64,000 nt of DNA from Streptococcus uberis. GTDB taxonomy: Bacteria > Bacillota > Bacilli > Lactobacillales > Streptococcaceae. Where the stretch lies: assembly GCF_000785785.1 (NCBI RefSeq), contig NZ_JRQN01000003.1:62001-126000 (forward strand). Reading direction: 5' to 3'. Position numbers and translations under genes: made by a program. Every line of letters begins with the position of its first letter. Positions within the stretch are counted from its first letter, which is position 1. Below the pieces are notes generated by a model, which saw only the letters and a list, made by a program, of their open reading frames with translations, had not been told where the DNA came from and made no database searches. Of this stretch, positions 1 through 64,000 are shown one piece after another.

Positions 1-2
1 TT

Positions 3-338
3 TTTGGAACATTGATTGCCTCTGGTATGCAAATCTTTGTTCCCACTAAAATCTTAACAAGCATTGGGCATAACCCAATTACTGCTATCCTTACGATGAT
101 GCTTCTAGCCTTTATACTATCACTTTGTAGTGAAGCAGATGCCTTTATTGGTGCCTCATTACTGACCACCTTTGGATTTGCTCCCATATTAGCCTTTCTA
201 TTAATTGGACCAATGGTTGATATCAAGAATCTAATGATGATGCTTAATTCGTTTAAAAAAGCCTTTATTATCCAATTCATTTCTGTTTCAGTTTCTGTGA
301 TAATCCTATATTGTTTACTTGTGGGGGTGGTATCATGA
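3..338 (+). CDS. Permease, UPF0718/ArsP-like family, C-terminal part only
   Basis: The reading frame is open from the window edge and ends at 338, so only about 112 C-terminal residues are present. They are very hydrophobic and form about three membrane segments. The short motif SEADAFIGASL in a transmembrane context is like that of two-component permeases of the UPF0718 (YcgR/YraQ) family, whose substrate is unknown. Its stop overlaps the next start (ATGA at 335-338), so the two genes are translationally coupled, as is usual for this pair. The family call rests on a fragment plus the neighbour. Confidence 0.6.
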   Translation, partial: FGTLIASGMQIFVPTKILTSIGHNPITAILTMMLLAFILSLCSEADAFIGASLLTTFGFAPILAFLLIGPMVDIKNLMMMLNSFKKAFIIQFISVSVSVIILYCLLVGVVS

Positions 339-1150
339 TTCGCTTTTTAATTTTAGCTGCTTATTTTGAATTAACCATGTACCTAGAGCTATCTGGAAAA
401 TTGGATCAATATATCAACATTCAGTATTCTTACCTTGCCTATATTTCAATGGTTTTATCTTTTATCTTAGCTACTGTCCAACTTTATACTTGGATGAAGA
501 ACATTAAAGTTCATAGCCATTTAACTGGGAGAATGGCAAAGCTGACTAGCCCATTTATTGTCGTCTTCCCTGTTTTGGTTGGACTTCTAATACCAACCGT
601 CAGCTTAGATTCGACAACGGTTTCAGCTAAAGGCTATACATTCCCATTAGCTGCTGGTTCCTCAAAAAAGGGCGTCAGTGATGATGGCACAAAAGTCCAA
701 TATCTTAAGCCAGATACCAGTTTATATTTCACCAAATCAGCTTATCAGAAAGAAATGCGTAAAGAATTGGAAAAATATAAAGGAAAACAACCTATCCATA
801 TTAGCAGTAAGAATTATATGGAAATCATGGAATTGATCTATCTTTACCCGGATGAATTTAGCGACCGAGATATTTCCTATACTGGCTTTGTTTATAATGA
901 ACCTGGACATACCGATCATCAATTTCTTTTTAGATTTGGCATTATTCACTGTATTGCAGACTCTGGTGTCTATGGACTATTGACGACTGGAAATAAAGTT
1001 TCATATAAAAATAACACTTGGTTAACATTAAAGGGGAACATTAAGACTGAATACAATAAAGATCTGCAACAGACTCTTCCTGTACTTCATATCAATGAGG
1101 TTCATCAAGTAAGTAAACCTGATAACCCATATGTCTATCGTATTTTTTAA
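335..1150 (+). CDS. TIGR03943 family putative permease partner protein
   Basis: The ATG at 335 is chosen because it overlaps the upstream stop and follows a G-rich ribosome site (GGGGGTGG); an upstream TTG at 311 is less likely. The product is about 271 residues: two or three N-terminal membrane helices, a hydrophilic linker, then a soluble domain. The C-terminal part has an aromatic-rich pattern (ISYTGFVY, FLFRFGIIHC) typical of the TIGR03943/YcgQ proteins found next to UPF0718 permeases. The pair is thought to form a membrane complex, but its cargo is not known. Followed directly by a strong terminator. Confidence 0.6.
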   Translation: MIRFLILAAYFELTMYLELSGKLDQYINIQYSYLAYISMVLSFILATVQLYTWMKNIKVHSHLTGRMAKLTSPFIVVFPVLVGLLIPTVSLDSTTVSAKGYTFPLAAGSSKKGVSDDGTKVQYLKPDTSLYFTKSAYQKEMRKELEKYKGKQPIHISSKNYMEIMELIYLYPDEFSDRDISYTGFVYNEPGHTDHQFLFRFGIIHCIADSGVYGLLTTGNKVSYKNNTWLTLKGNIKTEYNKDLQQTLPVLHINEVHQVSKPDNPYVYRIF

Positions 1151-1161
1151 TCATGCTTATT

Positions 1162-1208
1162 AAAAGGTCATCTCAAAAGATTAATATCTCTTGAGATGAC
1201 CTTTTTTG
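1162..1208 (+). terminator. Rho-independent terminator of the permease pair
   Basis: Arms AAAGGTCATCTCAA and TTGAGATGACCTTT are separated by a short loop and followed by a T run. It sits 12 bases after the stop of the upstream gene. Confidence 0.85.
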
Positions 1209-1336
1209 TAAACTAAGCTTTTTTCAACTGTTATAGCAGGGTCACTCCATGCCAAGTTTTTGTAATCTTAACATTGATGTCTATAAGATTTTACAAGCAG
1301 GTTTTTGATGACACTTTTACTACTCTCATTTTAAGA

Positions 1337-1378
1337 TAAAAAAACAAACTCCCCTTAATAGAAAGTTTGTTTTCTTTT
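1337..1378 (-). terminator. Terminator downstream of the ftsY gene cluster
   Basis: Inverted repeat AAAACAAACT / AGTTTGTTTT. On the minus strand it is followed by a run of seven T, so it should end transcripts from the vicR-ftsY direction. On the plus strand a looser T tract also follows, so it may act both ways. Confidence 0.7.
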
Positions 1379-1404
1379 GCAACTTCCATCTTTTGGGGAA
1401 GTTT

Positions 1405-1902
1405 TTATAGTCTATCTTTTAATTTTTCAACAAAGAGATAGGCCGCTGGACAAATTAGAGTATTTTTTATGGTTAACTGATTGATTTGATAGATTTTTTT
1501 GCGATCAGTATGTGGAAATTCACGACACGCCTTTGGTCGAACATCATAAATACTACATAAATTATCATCTCCTAAAAAAGGACAGGGCATGGACTGAAAA
1601 ATCTTATCACCATCTTCATCAACCTGCAAAAACATATCTTCAAATACCGGCATTTTCATCCTAAAATGCTTTGAAATCCGTTGGATATCTGCTTCAGTAA
1701 ACAAGGGACCAAGTGTTCGACAACAATTAGCACATTTGGTACAGTCGATTTCCCGAAAAACTTCTTGATGAATTTCCTGAACAATTTTATCTAGGTTCTT
1801 GGGGGCTTTCTTTTTTAAGGTTGCCAAAAATTTGCGATGTTCAGCTTGTTTTTGCTGTGCCAAATTTTTATACTTTACCAAGTCTATAGGTGTTTGTGAC
1901 AT
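1405..1902 (-). CDS. YkgJ-type CxxCxxCC metal-chelating protein
   Basis: A 165-residue cytoplasmic protein of the UPF0153/YkgJ family (putative zinc- or iron-chelating domain). The cysteine cluster CTKCANCC lies near residue 54; further cysteines follow in CPFLGDDNLCSIYDVRPKAC and near CPAAYLF. The reaction it supports is not established. The start is an ATG preceded by a good AGAGGAG site. It follows ftsY at a short distance and probably ends the same transcript. Confidence 0.75.
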   Translation of the reverse strand: MSQTPIDLVKYKNLAQQKQAEHRKFLATLKKKAPKNLDKIVQEIHQEVFREIDCTKCANCCRTLGPLFTEADIQRISKHFRMKMPVFEDMFLQVDEDGDKIFQSMPCPFLGDDNLCSIYDVRPKACREFPHTDRKKIYQINQLTIKNTLICPAAYLFVEKLKDRL

Positions 1903-1932
1903 GTTTTCTCCTCTAGTAGAAAGACAAGGTAA

Positions 1933-3513
1933 CTAAATGATATCACCAAGTAAGCCTTTCATGAATTCTTCCGAGTCAAATTGCCCAATATCATCAATTT
2001 TTTCGCCAAAGCCGATGAACTTAACTGGAATGTCCAATTCTTGTCTGATGGCTAATACGACACCACCTTTTGCTGAGCCATCAATTTTCGTCAAAATAAG
2101 GCCAGTTAATGACATAATTTTTGAGAATTCTTTAGCTTGACTTAGTGCATTTTGACCTGTTGAGGCATCTAGTGCCAATAAGGTTTCATGTGGTGCATCT
2201 GGAATAACACGCTTAATGATACGACCCATTTTTTCAAGCTCTGCCATAAGGTTTTCTTTATTTTGTAATCGACCTGCTGTATCGATCAGCAAGATATCAA
2301 CATGTTCAGCAACAGCACGTTCTACGCCATCAAAGACTACAGATGCAGGATCTGCTTTTTCAGGTCCAACAACAACAGGAACATCAACGCGTCTGCCCCA
2401 CTCAGCAAGCTGAGCGACTGCACCTGCTCGGAAAGTATCTGCGGCAACTAGCATGACTTTTTTGCCTTCATTTTTATATTTGTAAGCTAATTTACCAATT
2501 GATGTTGTTTTCCCAACGCCATTAACACCTACAAAAAGCATGACTGTCAAGCCCGCTTGATAGTTAACAGCTTCATTATAGATACCATCTTTTTCATAAA
2601 TATCTACTAACTTTTGGATAACAACCCGTCTGAGAGCTTCTGGTTTCTTAGCATTTTCCAATTTCGCTTCTTGACGGAGCTCCTCGGTTAACTTTGTAGC
2701 AACTGTCACACCAACATCAGATAAAATAAGCAATTCTTCTAATTCTTCGAAAAACTCTTCATCTACGCTTCTAAAATTAGCAAAGAAGGCATTGAGACGA
2801 GCCGAAAAGCCCGTTCTGGTCTTAGCTAAACTACGGTCATATTTTTCTTGGTTACTTTCACTGCTTTCAGTAGCCATTAAGGCGTCAGAATTGCTTACAT
2901 CTTTTGTTTCTTGCGTTTGGTATTTCCCTTGTCGGATATCCTCTTCAAAAGCTGCCTTTCGTTTATAATAGTCAGCCATCAGCTCCATGCTAGCAGTTGA
3001 AGGCTGAACAGTAGCTGGCTCAGCAATGTCAGTAGAAGAAAAAGTCGCTTCTTTTTTTGACAGCTGATCCGACGACTCCAGAGGCATTGTCTCAGAATTG
3101 ATAAAACTATCATCACTTGCTGTTTTTTCCTCTTTTTTGTCAGCAACCACATCTTCTGTGTCCATTGTTGATGTCTCAACAATCTCTTGAATATCAAGTT
3201 TATCTTCGAAATCATCACTATCTTCTACGACTGTGATGTCTTCTTTATCCAAGTTGGCTGATAAGTCAGGCTCGTCTTCTATGATGTTAAATTCATTATC
3301 ATTATCACCATCATAAAAAGGAATATCTTTGACGAAGTCATCAACAGATTTAGCATCCAATAGGTCATCTGTTTGTGGTGACATGTCCATTGGAAAAACT
3401 TCTTCAAATTGCTCTTCCTCAGCAACTTGCTCAATTTTTTCTGATTCCAATAGGCCTTCTTGTTTTTTCTCTTTTTCTTTTTTATGTCCAAATAGACGAT
3501 CAAATAATCCCAT
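1933..3513 (-). CDS. ftsY: Signal recognition particle receptor FtsY
   Basis: FtsY is the SRP receptor GTPase that brings ribosomes making membrane proteins to the SecYEG translocon. The 526-residue product has a short basic N-terminus, a long acidic region (roughly residues 15-210, rich in D and E) and then the NG domain. Visible GTPase motifs are GVNGVGKTTSIGKLA (P-loop), DTAGR and TKIDGSAKGG near the C-terminus. The acidic A domain is long, which is common in streptococci. Its ATG overlaps the stop of the upstream HAD gene by one base (TAATG), so the two are coupled. Confidence 0.95.
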   Translation of the reverse strand: MGLFDRLFGHKKEKEKKQEGLLESEKIEQVAEEEQFEEVFPMDMSPQTDDLLDAKSVDDFVKDIPFYDGDNDNEFNIIEDEPDLSANLDKEDITVVEDSDDFEDKLDIQEIVETSTMDTEDVVADKKEEKTASDDSFINSETMPLESSDQLSKKEATFSSTDIAEPATVQPSTASMELMADYYKRKAAFEEDIRQGKYQTQETKDVSNSDALMATESSESNQEKYDRSLAKTRTGFSARLNAFFANFRSVDEEFFEELEELLILSDVGVTVATKLTEELRQEAKLENAKKPEALRRVVIQKLVDIYEKDGIYNEAVNYQAGLTVMLFVGVNGVGKTTSIGKLAYKYKNEGKKVMLVAADTFRAGAVAQLAEWGRRVDVPVVVGPEKADPASVVFDGVERAVAEHVDILLIDTAGRLQNKENLMAELEKMGRIIKRVIPDAPHETLLALDASTGQNALSQAKEFSKIMSLTGLILTKIDGSAKGGVVLAIRQELDIPVKFIGFGEKIDDIGQFDSEEFMKGLLGDII

Positions 3514-4340
3514 TAGCCTTCCTCCCTCAAAATGTATTTATGAATTGCTTGTGCAACACCAGACTGATCATTAGTTGAAGTTGTGACTTGATCTGCAACC
3601 AGTTTCACCTCTGCTACCGCGTTAGCCATTGCAACACCGAGGCCAGCCCATTTTAACATGGACAAATCATTGGCTTCATCACCCATAGCCATCACGTTCT
3701 TTTCTTCAAAGCCAAGGTGTTGACATAAAAGGTTCAAGCCAAATGCTTTATCAATTCCTTTTGGCATGACTTCAAAAATAATATCACGCGACTTAAATGC
3801 TTCGTAATTCACAAATAAGTCTTGATTTGCTTTAGCAAGCTGCTGATCCAAATAAGTCGCATCCGTAACCGTTACAATTTTATTATACACAATATCTTGT
3901 TTCAATTCTTCAATGTCATTAATTTCAATAAAAGTTAACAAGGGATTGGCTAGGTGATATTGGGAATGTCGGCCCTCAGAACTTGGAATACTGTAGACCG
4001 TTCCATCACTCAATATATCTGTCGGCAAGCCAATGCTATCTAATTCGCGATGAATAGTTTTAACATCAGTTAAAGATAAACTCCGCTTTTCTAAAATATG
4101 ACCTGTATTTTTTTGAACCAAACCACCATTAAACGTAATGGAATAATCTGTGTCACTCACTAAATCAAGCTCTTCCAAAAGGTTGCCAATAGCTTTTAAT
4201 GGCCGGCCAGTTGTAATAACCACTTTAACCCCTTTTTCACGAGCCGCCTTCAAGGCTGCCTTATTGGCATCTGTGACTGTTTTTTCACTTGTAAAAAGCG
4301 TCCCATCAAGATCTAAAGCTAAAATTTTAATATCAGACAT
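3513..4340 (-). CDS. Cof-type HAD-IIB sugar phosphatase
   Basis: A 275-residue haloacid dehalogenase-like hydrolase. Motif I is LALDLDGTLF with both catalytic aspartates, motif II is ITTGRP, and the C-terminal MGDEANDLSML supplies the metal-binding aspartates. Cof/YidA-type enzymes dephosphorylate sugar phosphates or other small phosphoesters; the true substrate cannot be read from sequence. It overlaps its upstream paralogue by eight bases and ftsY by one, so it is part of the smc-ftsY operon. Confidence 0.85.
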   Translation of the reverse strand: MSDIKILALDLDGTLFTSEKTVTDANKAALKAAREKGVKVVITTGRPLKAIGNLLEELDLVSDTDYSITFNGGLVQKNTGHILEKRSLSLTDVKTIHRELDSIGLPTDILSDGTVYSIPSSEGRHSQYHLANPLLTFIEINDIEELKQDIVYNKIVTVTDATYLDQQLAKANQDLFVNYEAFKSRDIIFEVMPKGIDKAFGLNLLCQHLGFEEKNVMAMGDEANDLSMLKWAGLGVAMANAVAEVKLVADQVTTSTNDQSGVAQAIHKYILREEG

Positions 4341-5139
4341 TTTCCACCATCCCTTCTAAATAGGTCAAAACGGAAGCCTCATTACAGTGGCCGATAACCT
4401 GCTGACTGATGGCTTTAATTTCTGGTCTAGCATTTTCTGTGGCAATCGCTGTGCCCACATATTCAAGCATTTGAAAATCGTTCAAATTATCTCCAAAAGC
4501 CACGACCTGGTTGGCTTCAATGCCCAAAGCTTGGCAAAGGTGTTCCATACCAAAACCTTTATTGACCTCTGATAGAATGACATCAATGGAATCAAAACCA
4601 GTTGTTACAGCAGTGACATATGGCAACTCCCGATCCAACCAATCACTTCCTTCTAAAACAGTATCTCCTGTAAAAGTCGTTGTGATCTTATAAATAGCAT
4701 CGTCGTCCATTTCATCAAAATCAGAAATAAGTTGAACATTTTCGTAGTAATGATGAATTTTCTCAATATAGTCTTGCTTAGCACCTTTTAAAATATAGGC
4801 TGCTTTTTGTCCAGAAAATGTCAATCCAGCACCAGTATAATGTGGATTCAAAAGAATTTTTTGAGAAATATCCATGTATTGTTCTTTTGACAAAGACTCA
4901 GAAAAAATGACTTTTCCCTGATATTGAACAACTGAGCCATTTTCAGCAATCACCGCAATCTGATCCAAATAGTCTTTAAACAACTCATCTATGGCTAAAA
5001 CAGAGCGACCACTTGCTACTGTAAAAATAATGCCTTGTTCAGCAAGTTTTGGCAATAAGTTTGACAAACGCTCCTTATCATAAGTACCATCTTCTTTTAA
5101 GAAGGTTCCATCCATATCTGTAGCAACTAATTTTATCAT
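4333..5139 (-). CDS. Cof-type HAD-IIB phosphatase, paralogue
   Basis: A 268-residue HAD-IIB hydrolase with motif I VATDMDGTFL, motif II VASGRS and motif IV FGDNLNDFQML. It is a diverged neighbour of the next HAD gene in the same operon and lies just after smc, as in other pyogenic streptococci. Substrate unknown; probably a cytoplasmic small phosphorylated metabolite. No oddity seen in the frame. Confidence 0.85.
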   Translation of the reverse strand: MIKLVATDMDGTFLKEDGTYDKERLSNLLPKLAEQGIIFTVASGRSVLAIDELFKDYLDQIAVIAENGSVVQYQGKVIFSESLSKEQYMDISQKILLNPHYTGAGLTFSGQKAAYILKGAKQDYIEKIHHYYENVQLISDFDEMDDDAIYKITTTFTGDTVLEGSDWLDRELPYVTAVTTGFDSIDVILSEVNKGFGMEHLCQALGIEANQVVAFGDNLNDFQMLEYVGTAIATENARPEIKAISQQVIGHCNEASVLTYLEGMVENV

Positions 5140-5159
5140 AATCTCCTACTTCTTTTTTC

Positions 5160-8100
5160 TTACGACAAATAACTTAATTCTTCAGATTCCTTCAGTTTAA
5201 CAGAAACAACTTTCGAGACCCCTGATTCTTGCATAGTAATACCGTAAATGCTATCTGCAGCAGCCATTGTACCCTTACGGTGTGTAACAACGATAAATTG
5301 GCTATCCTTGTCAAAACGATTGAGGTAGTCCCCAAAACGTTTAACGTTAGCTTCATCTAAAGCGGCCTCAACCTCATCTAAGATAACAAAAGGAATTGTT
5401 TTAACACGGATAATGGCAAATAGCAAAGCTAAAGCAGATAAAGCTTTCTCCCCACCAGACATAAGATTGAGTGACTGAATCTTCTTCCCAGGAGGTTGCA
5501 CGGAAATTTCCACTCCTGCTGTGAGTAAGTCACTATCTGTAAGAACTAAATCAGCTGAGCCACCACCAAACATTTGGGTAAAAGTTTCTTTAAAGCTCTC
5601 ACGAATTGCTTCAAAAGTTACCTTAAAGCGGGCTTTGACTTCACTATCCATATTCCCAATAGTTCCAAGTAGCATGTCCTTTGCACGGTTCAAATCAGCT
5701 TTTTGTCCATTTAAAAATTCCAGACGGTCAGCTACTTCATCATACTGCTCAATTGCATCTAAGTTAATTGGACCTAACTGTTTGATTTTTCTTTGTAATT
5801 GTTTCAGAGTCTCTTTGGCAGCCATACTATCTTCAATTGGTCGACAGGTTGCTTTTGCATCCTCTAATGTCATTTGGAATTCTTCGACCAAGGATTTAGC
5901 GTAGCCACGTAATCTATCTGATAGCTGGTCAAGTTCAGACTCCAATTTAGTTTGTCTTCTGATGAAGGTTTCATTTTGCGCATGGAGATTGTTTAAAGAC
6001 ACTTCCAATTCTTCAAGCAATGCTGCTAAATCATCATTTTCAAAACGCAATTGAACTAATCGCTCTTCAACAGATTGCTTACTTTCTGCCAATTGAAGCA
6101 TTTTCTTCTCCAAACTTGGTAGTTGATCAATATGTTCTTGCGAGATTTGATGTGTCAGCAATTCTTCTTGTTGGCTAATTTGTTCTTGTGTGGTTTGAAT
6201 CTGAACAAGCAATGTTTGAAGATTAGTCCGCTCAAAGCGTTGCTCATTTAACAAGTCACGTTCTTTAAGGCGTTTTTGTGACAACTCCTCTACAACATGA
6301 TTTTTCGTATCCGTAATAGCATCTTTATTACTCTTAATATCATCAATATCATGAGTCAACTTGTCTTTTTGTTCAGCTAAACCTTCTAATTGTTCGTTTA
6401 GTCGTAATTTATCCTCCTGATAGTTAGCTAAGAGTGATGTCTGATCTTTTTGATTGAGAACAGCCAACAAAGCTCTGGCATCATCAAATTGATTTTTTAC
6501 TTGTTGATAAAAAAGACTAGCTTTTTGCTCGGCTAAGCGAGCCTGCTCACCAGATTGTTTGATCTCTTCTAACTCTTTTTGCTTATTAAGCAAGTGTTGA
6601 TTTAAGTCTGCAACCAGTTTTTCTTGACCTTTTAAGTCTTGGTTGATTTGCAATAGCTCTGCTGAGACCTGATCTAATTCTGGCTGAATAAAAGTGGAAT
6701 TATTCTGTTTGTTAGCTCCTCCTGAGAAGGATCCCCCTGGACGAAGTTCTGTACCGTCTAGGGTAACAATTCTCACCTTATAATTCAATTTCTTGGCTGC
6801 GCTATTAGCATGATCAATGGTATCAAAAATTGCCGTCACGTTAAGCAAGTTTTTGATGATAGCGTCAACATGACCTTCATAAGACACTAAAGAATGCGCT
6901 GTTCCCAAGTAACCTGGCTTGCTTCTAATTGCTTTTGGAAATTATCTACTAAATAACGAGCCTTAATCGTTGTTAAGGGCAAGAAAGTCGCACGCCCTAG
7001 ACGATTTTTCTTCAAAAAGGCAATAGCATTTTTGGCAGCTGCTTCATTTTCGACGATAATATGTTGACTACTTGCGCCAAGTGCAACTTCCATGGCTGTT
7101 TGGATATCTTTATCAAAATTCAGGTGCTCACTGACAGCTCCAAGAATGCCACCAATGGTATCGGCATTTTGCAGTACTGATCTAACACCCGCAAAAAATT
7201 GACTATGACTTTTTTGAATAGACTCCAAACTAGCTTGACGTGCTTCCTTGGCTTTTTTCTTATCAAGGATATCAAAGAGTTTACTTTGCTCCTCTTGATA
7301 ATGGTCTTGCTGTCTAGATACTAGTTTCTCTATTTCTTGATAATCTGTTAATAACTGAGCGACTTGCTCTTGACTTTCTTGATAAGCTGTTAGAGCTGCT
7401 TCATTTTCTTTTGTTAAGCGGTCAACTTTTTGGCTCGTTTCTTGGTAATCCTTATCTTGATTAGCCTTTGCTTGTTGTTCCTTTTCAATAGTTGCATTCA
7501 AGAGACTCAGTTTATTTGATAAATCAGCTTCTTGTTGCATCAGTCCAACATAGTCTTCTCGTAGCGTCTCAATTAGTTGGTCTGGATCCGTTGAAAACCG
7601 ATTTAACTCTTCTGTTAGCTGTAAGACTTCTTGACTGATTTTTGTCAAATCATCACTTACCGTTTCTAGAACCTGTGTCTTTTCTGACTCTTGTTCTTGT
7701 AATACTAATAGCTCAGATTGCAACTGCTTAATGCGGATGCTAGTTTCTTCTTTTTTCTCACTCTTTTGGCTTTTTTCCAATTTGATGAGTTCAATTTGTC
7801 TTTCTAAATCCGAAAGCGCTTTAGTCAATTCTAAGAGTTGAGATTGTTTATCATCTGTTTCTTTAATAACCAATTGACGTTTAGTCTTTAAGTCCTGATT
7901 TTCTTTTTCAAGCTTCTCACGCTTGTGATGATAAGCGACCATGTCTTCTTTTAAAGTTGAAAGCTCTTCTTCTTTAGAGTTTAATTGGTCTTTATCTGCA
8001 TCAATATCACTAACTAAAACATCCAATTGCAACTGACTTCTATCTTCTTCTAAAAGAAGAAAGGCTTTAGCTGTTTTGGCTTGCTTTTCAAGGGGAGCAA

Positions 8101-8704
8101 TTTGTGTTTCTAATTCATAGACAATATCGTCAAGCCGATCCAAATTGTCTTGCGTTTGATTGAGTTTGCTTTCTGTTTCCTTTTTACGTGTTTTATATTT
8201 CAAAACACCTGCAGCTTCTTCAAAGATAGCGCGTCGTTCTTCTGCTTTACTATTAAAGATTTCTTCAACACGCCCTTGCGAGATAATTGAGAAGGAGTCT
8301 TTACCTAAGCCTGTGTCCATAAATAAATCATGGATATCACGGAGTCTAACTTTTTTTCTATCGATCAGATAGTCGCTATCCCCATTTCGATAGATGTGAC
8401 GCTCCACACGAATTTCTTTGTTAGCATCTTTGATAAAATTATCTGAATTATCTAAAATAACAGCAACTTCAGCAAAGTTTAAGGCATTCCGACTCTCGGT
8501 TCCAGCAAAAATAATATCGGGCATCTTGCCTCCGCGAAGGCTTTTTGCACTCGACTCCCCTAAGGCCCATCTCAAGCTTTCAGTGACATTACTTTTACCT
8601 GAACCATTTGGACCAACTACTGCTGTCACACCTTTATCAAATTCAATTTTTGTTTTATCTGCAAAGGATTTAAACCCTTGCATTTCAATTCTTTTTAAAA
8701 ACAT
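5160..8704 (-). pseudogene. smc: Chromosome segregation ATPase SMC, one frameshift
   Basis: SMC condenses and segregates the chromosome with ScpA and ScpB. The reconstructed protein is about 1180 residues, the normal length: N-terminal P-loop GPNGSGKSN, coiled coil, hinge, second coiled coil, then signature LMSGGEKALSALALL and Walker B VILDEVEAALDEAN. The frame breaks inside the hinge: the N-terminal half runs to about 6887 and the C-terminal half opens around 6908. Restoring one base in the C run near 6913 (CC to CCC on the plus strand) joins them as ...ASQGYLGTAHSLVSYE..., which fits the family. The gene abuts rnc with no gap. Since smc is important for growth, a sequence error is a strong alternative to a real mutation. 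Confidence 0.9.
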
Positions 8705-9396
8705 CTATTCCTCTTTTAACTGCTTAAGAGCATTCTTAGCAGCAGCTTGTTCGGCTAATTTTTTTGATTTACCTTTTCCGTGACTTAGCAGTTGATCATT
8801 TGATAAAACAGCTACCTCAAAAATCTTGGCGTGAGCAGGGCCATCTTCATTGACAACTTTGTAATCAATTAGAATATCCCCTTGTGCTTGTAGCAGCTCT
8901 TGCAAACACGTTTTATAGTCTTTTACTTGTTCAAAATTACCCTTTTCAACTTGGGGAATCATTACCTGATATAAAAATTGACGAACTTTTTCGACACCTT
9001 TATCCAATAAAAGAGCACCTAGGAAGCTTCAAATAAATCCCCTAGTATCGTATCACGATCTCTACCACCTGATTTTTCTTCACCTTTGCCCAGTTTGATA
9101 TAATTGTCAAAACTACAAAAACGTGAAAAGCCTGCTAAACTTTCTTCACGTACAATCATTGACCGTTGTTTTGACATATCACCCTCAGCTTTATTTGGAT
9201 ACTTTTCAAATAGATATTCTGAGATGATCAATTGAAGAACAGCGTCTCCTAAAAATTCCAAACGTTCATTATGTGAAATGTTTAGGAGGCGATGCTCATT
9301 AGCGTAGGAAGTATGTGTAAAGGCAGTTTCTAGCAAGTTTATATCAGCAAAAGTAATATCAAATGACTCTTTCAGTAAAGCTTCTAACTTTTTCAT
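8705..9396 (-). pseudogene. rnc: Ribonuclease III, one frameshift
   Basis: RNase III cuts double-stranded RNA, including rRNA precursors. The N-terminal catalytic half carries the signature [12 protein letters not shown] and the second acidic site near GDLFEA; the C-terminal half is the dsRNA-binding domain ending in [14 protein letters not shown]. The frame stops after GDLFEAS at 9019. Restoring one base in the AA run at 9024-9025 gives [19 protein letters not shown] and joins the halves into about 230 residues, the usual size. Start ATG at 9396 has an AAGGAG site. Directly upstream of smc in the vic operon order. Confidence 0.88.
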
Positions 9397-9496
9397 GTTT
9401 TCTCCTTTTCCTTTGTCTACAAAGAGACTAGTCTATTATACCAAAAAAAACAGCTAGAAGCTTGATCTAACTGATTTTTAAATAATTAAACTGTAC

Positions 9497-10306
9497 TCAA
9501 ATATCTGTCAAAGGGCAGGCACTGTCTGGAGAGGTATCATAAACCTTAAAGTCGGTTCCAACAGCAAGGTCTGCCATAGCCAGTTGATTTTCCATGGTCA
9601 TATGCGCAAGCTCTTTGATGTTATTTTCTTTACTCAAGTGCCCAAGATAGATTTTCTTAGTTGCATTCCCCATGCTTCTTATTATTGCTTGTGCACCGTC
9701 TTCATTAGAAAGGTGACCTTTGTCTGATAAAATGCGTTGTTTTAGACTCCATGGGTAGGCACCAGATCGTAATATTTCAATATCATGATTGGACTCAATT
9801 AAGTAGCCATCAGCATTTTCGATAATTCCTGACATTCGGTCTGATACATAGCCTGTATCTGTAAGCATAACGAAAGATTTATTATCTTTCATAAAACGAT
9901 AAAACTGAGGATCTTGGGCGTCATGACTGACACCAAAACTTTCAATATCAATATCCCCAAAGGTCATAACTTTATCTCTATCAAAAATATGTTTATGTGC
10001 AGTATCAATTTTCCCGATCATTTGACGGTCATCTATGATTTTCCAGGTATTTTGATTAGCATAGATATCTAAATCATACTTTCTTGCCAGCACCCCCACT
10101 CCTTTAATGTGGTCTGAGTGTTCATGGGTAATTAAGATAGCATCCAAGTCTTCAGGTTTCCGATCAATTTCTGCTAACAGACTCGTAATTTTTTTCCCAG
10201 TCAGCCCTGCATCAATTAATATTTTTTGTTTTGGAGTTTCCAAATAAAAACAATTGCCTGTTGATCCAGAGGCTAAAATACTATATTTAAATCCAATATT
10301 CTTCAT
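9497..10306 (-). CDS. vicX: VicX/YycJ metallo-beta-lactamase fold protein
   Basis: A metallo-hydrolase with the signature THEHSDH near residue 65 and conserved SILASGSTGN at the N-terminus. It is the third gene of the vicRKX (walRKJ) unit; it influences the output of the VicRK system and may act as a nuclease, though its biochemical role is unsettled. The ATG at 10306, four bases after vicK, gives the usual N-terminus (MKNIGFKYSILASG). Further ATGs at 10324 and 10336 lie inside vicK, and a GGGAGG sequence sits there, so the exact start is not certain. Confidence 0.88.
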   Translation of the reverse strand: MKNIGFKYSILASGSTGNCFYLETPKQKILIDAGLTGKKITSLLAEIDRKPEDLDAILITHEHSDHIKGVGVLARKYDLDIYANQNTWKIIDDRQMIGKIDTAHKHIFDRDKVMTFGDIDIESFGVSHDAQDPQFYRFMKDNKSFVMLTDTGYVSDRMSGIIENADGYLIESNHDIEILRSGAYPWSLKQRILSDKGHLSNEDGAQAIIRSMGNATKKIYLGHLSKENNIKELAHMTMENQLAMADLAVGTDFKVYDTSPDSACPLTDI

Positions 10307-10310
10307 AAAT

Positions 10311-11672
10311 TTAGTCGATTTCATCCTCCCATTCATCAACATCATCATACATCACTGCTTCTTTATCATATGGTAAAACGATTGTAAATGTTGATCCCTT
10401 ACCATATTCACTTTTGGCCCAAATAAAACCTTGGTGTTGCTTGATAATTTCTTTAGCAATCGCTAAACCTAAACCAGTTCCACCCTGAGCCCTACTTCTA
10501 GCTTTATCAACCCGATAAAATCGGTCAAAAATGAGTGGTAAATCTTTTTTTGGAATCCCTAATCCTTGGTCAGAGATAGAAATAATTAACTGATTGTCAG
10601 TCGTCTTCATTTTTACCCTAATTTTGCCACCATCTGGTGAATACTTGATAGCATTGTTTAGAATATTTTCTACAACTTGTGTTATCTTATCATTATCAAT
10701 TTCAACCCAAATAGAATTAATCGGGTAATCCCGAATAATTTCATAACTTTTACCAGAAACGGTATTTTGATTTTTCACCAAATCAAATCGGTTCAAGATA
10801 GATGTCATAAAAGCAGTGAAATTCGTCATTTCAACAGTTATGTGTGTTGCTTGATTATCAATTCTTGATAGATTCAAAAGATCAGTAATCATACGCATCA
10901 TTCGGTTTGTCTCATCTAAAGAGACTTTGATAAAGCTCGGTGCAATATCTTCTTTAAGAGCACCTTCGTCTAGTGCTTCTAAATATGATTTTACCGATGT
11001 CAGAGGTGTTCGTAACTCATGACTAACATTGGATACAAACAGACGACGTTCTCTTTCTTCTTTTTCTTGTTCAGTAGTATCGTGTAGAACGACAACTAAA
11101 CCAGAAATAAAGCCACTTTCTCGTCTATTCAAAGCAAACCTTAAACGAAGAGAATTAAATTCACCTGTTTCATCACGACGATTTATTGTTACAATCGGTG
11201 TTTTAGACACAAGTTCTCTGTAGGTATATGGCTCATCTGCATCCAATAGATCTGTGATGTTTTTCTCCATCGCTTCTTCTTTAGTCATATTTAATTGCTT
11301 TTGAGCAGTCTCATTAATCATTAAAATTTGACCAGACCTGTCAGTAGCTAGGACACCATCAGTCATATAAGCCAAAATAGAAGCCAAGCGATTTTTTTCT
11401 TGAGCTAAATTTTCATGGGTTAAACGAAAGACATCTGACAAATCATTTAACTGTTCAGACAAGTCCATCAATTCCAAATCAGCCTTTAAATTAATATCAT
11501 CCGTATATCGACCGTTTATCAAGTCCCTGATTTTTTGACTCATTTGTCTAATAATTTTTGCATTTCGATAATCCCTAACAGCTAAGTGAATAAAGTAAAC
11601 TGCAACAAATATTAAAAGAATCAGGATTGATAATTCAAATAAGGATAAATTTCCTATAACGTTATTAGTCAT
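10311..11672 (-). CDS. vicK: Sensor histidine kinase VicK (WalK)
   Basis: The kinase of the essential cell-wall two-component system. The 453 residues contain one N-terminal membrane helix (about 10-30), a HAMP-like linker, a PAS domain with PAC, the phospho-histidine box [20 protein letters not shown], and an ATPase domain with [11 protein letters not shown] and [12 protein letters not shown]. The single helix without a large extracellular loop is the streptococcal form, unlike the two-helix WalK of Bacillus. It overlaps vicR by eight bases. Confidence 0.95.
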
Positions 11673-12375
11673 GTGCCTTCATATAATAGCCAACACCGCG
11701 TCTTGTTAATATGTATTCAGGACGGCTAGGCGTATCTTCAATTTTTTCTCTCAAACGACGTACAGTAACGTCAACAGTACGAACATCTCCAAAATAATCA
11801 TAACCCCAAACCGTTTCTAACAAATGTTCGCGTGTCATGACCTGACCAATATGATTGGCCAAATGATGAAGAAGTTCAAATTCACGATGTGTTAATTCAA
11901 CTTCATTACCATATTTTTTGGCTACGAAGGCATCCGGAAGAATCTGAAGATTACCTATCGTCAATTCTTGTGTTCCCGACGAAGCATTCTCTTCTGCGAC
12001 TGCTGTTTCAATGGTCTCAGTTCTTCTTAAATGAGCTTTTACACGGGCTAATAATTCACGATTTGAAAAAGGTTTGGTCACATAATCGTCCGCTCCAATT
12101 TCAAGACCAATCACTTTATCAAACTCACTATCTTTTGCTGATAGCATAATAATAGGAATATGGCTTGTTTTACGAATTTCTTTTGCAACTTCTAAACCAT
12201 CTAACTCTGGTAACATCAAATCAAGAATGACCAAATCCGGCTTTTCCTCTTCAAAGGCTGTAACCGCTTCACGACCATCAAATGCCGTAATTGTTTCATA
12301 CCCTTCTTTAGTTAAATTAAATTTGATGATATCTGAAATTGGCTTTTCATCATCAACAATCAGAATTTTTTTCAT
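11665..12375 (-). CDS. vicR: Response regulator VicR (WalR)
   Basis: OmpR-family regulator of peptidoglycan hydrolase and surface genes, phosphorylated by VicK. The receiver domain starts [13 protein letters not shown], has the phospho-acceptor in [13 protein letters not shown], and is followed by a winged helix ending TRRGVGYYM. The ATG at 12375 (236 residues) is chosen over an upstream frame extension to 12447 because a TTGAGGAG site precedes it and the protein family begins MKKIL. First gene of the vicR-ftsY direction. Confidence 0.95.
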
Positions 12376-12533
12376 TGGAAAACTCCTCAATCTTATTTTT
12401 GTTGCCAAAAGCTTGAAACAATTGGCCTTTTCATATTCGTATCCCAATGATTATACCAAATTTAAAGCGTAAAAGACAATTGCAACTATCAGATTGAAAA
12501 AAATCTTATCCTAATCTAAATATTCTGAAAATA

Positions 12534-12562
12534 TTGACGTAAGTGTCATAATATGATAAAAT
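12534..12562 (+). promoter_or_regulatory. Promoter of the amino acid ABC transporter operon
   Basis: -35 TTGACG at 12534-12539 and -10 TAAAAT at 12557-12562 with a 17-base spacer, about 58 bases before the first gene. It diverges from vicR. Confidence 0.7.
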
Positions 12563-12620
12563 GACTTCATCGATTTTTATGTCAGAAAAACTAACACTAA
12601 AACAATAAGAAGGAGACCTT

Positions 12621-13400
12621 ATGGCACTAATTGAATTCAAAGATGTCGAAAAATACTATGGGGATTATCACGCATTAAAAACTATTAACTTGAGTATCGA
12701 GAGTGGTCAGGTAGTGGTTCTTCTCGGGCCATCAGGTTCTGGAAAATCTACTCTAATCAGAACTATCAATGGTTTAGAAAAAATTGATTCTGGTAGTTTA
12801 ATTGTCAATAATAAAGAAATTGCTGGAAAAACAGCAAAAGAATTAGTTGAGTTACGTAAGGAAGTTGGCATGGTTTTCCAACATTTTAACCTTTACCCTC
12901 ACAAAACCGTCTTAGAAAATGTCACTTTAGCTCCCATTAAGGTGCTAGGATTATCAAAAAAAGAAGCTTTAGAACGCGCTGAAAAATTTTTGACCTTTGT
13001 TAACATGTGGGATCGTAAAGATTCCTATCCATCCATGTTATCTGGTGGTCAAAAACAAAGAATTGCCATCGCCAGAGGATTAGCTATGCAACCTGAACTT
13101 CTTCTATTTGATGAACCTACTTCTGCGCTCGACCCAGAAACAATTGGTGACGTCCTTGCTGTTATGCAAAATCTAGCAGCAGATGGTATGAATATGATTG
13201 TAGTAACTCACGAAATGGGATTTGCTCGTGAGGTTGCCGATCGTATTATCTTTATGGCGGATGGTGAGATTTTAGAAGACACAACCGATGTTGCAAACTT
13301 CTTTGACAATCCAAAAGAGCCACGTGCAAAGCAATTCTTAAGTAAAATCATTAACCATACAAGTGATCGTGTGCAAGCTAAGAAAAAAACAAAAGCTTAA
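12621..13400 (+). CDS. Polar amino acid ABC transporter ATP-binding protein (GlnQ-like)
   Basis: A 259-residue ATPase that powers uptake of polar amino acids, probably glutamine or glutamate. Walker A LLGPSGSGKSTLIR, Q-loop VFQHFNLYPH, signature LSGGQKQRIAIARG and Walker B LLLFDEPTSALDP are all intact. A strong AGAAGGAG site precedes the ATG. First gene of a four-gene operon with a separate binding protein and two permeases. Confidence 0.92.
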   Translation: MALIEFKDVEKYYGDYHALKTINLSIESGQVVVLLGPSGSGKSTLIRTINGLEKIDSGSLIVNNKEIAGKTAKELVELRKEVGMVFQHFNLYPHKTVLENVTLAPIKVLGLSKKEALERAEKFLTFVNMWDRKDSYPSMLSGGQKQRIAIARGLAMQPELLLFDEPTSALDPETIGDVLAVMQNLAADGMNMIVVTHEMGFAREVADRIIFMADGEILEDTTDVANFFDNPKEPRAKQFLSKIINHTSDRVQAKKKTKA

Positions 13401-13412
13401 GGAGGTAGCGAG

Positions 13413-14228
13413 ATGAGTAAATTGAAAAAATTACTGGGTCTTCTCTTTCTTCTTCTGTTAAGTTTATCCAATATTCATCCAGTTCATGCTAATAGTAATA
13501 AATGGCTAAATGCTCCAGAAGTAAAGAAAATAAAAAAAGCTGGCATCATTAAAGTTGGTGTTAAACAAGACGTCCCAAACTTTGGCTACTACAGTCCGGA
13601 TACAGGGAAGTACGAAGGTATGGAGGTCGAATTAGCTAGGGATATTGCAAAATCCTTAGGTGTTAAAGTAGAATTTACTGCTGTAACTGCTCAGACACGT
13701 GAAGCTTTGTTAGATAATGGCCAATTGGATATTATTATTGCAACCTACACGATTACTCCTGAACGACAAGCAAACTATTCTTTTTCAAAACCTTATTATC
13801 TTGATGAAGTTGGATTTTTAGTTAATAAAGCAGATGGCTTTTCTTCTATCAAATCACTCAATCACAAAACAATTGGGGTTGCTCAAGGCTCAACAACAAA
13901 AACTGCCATTGAAGAATTTGCTAAAACACATCATTTAAGCTTTAATTTTGTCCAACTAGGGTCCTATCCAGAACTGGCTATTTCCCTTTATTCGACACGA
14001 ATCAGTGCTTTTTCCGTTGATAAATCCATTTTAACTGGTTACCAAAGCAAACAAACTAAAATTTTATCTGACGGTTTTAATCAGCAAGCCTACGGAATTG
14101 CCAGTCGCAAAAGTAACCAAAAACTCACCTACTATATCAATGATCTTATTAGCCAATGGCAAAAAGATGGTCACCTAAAGAGCATTTATAACAAGTACCA
14201 TCTAAAACCTGCCAAAGCAAATAAGTAA
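13413..14228 (+). CDS. Amino acid ABC transporter substrate-binding protein without a lipobox
   Basis: A family 3 solute-binding protein of 271 residues. After a signal peptide (about residues 1-26, cleavage likely after VHA) comes the typical AGIIKVGVKQDVPNFG start and a GMEVELARDIAKSLG motif. There is no cysteine in the whole protein, so it cannot be a lipid-anchored lipoprotein as most Gram-positive binding proteins are; it may be released or held by the permease. Ligand probably glutamine/glutamate, by operon context only. Confidence 0.88.
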   Translation: MSKLKKLLGLLFLLLLSLSNIHPVHANSNKWLNAPEVKKIKKAGIIKVGVKQDVPNFGYYSPDTGKYEGMEVELARDIAKSLGVKVEFTAVTAQTREALLDNGQLDIIIATYTITPERQANYSFSKPYYLDEVGFLVNKADGFSSIKSLNHKTIGVAQGSTTKTAIEEFAKTHHLSFNFVQLGSYPELAISLYSTRISAFSVDKSILTGYQSKQTKILSDGFNQQAYGIASRKSNQKLTYYINDLISQWQKDGHLKSIYNKYHLKPAKANK

Positions 14229-14245
14229 GAAAGGAGCAATTTATC

Positions 14246-14948
14246 ATGTTATTAGTATCAGTAACCAGTCCATTTGCCCTTTCCAGATGGCAAGCATTTT
14301 TCCAAAATATCGATATTTTCCTTTAAAGCCTTTTTATATACCTTAGGCATGTCAATTGGTGCCTTACTCTTAGCCCTCATTTTAGGAACTATCTTTGGTG
14401 CCATGTCAACTTCAAAAAAGAAGGGGCTTCGAACAATTGCCCGGATCTATGTTGAACTTTATCAAAACACACCGCTACTTGTTCAAATGGTTTTTGTCTT
14501 TTATGGATTAGCCATTATATCACATGGACATATCATGATTTCTACATTTATGACGGCTGTGCTTTGTGTCGGCATTTATCATGGAGCCTATATCGCGGAA
14601 GTTATCCGTTCGGGAATTGAAGCTGTGCCTCAGGGCCAAACTGAAGCTGCATTAGCGCAAGGTTTTACATATGAACAAACGATGAGTCTTATCATATTGC
14701 CACAAGCCTTACGAACAATTCTTCCACCAATGACAAACCAAGTCGTTAGTTTAATCAAAAATACTTCTATTGTTGCTATCATTTCTGGTGCAGATATCAT
14801 GTTCACAGCCAAAGCATGGGCTTATGACACAACAAATTATATCCCTGCCTTTGCTGGTGCTGCAGTTCTCTACTTCATTCTATGTTACCCACTAGCACAT
14901 TGGGCACGTCACAAGGAAGAAGAAAATAAGAAAACCTATTCTGTATAA
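14246..14948 (+). CDS. Amino acid ABC transporter permease, frameshift near N-terminus
   Basis: HisM/GlnP-type permease with several membrane helices and the EAA-loop pattern EAALAQGFTYEQTMSLIILPQALR. The ATG at 14246 follows AAAGGAGC and reads MLLVSVTSPFALSRWQAFF, but this frame hits a stop at about 14324. The rest of the gene is in another frame, which is open from 14274. Removing one base from the T/C/T tract at 14315-14324 joins them (...NIDIF-KAFLYTLGMS...). The full length would be about 234 residues. Confidence 0.85.
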
Positions 14949-14962
14949 AAGGAGGAAAGCAA

Positions 14963-15610
14963 ATGTCAGAATTATTTACAGGAGCCAACCTTGCTTTTAT
15001 ATTAGAAGGTTTGGGACTAACACTTTATATCTCAATCGTTTCAATTATCTTATCTACCATTTTTGGAACGATCCTAGCTATTATGCGAAACGGGAAAAAT
15101 ACATTACTAAGAGTCATTGCCAGCGTCTACATTGAATTTGTTAGAAATGTACCTAACTTACTTTGGATCTTCATTATCTTTTTAGTTTTTCAAATGAAAT
15201 CAACCCCCGCTGGTATTACCGCTTTTACTGTCTTCACTTCTGCAGCTTTAGCAGAAATTATCCGAGGCGGTTTGAATGGTGTAGACCATGGGCAAACAGA
15301 AGCCGGTTTATCTCAAGGCTTAAGACCTTCACAAGTATTTCTTTTAATCGTCTTTCCTCAAGCCATTCGAAAAATGTTACCAGCAATTATTTCCCAATTT
15401 GTTACGGTAATTAAAGACACATCACTCTTATACTCTGTCATTGCCATTCAAGAATTGTTCGGTAAAAGTCAGATACTAATGGGTAAATTTTTTCAAGCCA
15501 AAGACGTTTTTGCTCTATATGCTCTTATCACAGCAATATATTTTATCATTAACTTCATCATTTCTACGCTATCAAGACGACTTGCAAAGAAATGGGCTCA
15601 GGCCAACTAA
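14963..15610 (+). CDS. Amino acid ABC transporter permease, second subunit
   Basis: A 215-residue HisM-type permease. The EAA loop is EAGLSQGLRPSQVFLLIVFP, the site that contacts the ATPase. It has about five membrane helices and follows a good AAGGAGG site. It pairs with the preceding permease to form the heterodimeric channel. Last gene before a strong terminator. Confidence 0.9.
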   Translation: MSELFTGANLAFILEGLGLTLYISIVSIILSTIFGTILAIMRNGKNTLLRVIASVYIEFVRNVPNLLWIFIIFLVFQMKSTPAGITAFTVFTSAALAEIIRGGLNGVDHGQTEAGLSQGLRPSQVFLLIVFPQAIRKMLPAIISQFVTVIKDTSLLYSVIAIQELFGKSQILMGKFFQAKDVFALYALITAIYFIINFIISTLSRRLAKKWAQAN

Positions 15611-15635
15611 AAAAGGATCTTCTGATCCTTTTTTA
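15606..15635. terminator. Bidirectional terminator between ABC operon and DUF3114 gene
   Basis: Arms AAAAAGGATC and GATCCTTTTTT around a TTCT loop, with A and T runs on both sides. It lies between two convergent genes whose stops are at 15610 and 15633. Confidence 0.85.
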
Positions 15636-16640
15636 ATCCCTAAAATGCCATAATTTAAGTAATCTGATTTTCCACTTGTAATAACAACTTTGCTTTTTAA
15701 CATATCGGTAAGGGCTCCTTCCCTTATAGCCATAGTATCCTTTTCCATTGAAATAGGAATGATCAAAGTCACCAATAGTATGGTTATACCATCGTTTCAT
15801 AATTAACTTTGGTGATCGGTAGCCTTTTGATATCGTTCGTCTAAACTGAGGATCGTGACGTCTGATTGGGTCAACATCTAAATCCCAATGCCGCTTTCCT
15901 TGTGTCCCATAGTTAAAACTCGCTCCATTAATAACCCCACGTTCAGTCACAGTTTCAGCATCCGTTTCATTTAAGAAATGGCCATAGCTATCTAAAATAA
16001 ATTCTGTATGGAAATTCATTAACAGTTTCATATTATAAGATACCTCGTTATCAGGAAATAGAACACAATTTTTTTCAAATTTCAACTTATTATGCAAGCG
16101 AGAAGATTCCTTGAAGGAATAATCCACCTGCTTTCGCCAGAAAAATGGCCCCCGTTTTTTCCTTAAATAACGCATCAGAGCTTGGGCATCGCTCATCCCT
16201 TCTTTTTTAAAATGATTTCTAACATACTGAGCTTGTTGACTTGAAATAATATATCTAAACTGGTGAAGGCCTTTTTGCAAAGTCCCCTGTTCACCAAGAC
16301 TTCGTACAGGAAAGGCCTGATTAACTTGCGCAGCAAATTCTCCCCAAAATAAGTGACTTGGTTCCAAATCCGGATGAAAGTTTTCCAAAATAGTCTTCGT
16401 CTCCTCAACTGCTCCACTAAGTTCTTCTGGAAGCTTTGCCATTTTCAAAACCACATGTAAAACTAATTTAGGATTGTCATCATTTTTATGTAAGTTCCAG
16501 TAGTTTAAAAATAAGGGAGAGCCAATCCGAACATCAATCGTTCGCTCCTTGACACATAAGATCAAATCATCTTTTTGCCAGCCAATAGTAGCTAAAAAGC
16601 GTAAAGCATTGTACTTTCTTTCGATGTGATTCATAGCCAC
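15633..16640 (-). CDS. DUF3114 family protein
   Basis: A 335-residue soluble protein, basic toward the C-terminus and rich in aromatic residues (GYYGYKGRSPYRYVKK). It resembles the DUF3114 proteins common in pyogenic streptococci, for which no function is known. No signal peptide or membrane segment is seen. A GTG at 16640 lies seven bases after GGGAG; an ATG two codons on (16634) is the alternative. It is a single-gene unit between two terminators. Confidence 0.7.
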   Translation of the reverse strand: MAMNHIERKYNALRFLATIGWQKDDLILCVKERTIDVRIGSPLFLNYWNLHKNDDNPKLVLHVVLKMAKLPEELSGAVEETKTILENFHPDLEPSHLFWGEFAAQVNQAFPVRSLGEQGTLQKGLHQFRYIISSQQAQYVRNHFKKEGMSDAQALMRYLRKKRGPFFWRKQVDYSFKESSRLHNKLKFEKNCVLFPDNEVSYNMKLLMNFHTEFILDSYGHFLNETDAETVTERGVINGASFNYGTQGKRHWDLDVDPIRRHDPQFRRTISKGYRSPKLIMKRWYNHTIGDFDHSYFNGKGYYGYKGRSPYRYVKKQSCYYKWKIRLLKLWHFRD

Positions 16641-16699
16641 CGTCGTTCTCCCTCAATTATTTGTTTTATTATAGCTTATTTAGAAAAAAATCACACAAT

Positions 16700-16726
16700 A
16701 AAAAGGACTTTTTCAGTCCTTTTTAT
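16700..16726 (-). terminator. Terminator after the dha-glpF operon
   Basis: Arms AAAAAGGACT and AGTCCTTTTT with a six-base loop, directly at the stop of glpF, before the separate DUF3114 gene. Confidence 0.8.
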
Positions 16727-17436
16727 TACATCATACCTAAAATCATTTTGAAGATAAGTGCTCCTGTAACCCCACCTACAATAGGGGCAATCACTGGAAT
16801 CCAAGCATATGACCAGTCAGAATCGCCTTTGTTCGGAATTGGTAAGATTGCGTGAACAATACGAGGACCTAAATCTCGGGCTGGGTTAATAGCGTAACCC
16901 GTTGTTCCACCTAAAGAGAAGCCGATTGCCATTACAACAATCCCAACAATAAGTGGACCAAATCCTGCAGCCACTTTATTTGGACCAATTGCCATAACCG
17001 TAATAACTAAAACAGCTGTTCCCAAAGCTTCACCTAGGAAGTTTGACCACTTATGACGAATTGCTGGTCCAGTAGAGAAACAGGCTAAAATAGTTGCTGC
17101 ATCTTCAGTTTCTTTCCAATGTGGGAAATAATGTAAGAAGACTAGTGCAGCACCAACCATAGCACCCAAAAATTGTGCTGTCAAATAAGTCGCTACCTGC
17201 GACCAAGGTAAAGCCCCAATTGCAGCCATTGCCAACGTTACAGCAGGATTTAAGTGTGCACCACTTAAAAATCCTGTAATATAAACAGCCACGGTTACAG
17301 CAAAGCCCCAACCAAGAACTATTGCAACCCAACCACTTGCTTCAGCTTTGGTTTTTCTAAGGCAAATGGCAGAAACGACACCATCACCTAAAAGAACTAA
17401 AACTAAGGTCCCAAGGAATTCACCGATAAAATTCAT
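16726..17436 (-). CDS. glpF: Glycerol/dihydroxyacetone uptake facilitator (MIP family)
   Basis: A 236-residue aquaglyceroporin with six membrane helices and the two pore half-helix motifs, GAHLNPAVT and YAINPARD. The arginine-aspartate after the second NPA marks the glycerol-conducting branch. It is the last gene of the dhaK-dhaL-dhaM unit, so it most likely admits dihydroxyacetone or glycerol for the kinase. A close GAGAGAT site precedes the ATG. Confidence 0.92.
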   Translation of the reverse strand: MNFIGEFLGTLVLVLLGDGVVSAICLRKTKAEASGWVAIVLGWGFAVTVAVYITGFLSGAHLNPAVTLAMAAIGALPWSQVATYLTAQFLGAMVGAALVFLHYFPHWKETEDAATILACFSTGPAIRHKWSNFLGEALGTAVLVITVMAIGPNKVAAGFGPLIVGIVVMAIGFSLGGTTGYAINPARDLGPRIVHAILPIPNKGDSDWSYAWIPVIAPIVGGVTGALIFKMILGMM

Positions 17437-17448
17437 TGTATCTCTCCT

Positions 17449-17823
17449 TTATTTCTTTATCTCTAATTCATTCAATTGTTCTAGAATGCCATTTTTATCT
17501 ACACCAGCTTGAATTAATGCTGCTGCTGTATAGCTTCCCTCAACAATTGGAACAGACATAATTTGAATTTCTTTTTCCGAAAAATCACAAGCCATTTCTA
17601 AATTCATTCTGGCAGAACCCAAGTCAAAGAAGGCCAATAACTCATTAGCAGTATTAGCTTCAATAATTTCTTGGACTTGTTCAAAGCTGGTACCAATCTC
17701 ATCATCTTGATTGCCACCTACGTAAGTAATAGCAACATCTTTAGCAACCTGATCAATTAAATCTACAATGCCTTGAGCAAGATTTTTAGAATGAGAAACA
17801 ATAATAATTCCTAATTCAGACAT
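17449..17823 (-). CDS. dhaM: PTS-dependent dihydroxyacetone kinase phosphotransferase subunit DhaM
   Basis: A 124-residue EIIA(Man)-like domain that receives phosphate from HPr and passes it to the ADP held by DhaL. The N-terminal GIIIVSHSKNLAQG carries the phospho-histidine. This is the short, single-domain form used by Gram-positive bacteria, without fused HPr or EI parts. It abuts dhaL. Confidence 0.92.
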   Translation of the reverse strand: MSELGIIIVSHSKNLAQGIVDLIDQVAKDVAITYVGGNQDDEIGTSFEQVQEIIEANTANELLAFFDLGSARMNLEMACDFSEKEIQIMSVPIVEGSYTAAALIQAGVDKNGILEQLNELEIKK

Positions 17824-18396
17824 TAAACAACCTCCGCTTCTAGCATTGCTTTAAAAAGAAGGGATGACGAACAAGAACCCGGATCGATATGTCCAATTGA
17901 TCTGTCACCAACATAGGAAGCACGACCTTTTGTTGCCTTGATATCCTTTGTAGCTTCTAAAACTTGATCAATGACCTCTGCACTTAACTGACCATCTTTT
18001 AATGCGTCAATTACTGGAGACCACATATCAACCATTGTTTTTTCGCCAACTTCTGCTTTTCCTCTTTTTTGAATCATGCCAAGCCTTCAGATAAAATTTG
18101 TTCCACAGATAGATTTTGGTCAGCTTTTGCCATTCCCATAAAGCAGAGCCATATAGGGGACCAGAGGCCCCTCCAACTTTACTCAAGAGTTGCATTGCTA
18201 CCATTTTGAATACATCTTGACTAGTAGCAAACTCTTTGGTATCAAGTTCTGCCATAACAGCAGCCATACCACGAGCCATATTGCCACCATGATCACCATC
18301 ACCAATTGGCGTATCTAATTGACTAAGGTAATCCTTATTTTCACTGATTTTTGTATTAAAGATGCTTATCCAATTTTTTACTTTTAAAACGTCCAT
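17823..18396 (-). pseudogene. dhaL: Dihydroxyacetone kinase ADP-binding subunit DhaL, two frameshifts
   Basis: DhaL holds the ADP/ATP coenzyme used to phosphorylate dihydroxyacetone. The N-terminal part has the nucleotide/Mg site TPIGDGDHGGNMARG and SKVGGASGPLYGSA. The frame is lost after GSAL: restoring one base near 18139 gives GSALMGMAKADQNLSVEQ, and one more near 18077 gives EGLAMIQKRGKAEVGEKTM, after which the C-terminal half reads to a normal end. Both are single missing bases and restore the usual length of about 191 residues. Without DhaL the kinase cannot work, so either this operon is dead or these are sequence errors. Confidence 0.88.
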
Positions 18397-18405
18397 GAGT
18401 ACTCC

Positions 18406-19395
18406 TTACCAAGCAGCTGTTTCAACAGTTGCAGCTAATGCCTCAGCCCAAGAGGTGTCTTCTAATTTAATCAATGTCAATGACAAACCAGCCATATCAA
18501 TTGCTGTCATATAATTGCCAATTTTCTTAAAGTCAATAGATAGACCTTTTTCTGCTAAAATCCTTGCAACATCATTAGCAAATACATATTGCTCCATCAA
18601 CGGTGTAGCTCCTAAACCATTGATCAATAAGCCAAATGATCGACCTTCTTCAAGGTTAAAATCTGCACTTAATTTATCAAGTAACTCTTTAGCAAGAATA
18701 TTTGATGCTTGCAATTTTTCTTTTTTATAGCCAGGTTCACCGTGAATCCCAACACCATATTCAAATTCATCATCTTCAAGGACAAATCCAGGTTGACCGA
18801 CTTCTGGTACCGTTGCACCTGAAAGAGCTAGACCAATTGTTTTAATATTAGGAACAAGTCTATCAGCCAGTTCTTTAACTTCTTCGAGTGATTTGCCATT
18901 TTCAGCGGCATGACCTAGAATTTTATGAACAAGAATTGTTCCTGCCACACCTCGACGGCCTTGTGTGTATAAACTATCTTCCACAGCAATATCATCATCA
19001 ACAATGACACTTGACACATTAACGCCTTCCATTTCAGCCATTTCTTGCGCCATTTCAAAATTCATAATGTCGCCTGAATAGTTTTTAATGACCATAAAGA
19101 CACCAGCACCTTCATCTGCAGCTTTGATTGCTTCTAATATTTGGTCTGGAGTTGGTGATGTAAAGACTGCGCCACAAATGGCCGCTGATAACATCCCTTT
19201 TCCAACAAAGCCAGCATGTGAAGGCTCATGGCCTGAACCACCACCTGAAATAATAGCGACTTTTCCAGTTTTTTTAGCTTTACGAACAATGACATCAAAG
19301 CCATCCAAACGTGTCACTAGGTCCTCATGCATATAAGTTAACCCATTAAGCATATCATCTACAATGTGACTTGCATCATTCATGATTTTTTTCAT
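18406..19395 (-). CDS. dhaK: Dihydroxyacetone kinase substrate-binding subunit DhaK
   Basis: A 329-residue subunit that binds dihydroxyacetone covalently through a histidine. SGGGSGHEPSHAGFVG near residue 52 and GVGIHGEPGY near residue 217 (active-site His) are intact. First gene of the dhaK-dhaL-dhaM-glpF unit, with an ATCGGAGG ribosome site. A cre site and a DhaS-type operator lie upstream, so it should respond to catabolite repression and to dihydroxyacetone. Confidence 0.94.
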   Translation of the reverse strand: MKKIMNDASHIVDDMLNGLTYMHEDLVTRLDGFDVIVRKAKKTGKVAIISGGGSGHEPSHAGFVGKGMLSAAICGAVFTSPTPDQILEAIKAADEGAGVFMVIKNYSGDIMNFEMAQEMAEMEGVNVSSVIVDDDIAVEDSLYTQGRRGVAGTILVHKILGHAAENGKSLEEVKELADRLVPNIKTIGLALSGATVPEVGQPGFVLEDDEFEYGVGIHGEPGYKKEKLQASNILAKELLDKLSADFNLEEGRSFGLLINGLGATPLMEQYVFANDVARILAEKGLSIDFKKIGNYMTAIDMAGLSLTLIKLEDTSWAEALAATVETAAW

Positions 19396-19414
19396 GTTAA
19401 ATCCTCCGATATTT

Positions 19415-19429
19415 TGTTTACGCTTTCAT
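19415..19429 (-). promoter_or_regulatory. cre site (CcpA) in the dhaK leader
   Basis: Minus-strand sequence ATGAAAGCGTAAACA fits every fixed position of the CcpA consensus WTGNAANCGNWNNCW. It overlaps the start of the -10 element and lies just before dhaK, a position expected to block transcription. Confidence 0.8.
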
Positions 19430-19456
19430 TTTATCTGTTCTTAACTTTTTTTAAAA
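19428..19456 (-). promoter_or_regulatory. Promoter of dhaKLM-glpF
   Basis: -10 TAAAAT (minus strand, 19428-19433) and weak -35 TTTTAA (19451-19456) with a 17-base spacer. The poor -35 next to an activator operator suits an activator-dependent promoter. Confidence 0.55.
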
Positions 19457-19457
19457 G

Positions 19458-19479
19458 GGACAATTAAATAAATTTGTCC
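19458..19479. promoter_or_regulatory. DhaS operator (inverted repeat)
   Basis: GGACAATT-N6-ATTTGTCC, nearly the same as the Lactococcus lactis DhaS operator (GGACACAT-N6-ATTTGTCC, established knowledge). It sits between divergent dhaK and dhaS, directly upstream of the weak -35 of dhaK, as expected for activation. Confidence 0.8.
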
Positions 19480-19485
19480 ATATTC

Positions 19486-19514
19486 TTTTGATTTAGCATT
19501 TGATAAGCTATAAT
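19486..19514 (+). promoter_or_regulatory. Likely promoter of dhaS-dhaQ
   Basis: -10 TATAAT at 19509-19514, with weak -35 TTTTGA at 19486-19491 (17-base spacer). Confidence 0.5.
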
Positions 19515-19548
19515 TATAGAAGCAGATAAACATAGAAGAGGATTTAAA

Positions 19549-20087
19549 ATGGCAACATCCCTGATTACTAAAAAGAGAATCGCCAAGGCCTTAAAAAAAG
19601 AACTTGAAAAGAAGCCTTTTGATAAAATATCAGTCGTTGATATCATGGACAAAGCTGGCATTCGCAGGCAAACATTTTATAATCATTTTATTGATAAATA
19701 TGAGCTTTTAGATTGGATTTTTGAGACTGAATTACAAGAGCATATCACAAATAACCTTAACTATATTTCAGGTTTTCAATTACTCGATGAACTCTTATTC
19801 TACTTTGAACATAATAAACCCTTCTACTCTCAACTGTTTTTGATCAAAGATCAAAATGACTTCTATACCTATTTTGGAAATTATTGTTTGATTTTGATGG
19901 AAAAAATTATTACCGAAATAGAACAAAAAGAGCAAATCGTAAGCGATCCAAACTACCGAGAATTCTTAAAATTCTATCATGGCAGGGCTTAGCAAACTTA
20001 ATTAAGACCTATGTCACTACTAACGATTTTTATCCACAAACTAAATATATCAAACAAATTATTATCAGTAATTTAAAAGAGAACTAG
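19549..20087 (+). pseudogene. dhaS: TetR-family activator DhaS, one frameshift
   Basis: DhaS turns on the dha operon when its partner DhaQ binds dihydroxyacetone. The N-terminal helix-turn-helix (ITKKRIAKALKKEL ... IRRQTFYNHF) is intact. The frame ends early at 19992 after FYHGRA; restoring one base near 19980 (CAT TGG) gives FYHWQGLANLIKTYVTTNDF and continues to 20087, giving about 179 residues, the usual length. It is followed by dhaQ after eight bases. Confidence 0.85.
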
Positions 20088-20095
20088 GAGGACCT

Positions 20096-21085
20096 ATGGT
20101 CACAATACTTAATCATAAAGAAGAAATGATTTCCCAGTATATGAGTGGTGTCCTAGCGTCACATCCTCATTTGGCTAAATTAAAAGATCTACCAGTCATT
20201 TATAACAGGCATCAAGACCCATCCATTATTCCAATTCTATCTGGGGGTGGCTCTGGCCATGAGCCCGCTCATACCGGATTTATAGGCGACGGCATGTTGT
20301 CTGCAGCTATCTATGGTGAACTATTTACGCCACCAACCTCACAAGATATCTTAGAAGCTCTGCGATTCTTAGATAAGGGAAAGGGTGTCTTTGTTATCAT
20401 CAAAAATTTTGAAGCAGATATCCGTGAATTTCACTCCGCCATTCAGATAGCCCGCTCTGAGGGCATTATGGTCAAATATATTGTTTCTCATGATGATATT
20501 TCGGTTGAACCTAAGAAGAACTTCCGGATGCGCCATCGTGGTTTGGCAGGTACCATTATTTTACATAAAATCCTAGGACAAGCTGCTTTTGAGGGTGCGA
20601 GCTTAGATGAAATCGAGAGTTTAGCCTTTGATTTAGCTACCGAAATTGCAACAATCGGTTTTGCTACCAAATCTGCACGAATGCCAAATGCTGTTCTACC
20701 ATTATTTGATTTAATTGACAATCACATTTCTTATGGCATCGGAATCCATGGTGAGGAGGGCTACCGAACCGTTGAATTTTCATCATCTGAACAATTAGCC
20801 GTTGAAATTGTCAATAAGCTACAAATCAAGTTCCACTGGCAAGAAAATGAACAGTTTATCTTGATGGTCAATAATCTTGGTACTGCAACTGATTTAGAAC
20901 AAGGCATTTTCTTAAATGATATCTTGCAACTCCTAGATTTAGAAGGTCTTCAATTACCTTTTATCAAAAATGGCAAATACATAACTAGCCTTGATATGAC
21001 CGGTATTTCAGTGACGCTTTGCCGTTTGAAAAATCCAAAGTGGCTAGACTATTTACAAGCCCCAAGTAATGCTTATGCTTGGTAA
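20096..21085 (+). CDS. dhaQ: DhaQ, dihydroxyacetone-sensing DhaK paralogue
   Basis: A 329-residue protein with the DhaK fold: SGGGSGHEPAHTGFIG near residue 51 and GIGIHGEEGY near residue 216, so the dihydroxyacetone-binding histidine is kept. In L. lactis DhaQ does not act as a kinase but binds DhaS as coactivator. Assignment as DhaQ rather than a second DhaK rests on its place after dhaS and on the absence of a second dhaL. Good GGAGG site. Confidence 0.85.
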   Translation: MVTILNHKEEMISQYMSGVLASHPHLAKLKDLPVIYNRHQDPSIIPILSGGGSGHEPAHTGFIGDGMLSAAIYGELFTPPTSQDILEALRFLDKGKGVFVIIKNFEADIREFHSAIQIARSEGIMVKYIVSHDDISVEPKKNFRMRHRGLAGTIILHKILGQAAFEGASLDEIESLAFDLATEIATIGFATKSARMPNAVLPLFDLIDNHISYGIGIHGEEGYRTVEFSSSEQLAVEIVNKLQIKFHWQENEQFILMVNNLGTATDLEQGIFLNDILQLLDLEGLQLPFIKNGKYITSLDMTGISVTLCRLKNPKWLDYLQAPSNAYAW

Positions 21086-21105
21086 CTTACAGAATTAACT
21101 TTTAT

Positions 21106-21173
21106 AAAAAAACACATCTAAACTCATACATAGAAGGCTTTCTATAAAGAGTAAATAGACTGTGTTTTTTTTA
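21106..21173 (+). terminator. Terminator after dhaQ
   Basis: Outer arms AAAAAAACACA and TGTGTTTTTTTT enclose about 45 bases with a small inner hairpin (AGAAGGCTTTCT). Confidence 0.6.
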
Positions 21174-21227
21174 TTTTAAAAGGTTGATTAAAAGCGATAG
21201 ATTCAATCGATTAATAAAAGAATCTGA

Positions 21228-22160
21228 TTAATTTTCTTTCTTAAGTTGTTGATAGAGCTTGTTCATATTTAATTCTAAATTGTCCAAATAGCTCTTTTCA
21301 TTCTGAGGAACTGCCTCAAGGGGACTTAGGGTCTTCACTTTAGCGCCAGTTGCCTTTGCTATTGTTTGGGCTGTTTTAGGACTAACATTGTCTTCAGCAA
21401 AAATAGTTTTCACCTTGTACTCTTTAACAAAACGATGAATCTCTGAGAGTTGACGTGGTGATGGTTCCTGTTCATTGGAAATTCCCGAAATACCAAGTTG
21501 TTTCAAACCAAAACGATGGGCTAGATAAGAAAATGCCGTATGCTGTGTCACAAAGGTTTTTTGACGACAAGTTGCAAATTTTTTCTGATAAGTTTCTTCT
21601 AAGGCATTAGCTTTCTTGACAAACTTTGCTGCATTTTTCTCATAATAGTCCTTGTTCTTAGGATCTAATTCACTTAGTTTTTTAGCAATAGCCTGCGCTT
21701 CTTGACCAACTAAGCGAGGATCTGTCCAAGTATGAGGATCATATAAGGTTGCTGGGTCTATCCCCTTTGAAACAGGGACATCCTCTAGACCTTGAACCCG
21801 CCTGAGAGAAATTGATTTTGAAGCCTCAAAAACAGCCACTTTTGATTTTTTCAAGTTAGGATGTAAATCTCTAGCCCATGACTCAAGAGTATGAGAATGA
21901 TAAATAAACAAATCTGCATCATAAATAGCTGATACGTCATTAACAGAGGGTTCAAAGGAATGAATACCATTTGTTGACCTAATCATTTTTATTTGATTAA
22001 GGTCGCCAGAAACTTCCTTGGTCATGGCATACATAGGATAAAAACTGGTCACGACTGAAAGCCCTTTGTCTTTTTGACTACTTCTATGCGTCACCCCACA
22101 GGCAGCTAAGGACACTACTGTTATCAGTAATAAAGTAAGCTTTATTATTTTTTTAAACAT
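21228..22160 (-). CDS. lmb: Zinc-binding lipoprotein Lmb/AdcAII
   Basis: A 310-residue metal-binding ABC-type lipoprotein. The signal peptide ends in a lipobox (VVSLAACG), and the metal-site histidines lie in YHSHTLESW, DPHTWTDP and TQHTAFSYLAHRFGL. It is known as laminin-binding protein Lmb or zinc scavenger AdcAII; it works with histidine-triad proteins and the AdcBC transporter. The AdcR box 16 bases upstream marks zinc repression. In many streptococci it is directly followed or preceded by a pht gene; here pht lies about 4 kb away. Confidence 0.92.
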   Translation of the reverse strand: MFKKIIKLTLLLITVVSLAACGVTHRSSQKDKGLSVVTSFYPMYAMTKEVSGDLNQIKMIRSTNGIHSFEPSVNDVSAIYDADLFIYHSHTLESWARDLHPNLKKSKVAVFEASKSISLRRVQGLEDVPVSKGIDPATLYDPHTWTDPRLVGQEAQAIAKKLSELDPKNKDYYEKNAAKFVKKANALEETYQKKFATCRQKTFVTQHTAFSYLAHRFGLKQLGISGISNEQEPSPRQLSEIHRFVKEYKVKTIFAEDNVSPKTAQTIAKATGAKVKTLSPLEAVPQNEKSYLDNLELNMNKLYQQLKKEN

Positions 22161-22175
22161 ATTTTCTCCTTTTGA

Positions 22176-22187
22176 TTAACTGGTTAA
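22176..22187. promoter_or_regulatory. AdcR zinc-repressor box upstream of lmb
   Basis: TTAACTGGTTAA is a perfect match to the streptococcal AdcR palindrome TTAACYRGTTAA, 16 bases before the start codon. Confidence 0.88.
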
Positions 22188-22313
22188 GTTTATCATATTT
22201 TCGATGAGCCGTCAATATGTTTTTAATAAATTTGCCATTACAGAATCAATAATATCTCATTATTTAGATGGCGAATATATAAAAGAAAGCTCATAAAGCG
22301 AGTCAGGTTTTTC

Positions 22314-23099
22314 TTATGAACCTGCGCTTTCGTAAGCATCAATGCCTAAGTACCATATTTTTAAAGACAGCACGAAAAATAACAGTGAGACTAAAACCAA
22401 TCCACCAATATTAAAGAATAGACCTTGACCATTTAAAAAGTAGGCGGCTGGATAATAGGCTGTAAAAGCAAATGGAATGATAAAACTAATCACCCAACGC
22501 AAAATTGGATGGTAAATGGACATGGGATACTTGGCAAAATCATTAAACATATAAAAAATATAGGTTACTGCTCCAGATTGTTTGGTCCAAAAAGCAATAC
22601 TTGCTGTTGCAATTTTTAAAGACGTATAGATCAAGGTGGCAAAGGGAATTGTGATCAGAAAGAGAAAAACGTTTAGAGCTGTCCATTCCACACTCGAATA
22701 AGTAGATCCCAGAAGCAAAATAGCCACTAATAACTCTCCTAGGGCATCTACTTGAAATGTTTCAACCAGTACATGAAAAAGGGGATTTAGGGGACGCGTT
22801 AAATACTTATCAAAATCACCACGTCTAACCAAGCGTTGCCCAATAGCCCAAAGATTATCAAAAAAGAGATGGTCAATTCCTTTAGGAATTAGAGAAAAAC
22901 CATAAATAAAAGCAATCTGTTCAAAAGTCCATCCTTCTAAACTAGGAATATGTTGAAAAAGAACTTTCAAAAAGAGAAGATTTAAGCCTTGTGTTAAAAA
23001 AACACCTAACACTCCTACAAAAAAATCAACCTTATATTCCATAATTTGTTTAAGGTATTGTTTAATAAAAATAGCGTGCATTCTCATTAATTTTGCCAT
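22314..23099 (-). CDS. ABC-2 type exporter permease (COG3694-like)
   Basis: A 261-residue membrane protein with six predicted helices. It follows another permease and an ATPase in one tight unit, and resembles the ABC-2 type permeases of the COG4586/4587/3694 trio, whose substrate is not defined. Internal LFHVLVETFQVDALGE is typical of the family. A poor ribosome site and a two-base gap from the upstream gene suggest coupled translation. Confidence 0.8.
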   Translation of the reverse strand: MAKLMRMHAIFIKQYLKQIMEYKVDFFVGVLGVFLTQGLNLLFLKVLFQHIPSLEGWTFEQIAFIYGFSLIPKGIDHLFFDNLWAIGQRLVRRGDFDKYLTRPLNPLFHVLVETFQVDALGELLVAILLLGSTYSSVEWTALNVFLFLITIPFATLIYTSLKIATASIAFWTKQSGAVTYIFYMFNDFAKYPMSIYHPILRWVISFIIPFAFTAYYPAAYFLNGQGLFFNIGGLVLVSLLFFVLSLKIWYLGIDAYESAGS

Positions 23100-23100
23100 C

Positions 23101-23919
23101 TTATCCTCCTTGAATAGTTAAATGAGACTGAACTTTTTTCCAAATAAATTGAGATAAAGCAAACATCACCACAAGCCAAAAAACTTGTAAGCCCAAAGAT
23201 TCTAGAATTTGAGTCCTATCAAACTTTCCAATCACAATCATTACAGGAAGGTAGATAAGAGATGAAAAAGGTAGAAATCCTAAGATGGTGGCAATCAATT
23301 TTGGAAAAAAGACCAAAGGAATCAAGCTACCTGACATAAATGAGACTAGAGTATTTTTCAAGAGATTAGATCCCCATAGATTTTTAAAGACAAAAGCCGA
23401 AAAGCCGAAGCAAATATTAAAATAAAAATTAATCAAAAAAGCCAAGAGCAGACTAACTAAATAGGCAAAAACAGACGCTAATGCTATCAAAATTGGAACG
23501 CCAGAAAGTATTTTAAAGCTGAACAAAATGATTAAAAAAGGTAAACCAAGAGATAAGAAAATCAATAGTTTGCTACCAATTTCCACAAATAAGTAGGATG
23601 CTGCAAAATGAACAGGTCGAAGCAAACGCATAATAATGGCACCTTCTCTGACTTCCTCACCAATCATAAAAGAACTGTCTGATTTGGTAAGCAAAGTAGT
23701 CGTAAAGCTCATAATAATGTAAAGGGTCATGTCTGACAAAGAGAAGTCTTCTATCAATGCCTGGTGAGAGGAATCAAAGACAGCTTTCCAGAGGTAAAAT
23801 GCCACAAAAGCTCCAATTAAATCACCCACACGGTATAAAATAAAATTGACCCGATAAGCCATCAACTCTTGAACACCTGCATTTAAAAAGGGTTTATAAC
23901 GTCTCCAAAAAGTGATCAT
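23101..23919 (-). CDS. ABC-2 type exporter permease (COG4587-like)
   Basis: A 272-residue protein with six membrane helices; the cytoplasmic loop IGEEVREGAIIMRLLRPVHF is the typical contact region of COG4587 permeases. It begins right at the end of the ATPase gene and ends before the second permease, so the three form one exporter. Substrate unknown. Confidence 0.8.
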   Translation of the reverse strand: MITFWRRYKPFLNAGVQELMAYRVNFILYRVGDLIGAFVAFYLWKAVFDSSHQALIEDFSLSDMTLYIIMSFTTTLLTKSDSSFMIGEEVREGAIIMRLLRPVHFAASYLFVEIGSKLLIFLSLGLPFLIILFSFKILSGVPILIALASVFAYLVSLLLAFLINFYFNICFGFSAFVFKNLWGSNLLKNTLVSFMSGSLIPLVFFPKLIATILGFLPFSSLIYLPVMIVIGKFDRTQILESLGLQVFWLVVMFALSQFIWKKVQSHLTIQGG

Positions 23920-24912
23920 TTAAAGCTCCTTTCTGTAAAAGCGACGAATAATATCTTCTATCTCCACATCAACTGTTTTGAGATCTCTAACCAAAAAATC
24001 ACTCATCGTTGCTTGAATCAAATCAGCCGTTTGGTAGAGACTACTATCATATTGCAATTCTAACAAGTTCCCTTGTCGAAGAAGTCTAATGCCTTCAAAA
24101 TTCTCAAAACGAGATACTTTACTCTCTTGATGAGGCGCCAAGTCAAATCGCAATTGCTTGATTTTCCCAAAATCAGTTTTCAATTGCCCGACTGTCCCGT
24201 CAAAAATACCTTCTCCTTTATCAATCATCACAATACGGTGACAGAGCTGTTCAATATCACCCAGATCGTGAGTGGTTAATAAAATAGTTGTTTCTTCTTC
24301 TTGATTGATTTGTTTGATAGCTTTACGAATATTATCTTTGACAGAGACATCTAAACCAATGGTAGGCTCATCTAAGAAGAGCACCTTTGGATTATGAAGT
24401 AAAGATGCTGCAATATCGGCCCGCATGCGCTGACCTAATGAAAGGGTTCTAACAGGATCTTTGATAAAGTCATTTAATTCTAAGACTTCATTCAAAAAGG
24501 CCATACGCTTACGAAAGGCATGTTCTGGCACATCATAGATTTCTTTTAAAACCGTATACGTTTCTTGCAAAGCTAAATCCCACCATAATTGAGTGCGCTG
24601 CCCAAAAACCACTCCGATATCTTTAACATAATCTTGTCTGTTTTCTTGCGGAATTTTTCCATTAATGCAACAAAAGCCAGAAGTAGGCTTCAAGATCCCC
24701 GTTAACATTTTAATGGTTGTTGATTTACCTGCCCCGTTTGCCCCAATGAAACCCAATATTTGACCCTTAGGCACATCAAAGGTCAAATCCTTAACTGCAT
24801 CGAAGCTTTCGGTTTGAGGCTTGACAAAGGAACGTAAAGCCCCTTTTAGTCCTGGTTCTTTAACAGTTTTGATAAATTGCTTATGCAAATGAGAAACTTC
24901 AATCATTGCCAT
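23920..24912 (-). CDS. ABC-2 type exporter ATP-binding protein (COG4586-like)
   Basis: A 330-residue ATPase with Walker A GFIGANGAGKSTTIKML, Q-loop GVVFGQRTQLWWDL (the W-rich Q-loop is typical of COG4586), signature LSLGQRMRADIAASL and Walker B VLFLDEPTIGLDV. A C-terminal extension of about 90 residues follows. First gene of the exporter unit. The 3' end of this gene is echoed by an 18-base exact copy at 25194. Confidence 0.88.
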   Translation of the reverse strand: MAMIEVSHLHKQFIKTVKEPGLKGALRSFVKPQTESFDAVKDLTFDVPKGQILGFIGANGAGKSTTIKMLTGILKPTSGFCCINGKIPQENRQDYVKDIGVVFGQRTQLWWDLALQETYTVLKEIYDVPEHAFRKRMAFLNEVLELNDFIKDPVRTLSLGQRMRADIAASLLHNPKVLFLDEPTIGLDVSVKDNIRKAIKQINQEEETTILLTTHDLGDIEQLCHRIVMIDKGEGIFDGTVGQLKTDFGKIKQLRFDLAPHQESKVSRFENFEGIRLLRQGNLLELQYDSSLYQTADLIQATMSDFLVRDLKTVDVEIEDIIRRFYRKEL

Positions 24913-25031
24913 GTCTTCTCCTCTTGCTTTCTCTTTTATTTTACGTATTATATGCTATTATTAGGCAATTATAACACGCTAACAAGAAGGAGGCAACCGC
25001 TTGCTCAAACTCTTTTAAGGTAGATCTCTAA

Positions 25032-25065
25032 AAAAACTTAGCTTCTAAAAAGAGACTAAGTTTTT
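25032..25065 (-). terminator. Terminator next to the thrS remnant
   Basis: Arms AAAAACTTAG and CTAAGTTTTT. On the minus strand a T run follows, so it would have ended the gene whose 3' remnant lies just above it (25082). Confidence 0.7.
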
Positions 25066-25081
25066 CCTATTTTAAACAAAT

Positions 25082-25195
25082 TTAATTAGCATTTGGAAGA
25101 AACTTGCGAGCACTATCAGCAAAAATAGTTTCGACAAATGTCTCAATAGTTTCTGAATAAGTTGCTCCAATGAACCTTAACAGCTTTATCTCCTA
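25082..25195 (-). pseudogene. Orphan 3' fragment of a second thrS
   Basis: The minus-strand translation ends ETIETFVETIFADSARKF followed by a short tail and a stop, matching the C-terminus of the threonyl-tRNA synthetase encoded at 29140 ([18 protein letters not shown]). The DNA is also similar over about 100 bases. Nothing of the rest of thrS is present. The downstream terminator has been kept. It is a different allele, not an exact copy, which suggests old duplication or recombination with a foreign thrS. Confidence 0.7.
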
Positions 25196-25211
25196 TCTCC
25201 ACATCAACTGT
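25194..25211. repeat. 18-base copy of the exporter ATPase 3' end
   Basis: TATCTCCACATCAACTGT occurs here and at 23959-23976 near the end of the exporter ATPase gene, in the same orientation, with weaker similarity on each side. It directly adjoins the thrS fragment, so this patch is a mosaic of gene ends. Confidence 0.55.
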
Positions 25212-25794
25212 AATGAGACCTTATCATATAATGCGAGGGAGAATCAAGTTGATTCTCTCTTTCGTTATGTCCAGTATAATGAAATTTGGATTTTAACGTG
25301 TTTGAAATGTCAAAACCCAAAAACTTGGTAGTTAATGTACCGCTGTATCCGGAGAATTCAATCAGGATTCTATTTTAGAGGTGTTTTCGCTTTAACTGCT
25401 CTTGAGTTATTCATGTCTCTTTTTCTACAAATATATTTTACAACTCTTTTGGCTCTCCTAATAAAAAGCCAAAGTTTTTTGAACTCTAGTGTTCTTTCCT
25501 TATACGCTATATGTACCTTATTATCACGCTTCAATTAGTAGTGCCACATTTTTTGCCCATCCTTCTTCTCCTTACTCCCTCACAACAATCAATCTTACGA
25601 GTCGCTATTTTAGGCATCACAAGCAGAGAGCAATAGAAGACTTCCACACTTCAGATGGACGACATGCCGATCATACCAAAAAAGATTGAATCCTGTTCAA
25701 TACAGAATTCAATCCTTACAGTAATCTATTATTATCATTACTTCACACTAAAAATGGTAATTATTTTTAGAAATAAGTCTAGCAGTTATATTTT
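25212..25794. other. Gene-free stretch with hairpins
   Basis: No intact gene is recognised; reading frames are short and interrupted on both strands. A hairpin (GAGAATCAA / TTGATTCTC) lies at 25239-25257. Given its neighbours it is probably scar DNA from past recombination or a lost insertion sequence, but no family signature could be seen. Confidence 0.5.
25678..25714 (-). terminator. Terminator after the histidine-triad gene
   Basis: Arms GATTGAAT and ATTCAATC, followed on the minus strand by six T. It is about 80 bases past the pht stop. Confidence 0.65.
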
Positions 25795-28274
25795 CTAATT
25801 TAGTTTTTGTAAACTTTTAATATCATAGCTGACTTTTACACCCGATTGATCATAGTAGCTCACAACTCCATCTGCTTCTGAGAGCGTTAACTGATCAGGT
25901 GATAGCCCAAGTCGCTTAGCTAACTCTTGTAAATTTTTTTGAAAGCCGTTGTGTTCTTGACCAGCAACTGGACTAATCGTTGTACTAGTCCCCGCAGAAT
26001 TTGTCGATGATTCTGACTCCTTAGAAGTTGATGTTTCACCTGCTGTATTTTCAGTAGGAGCTGTTATTATTTTAGGACTGATTTCTTCAACAGGGGCTTG
26101 ACTCTTTTCCTTTTGTTCTTTTTCAGCTAAAAGCTTATCTACCGCTGCAAGTTCTTTTGCAGATAATTCACTCCTTGAAATAGAGCGCAATGAACTACCG
26201 TCTGCTCTTGGTATTGAGTAAGAAGTTCCCCAATTAAAAGTTCCCTCATCAAGTACGTCTTGTGGACTGAATATATAGCCATCTGGCTTCGCATATTGTC
26301 CATTGTTAAGTGCGGCTTTCACTTCTTCTGCCGAGTGAATAATTTGCCAGTTCATAAGTGAAGCACGTTTTTCAACTGGTGTCACATTAGGAATTTTTGA
26401 AGGAACTTGATTATGCCCAGCACTTGACCACACAGCAGGACGATCCTTAGGATGTAGCATGACGTACTTAACAGTCGCAATCTGCTCCTTAGTAAGTTGG
26501 TCATAAGCAACCATATGGATATGATCAATATGAGGAATCACAAAGCTTGTACCTGTATCATAAGTCGCATTTCCTGCATGCATCGGTAGACTCGTTATAT
26601 CTACTAATAATTCTGGCTTAATCCCATCTGTATCAACAACATCATAGAGATAATTTTCTTTATCTTTCAACATTAGGTTTTCTTCAGCAAAGGCAATCTG
26701 TGTCAAATCTAATTGTTCCCGATCATAATAGAACTCCTTACCATCTTTCAACATCATATAACCAATTTGGGACCCTTTTTTAACTTTGCGTGATACTAGC
26801 TTGGCATCAAAAATCAAAGAGTTGGGCTTATCTTTTGTCAATGCAGATGCTATCTGATCTACCTTACCTTTTTCTTTCAACCAAGCTTCTACCTGATTAA
26901 GCTCATCTTGTTCTAATTCACCAAAGCCAACGTAATGGAAATGTTCGCCATGTTTGGCAGTCACTCCTCCAGAATCTACATCACTAATGGAATTCTTCGA
27001 GAAGACATAGTTATCAGTCGTATCATAAGGCTTGCCATCAAGTCCTTTGCCATAAGCTGTGATTGAGTGCCCCAAAAATTGATGCTCTACTGATTGATCT
27101 TTATCAGGAGTTTTTTCTTTCGGTTGATTTGGCTGATTTGGACTGGTATGAGTTTGGCCAGCAAGATACATATCCGCTAAAGTTATTTCTAAAGGAGATA
27201 GCTGATTGCGAGGAATGATATGGTAGTGGTCACCATGAGGTAAGACATAACCAAATTCCGTTGCTTTTGTCACTTTGGTTGGTTCAAAAACTAACCCATC
27301 TCCTTCCACATGACGATGTCGCATATCCATACTATGTAATTTTGCTAATAACTCTGAAAACGACTTACCAACAAATTCTGGACGTGGTAGACTTGGAATA
27401 AAATCTCCCCTGGAGAAGGCGTTAGTGGATTATTAGAATGTGATACGTGACCTGAGGAGTCTTTACCTGTCCAATGATTGCCTGGAGATTTGTGAATTTG
27501 ATTAAAAACAGCTGTCGCTGTATCTTTTCCTTGCTTACTATTCCAATAAGATTGAGCTGCAGCTAATTCACTAGGTGATAAATCCTTTTTAGGAATATAA
27601 TGAAAATGACTACCATGAGGAACTAAAAAGGCATCTCCCATATCTCCAATAACATCTGTCGGGCTAAAAATGTATCCATCATCAGTCGTATAGCGACCTT
27701 GACTTTTAGCTGTTTGAACAGCTTTAGCCTCTGATTTACTGAGATGAGAACTCTTGTTTATACCTCGTTGTTTAGCTTCCTTAGCTCCTTTTTCTGCTTG
27801 CTTTGCAATTTGTGCCTTAGTACGAACATTTTCACGTTTGCTACCCGGTTTCAAATAAAGATAATACTTTCCATTTACCTTTATTATACAGCCATCTTTG
27901 ACTTCATTAACACAGTCTGATTCTTTGAAACGATACTGAGGATCTGTCATTAAAAGTTCTTCACTAATCAGAGCATCAAAAGGAACCTTACCATTGTAGA
28001 AATGAAAGTGATCCCCATGGGAGGTCACATAGCCTTGGTCTGTAATTTTAATAACAATTTGTTCTGCTGAGATACCTTCTTCAGAATTAATCTGGTCTAT
28101 TGTTTTGTTGCCTTGTTTAGCCCCTTTTTCATTTGACTTATCCGACTTAACATATGAAACTTTGGTACCATCAGTCTTTCCTAGACTAGTTTGTTTAGTA
28201 AAGTGGTAGACTCCAAAACTAGTAGCTAGCAAAACAGTCGCTGCTGAATAGATAATCCTTTGTTTTTTATTCAT
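25795..28274 (-). pseudogene. Streptococcal histidine-triad surface protein (Pht family), one frameshift
   Basis: Pht proteins are surface proteins that bind zinc and bind or affect complement and adhesion; they feed zinc to AdcAII. The reconstructed protein is about 826 residues. A signal-like N-terminus (MNKKQRIIYSAATVLLATSF) is followed by five HxxHxH triads: HGDHFHF, HGSHFHY, HGDHYHI, HGEHFHY, HIDHIHM. Then comes a serine/threonine-rich region and a C-terminal domain. The frame breaks at the C run 27407-27410: one more base (five instead of four) joins PSPGGDFIPSLPRPEFVG and leads into the second half. Two AdcR boxes lie upstream. No LPXTG is seen. Confidence 0.88.
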
Positions 28275-28480
28275 TTAAATTCTCCTTACACTTAGCTTCT
28301 ATTAAGAACTTCTTTCTCATTTTTTCAATGGTTTCACATAAAGGTTTTCTAAATTCCACCTGTTCCTGATCAGGATTCAACAATAAAAACTAGCTATCAT
28401 ATGACACATTTTAGTTATATTAAAATAGCTGATTGCACTCTTCACAACAATATTTTGCCACTTACTTTGTTGGTTAATGC

Positions 28481-28492
28481 TTAACCGGTTTA
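28481..28492. promoter_or_regulatory. AdcR box 1 upstream of pht
   Basis: TTAACCGGTTTA differs by one base from the AdcR palindrome. It is three bases from a perfect second copy, which supports cooperative repression. Confidence 0.65.
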
Positions 28493-28495
28493 TGT

Positions 28496-28507
28496 TTAAC
28501 TGGTTAA
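28496..28507. promoter_or_regulatory. AdcR box 2 upstream of pht
   Basis: TTAACTGGTTAA is identical to the box before lmb and matches the consensus fully. It lies about 220 bases before the start codon. Confidence 0.8.
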
Positions 28508-29075
28508 GCTTATCATGGTTTTTCATTTTTGTCAACTCTTTTAGAATTAAAAATTTTTACGTATCAATCGAAAGTGATAATAGCCCCGTTAGGACAAACA
28601 GAAAAATATCTTGTTTGATAAAAAATTGAAAGAATGGTACGCGTTCCCCTCAAAAAAACTGGAAAAAATGTTACAAAGAACTTCTTTATTCGACAATTAT
28701 AAGAGAACTTGTCAGTACTACTAATATCATGACAACAATTGAACAAACCCGTTTTGAATTTCTAAGAATTTTGAGACTGTTTTACCGTTCTAGATGCACG
28801 AACTTTGTTGGAATTATATTATTTATCTCCAAAAACGTCTGCTAAACAGCACAGGTAATTCTAGCTTTTTTCTGCCCTGTGCTATCTAAAAAAATGGTTT
28901 TATACAATAAAATCAAACGATTCGTTATTTAATTGTTTTGAGAGCTTTCTGCATTGTTAATTCCGATATCAGTCAACACTAAGATTACCACTTCAACAAA
29001 CTGAATTTCTTGCAGGATATGGTGGTACTATAAAATCCATCTAACACTTATATTTGACTTTAAAGACTAGTAATC
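28508..29075. other. Gene-free stretch between pht control region and thrS end
   Basis: About 570 bases with no convincing gene on either strand. An inverted repeat (AGCACAGG / CCTGTGCT) spans about 28850-28887 without a clear T run. The rest is AT-rich with scattered stops and may be decayed sequence; no family is recognised. Confidence 0.5.
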
Positions 29076-29079
29076 AAAA

Positions 29080-29131
29080 TAAAACCATATGACATCGACC
29101 ACTTAAAGGCATCAATATCATATGGTTTTGA
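29080..29131 (-). terminator. Terminator of thrS
   Basis: Arms AAAACCATATGA and TCATATGGTTTT, followed on the minus strand by ATTTT, nine bases after the thrS stop. Confidence 0.75.
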
Positions 29132-29139
29132 GAGACTGA

Positions 29140-31091
29140 TTAGGAAACAATAGTCGTCGGCCTAGACTTGCGTGCAATATCAGCTAAAATAGTTTCAACA
29201 AATTCCTCGATACTTTCTGTATGAGTTGCTTTGCTACCATAACGACGGACGTTAACAGCTTTATCTTCCATTTCTTTATCACCAACGATTAATTGATAAG
29301 GAATTTTGCTAGTTTGTGATGCACGAATTTTGTACTGCATTTTTTCATTTCGATCATCCACATCTGCACGAACGCCACGGTCACGAAGTGTCTTAGCCAC
29401 CTCCCAAGCGTAATCAATATGAGCCTCATTAGAAATTGGAATGACAGTTACTTGATGAGGTGCTAGCCAAGTAGGGAAAGCCCCTTTGTAAGTTTCAATT
29501 AGAATTGCAGTAAAGCGTTCCATTGTTGAAATAACACCACGGTGAATCATTACTGGTCGGTGTTCTTCCCCATCAGCACCAATATACTTAAGGTCAAAAC
29601 GTTCTGGCAGTAAGAAGTCTAACTGAATAGTTGACAATGTTTCTTCATTCCCAAGGGCTGTCTTAACTTGGATATCAAGTTTAGGACCGTAGAAGGCTGC
29701 TTCTCCTTCTGCTTCAAAGTAGTCAACACCCATTTCATCAAGAGCAGCTTTTAACATACCTTGAGCATTTTCCCACATTTCATCATTATCATAATATTTT
29801 TCTGTATCCTTAGGATCACGGTATGACAAACGGAAACGATAATCTGTTAGATTAAAGTCCTCATAAACATCGATGATTAATTGAAGTGCACGTTGGAATT
29901 CTTCCTGGATTTGCTCTGGTGTGACGAATAGGTGCCCGTCATTAAGAGTCATCTCACGTACCCGTTGAAGTCCTGATAGTGCACCTGATTTCTCGTAGCG
30001 GTGCATCATCCCAAGCTCAGCGATTCGAATAGGTAACTCACGGTAAGAATGGACATGGTTTTTATAAACCTGAATATGGTGAGGACAGTTCATTGGACGG
30101 AGAACAAATTCCTCGCCATCACCCATATCCATTGTCGGAAACATGTCTTCTTGGTAGTGTTCCCAATGACCTGATGTTTTGTAGAGCTCAACAGAAGCCA
30201 ACGGTGGTGTATAAACATGTTGGTATCCTGATGCTAATTCTTTATCAGTGATGTAACGTTCAAGTGTGCGACGAATTGTCGCCCCATTAGGTAACCAAAA
30301 AGGTAGACCTTGTCCTACTTCTTGGCTAATCATGAATAAATCATGTTCTTTACCAAGTTTTCTGTGGTCACGCTCTTTTGCTTCTTCAAGGCGAGTCAAG
30401 TAGGCTTTTAGATCTTTTTTATCAAACCAGGCAGTCCCGTAAACACGTTGCATCATGGTATTATCACTATTACCACGCCAGTATGCACCAGCCACATTGA
30501 GAAGATGGAAAACTTGAATGCGTCCTGTTGATGGCACATGAGGGCCACGACATAAGTCAACAAATTCCCCTTGACGGTAAATTGTAAGTCCTGCTGCATC
30601 ATCAGCGTGTTCACTGATTAATTCAACCTTGTAAGGATCGTCTTTGAAGATTTCTAGTGCTTCTTCTTTGGATACTTCTTCACGGATACATGGGAAGTTT
30701 TCTTTAACAATTTTTTTCATCTCTTCTTCAATGCGAGGAAGGTCTTCGTTTGAAATCTGACCAGCTTGGTTATCTGTATCATAGTAGAATCCCTCAGCAA
30801 TGGCTGGACCAACACCAAGATGGATTTCTGGGAAAAGACGTTTTGCAGCTTGTGCAAATAAATGTGCTGCCGAATGACGAAGAACGCCAAAAGCATCTTC
30901 ATGATCAGGGGTAACGATTTCAATTGCTCCATCTTCTTCAATTGGACGAGTTGTGTCAATCAATTGCCCGTTAAATTTTCCTGCTAAAGCTTTTTTAGCT
31001 AATGAATTTGAAATTGACTGTGCAATCTCAAAACTTGTCACACCAGATTCAAATTCGCGTACTGTGCATCTGGAAATGTTATTTTAATCAT
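29140..31091 (-). CDS. thrS: Threonyl-tRNA synthetase, frameshift at codon ~10
   Basis: ThrRS charges tRNA-Thr. The large frame (29140-31041, 633 residues) has the TGS end, editing domain ([16 protein letters not shown]; HxxxH with distal C in [11 protein letters not shown]), catalytic motifs ([23 protein letters not shown]) and anticodon-binding domain. The true start is the ATG at 31091 after AAGGAG, reading [10 protein letters not shown]; one base is missing near 31062 (CC read as C), and restoring it gives [18 protein letters not shown]. Total about 650 residues, the usual size. As thrS is essential, a sequence error or internal GTG start must be assumed. Confidence 0.93.
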
Positions 31092-31160
31092 TGTTTTCTC
31101 CTTTATCATTTGTATTGTGACTGTTAGCGATAGTGATGACCATTCCGACATTAAAAACAG

Positions 31161-31375
31161 AAAAACCGCATCCTAAAAAGGACGCGGTTGCGTGGTTCCA
31201 CCTTCATTTATTCAAGACAAAAAAGCATGCCTTGAACCTCTGATTGGTGATAAGGGAACCACCCTTTTATGTTTGCATAAAAACTTAGGAAGTAGTATTA
31301 AACTAGACATTTTTGTGCTCTTTTCACCAACCAGCACTCGCTTAATGATCATCTAACCTAACATGTCTTCCAAAT
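31161..31375 (-). promoter_or_regulatory. T-box riboswitch leader of thrS
   Basis: On the minus strand the conserved T-box/antiterminator core AAGGTGGAACCACGC (31190-31204) is followed by a terminator hairpin whose arms are AACCGCGTCC and GGATGCGGTTTTT. About 170 bases of upstream leader contain stem I (AAGCGAGTGCTGG region). Uncharged tRNA-Thr would pair with the bulge and prevent termination. The specifier codon was not identified with certainty. Confidence 0.85.
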
Positions 31376-31376
31376 T

Positions 31377-31404
31377 ATTATAACAATATTTTAGAATTAT
31401 TCAA
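31377..31404 (-). promoter_or_regulatory. Promoter of the thrS leader
   Basis: -35 TTGAAT (31399-31404) and -10 TATAAT (31377-31382), 16-base spacer, just upstream of the T-box leader. Confidence 0.7.
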
Positions 31405-31436
31405 GGTCTAAGTCTGATTTTCTTTAATAAGATGCC

Positions 31437-32768
31437 CTAATTTAAAAAGTCCTTGATAGCATTAACGAGTTTTAATGGTGCCTTGACAACTTTTGCAGAG
31501 GTCGAAACGGTCACTTTGGCTGCCTGTTTAGGTAAATAAGTTGCGTCTTGAACTAATTTCAAAGGCTCCCTTTTCTTACTATTCATATAAAGAGATAATT
31601 TTTTACTTCCTTTTGAAGACTTACCAATAATGGTATCTAAATAAAAGGTATAAATCGATTGACCAAAATGTTCTGACGAAATGTCATAACGTTTTTCTGA
31701 CAGTAAGTCACTATCCATGTCAGGAGTCTCTAGAACCGCATCAAGGATAGCATCAGCTAGCTCATCTTCATGATAAAATAAGGTTCCAAACATACGGTCA
31801 GAAATAAGATCATCTAGGTAAGGATTTCCATGAGCAATGATCGGTTTCCCACTAGCTAAACTTTCAATATAAGTTAACCCTTGCGTTTCACTAGTCGATG
31901 CACTGACAAAGAAATCACAAGCTTTATAGTAATGAGCAACTTTATCATGCGGAACCATACCAGTAAAAATGACATGATCTGTCAAATCAAGATCCTCAGC
32001 TAATGTTTGAAGATCAGCTAGATAAGGACCATTTCCGACAATCACTAATTTGACTTTCTTATTTTCAGATAAAACATTTGGAAATTGTTTGATAATGGCT
32101 TGAATATTTTTTTCATATGAAATACGTGATAGACTTAATAAAAACACGTCATCCGTCGCAATTCCTAAATCATTTTTCAACTGATCGACATCTTCTTGAT
32201 TAATATCATCACGAATATATTTTTCTAAAGGAATTCCCGTTGGAATAACACGTTTGGGAATTTTCACATCATAACCATCTAATAAATTGAGTACTATTGG
32301 GCTTGGACAGACCACACCATCCAAGTCCTTTAAATAGCCTTTTAGAATCGGCTTAATCATACTTGGACGAATTAGTTTTCCATTTGCGATATAACCAACA
32401 TAGTCCTCATACTGGGTATGATAGGTATGGACAACAGGAATTCTTAAGGCTTTGCCAACCATTTTTCCTAGTAAGCCTAAACTGAATTCTGTTTGAGTAT
32501 GGATAATGTCTAAATCATACTGCTTTGCAATTTTATAAGAGGAAATTAAACCACGGTAGACAACACGTCTATCCGTAAAGGACACAAAAGGAACGCTAGG
32601 TAGCCGAATGATTGTCGGATCTTCAAAGCGTTTAACATTTTTATCTGTTGTTGTGAAGACATAAACCTCATGTCCTTGTTTTTCCAGTTCTTCCTTTAAG
32701 GTTCGGATACTGGTTGCTACACCTGATACTTGGGGGAAATAGGTGTCTGTAAATAGACCTACACGCAT
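31437..32768 (-). CDS. Glycolipid glucosyltransferase (GT4), diacylglycerol 3-glucosyltransferase type
   Basis: A 443-residue GT4 enzyme. The N-terminus GLFTDTYFPQVSGVATSI and the EX7E site in SETQGLTYIESLASGKP are those of diacylglycerol glucosyltransferases that make the lipid anchor of lipoteichoic acid (LafA-like). The C-terminal ~60 residues are basic and may bind membrane. Its partner, the next gene, would add the second sugar. Start nearly touches that gene (two bases). Confidence 0.82.
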   Translation of the reverse strand: MRVGLFTDTYFPQVSGVATSIRTLKEELEKQGHEVYVFTTTDKNVKRFEDPTIIRLPSVPFVSFTDRRVVYRGLISSYKIAKQYDLDIIHTQTEFSLGLLGKMVGKALRIPVVHTYHTQYEDYVGYIANGKLIRPSMIKPILKGYLKDLDGVVCPSPIVLNLLDGYDVKIPKRVIPTGIPLEKYIRDDINQEDVDQLKNDLGIATDDVFLLSLSRISYEKNIQAIIKQFPNVLSENKKVKLVIVGNGPYLADLQTLAEDLDLTDHVIFTGMVPHDKVAHYYKACDFFVSASTSETQGLTYIESLASGKPIIAHGNPYLDDLISDRMFGTLFYHEDELADAILDAVLETPDMDSDLLSEKRYDISSEHFGQSIYTFYLDTIIGKSSKGSKKLSLYMNSKKREPLKLVQDATYLPKQAAKVTVSTSAKVVKAPLKLVNAIKDFLN

Positions 32769-32769
32769 C

Positions 32770-33767
32770 TTATAACTCCATTACTTTTTGATAAGCCTCC
32801 ACTAATTGGACGGCAATTTTTTCTATACTTCGACTTTGGGCAACTTGGTAGCCAGCCTGTGTCTTATCATTTTTGCCAGAAAATATCTTTTTCAAACCTT
32901 CAACAAAGCCATCAACATCACTGGCAAGTTCGACACAGTTGTGATCAATCCATCCCTGATAAACAGGAATATCACGAACCAGAATATTTTGTTCACTAGC
33001 TAAAGCTTCAAGCACAACAATTCCTTCTGTTTCTTCTCGGCTCGGGAAGAAAAAAGCATCCGCCGCTGTCATAGCTCCTTCATAAACATCCCCTTTAATA
33101 TAACCAGGAAAAAGAAGATTCTTAGGATGATTATGCTCAACTAACTGACGAACCTCTGCAGGAATAATCCATTTATTTGTTTCCCCAAACCAAATAAAAC
33201 GGACATCTGGCATTTGCTCCGCCACTTTAACAAAATCATCAATCCCTTTGCGAAGAAAATAAAGCCCTGCTCCGATTACTACTTTTTGACCTTCTTCAAT
33301 CTTAAAGTACTCACGAAAAGACGCTTCCTTAAGAGGATCTGCTCCATAACGCTCTAGATCAATGCCATTTGAAATTGGAAAAATAGGCTGTGTAATCCCG
33401 TAACTTTCAAGTAAGGACTTTGAATAAATCGTTGGCGTGATAATAGCATCAGCCTTTTATAAAACAAACATAAATATTGTTTGAATATAGGTGCCATCAG
33501 GTTTGAGAAAATAAAAGAATTTCTAAAGTCCTCTTGTGTTGAATGACCATGCATTATGACTTTTTTACCTAATTTTTTGGCCTTATTCAGTAATAACCAA
33601 CTTTTAATGCCATAAGTATTAATATGCACTAAATCATAGTCATCATTCGGATTAGTAGTATAGTCTTGGTCGACTAAAGATAGGGCACGAGCTTGGTGCT
33701 TTATCGCACGCCCAATACCCGATTTGCTTAAATAGTTTTCTGCTTCTAAATATAGTAAGACTCTCAT
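32770..33767 (-). pseudogene. Second glycolipid glycosyltransferase (CpoA/LafB-like), one frameshift
   Basis: The N-terminus (VLLYLEAENYLSKSGIGRA) is the signature of CpoA/LafB (GT4), which adds the second sugar to glucosyl-diacylglycerol. The frame breaks at the T run 33455-33458; one extra base gives FYKKADAIITPTIYSKSLL and then runs to the normal end with EGIVVLEALAS as active site. Total about 332 residues. Loss of this enzyme in other streptococci changes the LTA anchor and virulence; whether the break is real is open. Confidence 0.85.
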
Positions 33768-33810
33768 ATCCTCTATTATAGCTTATTTTAGCTAATTTGA
33801 CACTAATAAG

Positions 33811-33838
33811 AAAAAAATCAGCCAAAAGGCTGACTTTC
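33811..33838 (-). terminator. Terminator of the amylase gene
   Basis: Arms GTCAGCC and GGCTGAT around a four-base loop, with seven T after it on the minus strand. Confidence 0.8.
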
Positions 33839-33839
33839 A

Positions 33840-35306
33840 TTATTGAATTTTATCTTTTGGAATCCAGGCTGAGACTGAACCAGCTTGAACTTGAAAATCA
33901 GCCCAGCCATCTTCAGCAATAGTAATTTCTTCAAGACAATTACCCATATAGTCAATAAAGGTTTGACCAGCATAGAGTTGGCCAACTTCCATATGTTTCC
34001 AACCTTTATCACCATTACTTACAACCACTGCTAAAGCAGATTGATGCTCCTCGTCACCAAGTCGTGTCCATCCAATACAATTAGCATGATCAAAATAGTC
34101 TACTTCTTGACCATAAGCAAAATATTTTCTAAGATGTGCTAGTCGATCAATATCGTTTTTGAAAGATGGTTGAAAAACGCCATCTCCTTCTATACCATAG
34201 TAATCACCATAGAAAAGACAGGGTAAACCACTTTGACGTAGCATAATTAAAGCATAAGCAATTGGCTTAAACCAATCTTCAATAGCGCTTTGTAATGACT
34301 GACCTTTTTGAGTATCGTGATTGTCAACAAAGGTGATTGCTTGCATGGGATGACTTTGTACAAGAGTGCCATCAAATACTTGTCTCATATCAAAATGATT
34401 CCCTGCCTGGCAGGCTTGGAAAAAATTCATATGTAATGCAACATCAAAAAGATCAAATTTATAATCAATTACATCAAGGTAATGCTGAGTAGCTTCAAAG
34501 TCATCTTTCCAATATTCACCAAAAACATAAAAATTGGCATCAATTTCTTCCTGGATAAAGACAATAAAATCCCTCATAAAATTAGCATCAATATGTTTAA
34601 CAGCATCCAATCTAAAGCCTTTAATTTGAGTTTTATCAAGAAACCATTTAACCCACTCTTTCAAGTGATCTCTAACCTCAGGGTGACTAAAATCAATATC
34701 ATTAAACATCAGGTAATCAAAATTACCTTTCTCATTGTCAACTACTTCTTGATTTGCCCATCCTTTATTATCGCCGGTAATTTGATAGATGCCAATTTCG
34801 TTATGGCGTACATCATAATCTAAACCACTAAAATGATACCAATGCCATTTGAAGTTATTATACTTATCATTTCGACCTGGGAAATTAAAGCCAGTCCATC
34901 CCTCCATCTCAAATGGCTCAGAAATAGCTTCTTGGCGGTTATCTGGATTCATTTTCAAAACATAAAAAGTTTCTTTACGATCCCCATTTGCTTTATGATT
35001 TAAAACAATATCTGCAATCGGCTGAATACCAGCTTCATTTAAAGCCAAAACAAGAGCTAGATAATCATCTTTACTGCCATATTTTGTTGGAATAGTTCCA
35101 TTTTGGTCAAATTCACCTAGGTCAAAAAGATCATAGACTCCATACCCTACATCATCACTTCCGGTGCCTTTAAAGGCTGGTGGCAACCAAATTTTACTAA
35201 TCCCCAGTTCTTTAAATTCAGGTATTGCTGATTGTAATAATTGCCAATGGCCATGGTTGGCTGGTAAATACCATTCAAAAGCTTGTAAAATTAAATCATT
35301 TGTCAT
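33840..35306 (-). CDS. Cytoplasmic alpha-amylase (GH13)
   Basis: A 488-residue glycoside hydrolase family 13 enzyme. Conserved regions: DIVLNHK, GFRLDAVKH (nucleophile Asp), FGEYW (acid/base Glu) and FVDNHDT (stabilising Asp). No signal peptide is seen, so it acts inside the cell on maltodextrin or glycogen-like glucans. It lies downstream of ccpA, from which a terminator separates it, in the order typical of pyogenic streptococci. Confidence 0.9.
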   Translation of the reverse strand: MTNDLILQAFEWYLPANHGHWQLLQSAIPEFKELGISKIWLPPAFKGTGSDDVGYGVYDLFDLGEFDQNGTIPTKYGSKDDYLALVLALNEAGIQPIADIVLNHKANGDRKETFYVLKMNPDNRQEAISEPFEMEGWTGFNFPGRNDKYNNFKWHWYHFSGLDYDVRHNEIGIYQITGDNKGWANQEVVDNEKGNFDYLMFNDIDFSHPEVRDHLKEWVKWFLDKTQIKGFRLDAVKHIDANFMRDFIVFIQEEIDANFYVFGEYWKDDFEATQHYLDVIDYKFDLFDVALHMNFFQACQAGNHFDMRQVFDGTLVQSHPMQAITFVDNHDTQKGQSLQSAIEDWFKPIAYALIMLRQSGLPCLFYGDYYGIEGDGVFQPSFKNDIDRLAHLRKYFAYGQEVDYFDHANCIGWTRLGDEEHQSALAVVVSNGDKGWKHMEVGQLYAGQTFIDYMGNCLEEITIAEDGWADFQVQAGSVSAWIPKDKIQ

Positions 35307-35320
35307 AATGGTCTCTTTTC

Positions 35321-35349
35321 TAAAAAAATCTACCCTTTCAGGTAGATTT
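35321..35349 (-). terminator. Terminator of ccpA
   Basis: Arms AAATCTACC and GGTAGATTT with a six-base loop and T run on the minus strand. Confidence 0.8.
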
Positions 35350-35350
35350 A

Positions 35351-36352
35351 CTATTTTGTTGTGCCGCGGCGTTTAATACCATGGTTCAATAGAATTTCTT
35401 TTTCTTCTAAATCCTCTTTGTTCATGATTTTTGTCAACATACGCATGCTGACAGCACCTAAGTCATAAACAGGTTGACTGATCGAAGACAAGTTTGGTCT
35501 TGTATAGTCCACAACTGGTGAGTCATTACTTGTAATAATTTCAAAGTCCTCAGGAACACTTTTCCCAGCTGCAAACAAACCATTAAGCAAGCCTGCGGCT
35601 AATTCATCTTCACCGACATAGGCTGCAGTAGCTCCAGAATTAATAACGCGCTGTGCCAATTCATAGCCTTCCTTATAAGAGTAATTAGCTTCAAAAACTA
35701 ACCCCTCTTTATAGTCCAACTGATTTTTCTTAAGCCCTTCTTTATAGCCATGTAATCTTACTTTTCCATTAATATCATCAATCAATGGTCCTGAAACAAA
35801 TGCAATCTTTTGATGATTTTCTGCTAAAATATCAATAACATTTGAAACAGCTGCTTTATAATCGATGTTAACACTTGGCAATTGGTGCTCAAGGTCAACT
35901 GTTCCAGCTAAAACGATTGGTGTACGAGAGCGAGAAAACTCGGCACGAATTTTTTCTGTTAAATGATGTCCCATGAAGATAATACCATCTACTTGTTTTG
36001 CAAATAAGGTATTAACAACATTTACCTCTTTATCATCATCTTCATCACTTGAGGCAAGCACAATATTGTACTTATACATTGCTGCAATATCGTCGATACC
36101 TTTTGCTAAAATTGAAAAATAACTATTGGCAATGTTCGGAATTACCACACCTACTGTAGTTGTTTTTTTACTTGCTAATCCACGAGCAACTGCATTAGGA
36201 CGATAATCTAAACGGTCAATAACTTCCAATACTTTTTTGCGAGTATTTTCTTTAACGTTTTTGTTTCCGTTGACAACACGACTTACTGTTGCCATGGATA
36301 CACCAGCTTCACGAGCAACGTCATAAATCGTAATTGTATCATCTGTGTTCAT
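35351..36352 (-). CDS. ccpA: Catabolite control protein A
   Basis: LacI-family master regulator of carbon metabolism, 333 residues. The N-terminal helix-turn-helix TIYDVAREAGVSMATVSRVV is typical, followed by the hinge and a periplasmic-binding-like core that contacts HPr-Ser-P. It is divergent from pepQ, as in other streptococci. Four full-consensus cre sites in this window would be its targets, and cre-like sequences lie in its own upstream region. Confidence 0.95.
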   Translation of the reverse strand: MNTDDTITIYDVAREAGVSMATVSRVVNGNKNVKENTRKKVLEVIDRLDYRPNAVARGLASKKTTTVGVVIPNIANSYFSILAKGIDDIAAMYKYNIVLASSDEDDDKEVNVVNTLFAKQVDGIIFMGHHLTEKIRAEFSRSRTPIVLAGTVDLEHQLPSVNIDYKAAVSNVIDILAENHQKIAFVSGPLIDDINGKVRLHGYKEGLKKNQLDYKEGLVFEANYSYKEGYELAQRVINSGATAAYVGEDELAAGLLNGLFAAGKSVPEDFEIITSNDSPVVDYTRPNLSSISQPVYDLGAVSMRMLTKIMNKEDLEEKEILLNHGIKRRGTTK

Positions 36353-36373
36353 TATTTTTATCTTCCTTTCTAT

Positions 36374-36392
36374 TTGAAAATTACGCTTTCAA
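36374..36392. promoter_or_regulatory. cre-like palindrome between ccpA and pepQ
   Basis: TTGAAAATTACGCTTTCAA; on the minus strand it fits the CcpA consensus except for one position. It may mediate autoregulation of ccpA. Confidence 0.45.
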
Positions 36393-36410
36393 AACTAATT
36401 CTAGCATGTT

Positions 36411-36426
36411 TTGTAAACACTTTCAA
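36411..36426. promoter_or_regulatory. Second cre-like site between ccpA and pepQ
   Basis: TTGTAAACACTTTCAA matches the cre pattern with one mismatch (CA instead of CG at the centre). Confidence 0.4.
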
Positions 36427-36525
36427 GTAAAAAAGAGCAGATTTTGAAAACTTTTTCAATAAATGAGAGAAAGCTTGCAATTTTGGACTATTTTTGAAAA
36501 AATAGAGAAAGAAAGAAGGTATCCC

Positions 36526-37611
36526 ATGACTAAATTAGATAAGATTCGTCACTTTTTAAAAGAAGAAAAAGCTGAATTAGCCATCTTCTCAGATCCTGTT
36601 ACAGTCAATTATCTTACTGGATTTGATTGTGACCCTCATGAAAGACAAATGTTCTTACTTGTTTTTAATGAACAAACACCATTATTATTTGTTCCCGCTT
36701 TAGAAGTTGCTCGAGCAAAATCGATTGTCTCATTTACTGTTCAAGGCTACTTAGATGCTGAAAATCCTTGGGAGAAAATTAAAGAAGCGTTACCAATTCG
36801 CAATGCTAAACACATTTATGCAGAGTTTGATCACTTGAATGTGACAAAATTCCAAGGTTTGCAAACTATTTTTACTGGTCGATTTGATAATCTCAGTCCT
36901 TTTATTCAAAGAATGCGTCTGATTAAGTCAGAGGATGAAATTCAGAAAATGTTAATTGCTGGGGATTTTGCTGATAAAGCTATCCAAATTGGTTTTGAAA
37001 ACATCTCACTCAATGTAACAGAAACTGATATTATTGCTCAAATTGAATTTGAAATGAAAAAACAAGGCATTAATAAAATGAGCTTTGATACAATGGTTTT
37101 AACCGGTGATAATGCTGCTAATCCGCATGGCATTCCAGGAACAAATAACATCGAAAATAATGCCCTACTACTATTTGATTTAGGCGTTGAAACTCTAGGT
37201 TATACTAGTGATATGACGCGTACAGTTGCCGTTGGTAAACCCGATCAATTTAAAATTGATATCTATAACCTCTGTTTAGAAGCACAGTTAGCTGCCCAAG
37301 CATTTGTCAAACCCGGTGTTACAGCTGCCCAAGTTGATGCTGCTGCTCGTAGTGTTATTGAAAAAGCTGGATATGGTGAGTACTTTAACCATCGTCTTGG
37401 GCATGGCCTTGGAATGGATGTCCATGAATTCCCATCAATTATGGAAGGCAATGATATGATAATTGAGGAAGGGATGTGTTTTTCTATCGAACCTGGTATT
37501 TATATCCCTGGAAAAGTTGGCGTGCGTATTGAAGATTGTGGCTATGTCACAAAAGATGGCTTCCAACCATTTACCAAAACACCAAAAGAACTACTCTATT
37601 TTGAAGGCTAA
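36526..37611 (+). CDS. pepQ: Xaa-Pro dipeptidase (prolidase) PepQ
   Basis: A 361-residue metallopeptidase (M24) that splits dipeptides with C-terminal proline. Two-metal ligands are seen in DLGVETLGYTSDMT, GHGLGMDVHE, EPGIYIP and VRIEDCG. The ATG at 36526 follows GAAGG; an in-frame extension to 36463 is unlikely. Divergent from ccpA, a classic streptococcal/lactic pair. Confidence 0.92.
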   Translation: MTKLDKIRHFLKEEKAELAIFSDPVTVNYLTGFDCDPHERQMFLLVFNEQTPLLFVPALEVARAKSIVSFTVQGYLDAENPWEKIKEALPIRNAKHIYAEFDHLNVTKFQGLQTIFTGRFDNLSPFIQRMRLIKSEDEIQKMLIAGDFADKAIQIGFENISLNVTETDIIAQIEFEMKKQGINKMSFDTMVLTGDNAANPHGIPGTNNIENNALLLFDLGVETLGYTSDMTRTVAVGKPDQFKIDIYNLCLEAQLAAQAFVKPGVTAAQVDAAARSVIEKAGYGEYFNHRLGHGLGMDVHEFPSIMEGNDMIIEEGMCFSIEPGIYIPGKVGVRIEDCGYVTKDGFQPFTKTPKELLYFEG

Positions 37612-37642
37612 AAAAATCAAGTCTCTTGGACTTGATTTTTTA
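37612..37642. terminator. Bidirectional terminator between pepQ and DUF871 gene
   Basis: Arms AAAAATCAAGTC and GACTTGATTTTTT, loop TCTTG, between convergent genes. Confidence 0.85.
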
Positions 37643-38728
37643 ATTTTCTTTAACGTTAAAACTATGCCAAACCTTCAGTAAATCGAGCAAGGCTAAATTC
37701 TCATCTGGAAGGCTTGCGACCACATTTTGACGACCATCATTTGGTCGATTTTTAAGAGCAACCTGTAACTCGCCTTTATATTGCCCAGCCAAATCATTAC
37801 CAATTGTCACCATGCCACGTTTAATGTCCACAGTATTTTTAGGGGCAATGGTATGCGCTTTATAGGTTACCCTTGGTTGACTGGATCTAATCATATAATC
37901 AGATTTATCCCCACGATAGAGGTGTTGATTGTTTAGAAGGATTTCCTTTTCAAGGTCAGTTAATTCTTCCATAAGTTGCACTGGTAGAATTGGCAAACTT
38001 GCTTTGAAGCTTTCAGCTACTGTTCTCAAATCTTCTTCAGAGAGGAGTGATGATGAGATTAACATATCATCAATGTAACCCGTCATCTTCAATAAGGAAA
38101 CTTGAGCAGCCAATGACATCTCTCTTTGGATTTCTGCTGAGACCATCCGGTCTGAAAGTGGCCAAGGGCCAATTTTGCCTTCTGGGCTATCAATAAAGGC
38201 TGCGGTTTTTAGATTATAGGCTTTGTACTGCTTGGCTGTTTCGACGAAATAATCAAAGGCTAGCCCTGTATAGGCTTGTGGGTAAAAATTATGTGACCCA
38301 ATCAAGAGATCTCGGTTGGGACCAAAATCGTTAACCATATCGATGTAATGCTGACCTCTTGAGATATTTAGTTCAATTTTGATCTTAAATGGATTATGGG
38401 TTAACATGGCTTCTTCATAACCTGTGAATCCCTCATCAAGGCGAAGGGCATCAATGCCCATATCAGCAAAAATGTCTAGTTGCTTATAAGTAATATCAAG
38501 TGCTTTGAAGAGTTTTGGATTAACATCCAAAGACGTTTTAAAACCTTTCTCATTTCCATATTGGATAATTTCTTTAAAGGTTGCAAGCGTTACTTGAGCA
38601 TTGTCTGCTACTTCTAACATTGAGGTAAATAAACGTGTATAGCCATAGCTATGTGCCAAATCAATATAAGCTTTCATTTCAGCCATACTTGATTTTGACG
38701 GGTAAACAGAAATTCCTAATTGTCCCAT
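37640..38728 (-). CDS. DUF871/MupG-like TIM-barrel protein
   Basis: A 362-residue protein of COG3589. The N-terminus LGISVYPSKSSMAEMKAYI and a C-terminal cyclophilin-like domain are typical. Family member MupG is a 6-phospho-N-acetylmuramidase; many others sit in PTS operons with unknown phospho-glycoside substrates. Here it is the last gene after the cellobiose-type IIC gene, so a phospho-glycosidase role on the imported sugar is likely but not shown. Confidence 0.75.
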   Translation of the reverse strand: MGQLGISVYPSKSSMAEMKAYIDLAHSYGYTRLFTSMLEVADNAQVTLATFKEIIQYGNEKGFKTSLDVNPKLFKALDITYKQLDIFADMGIDALRLDEGFTGYEEAMLTHNPFKIKIELNISRGQHYIDMVNDFGPNRDLLIGSHNFYPQAYTGLAFDYFVETAKQYKAYNLKTAAFIDSPEGKIGPWPLSDRMVSAEIQREMSLAAQVSLLKMTGYIDDMLISSSLLSEEDLRTVAESFKASLPILPVQLMEELTDLEKEILLNNQHLYRGDKSDYMIRSSQPRVTYKAHTIAPKNTVDIKRGMVTIGNDLAGQYKGELQVALKNRPNDGRQNVVASLPDENLALLDLLKVWHSFNVKEN

Positions 38729-38752
38729 TTTAATCTCCTAAAATTGAAAAGA

Positions 38753-38787
38753 AAACACCTCAATTCACTAAGTGAGTTGAGGTGTTT
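38753..38787 (-). terminator. Hairpin between PTS IIC and DUF871 genes
   Basis: Arms AAACACCTCAA and TTGAGGTGTTT; a loose T tract (TTTTCTTTTC) follows on the minus strand. It probably lowers read-through into the last gene. Confidence 0.65.
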
Positions 38788-38793
38788 AGTGAA

Positions 38794-40128
38794 TTATGCA
38801 ATTGCAGCTTCAACAGCATTTGCTTTTTCTTCTGCAACTAGTTTATTATCATAATACTTGATGAATGGGAACCAGATTACAAATGCGACAACAATACATA
38901 CTATTGAAAGAATAGCTGCTTTAATATCGCCACCTGAACCGATAAAGGCACCAAATCCACCAGGAGTTGGCCAAGGCGTTTGAACGATTGCTTCTTTAAC
39001 AATGTTCAAGTTAATCACTACGTATGCTAACACAGCTGTTACTACTGGGGCTAACATAAATGGAATTGCTAAAATAGGGTTATAAACGATTGGAAGACCG
39101 AAGATAAGAGGTTCATTGATATTAAAGATTGAAGAACCAATTGCTGCCCGACCTAACATTTTTAGTTGTTCTGATTTTGCAAGGAATGCCATAAAGATAC
39201 ATACACCAAGAGTAGCACCTGAACCACCAATTGTAACATAAGCATTTGTAAATTCACCAGCAAAAGCAAAGTGAGCACCGTTTACGTTTTCCGCCATGTT
39301 TGCAAGAAGGATTGGATTAACAAGTCCCATGATAATATTTGCACCATGGATACCAACTAACCATAAAGCGTGAACTAGGAAGTAGATTACAATAACACCA
39401 CCAATTGAGTTGGTAATATTTTTAACGAAACCAAATGGAATGGCGATAACTTTATAGATGTCAGTTCCCATCATGATGAAAGCACCATTGATTAAGATAA
39501 CTGTAATGGCAACCACGAAAGCTGGAATTAAAGCTGTAAATGAACGTGATACACCTTCTGGAACGGCTTCTGGCATTTTAACCACCCAGTTTTTCACAAC
39601 ACAAAGACGGTACAATTGGACGGCAAGCATTGCCATTAAGATACCTGTAAATAGACCCGAAGTTGATAAACGCGCTAAGCTATCGCCACCGACAGACCAG
39701 CCATTAATTGTTCCTTCTGCAGTAATTAATGCCATTTTCCCTTTTGTGAAAGTTAATTCAGGAATGGTCATAAAGAAAGCAAATACTGAAAGGATACCAC
39801 CATTAAGTGGGTTCAAGTTTAGACCATCTTCTTCAGCATAAATCTTAGTGTATTCATAACCAATAACTAGTGCGAAGTAAAGGGTTAAAATCCCCATTGA
39901 ACATTTGTAAGCCATTAAAGTTAAAGCTGATACTAAATCAAATGAAGATGCCCAAAGTGGTGCTAAAAATGAGAAGGCTTGAGGAAGAACTCCTAAAACC
40001 AAAAATGCAGAACCAACAATTGTCAGTGGGATACTTGCCATCCCAGCGGCTACAATTGCACGTACAGGACGCCAAGTAGAAACAACTCCCATCGGCCCCA
40101 TGAGGTACTTCTCTAAAAATTCAAACAT
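38794..40128 (-). CDS. celB: PTS cellobiose/beta-glucoside transporter subunit IIC
   Basis: A 444-residue membrane protein of the lactose/cellobiose IIC family with about ten helices. The conserved segment LWLVGIHGANIIMGLVNP and the substrate loop with INEPLIFGLPIVYNP are intact. It works with the IIA and IIB genes of the same unit to bring in and phosphorylate cellobiose-like sugars. Membrane subunit placed after the small membrane protein and IIA. Confidence 0.9.
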   Translation of the reverse strand: MFEFLEKYLMGPMGVVSTWRPVRAIVAAGMASIPLTIVGSAFLVLGVLPQAFSFLAPLWASSFDLVSALTLMAYKCSMGILTLYFALVIGYEYTKIYAEEDGLNLNPLNGGILSVFAFFMTIPELTFTKGKMALITAEGTINGWSVGGDSLARLSTSGLFTGILMAMLAVQLYRLCVVKNWVVKMPEAVPEGVSRSFTALIPAFVVAITVILINGAFIMMGTDIYKVIAIPFGFVKNITNSIGGVIVIYFLVHALWLVGIHGANIIMGLVNPILLANMAENVNGAHFAFAGEFTNAYVTIGGSGATLGVCIFMAFLAKSEQLKMLGRAAIGSSIFNINEPLIFGLPIVYNPILAIPFMLAPVVTAVLAYVVINLNIVKEAIVQTPWPTPGGFGAFIGSGGDIKAAILSIVCIVVAFVIWFPFIKYYDNKLVAEEKANAVEAAIA

Positions 40129-40154
40129 TAATCTTACCTCCTAATTTATTTACA

Positions 40155-40673
40155 TTAATAATGTTTGCTAAGGTTTAGTGATGCTAAATAACGATTAATT
40201 CTGACATATTGTCTATCTTTATTGGCATCGATACGGCTAATTTTAACTAACATCCAGAAAGATAGTAATGCCCCAATAATTAATATCCCTACAATAAAGA
40301 GTCTTGTTGAAAATGTCTCGTTAAAGAAGGGAAATAAAACACGCGATTGCCCAGCTAAAGTTAGCAGGCCTAAACAACCATTTACCGCAATTATTGTTTT
40401 AAAAAAAGCCTTACTATACTTTGCTTTAGGTTGCTCTGTAGTGAACATTTGATATTGTTCCCACATCGCTACTCCAGCAAAAAGTCCTAATAGTATTGGT
40501 AAAATAATTGATGCTAATGTATGTAATAAGTATAATGACACTGCCCAGTAAAGATTGATAAAAAAGAAGAATGTCACAACATAGCGAACTAAAAAGTATC
40601 TGGTATAATACATTGTTTTTATTGCATTTTTCTGTCGAAAAGACTCTACTCTTTTCTTATCGTTCCTTGTCAT
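40155..40673 (-). CDS. Membrane protein of the cellobiose PTS operon
   Basis: A 172-residue basic protein with about four membrane helices and a charged N-terminus (MTRNDKKRVESFRQKNAIK). It is not recognised as a family with known function. Homologues seem to occur at the same place in other streptococcal cellobiose operons. Between IIA and IIC, so perhaps an accessory factor. Confidence 0.65.
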   Translation of the reverse strand: MTRNDKKRVESFRQKNAIKTMYYTRYFLVRYVVTFFFFINLYWAVSLYLLHTLASIILPILLGLFAGVAMWEQYQMFTTEQPKAKYSKAFFKTIIAVNGCLGLLTLAGQSRVLFPFFNETFSTRLFIVGILIIGALLSFWMLVKISRIDANKDRQYVRINRYLASLNLSKHY

Positions 40674-40694
40674 CTCTCTACTCCTTTATTAGAT

Positions 40695-41009
40695 TCACTT
40701 AATACGTTTATACAATTCCAGCATTTCAATAGCGACCTCACGAAGTGTCATCGTTGTCATCAAATGGTCTTGTGCATGAACCATTATTATTTCCATTGTA
40801 ATTTCAGTTCCGCCTGCGTATTCTTGCAGTAGGTGTGTTTGAGCTTTGTGTGCTAATAATAATTCCTCATTTGCTGATTCTAGTAACTCTGATGCTCTAT
40901 CAAATTCGCCCTCACGCATAGCGGCAAAGGCTTCATGAACAATCGTTCTTGAATTACCACTGTTTAGAATAATTTCAAATGCAGCCATTTGTACTTCCTC
41001 GTTTGTCAT
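40695..41009 (-). CDS. celC: PTS lactose/cellobiose-family IIA subunit
   Basis: A 104-residue all-helical IIA. The phospho-histidine lies in MVHAQDHLMTTMTLREVA, and LLLAHKAQTHLLQ is the usual second conserved block. It carries phosphate from HPr to the IIB at 43048. Directly after the regulator gene. Confidence 0.9.
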   Translation of the reverse strand: MTNEEVQMAAFEIILNSGNSRTIVHEAFAAMREGEFDRASELLESANEELLLAHKAQTHLLQEYAGGTEITMEIIMVHAQDHLMTTMTLREVAIEMLELYKRIK

Positions 41010-41018
41010 ATATATCTC

Positions 41019-42986
41019 CTATTTCAATGTTAATAATATTTTTTTAAAGCTATCAAAATCTTTACAGCTGAGCAATTTCTCTTTGATAAGTGGCTTTTCC
41101 GTCAAATTGACAATTAATTTGGTCATTTCTGCTAATCCATCATTCTTATAAATAGATGGTGAGACAAGGAAAACAAATGTGATATGTTCAAACCCTTCTT
41201 CCCAATAAATGCCATCAGGAATAATCGCAATCCCAATTTTTGCTTTTTTGTCTAAAGACTTTAAAGGGTGCGGAACAGCTATATCCTGATCAAAGATAAC
41301 AGTACTCATAGATTCTCTGCTAGCAATTAACTCTTTCATTGAGATTTGATAATTGTCAATATCTTGTTGATCTAAAGCATTAACTAACTTGTCAATTACT
41401 GTTTGCTTATCACAGTCCTTTAAAACCATAAATGCTTCGTTTGAAAAATGGTGATCAATGATGTCATTAAGTTGCAATTGATTCGTTCGAGTATCATGAC
41501 CGAATCGCTTACTTTCAACTCTGATCAATTGAGTCTTTAATTGTTTAACCTCTTCGTCGTTTAAAAAAACGCTAACTGTAAATACGGGAATAGAAAAGAC
41601 TAAATTAGATAAATCAATTGTTGAAATAATGACATCAATTCCCTCTAGTTTGTCATCTGTAATATCATAATAGCCAACTAGATTAACAATATTGAGTTGA
41701 CGAGATAATTCATTTTCTAAGCGCATTCGTAGCATCTGAGCACTGCCATATCCAGTAGCACAAATAACCAAGGCATTTAGTTTATGACTTTGATAAAACC
41801 GTTCAATCCCTGCTAAGATATGTAAGGAAACATATGCGATCTCATCATCAGACAAGCTAAAGTCTTTGAAATATCTTAGATGACTCATTAAACTTCTTGA
41901 GACGAGAAAGGCTTCTTTGTACTGTGCTTGAATATCATCCAATAAAGGATTATCTAGGCGAACACCATTTCTCACTCTTTCTAATAAGACTTCTAAGTGT
42001 TTCAATAGTCCTTCTAGAAAAGTAAAATCTTGACTGAATTGATACCCATAATGCAAATCAATAGCATTTGCAGCTTCGACCAAATCTTGACGCATACTAA
42101 TCACTTCTAGATCATCTACTTTAGCCGAATGACTGCTTTCTGAAATCAGATGAAGGGCAATATAGTTGATTTCTTCATCAGGAAATATCGTATTTGTTAC
42201 CCGCTGCACGCGTTTCAAGATTTGTCTTGCAACTCCAATTTCTTTCCTGAACTTGTCATTATCAATATGTAATTCAGAAATTTCAAACCCATCTTTGACA
42301 CGAGAAATAGCTAAAGCAATATGGACAATTAAGTTCTGTATTACAAAATCAGATAATTTTAAATACTGACTTCTACATTCATCTAACACAATAATAGTTA
42401 GTTCTTCAAAACTAATTGGAAGCTTAAAGAAATCATCTCCAATATATTGATGAATATTTTTTAAGAAATGACCACTATAAAAATAGTCCATAATAAAGTG
42501 GCGCTTATCATGTTCAGCGCCACTAACATAGACACCTTTATTAGCTCGACTTTCTATTGTCAATTGATAGTGCGCGAGTTCATTTCTTATTTTTTTAAAA
42601 TCTGAAGATAGCGTTGACCGACTGACATATAATTGATCCATCAAATCATCAAAGAATACATCTTCCTGTTCAAAAATTAATTTATTGATGATAAAATTGT
42701 GACGGTCAGAGATATCAATATTTTCTGTCCCCACCTGTATATTATTATCAGAGATTAAATTAGCATAAGCGGATTCTTCAGTTAGGTCTAACTGATAACC
42801 ATAGCCTTGCTTAGAATTTATCCTAATATGGTCCCCTTCGTTAATAAAGCTTAATAAAGATTTGATATATGTTCTAACTGTTCTGTCGGAACACTTTAGA
42901 TATTCTGACAATTCTTTACTAGTAACATATCTTCCTCGATTTTGGTATAAGTAGTGTAAGATAAGTTTTTCTTTTTGACCTAACAT
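41019..42986 (-). CDS. celR: CelR/LicR-type PTS-controlled transcription activator
   Basis: A 655-residue BglG-like regulator: N-terminal helix-turn-helix domains (ELSEYLKCSDRTVRTYIKSL), two PRD domains in the middle, an EIIB-like domain (VICATGYGSAQMLRMRL with Cys) and a C-terminal EIIA-like domain (VIFDQDIAVPHPL with His). PTS-dependent phosphorylation of the PRDs would set activity. It is part of the operon it likely activates. Two matching TTTCC-N10-GGAAA palindromes before the operon and bglA are the likely sites. Confidence 0.85.
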   Translation of the reverse strand: MLGQKEKLILHYLYQNRGRYVTSKELSEYLKCSDRTVRTYIKSLLSFINEGDHIRINSKQGYGYQLDLTEESAYANLISDNNIQVGTENIDISDRHNFIINKLIFEQEDVFFDDLMDQLYVSRSTLSSDFKKIRNELAHYQLTIESRANKGVYVSGAEHDKRHFIMDYFYSGHFLKNIHQYIGDDFFKLPISFEELTIIVLDECRSQYLKLSDFVIQNLIVHIALAISRVKDGFEISELHIDNDKFRKEIGVARQILKRVQRVTNTIFPDEEINYIALHLISESSHSAKVDDLEVISMRQDLVEAANAIDLHYGYQFSQDFTFLEGLLKHLEVLLERVRNGVRLDNPLLDDIQAQYKEAFLVSRSLMSHLRYFKDFSLSDDEIAYVSLHILAGIERFYQSHKLNALVICATGYGSAQMLRMRLENELSRQLNIVNLVGYYDITDDKLEGIDVIISTIDLSNLVFSIPVFTVSVFLNDEEVKQLKTQLIRVESKRFGHDTRTNQLQLNDIIDHHFSNEAFMVLKDCDKQTVIDKLVNALDQQDIDNYQISMKELIASRESMSTVIFDQDIAVPHPLKSLDKKAKIGIAIIPDGIYWEEGFEHITFVFLVSPSIYKNDGLAEMTKLIVNLTEKPLIKEKLLSCKDFDSFKKILLTLK

Positions 42987-43047
42987 GTCTTGTCTCCTTT
43001 AGAAAAGATATCATCCTTATTATACTAAAATTTCAGAATATTAAAAT

Positions 43048-43362
43048 TTAGATATTTTCTTTAACAAGAGCTGCCATTTTTTCAATCCCCATTGGAATTG
43101 GAATGTATGCTTGTGGTGGAATTTGAACAACTGGTTTATTGACCTTGGCAGCAGCATCAGCAAATTGTTTGAAATGCATTTTTGTTTGAGGACTTACTAG
43201 ATATAAATCATAAGCAGATGATGCAATAAGTTTTCCGCCTTCAGGAACACCAACTGCATTCATTTCAACATCAACTCCTTGCTGAGCTAGTAAGGTTTGT
43301 GTTTTTTTAGCAATGAGAGATGATGACATCCCCCCAGCACAGATTATTAATGCTTTAGTCAT
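43048..43362 (-). CDS. celA: PTS cellobiose-family IIB subunit
   Basis: A 104-residue IIB. The phospho-cysteine is in ALIICAGGMSSSLIA, typical of lactose/cellobiose IIB. The ATG at 43362 is used since it follows CAGGAGG; an upstream extension to 43404 overlaps the poly-T leader. First gene of the cellobiose operon. Confidence 0.9.
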   Translation of the reverse strand: MTKALIICAGGMSSSLIAKKTQTLLAQQGVDVEMNAVGVPEGGKLIASSAYDLYLVSPQTKMHFKQFADAAAKVNKPVVQIPPQAYIPIPMGIEKMAALVKENI

Positions 43363-43402
43363 TTTGACTGCCTCCTGTTTTTTTTTTTTATTTTGTATCT
43401 TC

Positions 43403-43431
43403 ATTATATATGTATGCGTTTACATTTACAA
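43403..43431 (-). promoter_or_regulatory. Promoter of the cellobiose PTS operon
   Basis: -10 TATAAT (43403-43408) and -35 TTGTAA (43426-43431) on the minus strand with a 17-base spacer that is almost exactly filled by a cre site. Confidence 0.75.
43411..43425 (-). promoter_or_regulatory. cre site inside the cellobiose operon promoter
   Basis: ATGTAAACGCATACA (minus strand) fits the CcpA consensus at every fixed position and lies between -35 and -10, so CcpA binding should exclude polymerase. Confidence 0.85.
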
Positions 43432-43440
43432 TCGCTACTA

Positions 43441-43460
43441 TTTCCGTATTACTACGGAAA
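43441..43460. promoter_or_regulatory. Candidate CelR activator site, cellobiose operon
   Basis: Palindrome TTTCCGTATTACTACGGAAA, about 10 bases upstream of the -35. Its TTTCC-N10-GGAAA frame is close to the CelR site reported in S. pneumoniae and recurs before bglA. Confidence 0.65.
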
Positions 43461-43528
43461 TCATTCACGTTGACTAATTGGTCAAATAAAAAAACAATAA
43501 TCAACTGATTACTGTTAACATTTTTAGC

Positions 43529-43849
43529 TTATGGTGATAATTGGAGTGATGAAACCATCACTTGTGATAGGGTGAGATGATATTCTGACATAAGGATTTC
43601 TTTTAATTTGGTATCACTTAATGGGGACTGAACGGAATAAAGTCCCTGCTCCTTATGATCACTAATGATTTTAACGTTTTCCAAAACATTGCGATTTGTC
43701 CATAAATCAATTGGTTTAGACACTTGATCAAAACGCACTAAGTAATGGTGGCCGATTCGTCTACTAGCCAGCAATTGATTTCTAATGATACTAATAATCA
43801 GTAAAGCAAACAGTATTAATGAAGTAATAATTAATAATACCTCTAACAT
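43529..43849 (-). CDS. Small single-helix membrane protein, unknown
   Basis: A 106-residue protein: one N-terminal membrane helix (about 4-22) then a small soluble domain (HHYLVRFDQVSKPIDLW ... ). No family is recognised. It has its own consensus promoter with a cre site, so it is a carbon-controlled gene, and its location between bglA-tauE and the cellobiose PTS suggests a role with this sugar system. Confidence 0.6.
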   Translation of the reverse strand: MLEVLLIITSLILFALLIISIIRNQLLASRRIGHHYLVRFDQVSKPIDLWTNRNVLENVKIISDHKEQGLYSVQSPLSDTKLKEILMSEYHLTLSQVMVSSLQLSP

Positions 43850-43884
43850 GATTTGTCTCCTTATTACTATTAATTTTCAAAAAA

Positions 43885-43913
43885 ATTATAACTCCTTTTG
43901 AAAACGTTGTCAA
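43885..43913 (-). promoter_or_regulatory. Consensus promoter of the 106-residue gene
   Basis: On the minus strand TTGACA (43908-43913), 17-base spacer, TATAAT (43885-43890): a perfect sigma-A promoter. Confidence 0.85.
43898..43912 (+). promoter_or_regulatory. cre site over the -35 of that promoter
   Basis: TTGAAAACGTTGTCA on the plus strand fits the CcpA consensus at every fixed position and overlaps the -35 box. Confidence 0.8.
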
Positions 43914-43924
43914 TATTTTGATAA

Positions 43925-43953
43925 AAAATCCATCTAGAACTGCAAACTAGATG
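43925..43953 (-). terminator. Terminator of the bglA-tauE unit
   Basis: Arms CATCTAG and CTAGATG with T run (ATTTTTT) on the minus strand, 30 bases after the TauE-like gene. Confidence 0.75.
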
Positions 43954-43984
43954 AATTTCAAGCTTTAATAGAATAGATGATCAC

Positions 43985-44713
43985 CTAAAACAAAGTTGTG
44001 ATTAGAGTGATAGCCCCTGAGACTGCTATCAATAAATAGGTCATCTGTTGTAACATTTTTGCATCTAAACGGTCAACAATACGATTAGCAATTAATAAAC
44101 CAATTATAATGGCTGCTATTCCTACTAATGATAGTAGTAATAAATCGAGTGTGAGTATCCCTTGTGCTGCTCTAAAAATCAGATTATAACTGCCTGAGAT
44201 TAAAAAAACAACTTGTAAATTGGCTAGATAGTCTCTTTGATTCTCAGTAACAGCTAAGAAGAATAAGACCATTAGAGGACCACCAATGGCAAAGAGACCA
44301 TCACAGATACCTGATACAAAGCCACAAAGAAACATACTCAAAAAATTAGCTGAGATAGTTATTTTTTGTGAAAATGTCGAAAAATAGAAGACCAAGGCAA
44401 TTAAAAATATAGCGAAGATAATTTTCAAAAAATTAATATCTAGGCTTTTTGACAGGTGAATAGCTAAGGAACTACCAACAATATAGAAAAGCGTTGGCCA
44501 AACTATTAATTTAAACCGAATGTATTTTCGATAATGGTAAACCATTATGATTGTCAGTGAAACAGCTACCGCATTGGTAAGTGCTGCAGCTTTGGGTAAA
44601 AGAAGCAAATAGGGCAAAACACTCATTAATACAATGCCAGCTCCAAAACCAGTCACTCCCTGAATAAAGCCAGCTAATAAAGCTGCCATGATAATTGTAA
44701 GGAATAATATCAT
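43985..44713 (-). CDS. TauE/SafE family membrane permease
   Basis: A 242-residue protein with about eight helices and a glycine-rich start (AGFIQGVTGFGAGIVLMSVLP). The family exports or imports sulfite, sulfoacetate or other anions; substrate here unknown. It is eight bases after bglA, likely co-transcribed, an unusual partner for a phospho-glucosidase. Confidence 0.8.
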   Translation of the reverse strand: MILFLTIIMAALLAGFIQGVTGFGAGIVLMSVLPYLLLLPKAAALTNAVAVSLTIIMVYHYRKYIRFKLIVWPTLFYIVGSSLAIHLSKSLDINFLKIIFAIFLIALVFYFSTFSQKITISANFLSMFLCGFVSGICDGLFAIGGPLMVLFFLAVTENQRDYLANLQVVFLISGSYNLIFRAAQGILTLDLLLLSLVGIAAIIIGLLIANRIVDRLDAKMLQQMTYLLIAVSGAITLITTLF

Positions 44714-44721
44714 TAAGCAAC

Positions 44722-46167
<1,446 letters not shown>

Positions 46168-46190
46168 CTATTATTTCATACTCCCATTTT

Positions 46191-46205
46191 AGCAAACGGT
46201 TACAT
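46191..46205 (-). promoter_or_regulatory. cre site upstream of bglA
   Basis: ATGTAACCGTTTGCT (minus strand) fits the CcpA consensus at every fixed position, 36 bases before the start codon. A -10-like TAAAAT (46186-46191) touches it. Confidence 0.82.
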
Positions 46206-46223
46206 TAATTAAAATTTGAAAAA

Positions 46224-46243
46224 TTTCCTTATGTAAAAGGAAA
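46224..46243. promoter_or_regulatory. Candidate CelR activator site, bglA
   Basis: TTTCCTTATGTAAAAGGAAA: same length and frame (TTTCC-N10-GGAAA) as the site before the cellobiose operon, and close to the reported pneumococcal CelR motif. Confidence 0.65.
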
Positions 46244-46693
46244 ACAGTTAACACTTCTTGATTTATTCACAGTAGTCATCAACCCCATTTCTTTCTCTAG
46301 TAAATTAAATATTTTTATTCCTGAAAAAGTTGCTACAGGTATTAAAGTTCTTATCCTATTATTAAAACAGCTTGTCAGAGGTAATATGTCAGAAACTTTT
46401 TCGATAAGGACAACTTATGTATAAAATATGTCACAGCTGTTCCTGAAGCCTGTCTATGTTTGAAAGTTCCAAAGCCATGATCATAGTGCAAAGGTTCAGG
46501 CTGTTCACCTAGCAGATAAGTCACTGACCAGAAATTATTCATATCTGCAACTTCTCATCTTCTTATTAGTATTAGTTTACATTTCCTCTACCTTAGAAAA
46601 CGGCTAGTACTTTCCCCAATCTACCATGTCCAGAAATTGTTTTCTCATTTGCATTATGCTATGATAATTTTAGAAATTCTTAGGAGGTTCTTA
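46244..46693. other. Gene-free stretch before the nitroreductase
   Basis: No full gene is recognised. On the minus strand a 55-codon frame (46375-46542) begins MNNFWSVTYLLGEQPEPLHY and could be the end of a lost gene; its family is unknown. Its coding look is better than chance, but it has no clear ribosome site. Confidence 0.4.
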
Positions 46694-47359
46694 TGTCTAA
46701 CGACGAAATGAAGCAAAAATTACGGGCAGCTTTTGATTTTAGAACAGCTGTCCGCGTGTATAATAATACAAAAATTACTGATGAAGACCTTAATCTTATT
46801 TTAGATGCAGCATGGCGAAGCCTTCATCAGTTGGCTTAGAGGGATGGCGTTTTGTCGTCTTGGAGAACGAAGAAATCAAAGCCAAGCTAAAAGAAGTCGC
46901 ATGGGGAGCGCAATATCAATTAGAAACAGCTAGTCATTTTATCCTGTTAATAGCTGAAAAAAATGCTCGTTATGATAGTCCTTCAATGAGAGATAGTTTA
47001 ATCCGTCGAGGAATTACGGACGATGAGGACTGACAAGCCGTATTAACCTTTATGAATCTTTTCAAAGAAACAATATGGAAATGGCAGACAATCCTCGTGC
47101 CCTCTTTGATTGGACAGCTAAACAAACCTATATTGCCCTAGGCAACATGATGTCAACTGCCGCCCTAATTGGTATTGACTCCTGTCCTATCGAAGGATTT
47201 GATTACCGTAAAGTGAATACTATTCTAGAAAAACATGGTGTGATTGATTCTGAAAAAGAAGGAATTGCAAGTATGATGTCTTTAGGCTATCGTCTGAGAG
47301 ACCCCAAACACCCACAAAATCGCAAAAATCGTAAAGAAGTTATTTCTTTTTATAAATAG
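46694..47359 (+). pseudogene. Nitroreductase family protein, two frameshifts
   Basis: FMN-dependent oxidoreductase of the nitroreductase family. The start at 46694 follows TAGGAGG and reads FRTAVRVYNNTKITDEDL. One base is missing near 46821 (restored: [20 protein letters not shown]) and one near 47031 (restored: [19 protein letters not shown]), after which the C-terminal part (ALGNMMSTAALIGIDSCPIEGF) reads to the end. About 222 residues when restored. The substrate (quinone, nitro compound) is not known. It precedes a glyoxalase gene by nine bases. Confidence 0.82.
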
Positions 47360-47368
47360 GAGGCTATC

Positions 47369-47746
47369 ATGAAAGCATTACATACCTGTATCCGTGTAAA
47401 AGATTTAGAGAAGTCAGTCGAGTTCTATACTAGTGCCTTTCCTTTTAAAGAAACTAGGCGCCGTGACTTTCCAGATAAGCAATTCACTTTAGTCTATTTA
47501 GCTTTAGAAGGTGAAACTTATGAGTTAGAGTTAACATATAACTATAACCACTCTGCATATGATTTAGGTAATGGCTATGGCCATATTGCAATTGGCTCAG
47601 ATGACTTTGATAAGGAATATGAAAAACATGTTACAGCTGGCTTTCCTGTAACAGATATCAAAGGCCTATCAAAAGAATCTGCGCGCTACTACTTCGTACA
47701 AGATCCTGATGGCTACAAAATTGAGGTTATTGATCTTAATAAATAA
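47369..47746 (+). CDS. gloA: Lactoylglutathione lyase (glyoxalase I)
   Basis: A 125-residue VOC-fold enzyme that detoxifies methylglyoxal. The metal ligands fit H5 (ALHTCIRVKDLEKSVEFY), E56 (YELELTYNYN), H75 (GYGHIAIG) and E122 (DPDGYKIEVID). Good AGGAGG site; co-transcribed with the nitroreductase, suggesting a small stress unit. Confidence 0.9.
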   Translation: MKALHTCIRVKDLEKSVEFYTSAFPFKETRRRDFPDKQFTLVYLALEGETYELELTYNYNHSAYDLGNGYGHIAIGSDDFDKEYEKHVTAGFPVTDIKGLSKESARYYFVQDPDGYKIEVIDLNK

Positions 47747-47752
47747 ACACAA

Positions 47753-47785
47753 AAAGCTTGATACTAAAATGTATCAAGTTTTTTT
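47753..47785. terminator. Terminator after gloA, convergent with the PTS gene
   Basis: Arms AAGCTTGATAC and GTATCAAGTTTTTTT with a six-base loop. Confidence 0.85.
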
Positions 47786-47788
47786 ATA

Positions 47789-49117
47789 CTATTCTTTTTT
47801 ATCTGGAAGATTAACAAAAAACATCATCAAAAATCCTAGTCCAAAAGCAACTAAACTAACCAGTAAACCATTCCAAAAATTAGCCGTATTTACCCCTCTT
47901 GGATCAAAGAAAGTTGGAAATTTGAATATCCCAAAACCGCCAGGCATATAGGACACCAGTTTTAATAAGCCACCCAAAGCTCCTGAAATTGCTGCCGCAA
48001 TACAACTAATAATAAAAGGGGTCTTCATTGGTAGTGTAATTCCATAGATAGCTGGTTCCGTTACACCAAAAATACCAGAAATAAATGCTGGCCATCCAAT
48101 CCTTTTAATTTCTTGATTTTTAGTTCGAAGAATAACTGCTAAAAGAACACCTATTTTGTGCAAATGAGGCTCCTAAAGCTACCATCAATACTGTATCAAA
48201 CCCTTTACTAGCGTAATTTTGATACATAATCGGAATTAATCCCCAATGCAAGCTAAACATGACCATTATTTGCCAAAATCCATCAATAATTGCATAGGCT
48301 AAAACTGAGTTAATATTAATAATCGCTGATACCAATCCTGCTAAACCATCAGCAGCCCAAGTTGATAGGGGACCAATTACTAATAGCGTCACTGGGACTG
48401 TAATAAACAAAGTTAAGGCAGGCACAAGTGCAAGTTTAACAACATCCGGTAAGATTCTAGTCAATGACTTTTCAACCTTAGACCCAAACCAAACAGCAAC
48501 AATGACTGGAACGATGGTGGAATAGTAAGATTGCAAAATAACTGGTACGCCTAAATAGGTCATATAAACTTTTGACTCGATAATACTTCCTTTAAAGAGT
48601 ATCATTAAAGGTTTGACTGTTTCCGGAGCAACTAACTTAGGGTAAAGCATTGCGGCTGCGATTACTAGCGCAACAAACTCATTTGACTTAAATTTTCTAG
48701 CACTTGTAATGGCTAAAGTCGTAGGAAGAAATTGGAAAATGCCATCACCGCTAGCTTGTAAAATTTGATAGAATCCACTTGTATTTTTTAGCCCAAAAAC
48801 TAAGCATAAAGCAGCAAATCCTTTTAATAACCCTGCTCCTGCTAAAATAGCAATTATTGGTTGAAAAATGCCAGTAATAAAGTCTATTAGATTATTCGAA
48901 TGAGAGGTGTTTTCTTTTTCAATAAGGTCAGACTTATTCTCTCCTAACACATGCTCTATAGCATTGTAAACTTCTCCACATGATTACCTATCACAACTTG
49001 AGTTTGCCCTCCTTGTGTGACAAGAGATACTATCTCATTATTAACTTCAAAAAATTTTTCCTCACCACCTAAGTGAGTAATAATTTCTTGTGCTAATTTT
49101 TCATATTTTTGTGACAT
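47789..49117 (-). pseudogene. Beta-glucoside PTS IIBC (BglP-like), decayed
   Basis: IIC part: PAFISGIFGVTEPAIYGITLP and SYMPGGFGIF are BglP signatures. The ATG at 49117 (after GGAGG) reads MSQKYEKLAQEIITHLGG, then jumps to FEVNNEIVSLVTQGGQTQVV: the segment that should hold the phospho-cysteine (CITRLRF-type block) is absent, about 25-30 residues. One base is missing near 48961 (restored: EKVYNAIEHVLGENK) and one is extra in the T run 48154-48157 (restored: ASFAQIGVLLAVILR). No IIA domain is present. Even if the frameshifts are artefacts the missing cysteine makes it inactive. Confidence 0.82.
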
Positions 49118-49215
49118 TTTGTCAAAAAGCCTCCTTCAAGATAAATATGTGAAAAATAAAACAGATTTTTAGATTATTACATTTATAAAAGATGCTCGAT
49201 TCTAACGACTCCGAT

Positions 49216-49231
49216 AGACTGTTAACAGTCT
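49216..49231. promoter_or_regulatory. 16-bp perfect palindrome between bglP and glycosyltransferase
   Basis: AGACTGTTAACAGTCT lies in the divergent intergenic region, about 100 bases before bglP and 70 before the glycosyltransferase. Possibly an operator; no regulator is assigned. Confidence 0.4.
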
Positions 49232-49301
49232 TTAAGTGTTAATCTATACTAATTTATGTTACAATCTGTGCAAAGACCTACTAGAATGAGAAAGTGAGCT
49301 T

Positions 49302-50231
49302 ATGACCTTATTATCTATTATTGTTCCTTGTTATAATGAGCAAGAAAGTATCTCTCGCTTCTTTGCAGAGATCTCTCAAATTGAACATGCTATGTCTAAT
49401 GAATTAGAAATTGAATATATCTTTATTGACGATGGGTCAGTTGACGACACCTTAACCATTTTACGACAATTGACAACTCAATTTCCAAATGTTCACTATC
49501 TTTCTTTCTCAAGAAACTTTGGAAAGGAAGCAGGCTTGCTGGCTGGCTTAGAAGAAGCTAAAGGAGACCTAATAACCGTCATGGATGCAGACTTGCAAGA
49601 CCCTCCTGAATTACTTCCTATGATGTACAAAAAACTACTCGAAGGGTATGATGTTGTTGCCACGAGACGGCAAAATAGACGAGGTGAGCCAGCTATCCGA
49701 TCATTTTTTTCAAAGCTTTTTTATCAGTTGGCTGCCAAAGTTTCTGATACAGAAATGGTTGATGGTGTCCGAGATTTTCGCTTGATGACCAGACAAGTCG
49801 TTAATAGCATCCTAGAACTGGGTGAAGTTAATCGTTTTTCAAAAGGTATATTTTCATGGGTCGGCTACAGAGTTACCTATATCAGTTATGAAAACCGAGA
49901 AAGACAAGCTGGGAAAACCTCTTGGAGTTTTTTCCAGTTATTTAACTATTCCTTAGATGGTTTCATTAACTTTTCCGAGTTACCATTAACATTAGCACTT
50001 GGACGGGAACGATCAGCTTTATTATTTCTATATTAGCTATTATTTTCATCATTATTCGAAAATTACTTTTTGGCGATCCCGTTTCTGGTTGGGCAAGTAC
50101 GGTATCCATTATTTTATTTATTGGAGGTATTCAACTTTTTTGTATGGGAATAATAGGTAAATATATTTCAAAAATCTTCCTAGAAACAAAAAAGCGCCCT
50201 ATCTATATCGTTAAGGAAAAAAAATGTAATA
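49302..50231 (+). pseudogene. GtrB-type prenyl-phosphate glycosyltransferase (GT2), frameshift
   Basis: GT2 membrane enzyme that moves a sugar to undecaprenyl phosphate for surface glycan decoration. N-terminal LLSIIVPCYNEQES, DADLQDPPELLPMM and the conserved RQAGKTSWSF are intact. The frame ends at 50036 after GRERSALLFLY; restoring one T near 49999 gives ALWTGTISFIISILAIIF and the second membrane helix pair, through RPIYIVKEK. The natural stop is probably just after the A run at 50217-50223, where the length is again unsure. About 310 residues when restored. Confidence 0.82.
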
Positions 50232-50232
50232 A

Positions 50233-50291
50233 GAGAGTGGGACAGACACCCACCCATGAGGACTTTGTCCTCGTGGGTGTCTGTCCCACTC
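50233..50291. terminator. Compound long hairpin between glycosyltransferase and smpB
   Basis: Outer perfect 20-base arms (50233-50252 and 50272-50291, starting AGAGTGGGACAGACAC) plus an inner GAGGAC-TTT-GTCCTC hairpin. It separates convergent genes. The GAGTGGGACAGA word looks like the streptococcal repeat-type terminator seen at many gene ends. Confidence 0.75.
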
Positions 50292-50294
50292 TTG

Positions 50295-50762
50295 TTAACG
50301 TGAATTCACAGATTTCATAACCCGTTTGATATCTCGATCTTGTTCGCGACGTTTCAAGGACTCACGTTTATCAAAATCATGTTTCCCTTTTGCCAGACCA
50401 ATCAAGACCTTAGCAAAGCCATCTTTCAAATAAACCTTCAATGGAACCAAGGTCATCCCCGTTCCCTTGAGTTCTTTAGCAAGATGCTGAATTTCGCGTT
50501 TTTTCATCAAGAGCTTACGCGTACGCTCTGGATCAGAATTCCAGATATTACCTTGTTCAAATGGTGCAATATGGACATTGACTAGCCAAGCTTCATTATT
50601 TTTTATCTGTGCAAAACCATCTTTTAATTGGATACGAGCTGCGCGGACACTTTTAATTTCAGTACCAGTTAAAACAATCCCAGCTTCAATGGTTTCGACG
50701 ATATGATAGTCATGCCTAGCTTTTTTATTCTGTGCAAGTAGATTACCTTCGCCTTTAGCCAT
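50295..50762 (-). CDS. smpB: SsrA-binding protein SmpB
   Basis: A 155-residue OB-fold protein that brings tmRNA to stalled ribosomes. N-terminal [26 protein letters not shown] and the C-terminal basic tail ([11 protein letters not shown]) are typical. Overlaps the stop of rnr by one base. Confidence 0.95.
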
Positions 50763-53086
50763 TAACGACTCCTTTTCTTACTATTCTTTTTGGCAGCGTC
50801 CTTATAGAAAGGTTTTCTCCCTTTTTTCTTTGGCGCTCCCTCTTTATTTTGTTCATTATTTTTGTCTTTGGAGAATCGGTCGCCCTTCTTAGCATCCTTT
50901 CTCCTAGCCCCTTTATTTGGTCTGTCAGACTTAGTAACCTTTTCTTTCAGATCAAATTCACTTGGTAAATAGTCAAAGTCAATGTCGCCTGTTTCTTTAT
51001 CTGCTTTGACCAATTTAACATGAATAGCTTGTCCTACTTTAAAGACTGTACCAGACTTCTCACCTTGTAAGGTCATATTACGTTCATTGTAATTGTAAAA
51101 CTCTGGAAGACTGGTTACATGAATCAGTCCTTCAATAGTATTTGGTAATTCAACAAACATTCCAAATTTAACCACACTAGCAACAATGGCATCAAATTCT
51201 TCACCAACATGCTCTTCCATGTATTCAGCTTTTTTCATTGCTTCGACCAAGCGTTCTGCATCAATAGCACGACGTTCTAAACGTGAAGATGATGAGGCCA
51301 ATTCAGGAATAACTTGTGCAAAATGCTCTTTCTTCTCTTCAGTCACATGACGATAGTCACGAATCATGCGGTGAACTAATAAGTCAGGATAACGTCTAAT
51401 TGGACTTGTAAAGTGAGTATAGTACTCAGCTGCAAGACCATAGTGACCGTGATTAGTTTCAGAATATCGGGCTTGTTGCATGGAGCGAAGTAACATGGTA
51501 TTTAAGACTTCTGCTCCTGGTTGACCTTCAATTTTGGCCATGAAATCTTGCAGAGCTTCTTGCGAAATTTTATTAGCAGTACCTTTAATTTGAACCCCAA
51601 AAATACTTGCGTAGTCCAAGAATTTTTGTAACTTCTCAGATTTTGGTTCTTCATGGACACGGTATATGAAAGGCAGCTTAGCTTTAGAGAAATGCTCAGC
51701 TACACACTCATTGGCTGCTAACATGAAGGATTCAATCATTCGCTCTGCAATGCCGCGACTGCGGACCACAATATCAACAGGCATACCTTTATCATTGACA
51801 ATAATGCGTGCCTCAGAGGTATCGAAATTGAGAGCTCCGCGTTTTGTCCGCATTGTTTCAAGGATTTTATGAAGCACTGCCATATCCTGGACCGCATCAA
51901 CAATAGGTGCAAATTCAGCCAATGCTTCTTCATCACCAGCAATCATATCATTAACCCGACTATAAGTCATTCGGAAGGTCGTGTTAATAACGGACTGACA
52001 AATTTGATAATCAACTACCTTACCTTGCCCATTAATTTCCATGATGGCTGATTGTGTCAGACGATCTACATTTGGGTTCAATGAACAAATGCCATTTGAC
52101 AAACGTTCTGGCAACATTGGAACCACTCGGTCAGTGACATAAACAGATGTTCCACGTTCAGCAGCTTCACGGTCCAAAGCAGACCCTTCAGTGACATAGT
52201 AGGAAACGTCTGCAATATGGACACCAAGTTCAAAGTTCCCATTGTCAAGCTTTTTAATGTGAATAGCATCATCTAAGTCTTTGGCATCCGCCCCATCAAT
52301 CGTAATCGTGATTTCTTTACGTAAATCGACCCGACCCATTAAATCTTTATCACTTGGCGCATCAGCAATTGCATCAGCCTCAGCCAAAACATCTTCTGGA
52401 AACTCTGAAACAATAGCCATTGATTCCAAAACTTCTAAAACATCAATCCCAACATCTCCTTGGTGACCAACAATGTCAAGGACGTTTCCAACAAAGTAAT
52501 CATGCCCTCTTATCGGATATTTTTCTATATCAACTTTGATAATTTCCGTTCCTTCAAGAACAATTGGTTCTTTTTTGATATAGATAGGTTGTTGTATTTT
52601 TTGATTTTTTGATTTGATATAGCCTGCATACTTAGGTTTATCATCATCCAAAACAAATTTTCCGACAACTGTCGTTAAGGCACGTTCAACCACTTTGACA
52701 ACTTTAGCTTCAGCAGCTGTCCCTTTCATTCGATCAGCTGGTTTTTTAATGGTAACTGCAACTCGGTCACCATCAATAGCATAACCGACATCATTACGCC
52801 CAATAAACATGTCTTCTTCATTTTCGTCAACAAACAAGAATCCAAAACCTGCTTTATTAGCTCTAAAGATTCCTTCAACAGTAATCATTTCTTTTTCTTC
52901 TTTTGGCTTGCGAAGTGAAATTGATCCATCATTTGAAAAACGTAAAAGACGTTTACTTTCCATTTTAGAGATTTCTTTGATCAGACTTGGAAACTTCTTC
53001 GCTCCAGCCATATCTAAAGCAGCAGCAATATCATTGATATTGGATTTTCCATGCTCTTTCAGATAGTTTAATATTAATTCTTTCAT
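50762..53086 (-). CDS. rnr: Ribonuclease R
   Basis: A 774-residue 3'-5' exoribonuclease, a partner of SmpB-tmRNA in decay of faulty mRNA. Two cold-shock/OB domains ([19 protein letters not shown]), the RNB domain ([19 protein letters not shown] with the metal aspartates), an S1 domain ([15 protein letters not shown]) and a lysine-rich C-terminal tail are visible in order. Usual streptococcal arrangement secG-rnr-smpB. Confidence 0.95.
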
Positions 53087-53130
53087 CTTACCTAATTTCT
53101 ATTTCTGTAATAAGCTGTACAAATTTTTAA

Positions 53131-53165
53131 TAAAAAAATGAGCTAGACTAACTCTGTCAAGCTCA
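53131..53165 (-). terminator. Hairpin between secG and rnr
   Basis: Imperfect stem GAGCTTGAC / GTCTAGCTC followed by ATTTTTTTATT on the minus strand. It may partly end transcription from secG. Confidence 0.6.
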
Positions 53166-53169
53166 CATC

Positions 53170-53406
53170 TTATTTACTTGATAAAACAGCAAGCACAAGT
53201 GCAATTGCTAGCCAGAAAAATACTAGAACCGCTGTAAAACGTTGCATAAATGCTTCAAATCCACGCGCTTTTGTTCGTTCAAACAAAGCTTCTGAACCAC
53301 TGTTATCAAATACATTACTGCTAGGATTTTTTTGAGGTTGCATAAAAATGGCAATCACAAGAATCACTGACAAGACAAGCAATGCTGTAAGTAGTAAGTT
53401 GTACAT
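53170..53406 (-). CDS. secG: Preprotein translocase subunit SecG
   Basis: A 78-residue protein with two membrane helices (about 3-20 and 56-75) and the conserved linker MQPQKNPSSNVFDNSGSEAL-type loop. It is part of SecYEG. Start ATG at 53406 after GAGGAAAG. Confidence 0.92.
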   Translation of the reverse strand: MYNLLLTALLVLSVILVIAIFMQPQKNPSSNVFDNSGSEALFERTKARGFEAFMQRFTAVLVFFWLAIALVLAVLSSK

Positions 53407-53451
53407 CTTCTTTCCTCCACTATAGTCTAAATCATTCTAACACAAATAACC

Positions 53452-53598
53452 CTAAGATTCAACATGCAAGGTTACTTTTCTCTCTTTTGGACAATACTTG
53501 GGAACCTTTATCCTATCAGGGTGAGTGGTCTTGTTTTTACTAGTTAAATAATTCTTACTCCCACACTCACTACATTTTAAATTTATCTTTACTCTCAC
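53452..53598 (-). CDS. rpmG: 50S ribosomal protein L33
   Basis: A 48-residue frame with GTG start, reading [20 protein letters not shown], then CP near residue 36. This is L33, the zinc-type with CxxC...C. The GTG overlaps the stop of the pmrA remnant (GTGTGA). It is too small for most gene finders. Upstream of secG, as in many streptococci. Confidence 0.88.
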
Positions 53599-54171
53599 AC
53601 AATATCCTTAACTTTTAGATACTTCCTAAAATTAATTAAACTCCAAAGAAAATTAACTAGGACAATTAAACGGGTTACATAAAATACAGATCAATAGCCA
53701 AGAAAAATTGCCACATTGGAACCAATAAAAGATCCTATAACTTGACCAAGATTTGTAAACATTTGATTGAAGGCAAATATCCAGGAGATACCTTCTCGAG
53801 GGGGTATTTTCGTCAATAAAGAATTTATACTTGACATCAGTGCCCCGACACCAAAGCCATTAACAGCAATCTGTGATTACCAATCCAATCACCAAGCTTC
53901 CCCAAAGTTGAGCTACTCATCAAACTAGAAAAGCCCATCGAGGAGACAATTAAGCTCGAAACAAAAAGTATGTTTTCTTTTTGCCCTAAATGTCTGATAT
54001 ATAAGGACAATATGGGCGCAGCAGATTGAGCCTAAATCCTCAACATAAAGAGCCATAAAGGGCATGACAAGTGAAAAGCTTGCCCCAGTAAAAAAATTAC
54101 CAAGCCAAGCTACTTTTAAGTTTTGTTGCCAATTAACAGTTGAAATTGCTTGTTGATCAATAAGTCATCAT
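53595..54171 (-). pseudogene. Remnant of MFS multidrug efflux pump (PmrA-like)
   Basis: Pieces of a PmrA-type transporter are visible on the minus strand: an N-terminal segment with LKVAWLGNF and [17 protein letters not shown], then, after a large deletion and several frameshifts and stops, a segment INSLLTKIPPREGISWIFAF and the end [11 protein letters not shown]. An intact gene would be about 1.2 kb; less than half is left. Position before rpmG-secG fits pmrA. Real decay, since the gap is large. Confidence 0.75.
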
Positions 54172-54246
54172 CTTTTTTCCAAAATCGATATCCTACATTA
54201 TAACATAAATGACAGAAAGATTTTGTGAAATCCTCCAGTAAACGTT

Positions 54247-55747
54247 TTAGCGTTTACGTAATGAGCCCATTAAGCCACGGACTAATTCGCGACCAATTGT
54301 TCTTACAGCCGTACTAATAAAAGCATCCGTTGCCTTCTCAACAACCGATTTACGAGGTCTACCCACCGAACGATTAGCTTGTCTTTGAAGACGTTCAGCT
54401 TCTTTGGCAACTTCCTTGTCTGCTTTTTCTTTTGCTTTTGCTTCTTGCTCAGCTCTTGCTGCAGCTTCCTCACCTACTACTTTTTTAGCTAATAATTCAT
54501 AAGCTGATTCACGATCAATAGCTTGCGCATATTTGTTGGCAAATGGCGATGATTGAACGACAGTTTGAATTTCAGCGGGAGCCATTTGGTCAAAAGAAGA
54601 CTTAGGAGGCATAACATAGGCACGCTCAACGATTGATGCTGGCCTTTTTCATTAAGGACGGAAATAAGAGCTTCGCCGACTTCAAGCTCCGTAATAGCTG
54701 TCGCAACGTCAAGTTCTGGGTTCTGACGGAAAGTATCCGCTGCTACGCGAACTGCCTTTTGTTCACTGGGGGTATAAGCACGAAGGGCATGTTGAACACG
54801 ATTCCCTAGCTGAGCCAATATAGATTCTGGTAAGTCAAGAGGATTTTGTGTAATGAAGAAAATCCCCACGCCTTTTGAACGAATAAGACGAACTATTTGC
54901 TCAACTTTATCTAAGAAGACTTTTGGTGCATCATTAAACAATAAGTGTGCTTCATCAAAGAAGAAAACCATTTTCGGTTTTTCAAGATCGCCAACTTCGG
55001 GCAAGGACTCATACAATTCGGACAACATCCATAAAAGGAAAGTTGTGTACAGGGTTGGTGAATTAAAGAGTTTAGTAGCATTAAGGACATTAATTGCTCC
55101 CAGGCCTGTTGCCGTATCCAATTGCATAAAATCAGCAATATCAAGCGCTGGTTCGCCAAAAAAGAGTTCTGCACCTTCTTGCTCTAACGTTAATAGATCT
55201 CTTTGAATAGCCCCAATAGACTGTTTAGCAATGTTGCCATATTGGCTGAATAATCAGCTGCATGGTCAGCAACCTCTTTTAAGACAGCTTGTAAGTCTTT
55301 AAGATCGATTAACAACCAGCCATTTTCATCTGCTATTTTAAAAACAATATTCAAAACACCAGTCTGAGTATCGTTTAAATCAAGGAGACGAGCTAGCATC
55401 AAGGGCCCCATTTCAGAAATGGTTGTCCTAACAGCTTGCCCACTCTCAGCAAATACATCCCAAAGACGCACAGGAAATGATTGAGGGCTATAGTCTGTGA
55501 TACTTAATTTGTCTAATCGGTCTGACAATTTTTCAGTCACCTGGCCAGGTTTAGCCAAGTTGACAAGATCGCCTTTGATATCTGCTAAAAATACAGGAAT
55601 ACCTGATAAACTTAATTGTTCTGCTAGCACTTTTAAGGTCACTGTTTTCCCTGTACCAGTTGCTCCTGCAATCAGTCCATGTCTATTGAGCATGTTTAGT
55701 TGTAATTCAACTGGGTTCTCCCCTTTAGCAATTGTAACTGTGGCCAT
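54247..55747 (-). pseudogene. HerA-like ATPase (DUF853/YjgR family), two frameshifts
   Basis: A predicted DNA-translocase-like ATPase of the COG0433/DUF853 family; cellular role not known. Walker A GLIAGATGTGKTVTLK and Walker [15 protein letters not shown] are seen, then [19 protein letters not shown] and a long lysine/glutamate coiled tail. One base is missing near 55247 (restored: [22 protein letters not shown]) and one near 54638 (restored: [17 protein letters not shown]). About 500 residues when restored. The ATG at 55747 follows AGAGGTTC. Confidence 0.85.
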
Positions 55748-55853
55748 ATGAACCTCTTTCTCCATCTATTGATTTCACTGCTATATAAATATCTCTCATT
55801 ATCCCAATTATAACACAAAAGAGACCTGATTTGATAATCAACTCCCTTTGATT

Positions 55854-56513
55854 CTACCATTTTTTATGATCTTCTAATGGACCAAAACGCTTTTCTAAAA
55901 ATGCCAAGCAAAATTGCATCACCCAACCAACTCCAAAAGCAAAAAGCAAGGTTCCGAGGCCTAAACTCCCACCAAATAACCAACCTAATAAGCAGACCGT
56001 ACCTTCTAATAGGGTCCGAACCAATCCCACTCGCCAGCCTGTTAAGAAACAGAGTCCAACAAGCAAGCCATCACGTGGACCAGCTCCTTTATGACTTGTC
56101 AGATAAATTGCTGAAGCAATTCCCACCAAAATAACCCCAAAAATAGTTAAAAAGATTCTCATAATCATGCTTGTCGGAGGCGTCACATTTGAAACAATTA
56201 GACCAATGACAAACGCAATGATGATAACATTAAGAAGTGTTCCAAAACCTGGTTTAATTTTTAGTGGGAACCAAAGAATTAGAACAGTTAAACTTATTAA
56301 GAAAGTTACCCAACCAATATTGATACCAGAAAGATGACTTACCCCTTGTGACAAGACTGTCCAAGGTGCTGAGCCTAGATTAGCTAAGACTAAACAAGAT
56401 TCACCAACACCATATAAGACCAAACCTAAAATCAGCACAGAAACTGAAACCGGCTCTAAGCTCCAGTAACTTTTTCCCATCCAAGGCGTTCTCGGTATAA
56501 TTGATTTTGACAT
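55854..56513 (-). CDS. YczE/YitT-like integral membrane protein
   Basis: A 219-residue protein with about five helices. The glycine motif LANLGSAPWTVLSQGVS and the second repeat HKGAGPRDGLLVGL are typical of the YczE/YyaS group of membrane proteins. Function is not known; some members affect surfactin or drug response in Bacillus. Seven bases from coaE. Confidence 0.75.
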   Translation of the reverse strand: MSKSIIPRTPWMGKSYWSLEPVSVSVLILGLVLYGVGESCLVLANLGSAPWTVLSQGVSHLSGINIGWVTFLISLTVLILWFPLKIKPGFGTLLNVIIIAFVIGLIVSNVTPPTSMIMRIFLTIFGVILVGIASAIYLTSHKGAGPRDGLLVGLCFLTGWRVGLVRTLLEGTVCLLGWLFGGSLGLGTLLFAFGVGWVMQFCLAFLEKRFGPLEDHKKW

Positions 56514-56520
56514 GACTCTC

Positions 56521-57111
56521 CTAACCTAACTTGCTAACCAATTTCTTAACCTTATCAGTCAGTTCTTGCAAGTTTCCATTATTATCAATCACTAGATCAG
56601 CATATTTTAACTTATCTTTCAAAGGCATTTGTGAGTCAATACGATCACGCGCTTCTTGCTCACTATAGTGATTGCGATCCATTAGTCTTTGTTTTTGTGT
56701 TTCCAAATCAACATAAACTAACCAGATTTCACTAAACCAGTGTCTCATATCCAATTCAATAAGTAAAGGAATGTCCATAAAAAAGGGCTTCCCCTTGGCT
56801 TCAAGTTCCTCTTTTCGAAATTGCAATTCCTCTTGAATGATTTGATTCTGCAACCTAGACGAATGGTCCCTATTTTCCTGGCTAGAAAAAATCATTTTTG
56901 ACAATTTGGGCCGGTCGATTTCACCATCTTCTTGCAAAATAGATGGACCAAAAAAGTCTAGCAAGGCTTGATAAAGACGACCACCTTTTCCTTGTAACTC
57001 ATGAACTACCAGATCAGCATCAATAACCTCATAGCCAGCTTGTCTAATTTCCTTGACAACAGTGGACTTGCCTGAGGCAATCCCTCCCGTTAAACCAATA
57101 ATCTTAGTCAT
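56521..57111 (-). CDS. coaE: Dephospho-CoA kinase
   Basis: Last step of coenzyme A synthesis. The 196-residue product has the P-loop [14 protein letters not shown] and the conserved ADLVVHEL and DIPLLIE motifs. The ATG at 57111 overlaps the mutM stop (ATGA), so an upstream in-frame extension is rejected. Normal streptococcal order mutM-coaE. Confidence 0.93.
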
Positions 57112-57929
57112 AATTTTTGACACCTTGGACAAAAATGCGTCCCTCTTCCTGCAACTTTTATTTTCCGAATAGCCGTTCCACATCTTGGACACGGTTTATC
57201 CTTTTGTCCATAAACCATCAGATAATCCTGCATGGACCCGTTCATCCCTAAAGTATTCTGATACGTTCGAACAGTCGAGCCACCCTTTTCAATTCCTAAA
57301 GCTAAAACAGCTATTGTTTGATCATGAATTCTTTTTATTTCAGCTTTTTTAAGACAATCACTAGTCCTCATTGGATGCACTTTAGCAGCCCACAAGACCT
57401 CATCCACATAAATATTTCCAAGACCTGCAACCAAACTTTGATCCAAAAGCCATGGTTTAATGATTTTTTGGGAGGATAGCAGAGCTCTTTCAAAAGGCTT
57501 AAGCTTAAAATCAGCTTTAGTTGGTTCTGGGCCAACCTTTTTCTCTAAGAAGAATCGATCCAATTGACTCTTCTCTACTAAATTAAAAGTACCAAACTTC
57601 CGCACATCTTGATAGACTAAGGTAGACCCTTCAGTAAAATTAAAAAAGACGTGGAAATGTTTATTTTCAGGGATAGTATCGTTAAACAGTAAATATTTAC
57701 CTTCCATCCGAAGATGAGAAATCATAACTAGCTGACCTAAATCAAATAATAAATATTTCCCACGGCGTGCAACTGCTTGAATGATTTGTCCTTTCAAGGC
57801 AAGGCAAAATTCCTGACAGTCATATTTGACCATATTAGGTACTTTAACGGTGACTTGGTCAATCACCTTCCCAAGTACCAACTCTTCTAAACCACGACGA
57901 ACTGTTTCAACTTCAGGTAATTCCGGCAT
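57108..57929 (-). CDS. mutM: Formamidopyrimidine-DNA glycosylase (MutM/Fpg)
   Basis: Base-excision repair enzyme for oxidised purines, 273 residues. Catalytic N-terminus [14 protein letters not shown] and the C-terminal zinc finger ([11 protein letters not shown] ... FCPRCQ) are intact, as is the lysine region near residue 57 (GKYLLFDLG). Start ATG at 57929. Confidence 0.95.
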
Positions 57930-58088
57930 AATAATCCTTTCAGCATGAATTCTAAATTAAGTCTATTATACCATGAACCAGAATAGGAAGACGAATAATA
58001 AAAAACCAGTCAAAAGGGATATACTCCCTTTAATAGTAGACAGTGAAAAAAACAAAAATTCACTAGAAATTATAAGGGGAGTTTTCAT

Positions 58089-58441
58089 ATGTCCAAAAGA
58101 AGTCCAAAATCAGTAGAAGAGAAATTAGAAGTGGTTCAATTATTGCTCACCCACGAGAAGTCCATTTCTCAACTCAGTAAGCAGTGTGGTGTAAGTGAGT
58201 CGGTAATCAAGTCTTGGAAAGCAAAATATGAGAAAGCTGGTAAGCATGGTCTTAAGAAAAGTCTAACTTGGAAGAAATATTCCAAAGAAGTTAAGAAATA
58301 AGCTGTTTTAGACTATCTAGATAGAAAAGGTTCCTTACTGATATTTGTCTAAAGTATGATATTTCGTCTCATTTTGTTCTTAATAAATGGATAAAACGGT
58401 ATACTAGTGGTGAATACTTAAAAGCCACTAGTAAAGGATGA
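58089..58441 (+). pseudogene. IS3-family transposase orfA remnant
   Basis: Helix-turn-helix transposase start (MSKRSPKSVEEKLEVVQLLL ... SQLSKQCGVSESVIKSWKAKY). It hits a stop TAA after EVKK where CAA is expected, then continues AVLDYLDRKGSLL with a further lost base near 58340 (LDICLKYDISSHFVLNKW). It is cut off at about 58441 by the next IS. IS150-like group. Confidence 0.7.
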
Positions 58442-59620
58442 AAAGGCAACAGTTTTCTGTACACATTTTATAAAGTGCTTTTTAGTTAGGTAATTAATCG
58501 CATCGCCATTGGAGTCTGGTAATTGAGATTGCCAGGGATGCGATGATAGTTCCACCAATGGACATAATCTCCTATTTTGACGCTTAGTTCTTCAAGAGAG
58601 TAGAAAACTTCTTGATGACTAAACTCAATCTTGAATAATCGATAGGTGCTCTCTGATACCGCATTATCATAAGGACATCCTGCATGACTTAGTGATCGTG
58701 TAACGCCAAAAGCATCAAGTAAGTCATCAATCAACGTATTATCGAATTTCTTTCCCCTATCTGAATGGAATGGTTTGAATAGCTTGTTTCACTAAGCTAG
58801 CTGTCTTGTACCAACCAATGAGAGTCCGATGATTTCACGGTTATAGAGATCGATGATGAAGCATATATAAGCCCAGCGCTTTCCTACACGAACATCGGTT
58901 AAATCTGTCACGAGAGTCTCTAACAGCTGGTGCTCATTAAATTGTCTCGCTAAATGGTTAGGAACCCCTACCTCGTTCTTTCCTTTTGAATGAGGTTTAA
59001 ATGATGCTTCTTGGTATAGTGAAACAAGATTCAGTTTTTTCATAATACGTCTAATCCGACGACGAGATACCTTGACTCCCTCTGTCTCAAGAACTTGTTT
59101 AATTTTTCTTGCGACATATCTAGCCTTGTTATCAAAGAAAATAGCTTTAACTTTTTCAGCTGTAGCTATCTCAGAGACAGGTTCAACAGCAATATAATAG
59201 TAGCTAGAGCGGGGAATATGTAGTAGTCGGAATACTATATCTATCTTTGTTGGTAGTGATTCTTTCTCTTTTAGTGCTATAATCACTGCCGCTTGCTTTA
59301 GGATATCAACTTGCATTTCCAACTCTTTATTGCGTTTTCGAAGTGCAGTCAGTTCACGTTGCTCATCTGTTAAGTTATCAATTGTTTTAAATGATTCGGT
59401 TGTTTTTGCTTGTCTAACCTATTTATCAAAAGTAGAGGGAGTTAAATCGTATGCTTTAATAATCTCACTTCGCTTTTTTCCAACCTTATGAAGATCAACA
59501 ATCTGTTGTTTAAAGTCATCTGTAAATTGAAGGCATACTTTGCTAGTCATAATGTTTTCTTATTTTCTTTAGTTTAGAACACTTGATAAGACTGTCTAGT
59601 TTAGTGTAACCTATTCAAGG
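58438..59620 (-). mobile_element. IS3-family insertion sequence, copy A (defective)
   Basis: About 1.2 kb. Right end at 58438-58462 (TGAAAAGGCAACAGTTTTCTG), left end near 59610. The two ends share a loose inverted similarity (TATAAAGTGCTTTTTAGTT and TATCAAGTGTTCTAAACT). It carries a broken orfA-orfB transposase. It interrupts the orfA remnant of another IS. A 5'-truncated copy in the opposite direction lies at 61327. Confidence 0.7.
58486..59550 (-). pseudogene. IS3-family transposase (orfA-orfB), copy A, broken
   Basis: From ATG 59550 the frame reads MTSKVCLQFTDDFKQQIVDL, then a TAG at 59419-59421 replaces a Trp codon (TFDK-VRQAK). A long frame (58792-59322) has LVTDLTDVRVGKRWAYICFI, the first catalytic Asp; it stops at TRQLA. 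After that a lost base and a deletion of about 10 codons lead into FHSDRGKEF-like sequence (second Asp) and YDNAVSESTYRLFKIEFSHQE (catalytic Glu), ending at 58486. rve/DDE domain. Not functional. Confidence 0.75.
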
Positions 59621-59631
59621 TTCCATCTAGA

Positions 59632-59952
59632 TATAAGACTGAGTAGTTAGTTTGAAGTGACCGTTCATGAAAGACAGTGACATTCTCTTGTGTTACTTTA
59701 GTGATATTTGAAACAGTTGTCGGACTATAATGATGTCCGTACATACGTTCAATAATGTCGCTGATTTCGCGCGTTGTTACGCCAGTCTGATAGAATTTGA
59801 TAATTATCTCTTCTAGTGGTCATCACGTCTAGCATAAGATGGTAATAAAATCAGTGAAAACTCGCCATTTCGATCTCTTGGAATCATCGAGTTTACTAAA
59901 CCGTACTTTGTTTCAAACTGACGAGAATAAGTTCCATAGACTCCATATTTTA
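59632..59952 (-). pseudogene. IS256-family (Mutator) transposase fragment
   Basis: Minus-strand pieces resemble KYGVYGTYSRQFETKYGL and IPRDRNGEFSLILLPSYARR, followed by RDDH and, in another frame, ERMYGHHYSPTTVSNI. This is the N-terminal third of an IS256-type transposase. Stops and frameshifts throughout, no ends seen. Confidence 0.65.
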
Positions 59953-59960
59953 AAATGATG

Positions 59961-60157
59961 GCTAAGCATCGTTATAAGATCGAAGCAAGAATGCGGAATT
60001 AAAACAAAGACATAGTCTCGATGTCGCCAGGGTATCAGGTCTTTTAAATATGGAGTTACAAACTGCGACTACTATATTTGTAGTCAATCTGAAGCGGATC
60101 ATCACTTTAATAAACAAAAAAAGAAGGATAAGAAAAGAGGAAAAACTCAATTTTTGA
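59961..60157 (+). pseudogene. C-terminal fragment of an IS1182-like transposase
   Basis: After one lost base near 59990 the plus-strand frame reads KHRYKIEAKNAELKQRHSL and ATTIFVVNLKRIITLINK, a typical end of DDE_Tnp_1 / IS1182-like transposases. The rest is missing. It abuts the IS256 fragment head to head. Confidence 0.6.
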
Positions 60158-60171
60158 GTCTTTCCTCTTTT
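60133..60171 (+). terminator. Terminator after the IS1182-like fragment
   Basis: Arms AAAAGAGGAAA and TTTCCTCTTTT with an inner ACTCAA/TTGAGT stem, followed by T. Confidence 0.7.
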
Positions 60172-60199
60172 TATTTTGAAATTAGTAGTCTTTAAGAAA

Positions 60200-60480
60200 C
60201 TACTTTTTCAGTGGCCTCCCGAAATTAAGTACTTTTTTGATCACCGCAAGTTTTTTGTAAAACTGATTCATATCATCACTCATAAATTCTCTTCTTGTTA
60301 AATTTGTTATTGCTAATTGTCTTAACTTATCTGCTAGTTCTAAAATAATTTTTCATAAAGATTTACCTTCTGATAAGTTTTCTTTAAAATTAACAAGGAT
60401 ATACCGCTCTTGTTTTTTATTGAGGGACTTAAGTTTACATTATATGCCTCATTTATTATTTCATTGCGGTTAAAAGTCAT
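60200..60480 (-). pseudogene. Bacteriocin immunity protein-like gene, broken
   Basis: With one base added in the A run near 60436, the minus strand reads SIKKQERYILVNFKENLSEG, an in-frame TGA, then KIILELADKLRQLAITNLTR and EFMSDDMNQFYKKLAVIKKV to a stop at 60200; about 93 codons. The size, helical pattern and LADKLRQLA stretch resemble the enterocin A / PedB-type bacteriocin immunity family (PF08951). It lies just downstream of the two bacteriocin genes. Family call is by pattern only. Confidence 0.5.
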
Positions 60481-60655
60481 GGGGATTTTCCATTCCCTTT
60501 AAAATTAGCTATCTCAATGATTTTCTAAGCTTACAATGATTTTTGCTATTTACAATCATTTAAAATTAGTCATATCGATTTCACTAAAATAATCATAATA
60601 GTTTCAGGACAAATAAACCTATTAGTACTGAAATCAATAACAATAAAAGATTTGA

Positions 60656-60883
60656 CTAATGATTTCTGTCAGTTTTCTTTATTAGATTTAATAGAAATAA
60701 TTGGAACAATCCACCTAATAGTAATTTATGCGTAGTTGAATTCCAAATCGCTTTATGAAATATATAAAAATTTAGAATCATTAAGCAAATACCAAATAAT
60801 GTCATAATGAAACTTCCTATTATACATTGTCTAAAAGCATCATACTTTTGATCATTTCCCTCTTTTTGCCCCTTCATACCCAT
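60656..60883 (-). CDS. Small membrane protein next to bacteriocin, possible immunity
   Basis: A 75-residue protein from ATG 60883 (73 from 60877) with two membrane helices (CIIGSFIMTLFGICLMILNF and LLLGGLFQLFLLNLI) and a basic end (KKTDRNH). It overlaps the end of the bacteriocin gene by about 30 bases, so the two are coupled. Small two-helix proteins in this position are often immunity proteins. No family recognised. Confidence 0.6.
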   Translation of the reverse strand: MGMKGQKEGNDQKYDAFRQCIIGSFIMTLFGICLMILNFYIFHKAIWNSTTHKLLLGGLFQLFLLNLIKKTDRNH

Positions 60884-61061
60884 TATAATACCCCCAAGCA
60901 AAAAGTGATGTCCCTGCACAACCAATGGGACCAGCAGCAGCCATCCCAATTAAACATGCACCTGCTACTAATGTTGGTCCGTTCCCACCTGATATTTCAC
61001 TTAAATATAGATTATTAATCTCTTGATATTTTCCATTTTTTATAGTTTGAATATTTTGCAT
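60852..61061 (-). CDS. Double-glycine bacteriocin precursor, peptide 2
   Basis: A 69-residue precursor. The leader ends LYLSEISGG (residues 18-26), the double-glycine processing site. The 43-residue mature part is rich in Gly and Ala (GPTLVAGACLIGMAAAGPIG), has two Cys (mature 10 and 22) that could form a disulfide, a GxxxG (GYYNG), and a basic end (EGAKRGK). Class II, likely one half of a two-peptide bacteriocin with the upstream gene. ATG follows GAAAGGA. Confidence 0.82.
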   Translation of the reverse strand: MQNIQTIKNGKYQEINNLYLSEISGGNGPTLVAGACLIGMAAAGPIGCAGTSLFAWGYYNGYEGAKRGK

Positions 61062-61098
61062 GCTTTTCCTTTCAATTTTATTAAATAGGTATCTTTTA

Positions 61099-61269
61099 TT
61101 ATTTTGGATGTGTTAAATAATATACGCTTTTCCCTGCAGCTTCCCCAAACGAATAAATCCCCCAAGCAATACCAGTTATGATTCCAACAGCCTCTAATTC
61201 ACCAGTTCCACCAAAAATAGTGTTCAAATGATTTTCATTTAAAACTTCAAATTCTTTAATTCTAGTCAT
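61099..61269 (-). CDS. Double-glycine bacteriocin precursor, peptide 1
   Basis: A 56-residue precursor from ATG 61269 (after AAGGAGG). The leader ends LNENHLNTIFGG (residues 10-21). The 35-residue mature part has two linked GxxxG motifs (GIITGIAWG) and ends YYLTHPK. No Cys. With the second precursor 37 bases downstream it looks like a two-peptide class IIb bacteriocin. A frame extension to 61314 starts inside the palindrome and is not used. Confidence 0.82.
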   Translation of the reverse strand: MTRIKEFEVLNENHLNTIFGGTGELEAVGIITGIAWGIYSFGEAAGKSVYYLTHPK

Positions 61270-61289
61270 TATTAAAACCTCCTTATAAA

Positions 61290-61323
61290 ATATTTTTCTT
61301 GCATCCGGATGCAAGAAAAATAT
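61290..61323. repeat. 34-bp perfect palindrome before the bacteriocin genes
   Basis: Left half ATATTTTTCTTGCATCC, right half its exact reverse complement, with no spacer (centre CC|GG). It lies between the ribosome site of bacteriocin gene 1 and the junction with IS copy B. Confidence 0.85.
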
Positions 61324-61326
61324 ACC

Positions 61327-61840
61327 ACAATTTAATGAGCACCAGCTGTTAGAGACTCTCGTGACAGATTTAACCGATGTTCGTGTAGGAAAGCGCTGGG
61401 CTTATATATGCTTCATCATCGATCTCTATAACCGTGAAATCATCGGACTCTCATTGGTTGGTACAAGACAGCTAGCTTAGTGAAACAAGCTATTCAAACC
61501 ATTCCATTCAGATAGGGGAAAGAAATTCGATAATGCATTGATTGATGACTTACTTGATGCTTTTGGCGTTACACGATCACTAAGTCATGTAGGATGTCCT
61601 TATGATAATGCGGTATCAGAGAGCACCTATCGATCATTCAAGGTTGAGTTTAGTCATCAAGAAGTTTTCTACTCTCTTGAAGAACTAAGCGTCAAAACAA
61701 GAGATTACGTCCATTTGTGGACTATCATCGTATCCCTGGCAGTCTCAATTACCAGACTCCAATGGCAATGCGATTGATTACCTAACTAAAAAGCACTTTA
61801 TAAAATTTGTACAGAAAACTGTTGCCTTTTCATTTTATAT
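61327..61840 (+). mobile_element. IS3-family insertion sequence, copy B (5'-truncated)
   Basis: About 510 bases almost the same as the reverse complement of 58438-58948, in opposite orientation to copy A. It starts abruptly inside the transposase gene (ACAATTTAATGAGCACC) and runs to the same right end (CTGTTGCCTTTTCA). It shares the frame break after GTRQLA and the following deletion with copy A, and has an extra lost base near 61716. No function. Confidence 0.75.
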
Positions 61841-61876
61841 TTTTCCTTCCTTTATTTTTACAACTTCTACATTAAC

Positions 61877-62512
61877 TCAATACTTTTCTGATACTATCTC
61901 CCCTTCTTTTACATGAAAAATAGTGTCGCATAAATCCTCAATGTCACTTTTATAATGCGATGTTATAATCACGAGTCCTTTTTGTTTATGTTCCAATATC
62001 AATTTTTTGGTAGTATCGACACTTTTTTCATCTAAGGCATTCATTGGTTCGTCTAAGAGTAATATGTCAGGATAATCCATGAAGGCTTGAATCAATACCA
62101 TTTTTTTCTTTGTTCCCAAGGATAAATGTTTGTACAATGTATCTTTAAATTCTGCAAGCTGATACAAATTAATCCAATAATTTAAATCAATTTTCTTTTT
62201 ATGACGACAGATATTTTTTATCAGTTTTAAGTTTTCTTCTAAGGTTAGAAAAGAAATAAATTCTTGTTCTCCAAGTACTAATCCAGCATTTGAAATTGTT
62301 TCATTACCTGTTCCAATTATTTTTCCATTTTGAAAAACTTGACCTTTACTCAACCTACAAAAACCAGCTAAAGTACACAATAGCATGGTTTTCCCTGAGC
62401 CATTAATACCTACCAGACCATAAATCTGATGATTTAAAAAGGTTAAACTAATTTGGCTCAATAGTATTCTCTTACTTTTTGACAAGACTCCGTTTTTTAT
62501 TTCTAACAAGTT
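61877..62512 (-). CDS. ABC transporter ATP-binding protein
   Basis: A 211-residue ATPase: Walker A GLVGINGSGKTMLLCT, signature LSLGTKKKMVLIQAF, Walker B ILLLDEPMNAL. The TTG at 62512 fits best: it is six bases after GGAGGT and starts MLEIKNG; a GTG at 62530 is the alternative. It overlaps the preceding membrane gene by 41 bases. With two membrane proteins upstream it forms an exporter; the site next to bacteriocin genes suggests immunity or secretion, but no peptidase domain is present. Confidence 0.82.
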   Translation of the reverse strand, partial: NLLEIKNGVLSKSKRILLSQISLTFLNHQIYGLVGINGSGKTMLLCTLAGFCRLSKGQVFQNGKIIGTGNETISNAGLVLGEQEFISFLTLEENLKLIKNICRHKKKIDLNYWINLYQLAEFKDTLYKHLSLGTKKKMVLIQAFMDYPDILLLDEPMNALDEKSVDTTKKLILEHKQKGLVIITSHYKSDIEDLCDTIFHVKEGEIVSEKY

Positions 62513-63125
62513 TTGACCTCCAATCACCAATGAAACAAAGATATAAGCAACAACAAAATAAAATATAAATCATATGATTTATGAAAAAATTCCTAAACAT
62601 AATTTCAAAGCTGATAAGCATAATTGTTAATACACTATTAGAACAATAATAAGTGATAAAAAAATAACAAATTGAATCAACAAAAAACCATGCCAGTAAA
62701 AATAATAAGATGTCCATCATTCCAACTGACTGTCGATAATTGACAATCAAGAAACAAACGACAAAAAATACTTGACCTAAAAATTCTTTAGCAAACTGAC
62801 CATTAATTAATCTATACATCGAAACCTGATAAATGAATGTGTTCTTACAATGACTCTTAATCATAACCTTGATATTAGAAGACATTTCAGCCATCATTGT
62901 ATAAGTTGCTAAAAAGCTCATAAATGAAAAACCGAGAATCATGATAAGTTTCATAAAACTAAGTTGTTGTCCAGTAGTGGAAAAAAAGGGATTAATTAAC
63001 TGATTTGTAACTAGTACTTTTGGGTCCGATGTAATAGCTTCATTATAATGCGTCAATAAAAGAAAACAAATTGTCCAGGACAGTATTAGCTTAGATGAGT
63101 AGTAAATAATTTTATATAATCTCAT
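62472..63125 (-). CDS. ABC exporter membrane protein, second subunit
   Basis: A 217-residue protein with about six helices. It is not similar to a named family by eye. It starts inside the end of the first membrane gene (overlap 14 bases) and overlaps the ATPase gene. The tight overlaps show that the three proteins act together, like ABC-2 type immunity transporters with two permeases. Confidence 0.7.
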   Translation of the reverse strand: MRLYKIIYYSSKLILSWTICFLLLTHYNEAITSDPKVLVTNQLINPFFSTTGQQLSFMKLIMILGFSFMSFLATYTMMAEMSSNIKVMIKSHCKNTFIYQVSMYRLINGQFAKEFLGQVFFVVCFLIVNYRQSVGMMDILLFLLAWFFVDSICYFFITYYCSNSVLTIMLISFEIMFRNFFINHMIYILFCCCLYLCFIGDWRSKLVRNKKRSLVKK

Positions 63126-63903
63126 TTTTATTTTTCAATTGTAAAATACTAACAACAATAAAACATGGCAAATAGGACGCAATAAGCTGCCATAAAGTAA
63201 TATCCCCATACGAAGTAATCATAATATGAGAGATAGGCACTAAATAAAAGGGCAAGAAACTGTAGAGAATTGGCGCACTACCCCAAAGATACAAGATATA
63301 AACTAAAGCTGACTTTGTGAACTGATTAAAATAATCTATCAGATAAAAAAACAAAACTGTTTCCGTTAAAATAGCAAAAGTTTTAACAAAAAAATAATAA
63401 AGCAGATAATGCCAGGCACTTTTTGAAAAATAGCTAACAACTGAATTTTGATTAAAGTAGAATTTCAAACCATTATAATCAAATCTATCTACTAGAATTG
63501 CTGTAATAATGATAATTAACAATAAAGTAAAAAAAGTAACTAAATTGACGACAGTAAGTCGTAGCTTTAGCATTTTAATACATTTAAAATAGGCATCTGT
63601 CCTACCCAGATAATAACGACAATACCTATTTTTTAGATAATAATACATATATCCTAAAATCACAGTCAAAAGGGGGAGCAAAAATGCTTGAAAAAAGTTA
63701 AATTCGAAAATACTATTGTTCAATGACAGTAATCCTTTTAGATACTTCAATTTGATTAATTCCCCTCTTAAGTGATCCAAATCACTTGCATGAGAATCAA
63801 AAAACAAAACATGTAAAATAGCCTGATTATAAATCAAAATCAGAAAAATCAATGTCATTATGACATACCATTTCTTGTAGGGTATAAGTTTTATCGAAAT
63901 CAT
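63112..63903 (-). CDS. ABC exporter membrane protein, first subunit
   Basis: A 263-residue, strongly hydrophobic and aromatic protein with about six helices and a short C-terminal KNKNEII tail. Good GGAGATGG site before the ATG. First gene seen of the three-gene unit. Very AT-rich coding, lower in G+C than the vic or rnr genes, which fits acquired DNA. Family not recognised. Confidence 0.7.
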   Translation of the reverse strand: MISIKLIPYKKWYVIMTLIFLILIYNQAILHVLFFDSHASDLDHLRGELIKLKYLKGLLSLNNSIFEFNFFQAFLLPLLTVILGYMYYYLKNRYCRYYLGRTDAYFKCIKMLKLRLTVVNLVTFFTLLLIIIITAILVDRFDYNGLKFYFNQNSVVSYFSKSAWHYLLYYFFVKTFAILTETVLFFYLIDYFNQFTKSALVYILYLWGSAPILYSFLPFYLVPISHIMITSYGDITLWQLIASYLPCFIVVSILQLKNKNEII

Positions 63904-63955
63904 TCCATCTCCTTTAACAACGGGAATAACAAATAACAGTTATTTCAAAACATTT

Positions 63956-64000
63956 TTATTTTGAATCTGGTGACCAACTACCATCTATAAAGAATCCTTT
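63956..64000 (-). CDS. Possible C-terminal end of an upstream small gene
   Basis: The minus-strand frame is open from the window edge: KGFFIDGSWSPDSK then a stop. It lies 52 bases before the ABC unit. It could be the end of a peptide or other small gene in the same transcript; too short to say more. Confidence 0.3.
   Translation of the reverse strand, partial: KGFFIDGSWSPDSK

Follow-up and report, generated by a model that had tools for sequence, protein, structure and literature searches.

A most likely orphaned, probably silent and very probably genuine class IIb bacteriocin cassette among IS remnants in Streptococcus uberis

The window analysed here, a 64,000-nucleotide stretch of Streptococcus uberis contig NZ_JRQN01000003.1 (positions 62,001 to 126,000), very probably carries a genuine class IIb bacteriocin cassette, comprised of peptide 1, peptide 2 and a probable immunity protein, that has most likely been orphaned and is probably silent, and that is homologous to loci of known kind. 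The genes, their homology and synteny, the IS edges and the absence of any C39 match from the assembly are observed directly, and pore formation, immunity and silence are inferred. The features of the locus, in window coordinates, are listed below.

58438..59550, minus strand: IS element, presumably IS3-like, with HTH_21, rve, rve_2 and rve_3 domains in broken frames
59601..59744, minus strand: fragment of a Mutator-family transposase (PF00872, Pfam)
60133..60171, minus strand: terminator-like hairpin with an 18-pair stem, 3' of the cassette
60200..60480, minus strand: broken gene with a frame change and a stop, related to the EntA_Immun (PF08951) protein of relatives, its pieces matched separately
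60656..60877, minus strand: third gene, two-helix membrane protein of 73 aa with an NSTT motif, probable cognate immunity protein
60852..61061, minus strand: peptide 2 precursor, 69 aa, ATG start at 61061
61099..61269, minus strand: peptide 1 precursor, 56 aa, ATG start at 61269, AAGGAGG ribosome-binding site ahead
61290..61323, no strand: perfect 34-bp palindrome with 17-bp arms, between the IS edge and peptide 1
61327..61833, plus strand: truncated IS copy, 97% identical to 58945-58438, inverted

The cassette genes and their surroundings

The sequence-only reading had described two small genes with double-glycine leaders (NTIFGG and SEISGG), mature parts of 35 and 43 residues, GxxxG motifs and two cysteines, and all of these are present on the minus strand. 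The leader of peptide 1, MTRIKEFEVLNENHLNTIFGG, ends in NTIFGG, and its 35-residue mature part has the GxxxG motifs GIITGIAWG and GEAAG in its sequence. Peptide 2 has SEISGG at the end of its leader, followed by a 43-residue mature part with cysteines at positions 10 and 22 and a GxxxG motif in the form GYYNG. Two marks of class IIb, adjacent small genes with double-glycine leaders and a GxxxG motif in each mature peptide, are found here. The upper end of the interval first assigned to the cassette (60656-61323) coincides with the end of the palindrome and with no gene boundary.

The Bacteriocin_IIc model (PF10439, Pfam) matched peptide 1 with E = 1.6e-5 and peptide 2 with E = 0.006, both under its curated cut-off of 27.1 bits, and NCBIfam gave weak matches only for the two peptides. 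Across the whole genome (G000), PF10439 had one further match beyond both peptides (E = 0.49); in this genome-wide mode the model also produced matches, all of them under the cut-off, for 8 of 14 control genomes. There was no match for the three cassette proteins in PADLOC, for peptide 2 in the PDB or for Rfam families over 56000-64000, and a tRNA search of the whole window found none. Peptide 1 had five weak PDB matches, all to nucleolar protein 3/Npl3 (E = 0.018-0.041), which were taken as chance.

The ATG of the third gene (60877) lies inside the end of peptide 2, with a 26-base overlap, so that the two-helix protein was fairly called “coupled”. A homologue accompanies the peptide pair in all three settings in which we found it: in the window, in genomes G227 and G228, and in Cab-type loci (see below). 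The window protein scored 67 against the third gene of a Cab locus, compared to a shuffle mean of 22.6 (sd 4.3), and none of 2000 shuffles reached 67; two further small membrane proteins encoded in that Cab locus scored 25 and 23, values reached by 529 and 863 of the 2000 shuffles. The NSTT motif is invariant across a five-row alignment. Position and shape suggest that the product is probably the immunity protein.

A broken immunity-like gene had also been proposed, and its position (60200-60480) falls outside the interval first assigned to the cassette. The C-terminal piece matched the 101-aa EntA_Immun protein of the relatives with E = 8e-11 and 1e-10, and the N-terminal piece matched the same protein with E = 1e-6 and 0.002 (E values for a two-sequence search space). 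The pieces alone had no match to a Pfam immunity model. Since the separate pieces match the relatives' protein, “immunity-like” is the right description. The hairpin 3' of the cassette was the single site in a terminator scan in which 0.6 were expected in shuffles, which is weak as a count.

The placement of the cassette within IS debris held up as well, with transposase fragments on either side. The edge of the truncated IS copy, at 61327, is 58 bp upstream of the start of peptide 1. In a megablast of 58000-64000 against phages, the single record returned aligned to 59231-59618, within the left IS. The frame breaks of the assembly, including that of the immunity-like gene, may be errors, since a HerA-like ATPase gene at 54247-55765 of the window is read in three frames, compared to a single 506-aa ORF in G077 (87-89% identity). 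Elsewhere in the window, split-looking ORFs at 5160-8704 and 8705-9396 are presumably smc and rnc, respectively. The frame splits of these smc- and rnc-like ORFs and of the HerA-like ATPase reflect either sequencing errors or decay.

Relatives of the cassette in other streptococci

Of 147 genomes of the genus, 9 had a match to peptide 2 and 8 a match to peptide 1 at E ≤ 0.01, the own genome being counted in both. Among these matches, the two peptides were found side by side only in G079 and G084, in which a comA-like C39 exporter follows 1.3-1.5 kb beyond the peptides, with small ORFs between; the copy in G084 scored 1125.7 bits with the bacteriocin_ABC model TIGR01193. The weak matches of peptide 2 in G027, G044, G066, G075, G080 and G081 and of peptide 1 in G011, G068 and G072 were rejected as other double-glycine peptides, and no double-glycine ORF was seen at the peptide 1 matches in G090 and G146. 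A double-glycine peptide in G072 (L023:1498-1650) ends in YAAGQTVYNLTH, like peptide 1, to which it may be distantly related.

A scan of named genomes found eight loci of the G079/G084 type, three in S. pseudopneumoniae, three in S. mitis, one in S. oralis subsp. tigurinus and one in Streptococcus sp. All eight have comA downstream, and four of the eight have plsX-acpP on the opposite side within the fetched DNA. The interval between plsX-acpP and comAB is the site that defines the competence-associated bacteriocins (cab) in S. mitis, where a mixture of synthetic CabA and CabB inhibited S. pneumoniae and neither peptide did so alone (PMC13059744, cited here and below from part of its text). 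The same paper has 95 Cab variants, and the pair tested there, from strain G22, may belong to the present subtype (PMC13059744).

The Cab loci share with the window a homologous peptide 1, peptide 2 and NSTT protein, but differ in several respects. In G079 and G084 the order is peptide 1, NSTT protein, peptide 2, whereas in the window it is peptide 1, peptide 2, NSTT protein. In all 19 loci of the Cab-type set (L033-L051, from 12 genomes), peptide 2 has 31 residues and no cysteine, compared to 43 residues and two cysteines in the window. The window cassette lies in the era-mutM interval and not between plsX-acpP and comAB. Finally, SigX-like boxes with one mismatch to TACGAATA, which we took as the SigX box motif for the scan, are located upstream in G079 and G084 (L026/L027), whereas none was found within one mismatch over 61270-61900 of the window.

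Closer relatives emerged when a three-row alignment of the window, G079 and G084 was searched against 284 genomes of the genus. Matches with E ≤ 0.01 were found in 131 of the 284 genomes, and many of the matches listed span the leader and the first mature residues only. Among the matches listed, twelve were strong and Cab-type (E = 4e-40 to 7e-35, both alignment members included), and G227 (E = 3e-18) and G228 (E = 5e-17) came next after the own genome. These two genomes carry peptide 1, peptide 2 and the NSTT protein in the gene order of the window, with identities to the window in G227 and G228, respectively, of 52 and 50% for peptide 1, 55 and 55% for peptide 2, and 38 and 36% for the NSTT protein. 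Mature peptide 2 is 71% identical between the window and G227/G228, and both cysteines are conserved.

In G227, the locus includes a C39 exporter (PF03412, E = 1.8e-43), a LytTR regulator and a GHKL kinase, as well as a 209-aa thioredoxin-like protein and the 101-aa EntA_Immun protein (all Pfam). The G228 locus has the exporter (66% to the ComA of a Cab locus) and the thioredoxin-like protein (94%); the rest are ORFs of matching length. We take both loci to be of Blp/gallocin type and to lie beside a ksgA-like gene. Like the window, they contain peptide 1, a cysteine-bearing peptide 2 and the NSTT protein in the same order, with an EntA_Immun gene in the locus; unlike the window, they have the C39 exporter, accessory protein, regulator, kinase and thioredoxin-like gene in place. 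The assignment of the window genes to class IIb is borne out by these loci, since homologous cassettes occur in exporter-bearing bacteriocin loci and the pair recurs elsewhere jointly with its third gene. Just upstream of the homologous cassette in G228 (L072:8315-9150) there is a second double-glycine pair with cysteines, together with a 135-aa membrane protein.

The same loci bear on the idea that the peptides are pheromones or other non-bacteriocin double-glycine peptides. Peptide 1 does have a weak match to ComC (E = 0.011), but the Gly-rich hydrophobic peptides form an adjacent pair with an immunity-like gene, and their homologues sit in bacteriocin loci that have a separate small double-glycine ORF beside the kinase, for which a pheromone role is presumed. 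We consider this reading of the window peptides highly improbable.

A pattern scan for relatives of peptide 2 in named genomes matched 161 stretches, of which none was confirmed, and tblastn with peptide 2 against plasmids gave no match at E ≤ 0.1. A motif search of a paper library found neither the two peptide sequences of the window in print nor a name or published activity for the pair of G227/G228 type.

Cysteines, exporter and promoter

Two further two-peptide systems were compared by description. Gallocin A of S. gallolyticus resembles the loci of the closest relatives in being a cysteine-containing two-peptide bacteriocin with a thioredoxin-like gene, but has two cysteines in each peptide, whereas in the window the cysteines are in peptide 2 alone, so that the pattern of the gallocin A-like subgroup is not found here (PMC10100652, cited from part of its text). 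As described in the same portion of that paper, both gallocin A peptides have a disulfide bond, the bacteriocin is inactive once treated with reducing agents, and killing by gallocin A is impaired when the thioredoxin-like BlpT is missing (PMC10100652). Gallocin D/infantaricin A is likewise a double-glycine two-peptide system from a streptococcal bacteriocin locus, but its mature peptides have 30 and 29 residues, compared to 35 and 43 in the window (PMC7417737).

The placement of the 12 extra residues in peptide 2 relative to the Cab type is ambiguous: the gap takes in Cys10 in the MAFFT alignment and Cys22 in the BLAST alignment. An AlphaFold2 model of the window's peptide 2, made from the single sequence, has helices at residues 2-16 and 19-41 with one cysteine each (mean pLDDT 78.4, pTM 0.41), and it is plausible that the modelled peptide forms a helical hairpin closed by a disulfide. 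A thioredoxin-like gene lies beside the cysteine form of peptide 2 in both exporter-bearing loci (G227 and G228), and the G227 thioredoxin-like protein had no match in the DNA fetched for the 19 Cab-type loci, which in several cases extends over only 2-3 kb.

In an intact setting, a C39 exporter would cut the leaders at the double glycine, and both mature peptides would jointly insert into and permeabilise the membrane of a closely related cell, while the NSTT two-helix protein would shield the producer. Peptide 2 would probably be a helix-turn-helix with two cysteines able to pair. In the window, an IS fragment cuts off the promoter side of the cassette, which stands apart from the exporter, regulator and thioredoxin partner. 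The peptides are probably unsecreted here, and at most the immunity protein may be useful.

The own assembly, G000, is 2.15 Mb in 96 contigs, with 95.02% completeness and 3.81% contamination. The lack of a C39 exporter in the window, which had been noted from the letters alone, extends further, since PF03412 had no match in the entire assembly, window included. The model was present in 100 of the 147 genomes of the genus, G000 being among the 147. The best match of TIGR01193 in G000 reached 290 bits, compared to a cut-off of 523.85, and all matches listed start at profile position 135 or later, beyond the peptidase part. The class IIb exporter was thus not found in G000, a defect that we assign to the locus and not to the peptide family. 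The suggestion that a transporter of Blp/Com type elsewhere in the genome would mature the peptides was not borne out by the assembly, and since this is 95% complete and in 96 contigs, the exporter could be missing from it. In the nearest species, G077, a 690-aa ORF at another locus is a C39 protein (83.6 bits). The best match in G000 to the thioredoxin-like partner was weak (20% identity, E = 0.003).

Promoter-like sites in 60000-61900 numbered 12, compared to 10.0 expected in shuffles, and the minus strand had none between 61270 and 61720. A sigma-70-like site is found at 61748-61721 within the IS fragment, 452 bases upstream. The junction between the IS and the cassette reads TGGTATATT, which we take to resemble an extended -10 motif. 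In G227, a direct repeat, ACCGTTTGCGA and ACCGTTTACGA separated by 10 bases, precedes peptide 1 by about 90-120 bases; neither the corresponding place in G228 nor the window has this pattern.

The palindrome in this region was the only one in the window with arms of at least 11, and the longest arm in 30 simulated 64-kb sequences with the same dinucleotide make-up was 10. With up to 3 mismatches allowed, G000 contains its 20-base core a single time; with up to 2 allowed, the core was found among the 284 genomes only in G000 and once in G071. An operator, an IS-related scar and a hairpin are candidates for what it represents. A terminator was considered and rejected, as the U run falls on the 5' arm and the A run on the 3' arm, and the palindrome is absent from the terminator scan.

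These data also bear on whether the cassette might be a working bacteriocin, with its exporter encoded on a plasmid or in sequence absent from the assembly, and its transcription driven by a hybrid promoter where the IS ends. Intact ORFs, the ribosome-binding site, the TGGTATATT junction, the sigma-70-like site, the incomplete assembly and the C39 protein of G077 would be consistent with this. The missing C39 peptidase, the low TIGR01193 score, the shuffle-level count of promoter-like sites, their absence from 61270-61720 of the minus strand, the lack of the G227 repeat and the weak thioredoxin match argue against it, and we regard a functional bacteriocin here as quite unlikely. The cassette seems to have been severed from its exporter and its switch. 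Tentatively, and with low confidence, the disulfide could be a removable module within one family, the window then holding such a cassette after loss of the exporter and the thioredoxin, possibly kept for its immunity and re-promoted at the IS/palindrome edge.

The era-mutM interval and possible retention of immunity

The nearest genome by MutM is G077, with 90% identity, compared to 75% for the next (283 of 284 genomes searched were matched). In G077, the order is era, nudix, a secreted 129-aa protein, two membrane proteins, an ABC ATPase, a lone EntA_Immun gene (L089:10080-10367, E = 2.9e-9), a 47-aa ORF, mutM and coaE. The EntA_Immun gene occupies the same chromosomal site as the cassette, which in the window lies, flanked by IS, between the ABC ATPase and mutM; the peptides and the NSTT protein had no match at the era-mutM locus of G077. 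The distance between era and mutM is about 1.2 kb in G214 and about 8.7 kb in G043. The interval is thus variable, and the cassette has either arrived in it or survived there. Both peptides and the third gene have kept open reading frames, which could point to a recent arrival or to use.

The interval also encodes a secreted 133-aa protein, two membrane proteins and the ABC ATPase (window 61877-63903 and L031:7457-7858), with 61-88% identity in G077; these secreted and membrane proteins matched no Pfam family over the cut-off. About 9-14 kb to the right of the window (L031:14984-19071), genes for a ThiF-like protein, an M16 peptidase-like protein and an ABC transporter adjoin each other, near an HTH-like ORF identified by eye (L031:14157-14780). 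This group looks like a peptide-modification cluster; the ThiF-like protein has a partial match to the PADLOC E1-E2 models.

The lone immunity gene of G077 is one point in favour of a “cheater” cassette, in which the protein encoded at 60877-60656 is kept for protection against producers of the same family. The ORF of this protein is intact, and orphan immunity genes have been described in S. mitis, where cibC occurs without cibAB in 13.0% of strains (PMC13059744, in the part cited). On the other hand, the second immunity-like gene of the cassette is broken, and a nearby promoter was not recognised. Retention for immunity alone is possible, if somewhat doubtful, and an orphaned, probably silent cassette is the reading that we prefer.

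The cassette points to a cysteine-bearing branch of a two-peptide family that is otherwise described from the Cab loci of S. mitis (PMC13059744, in the part cited), and it supplies two peptide sequences as candidates for antibacterial testing. Stranded in the era-mutM interval, it illustrates how production may be lost with immunity possibly retained.
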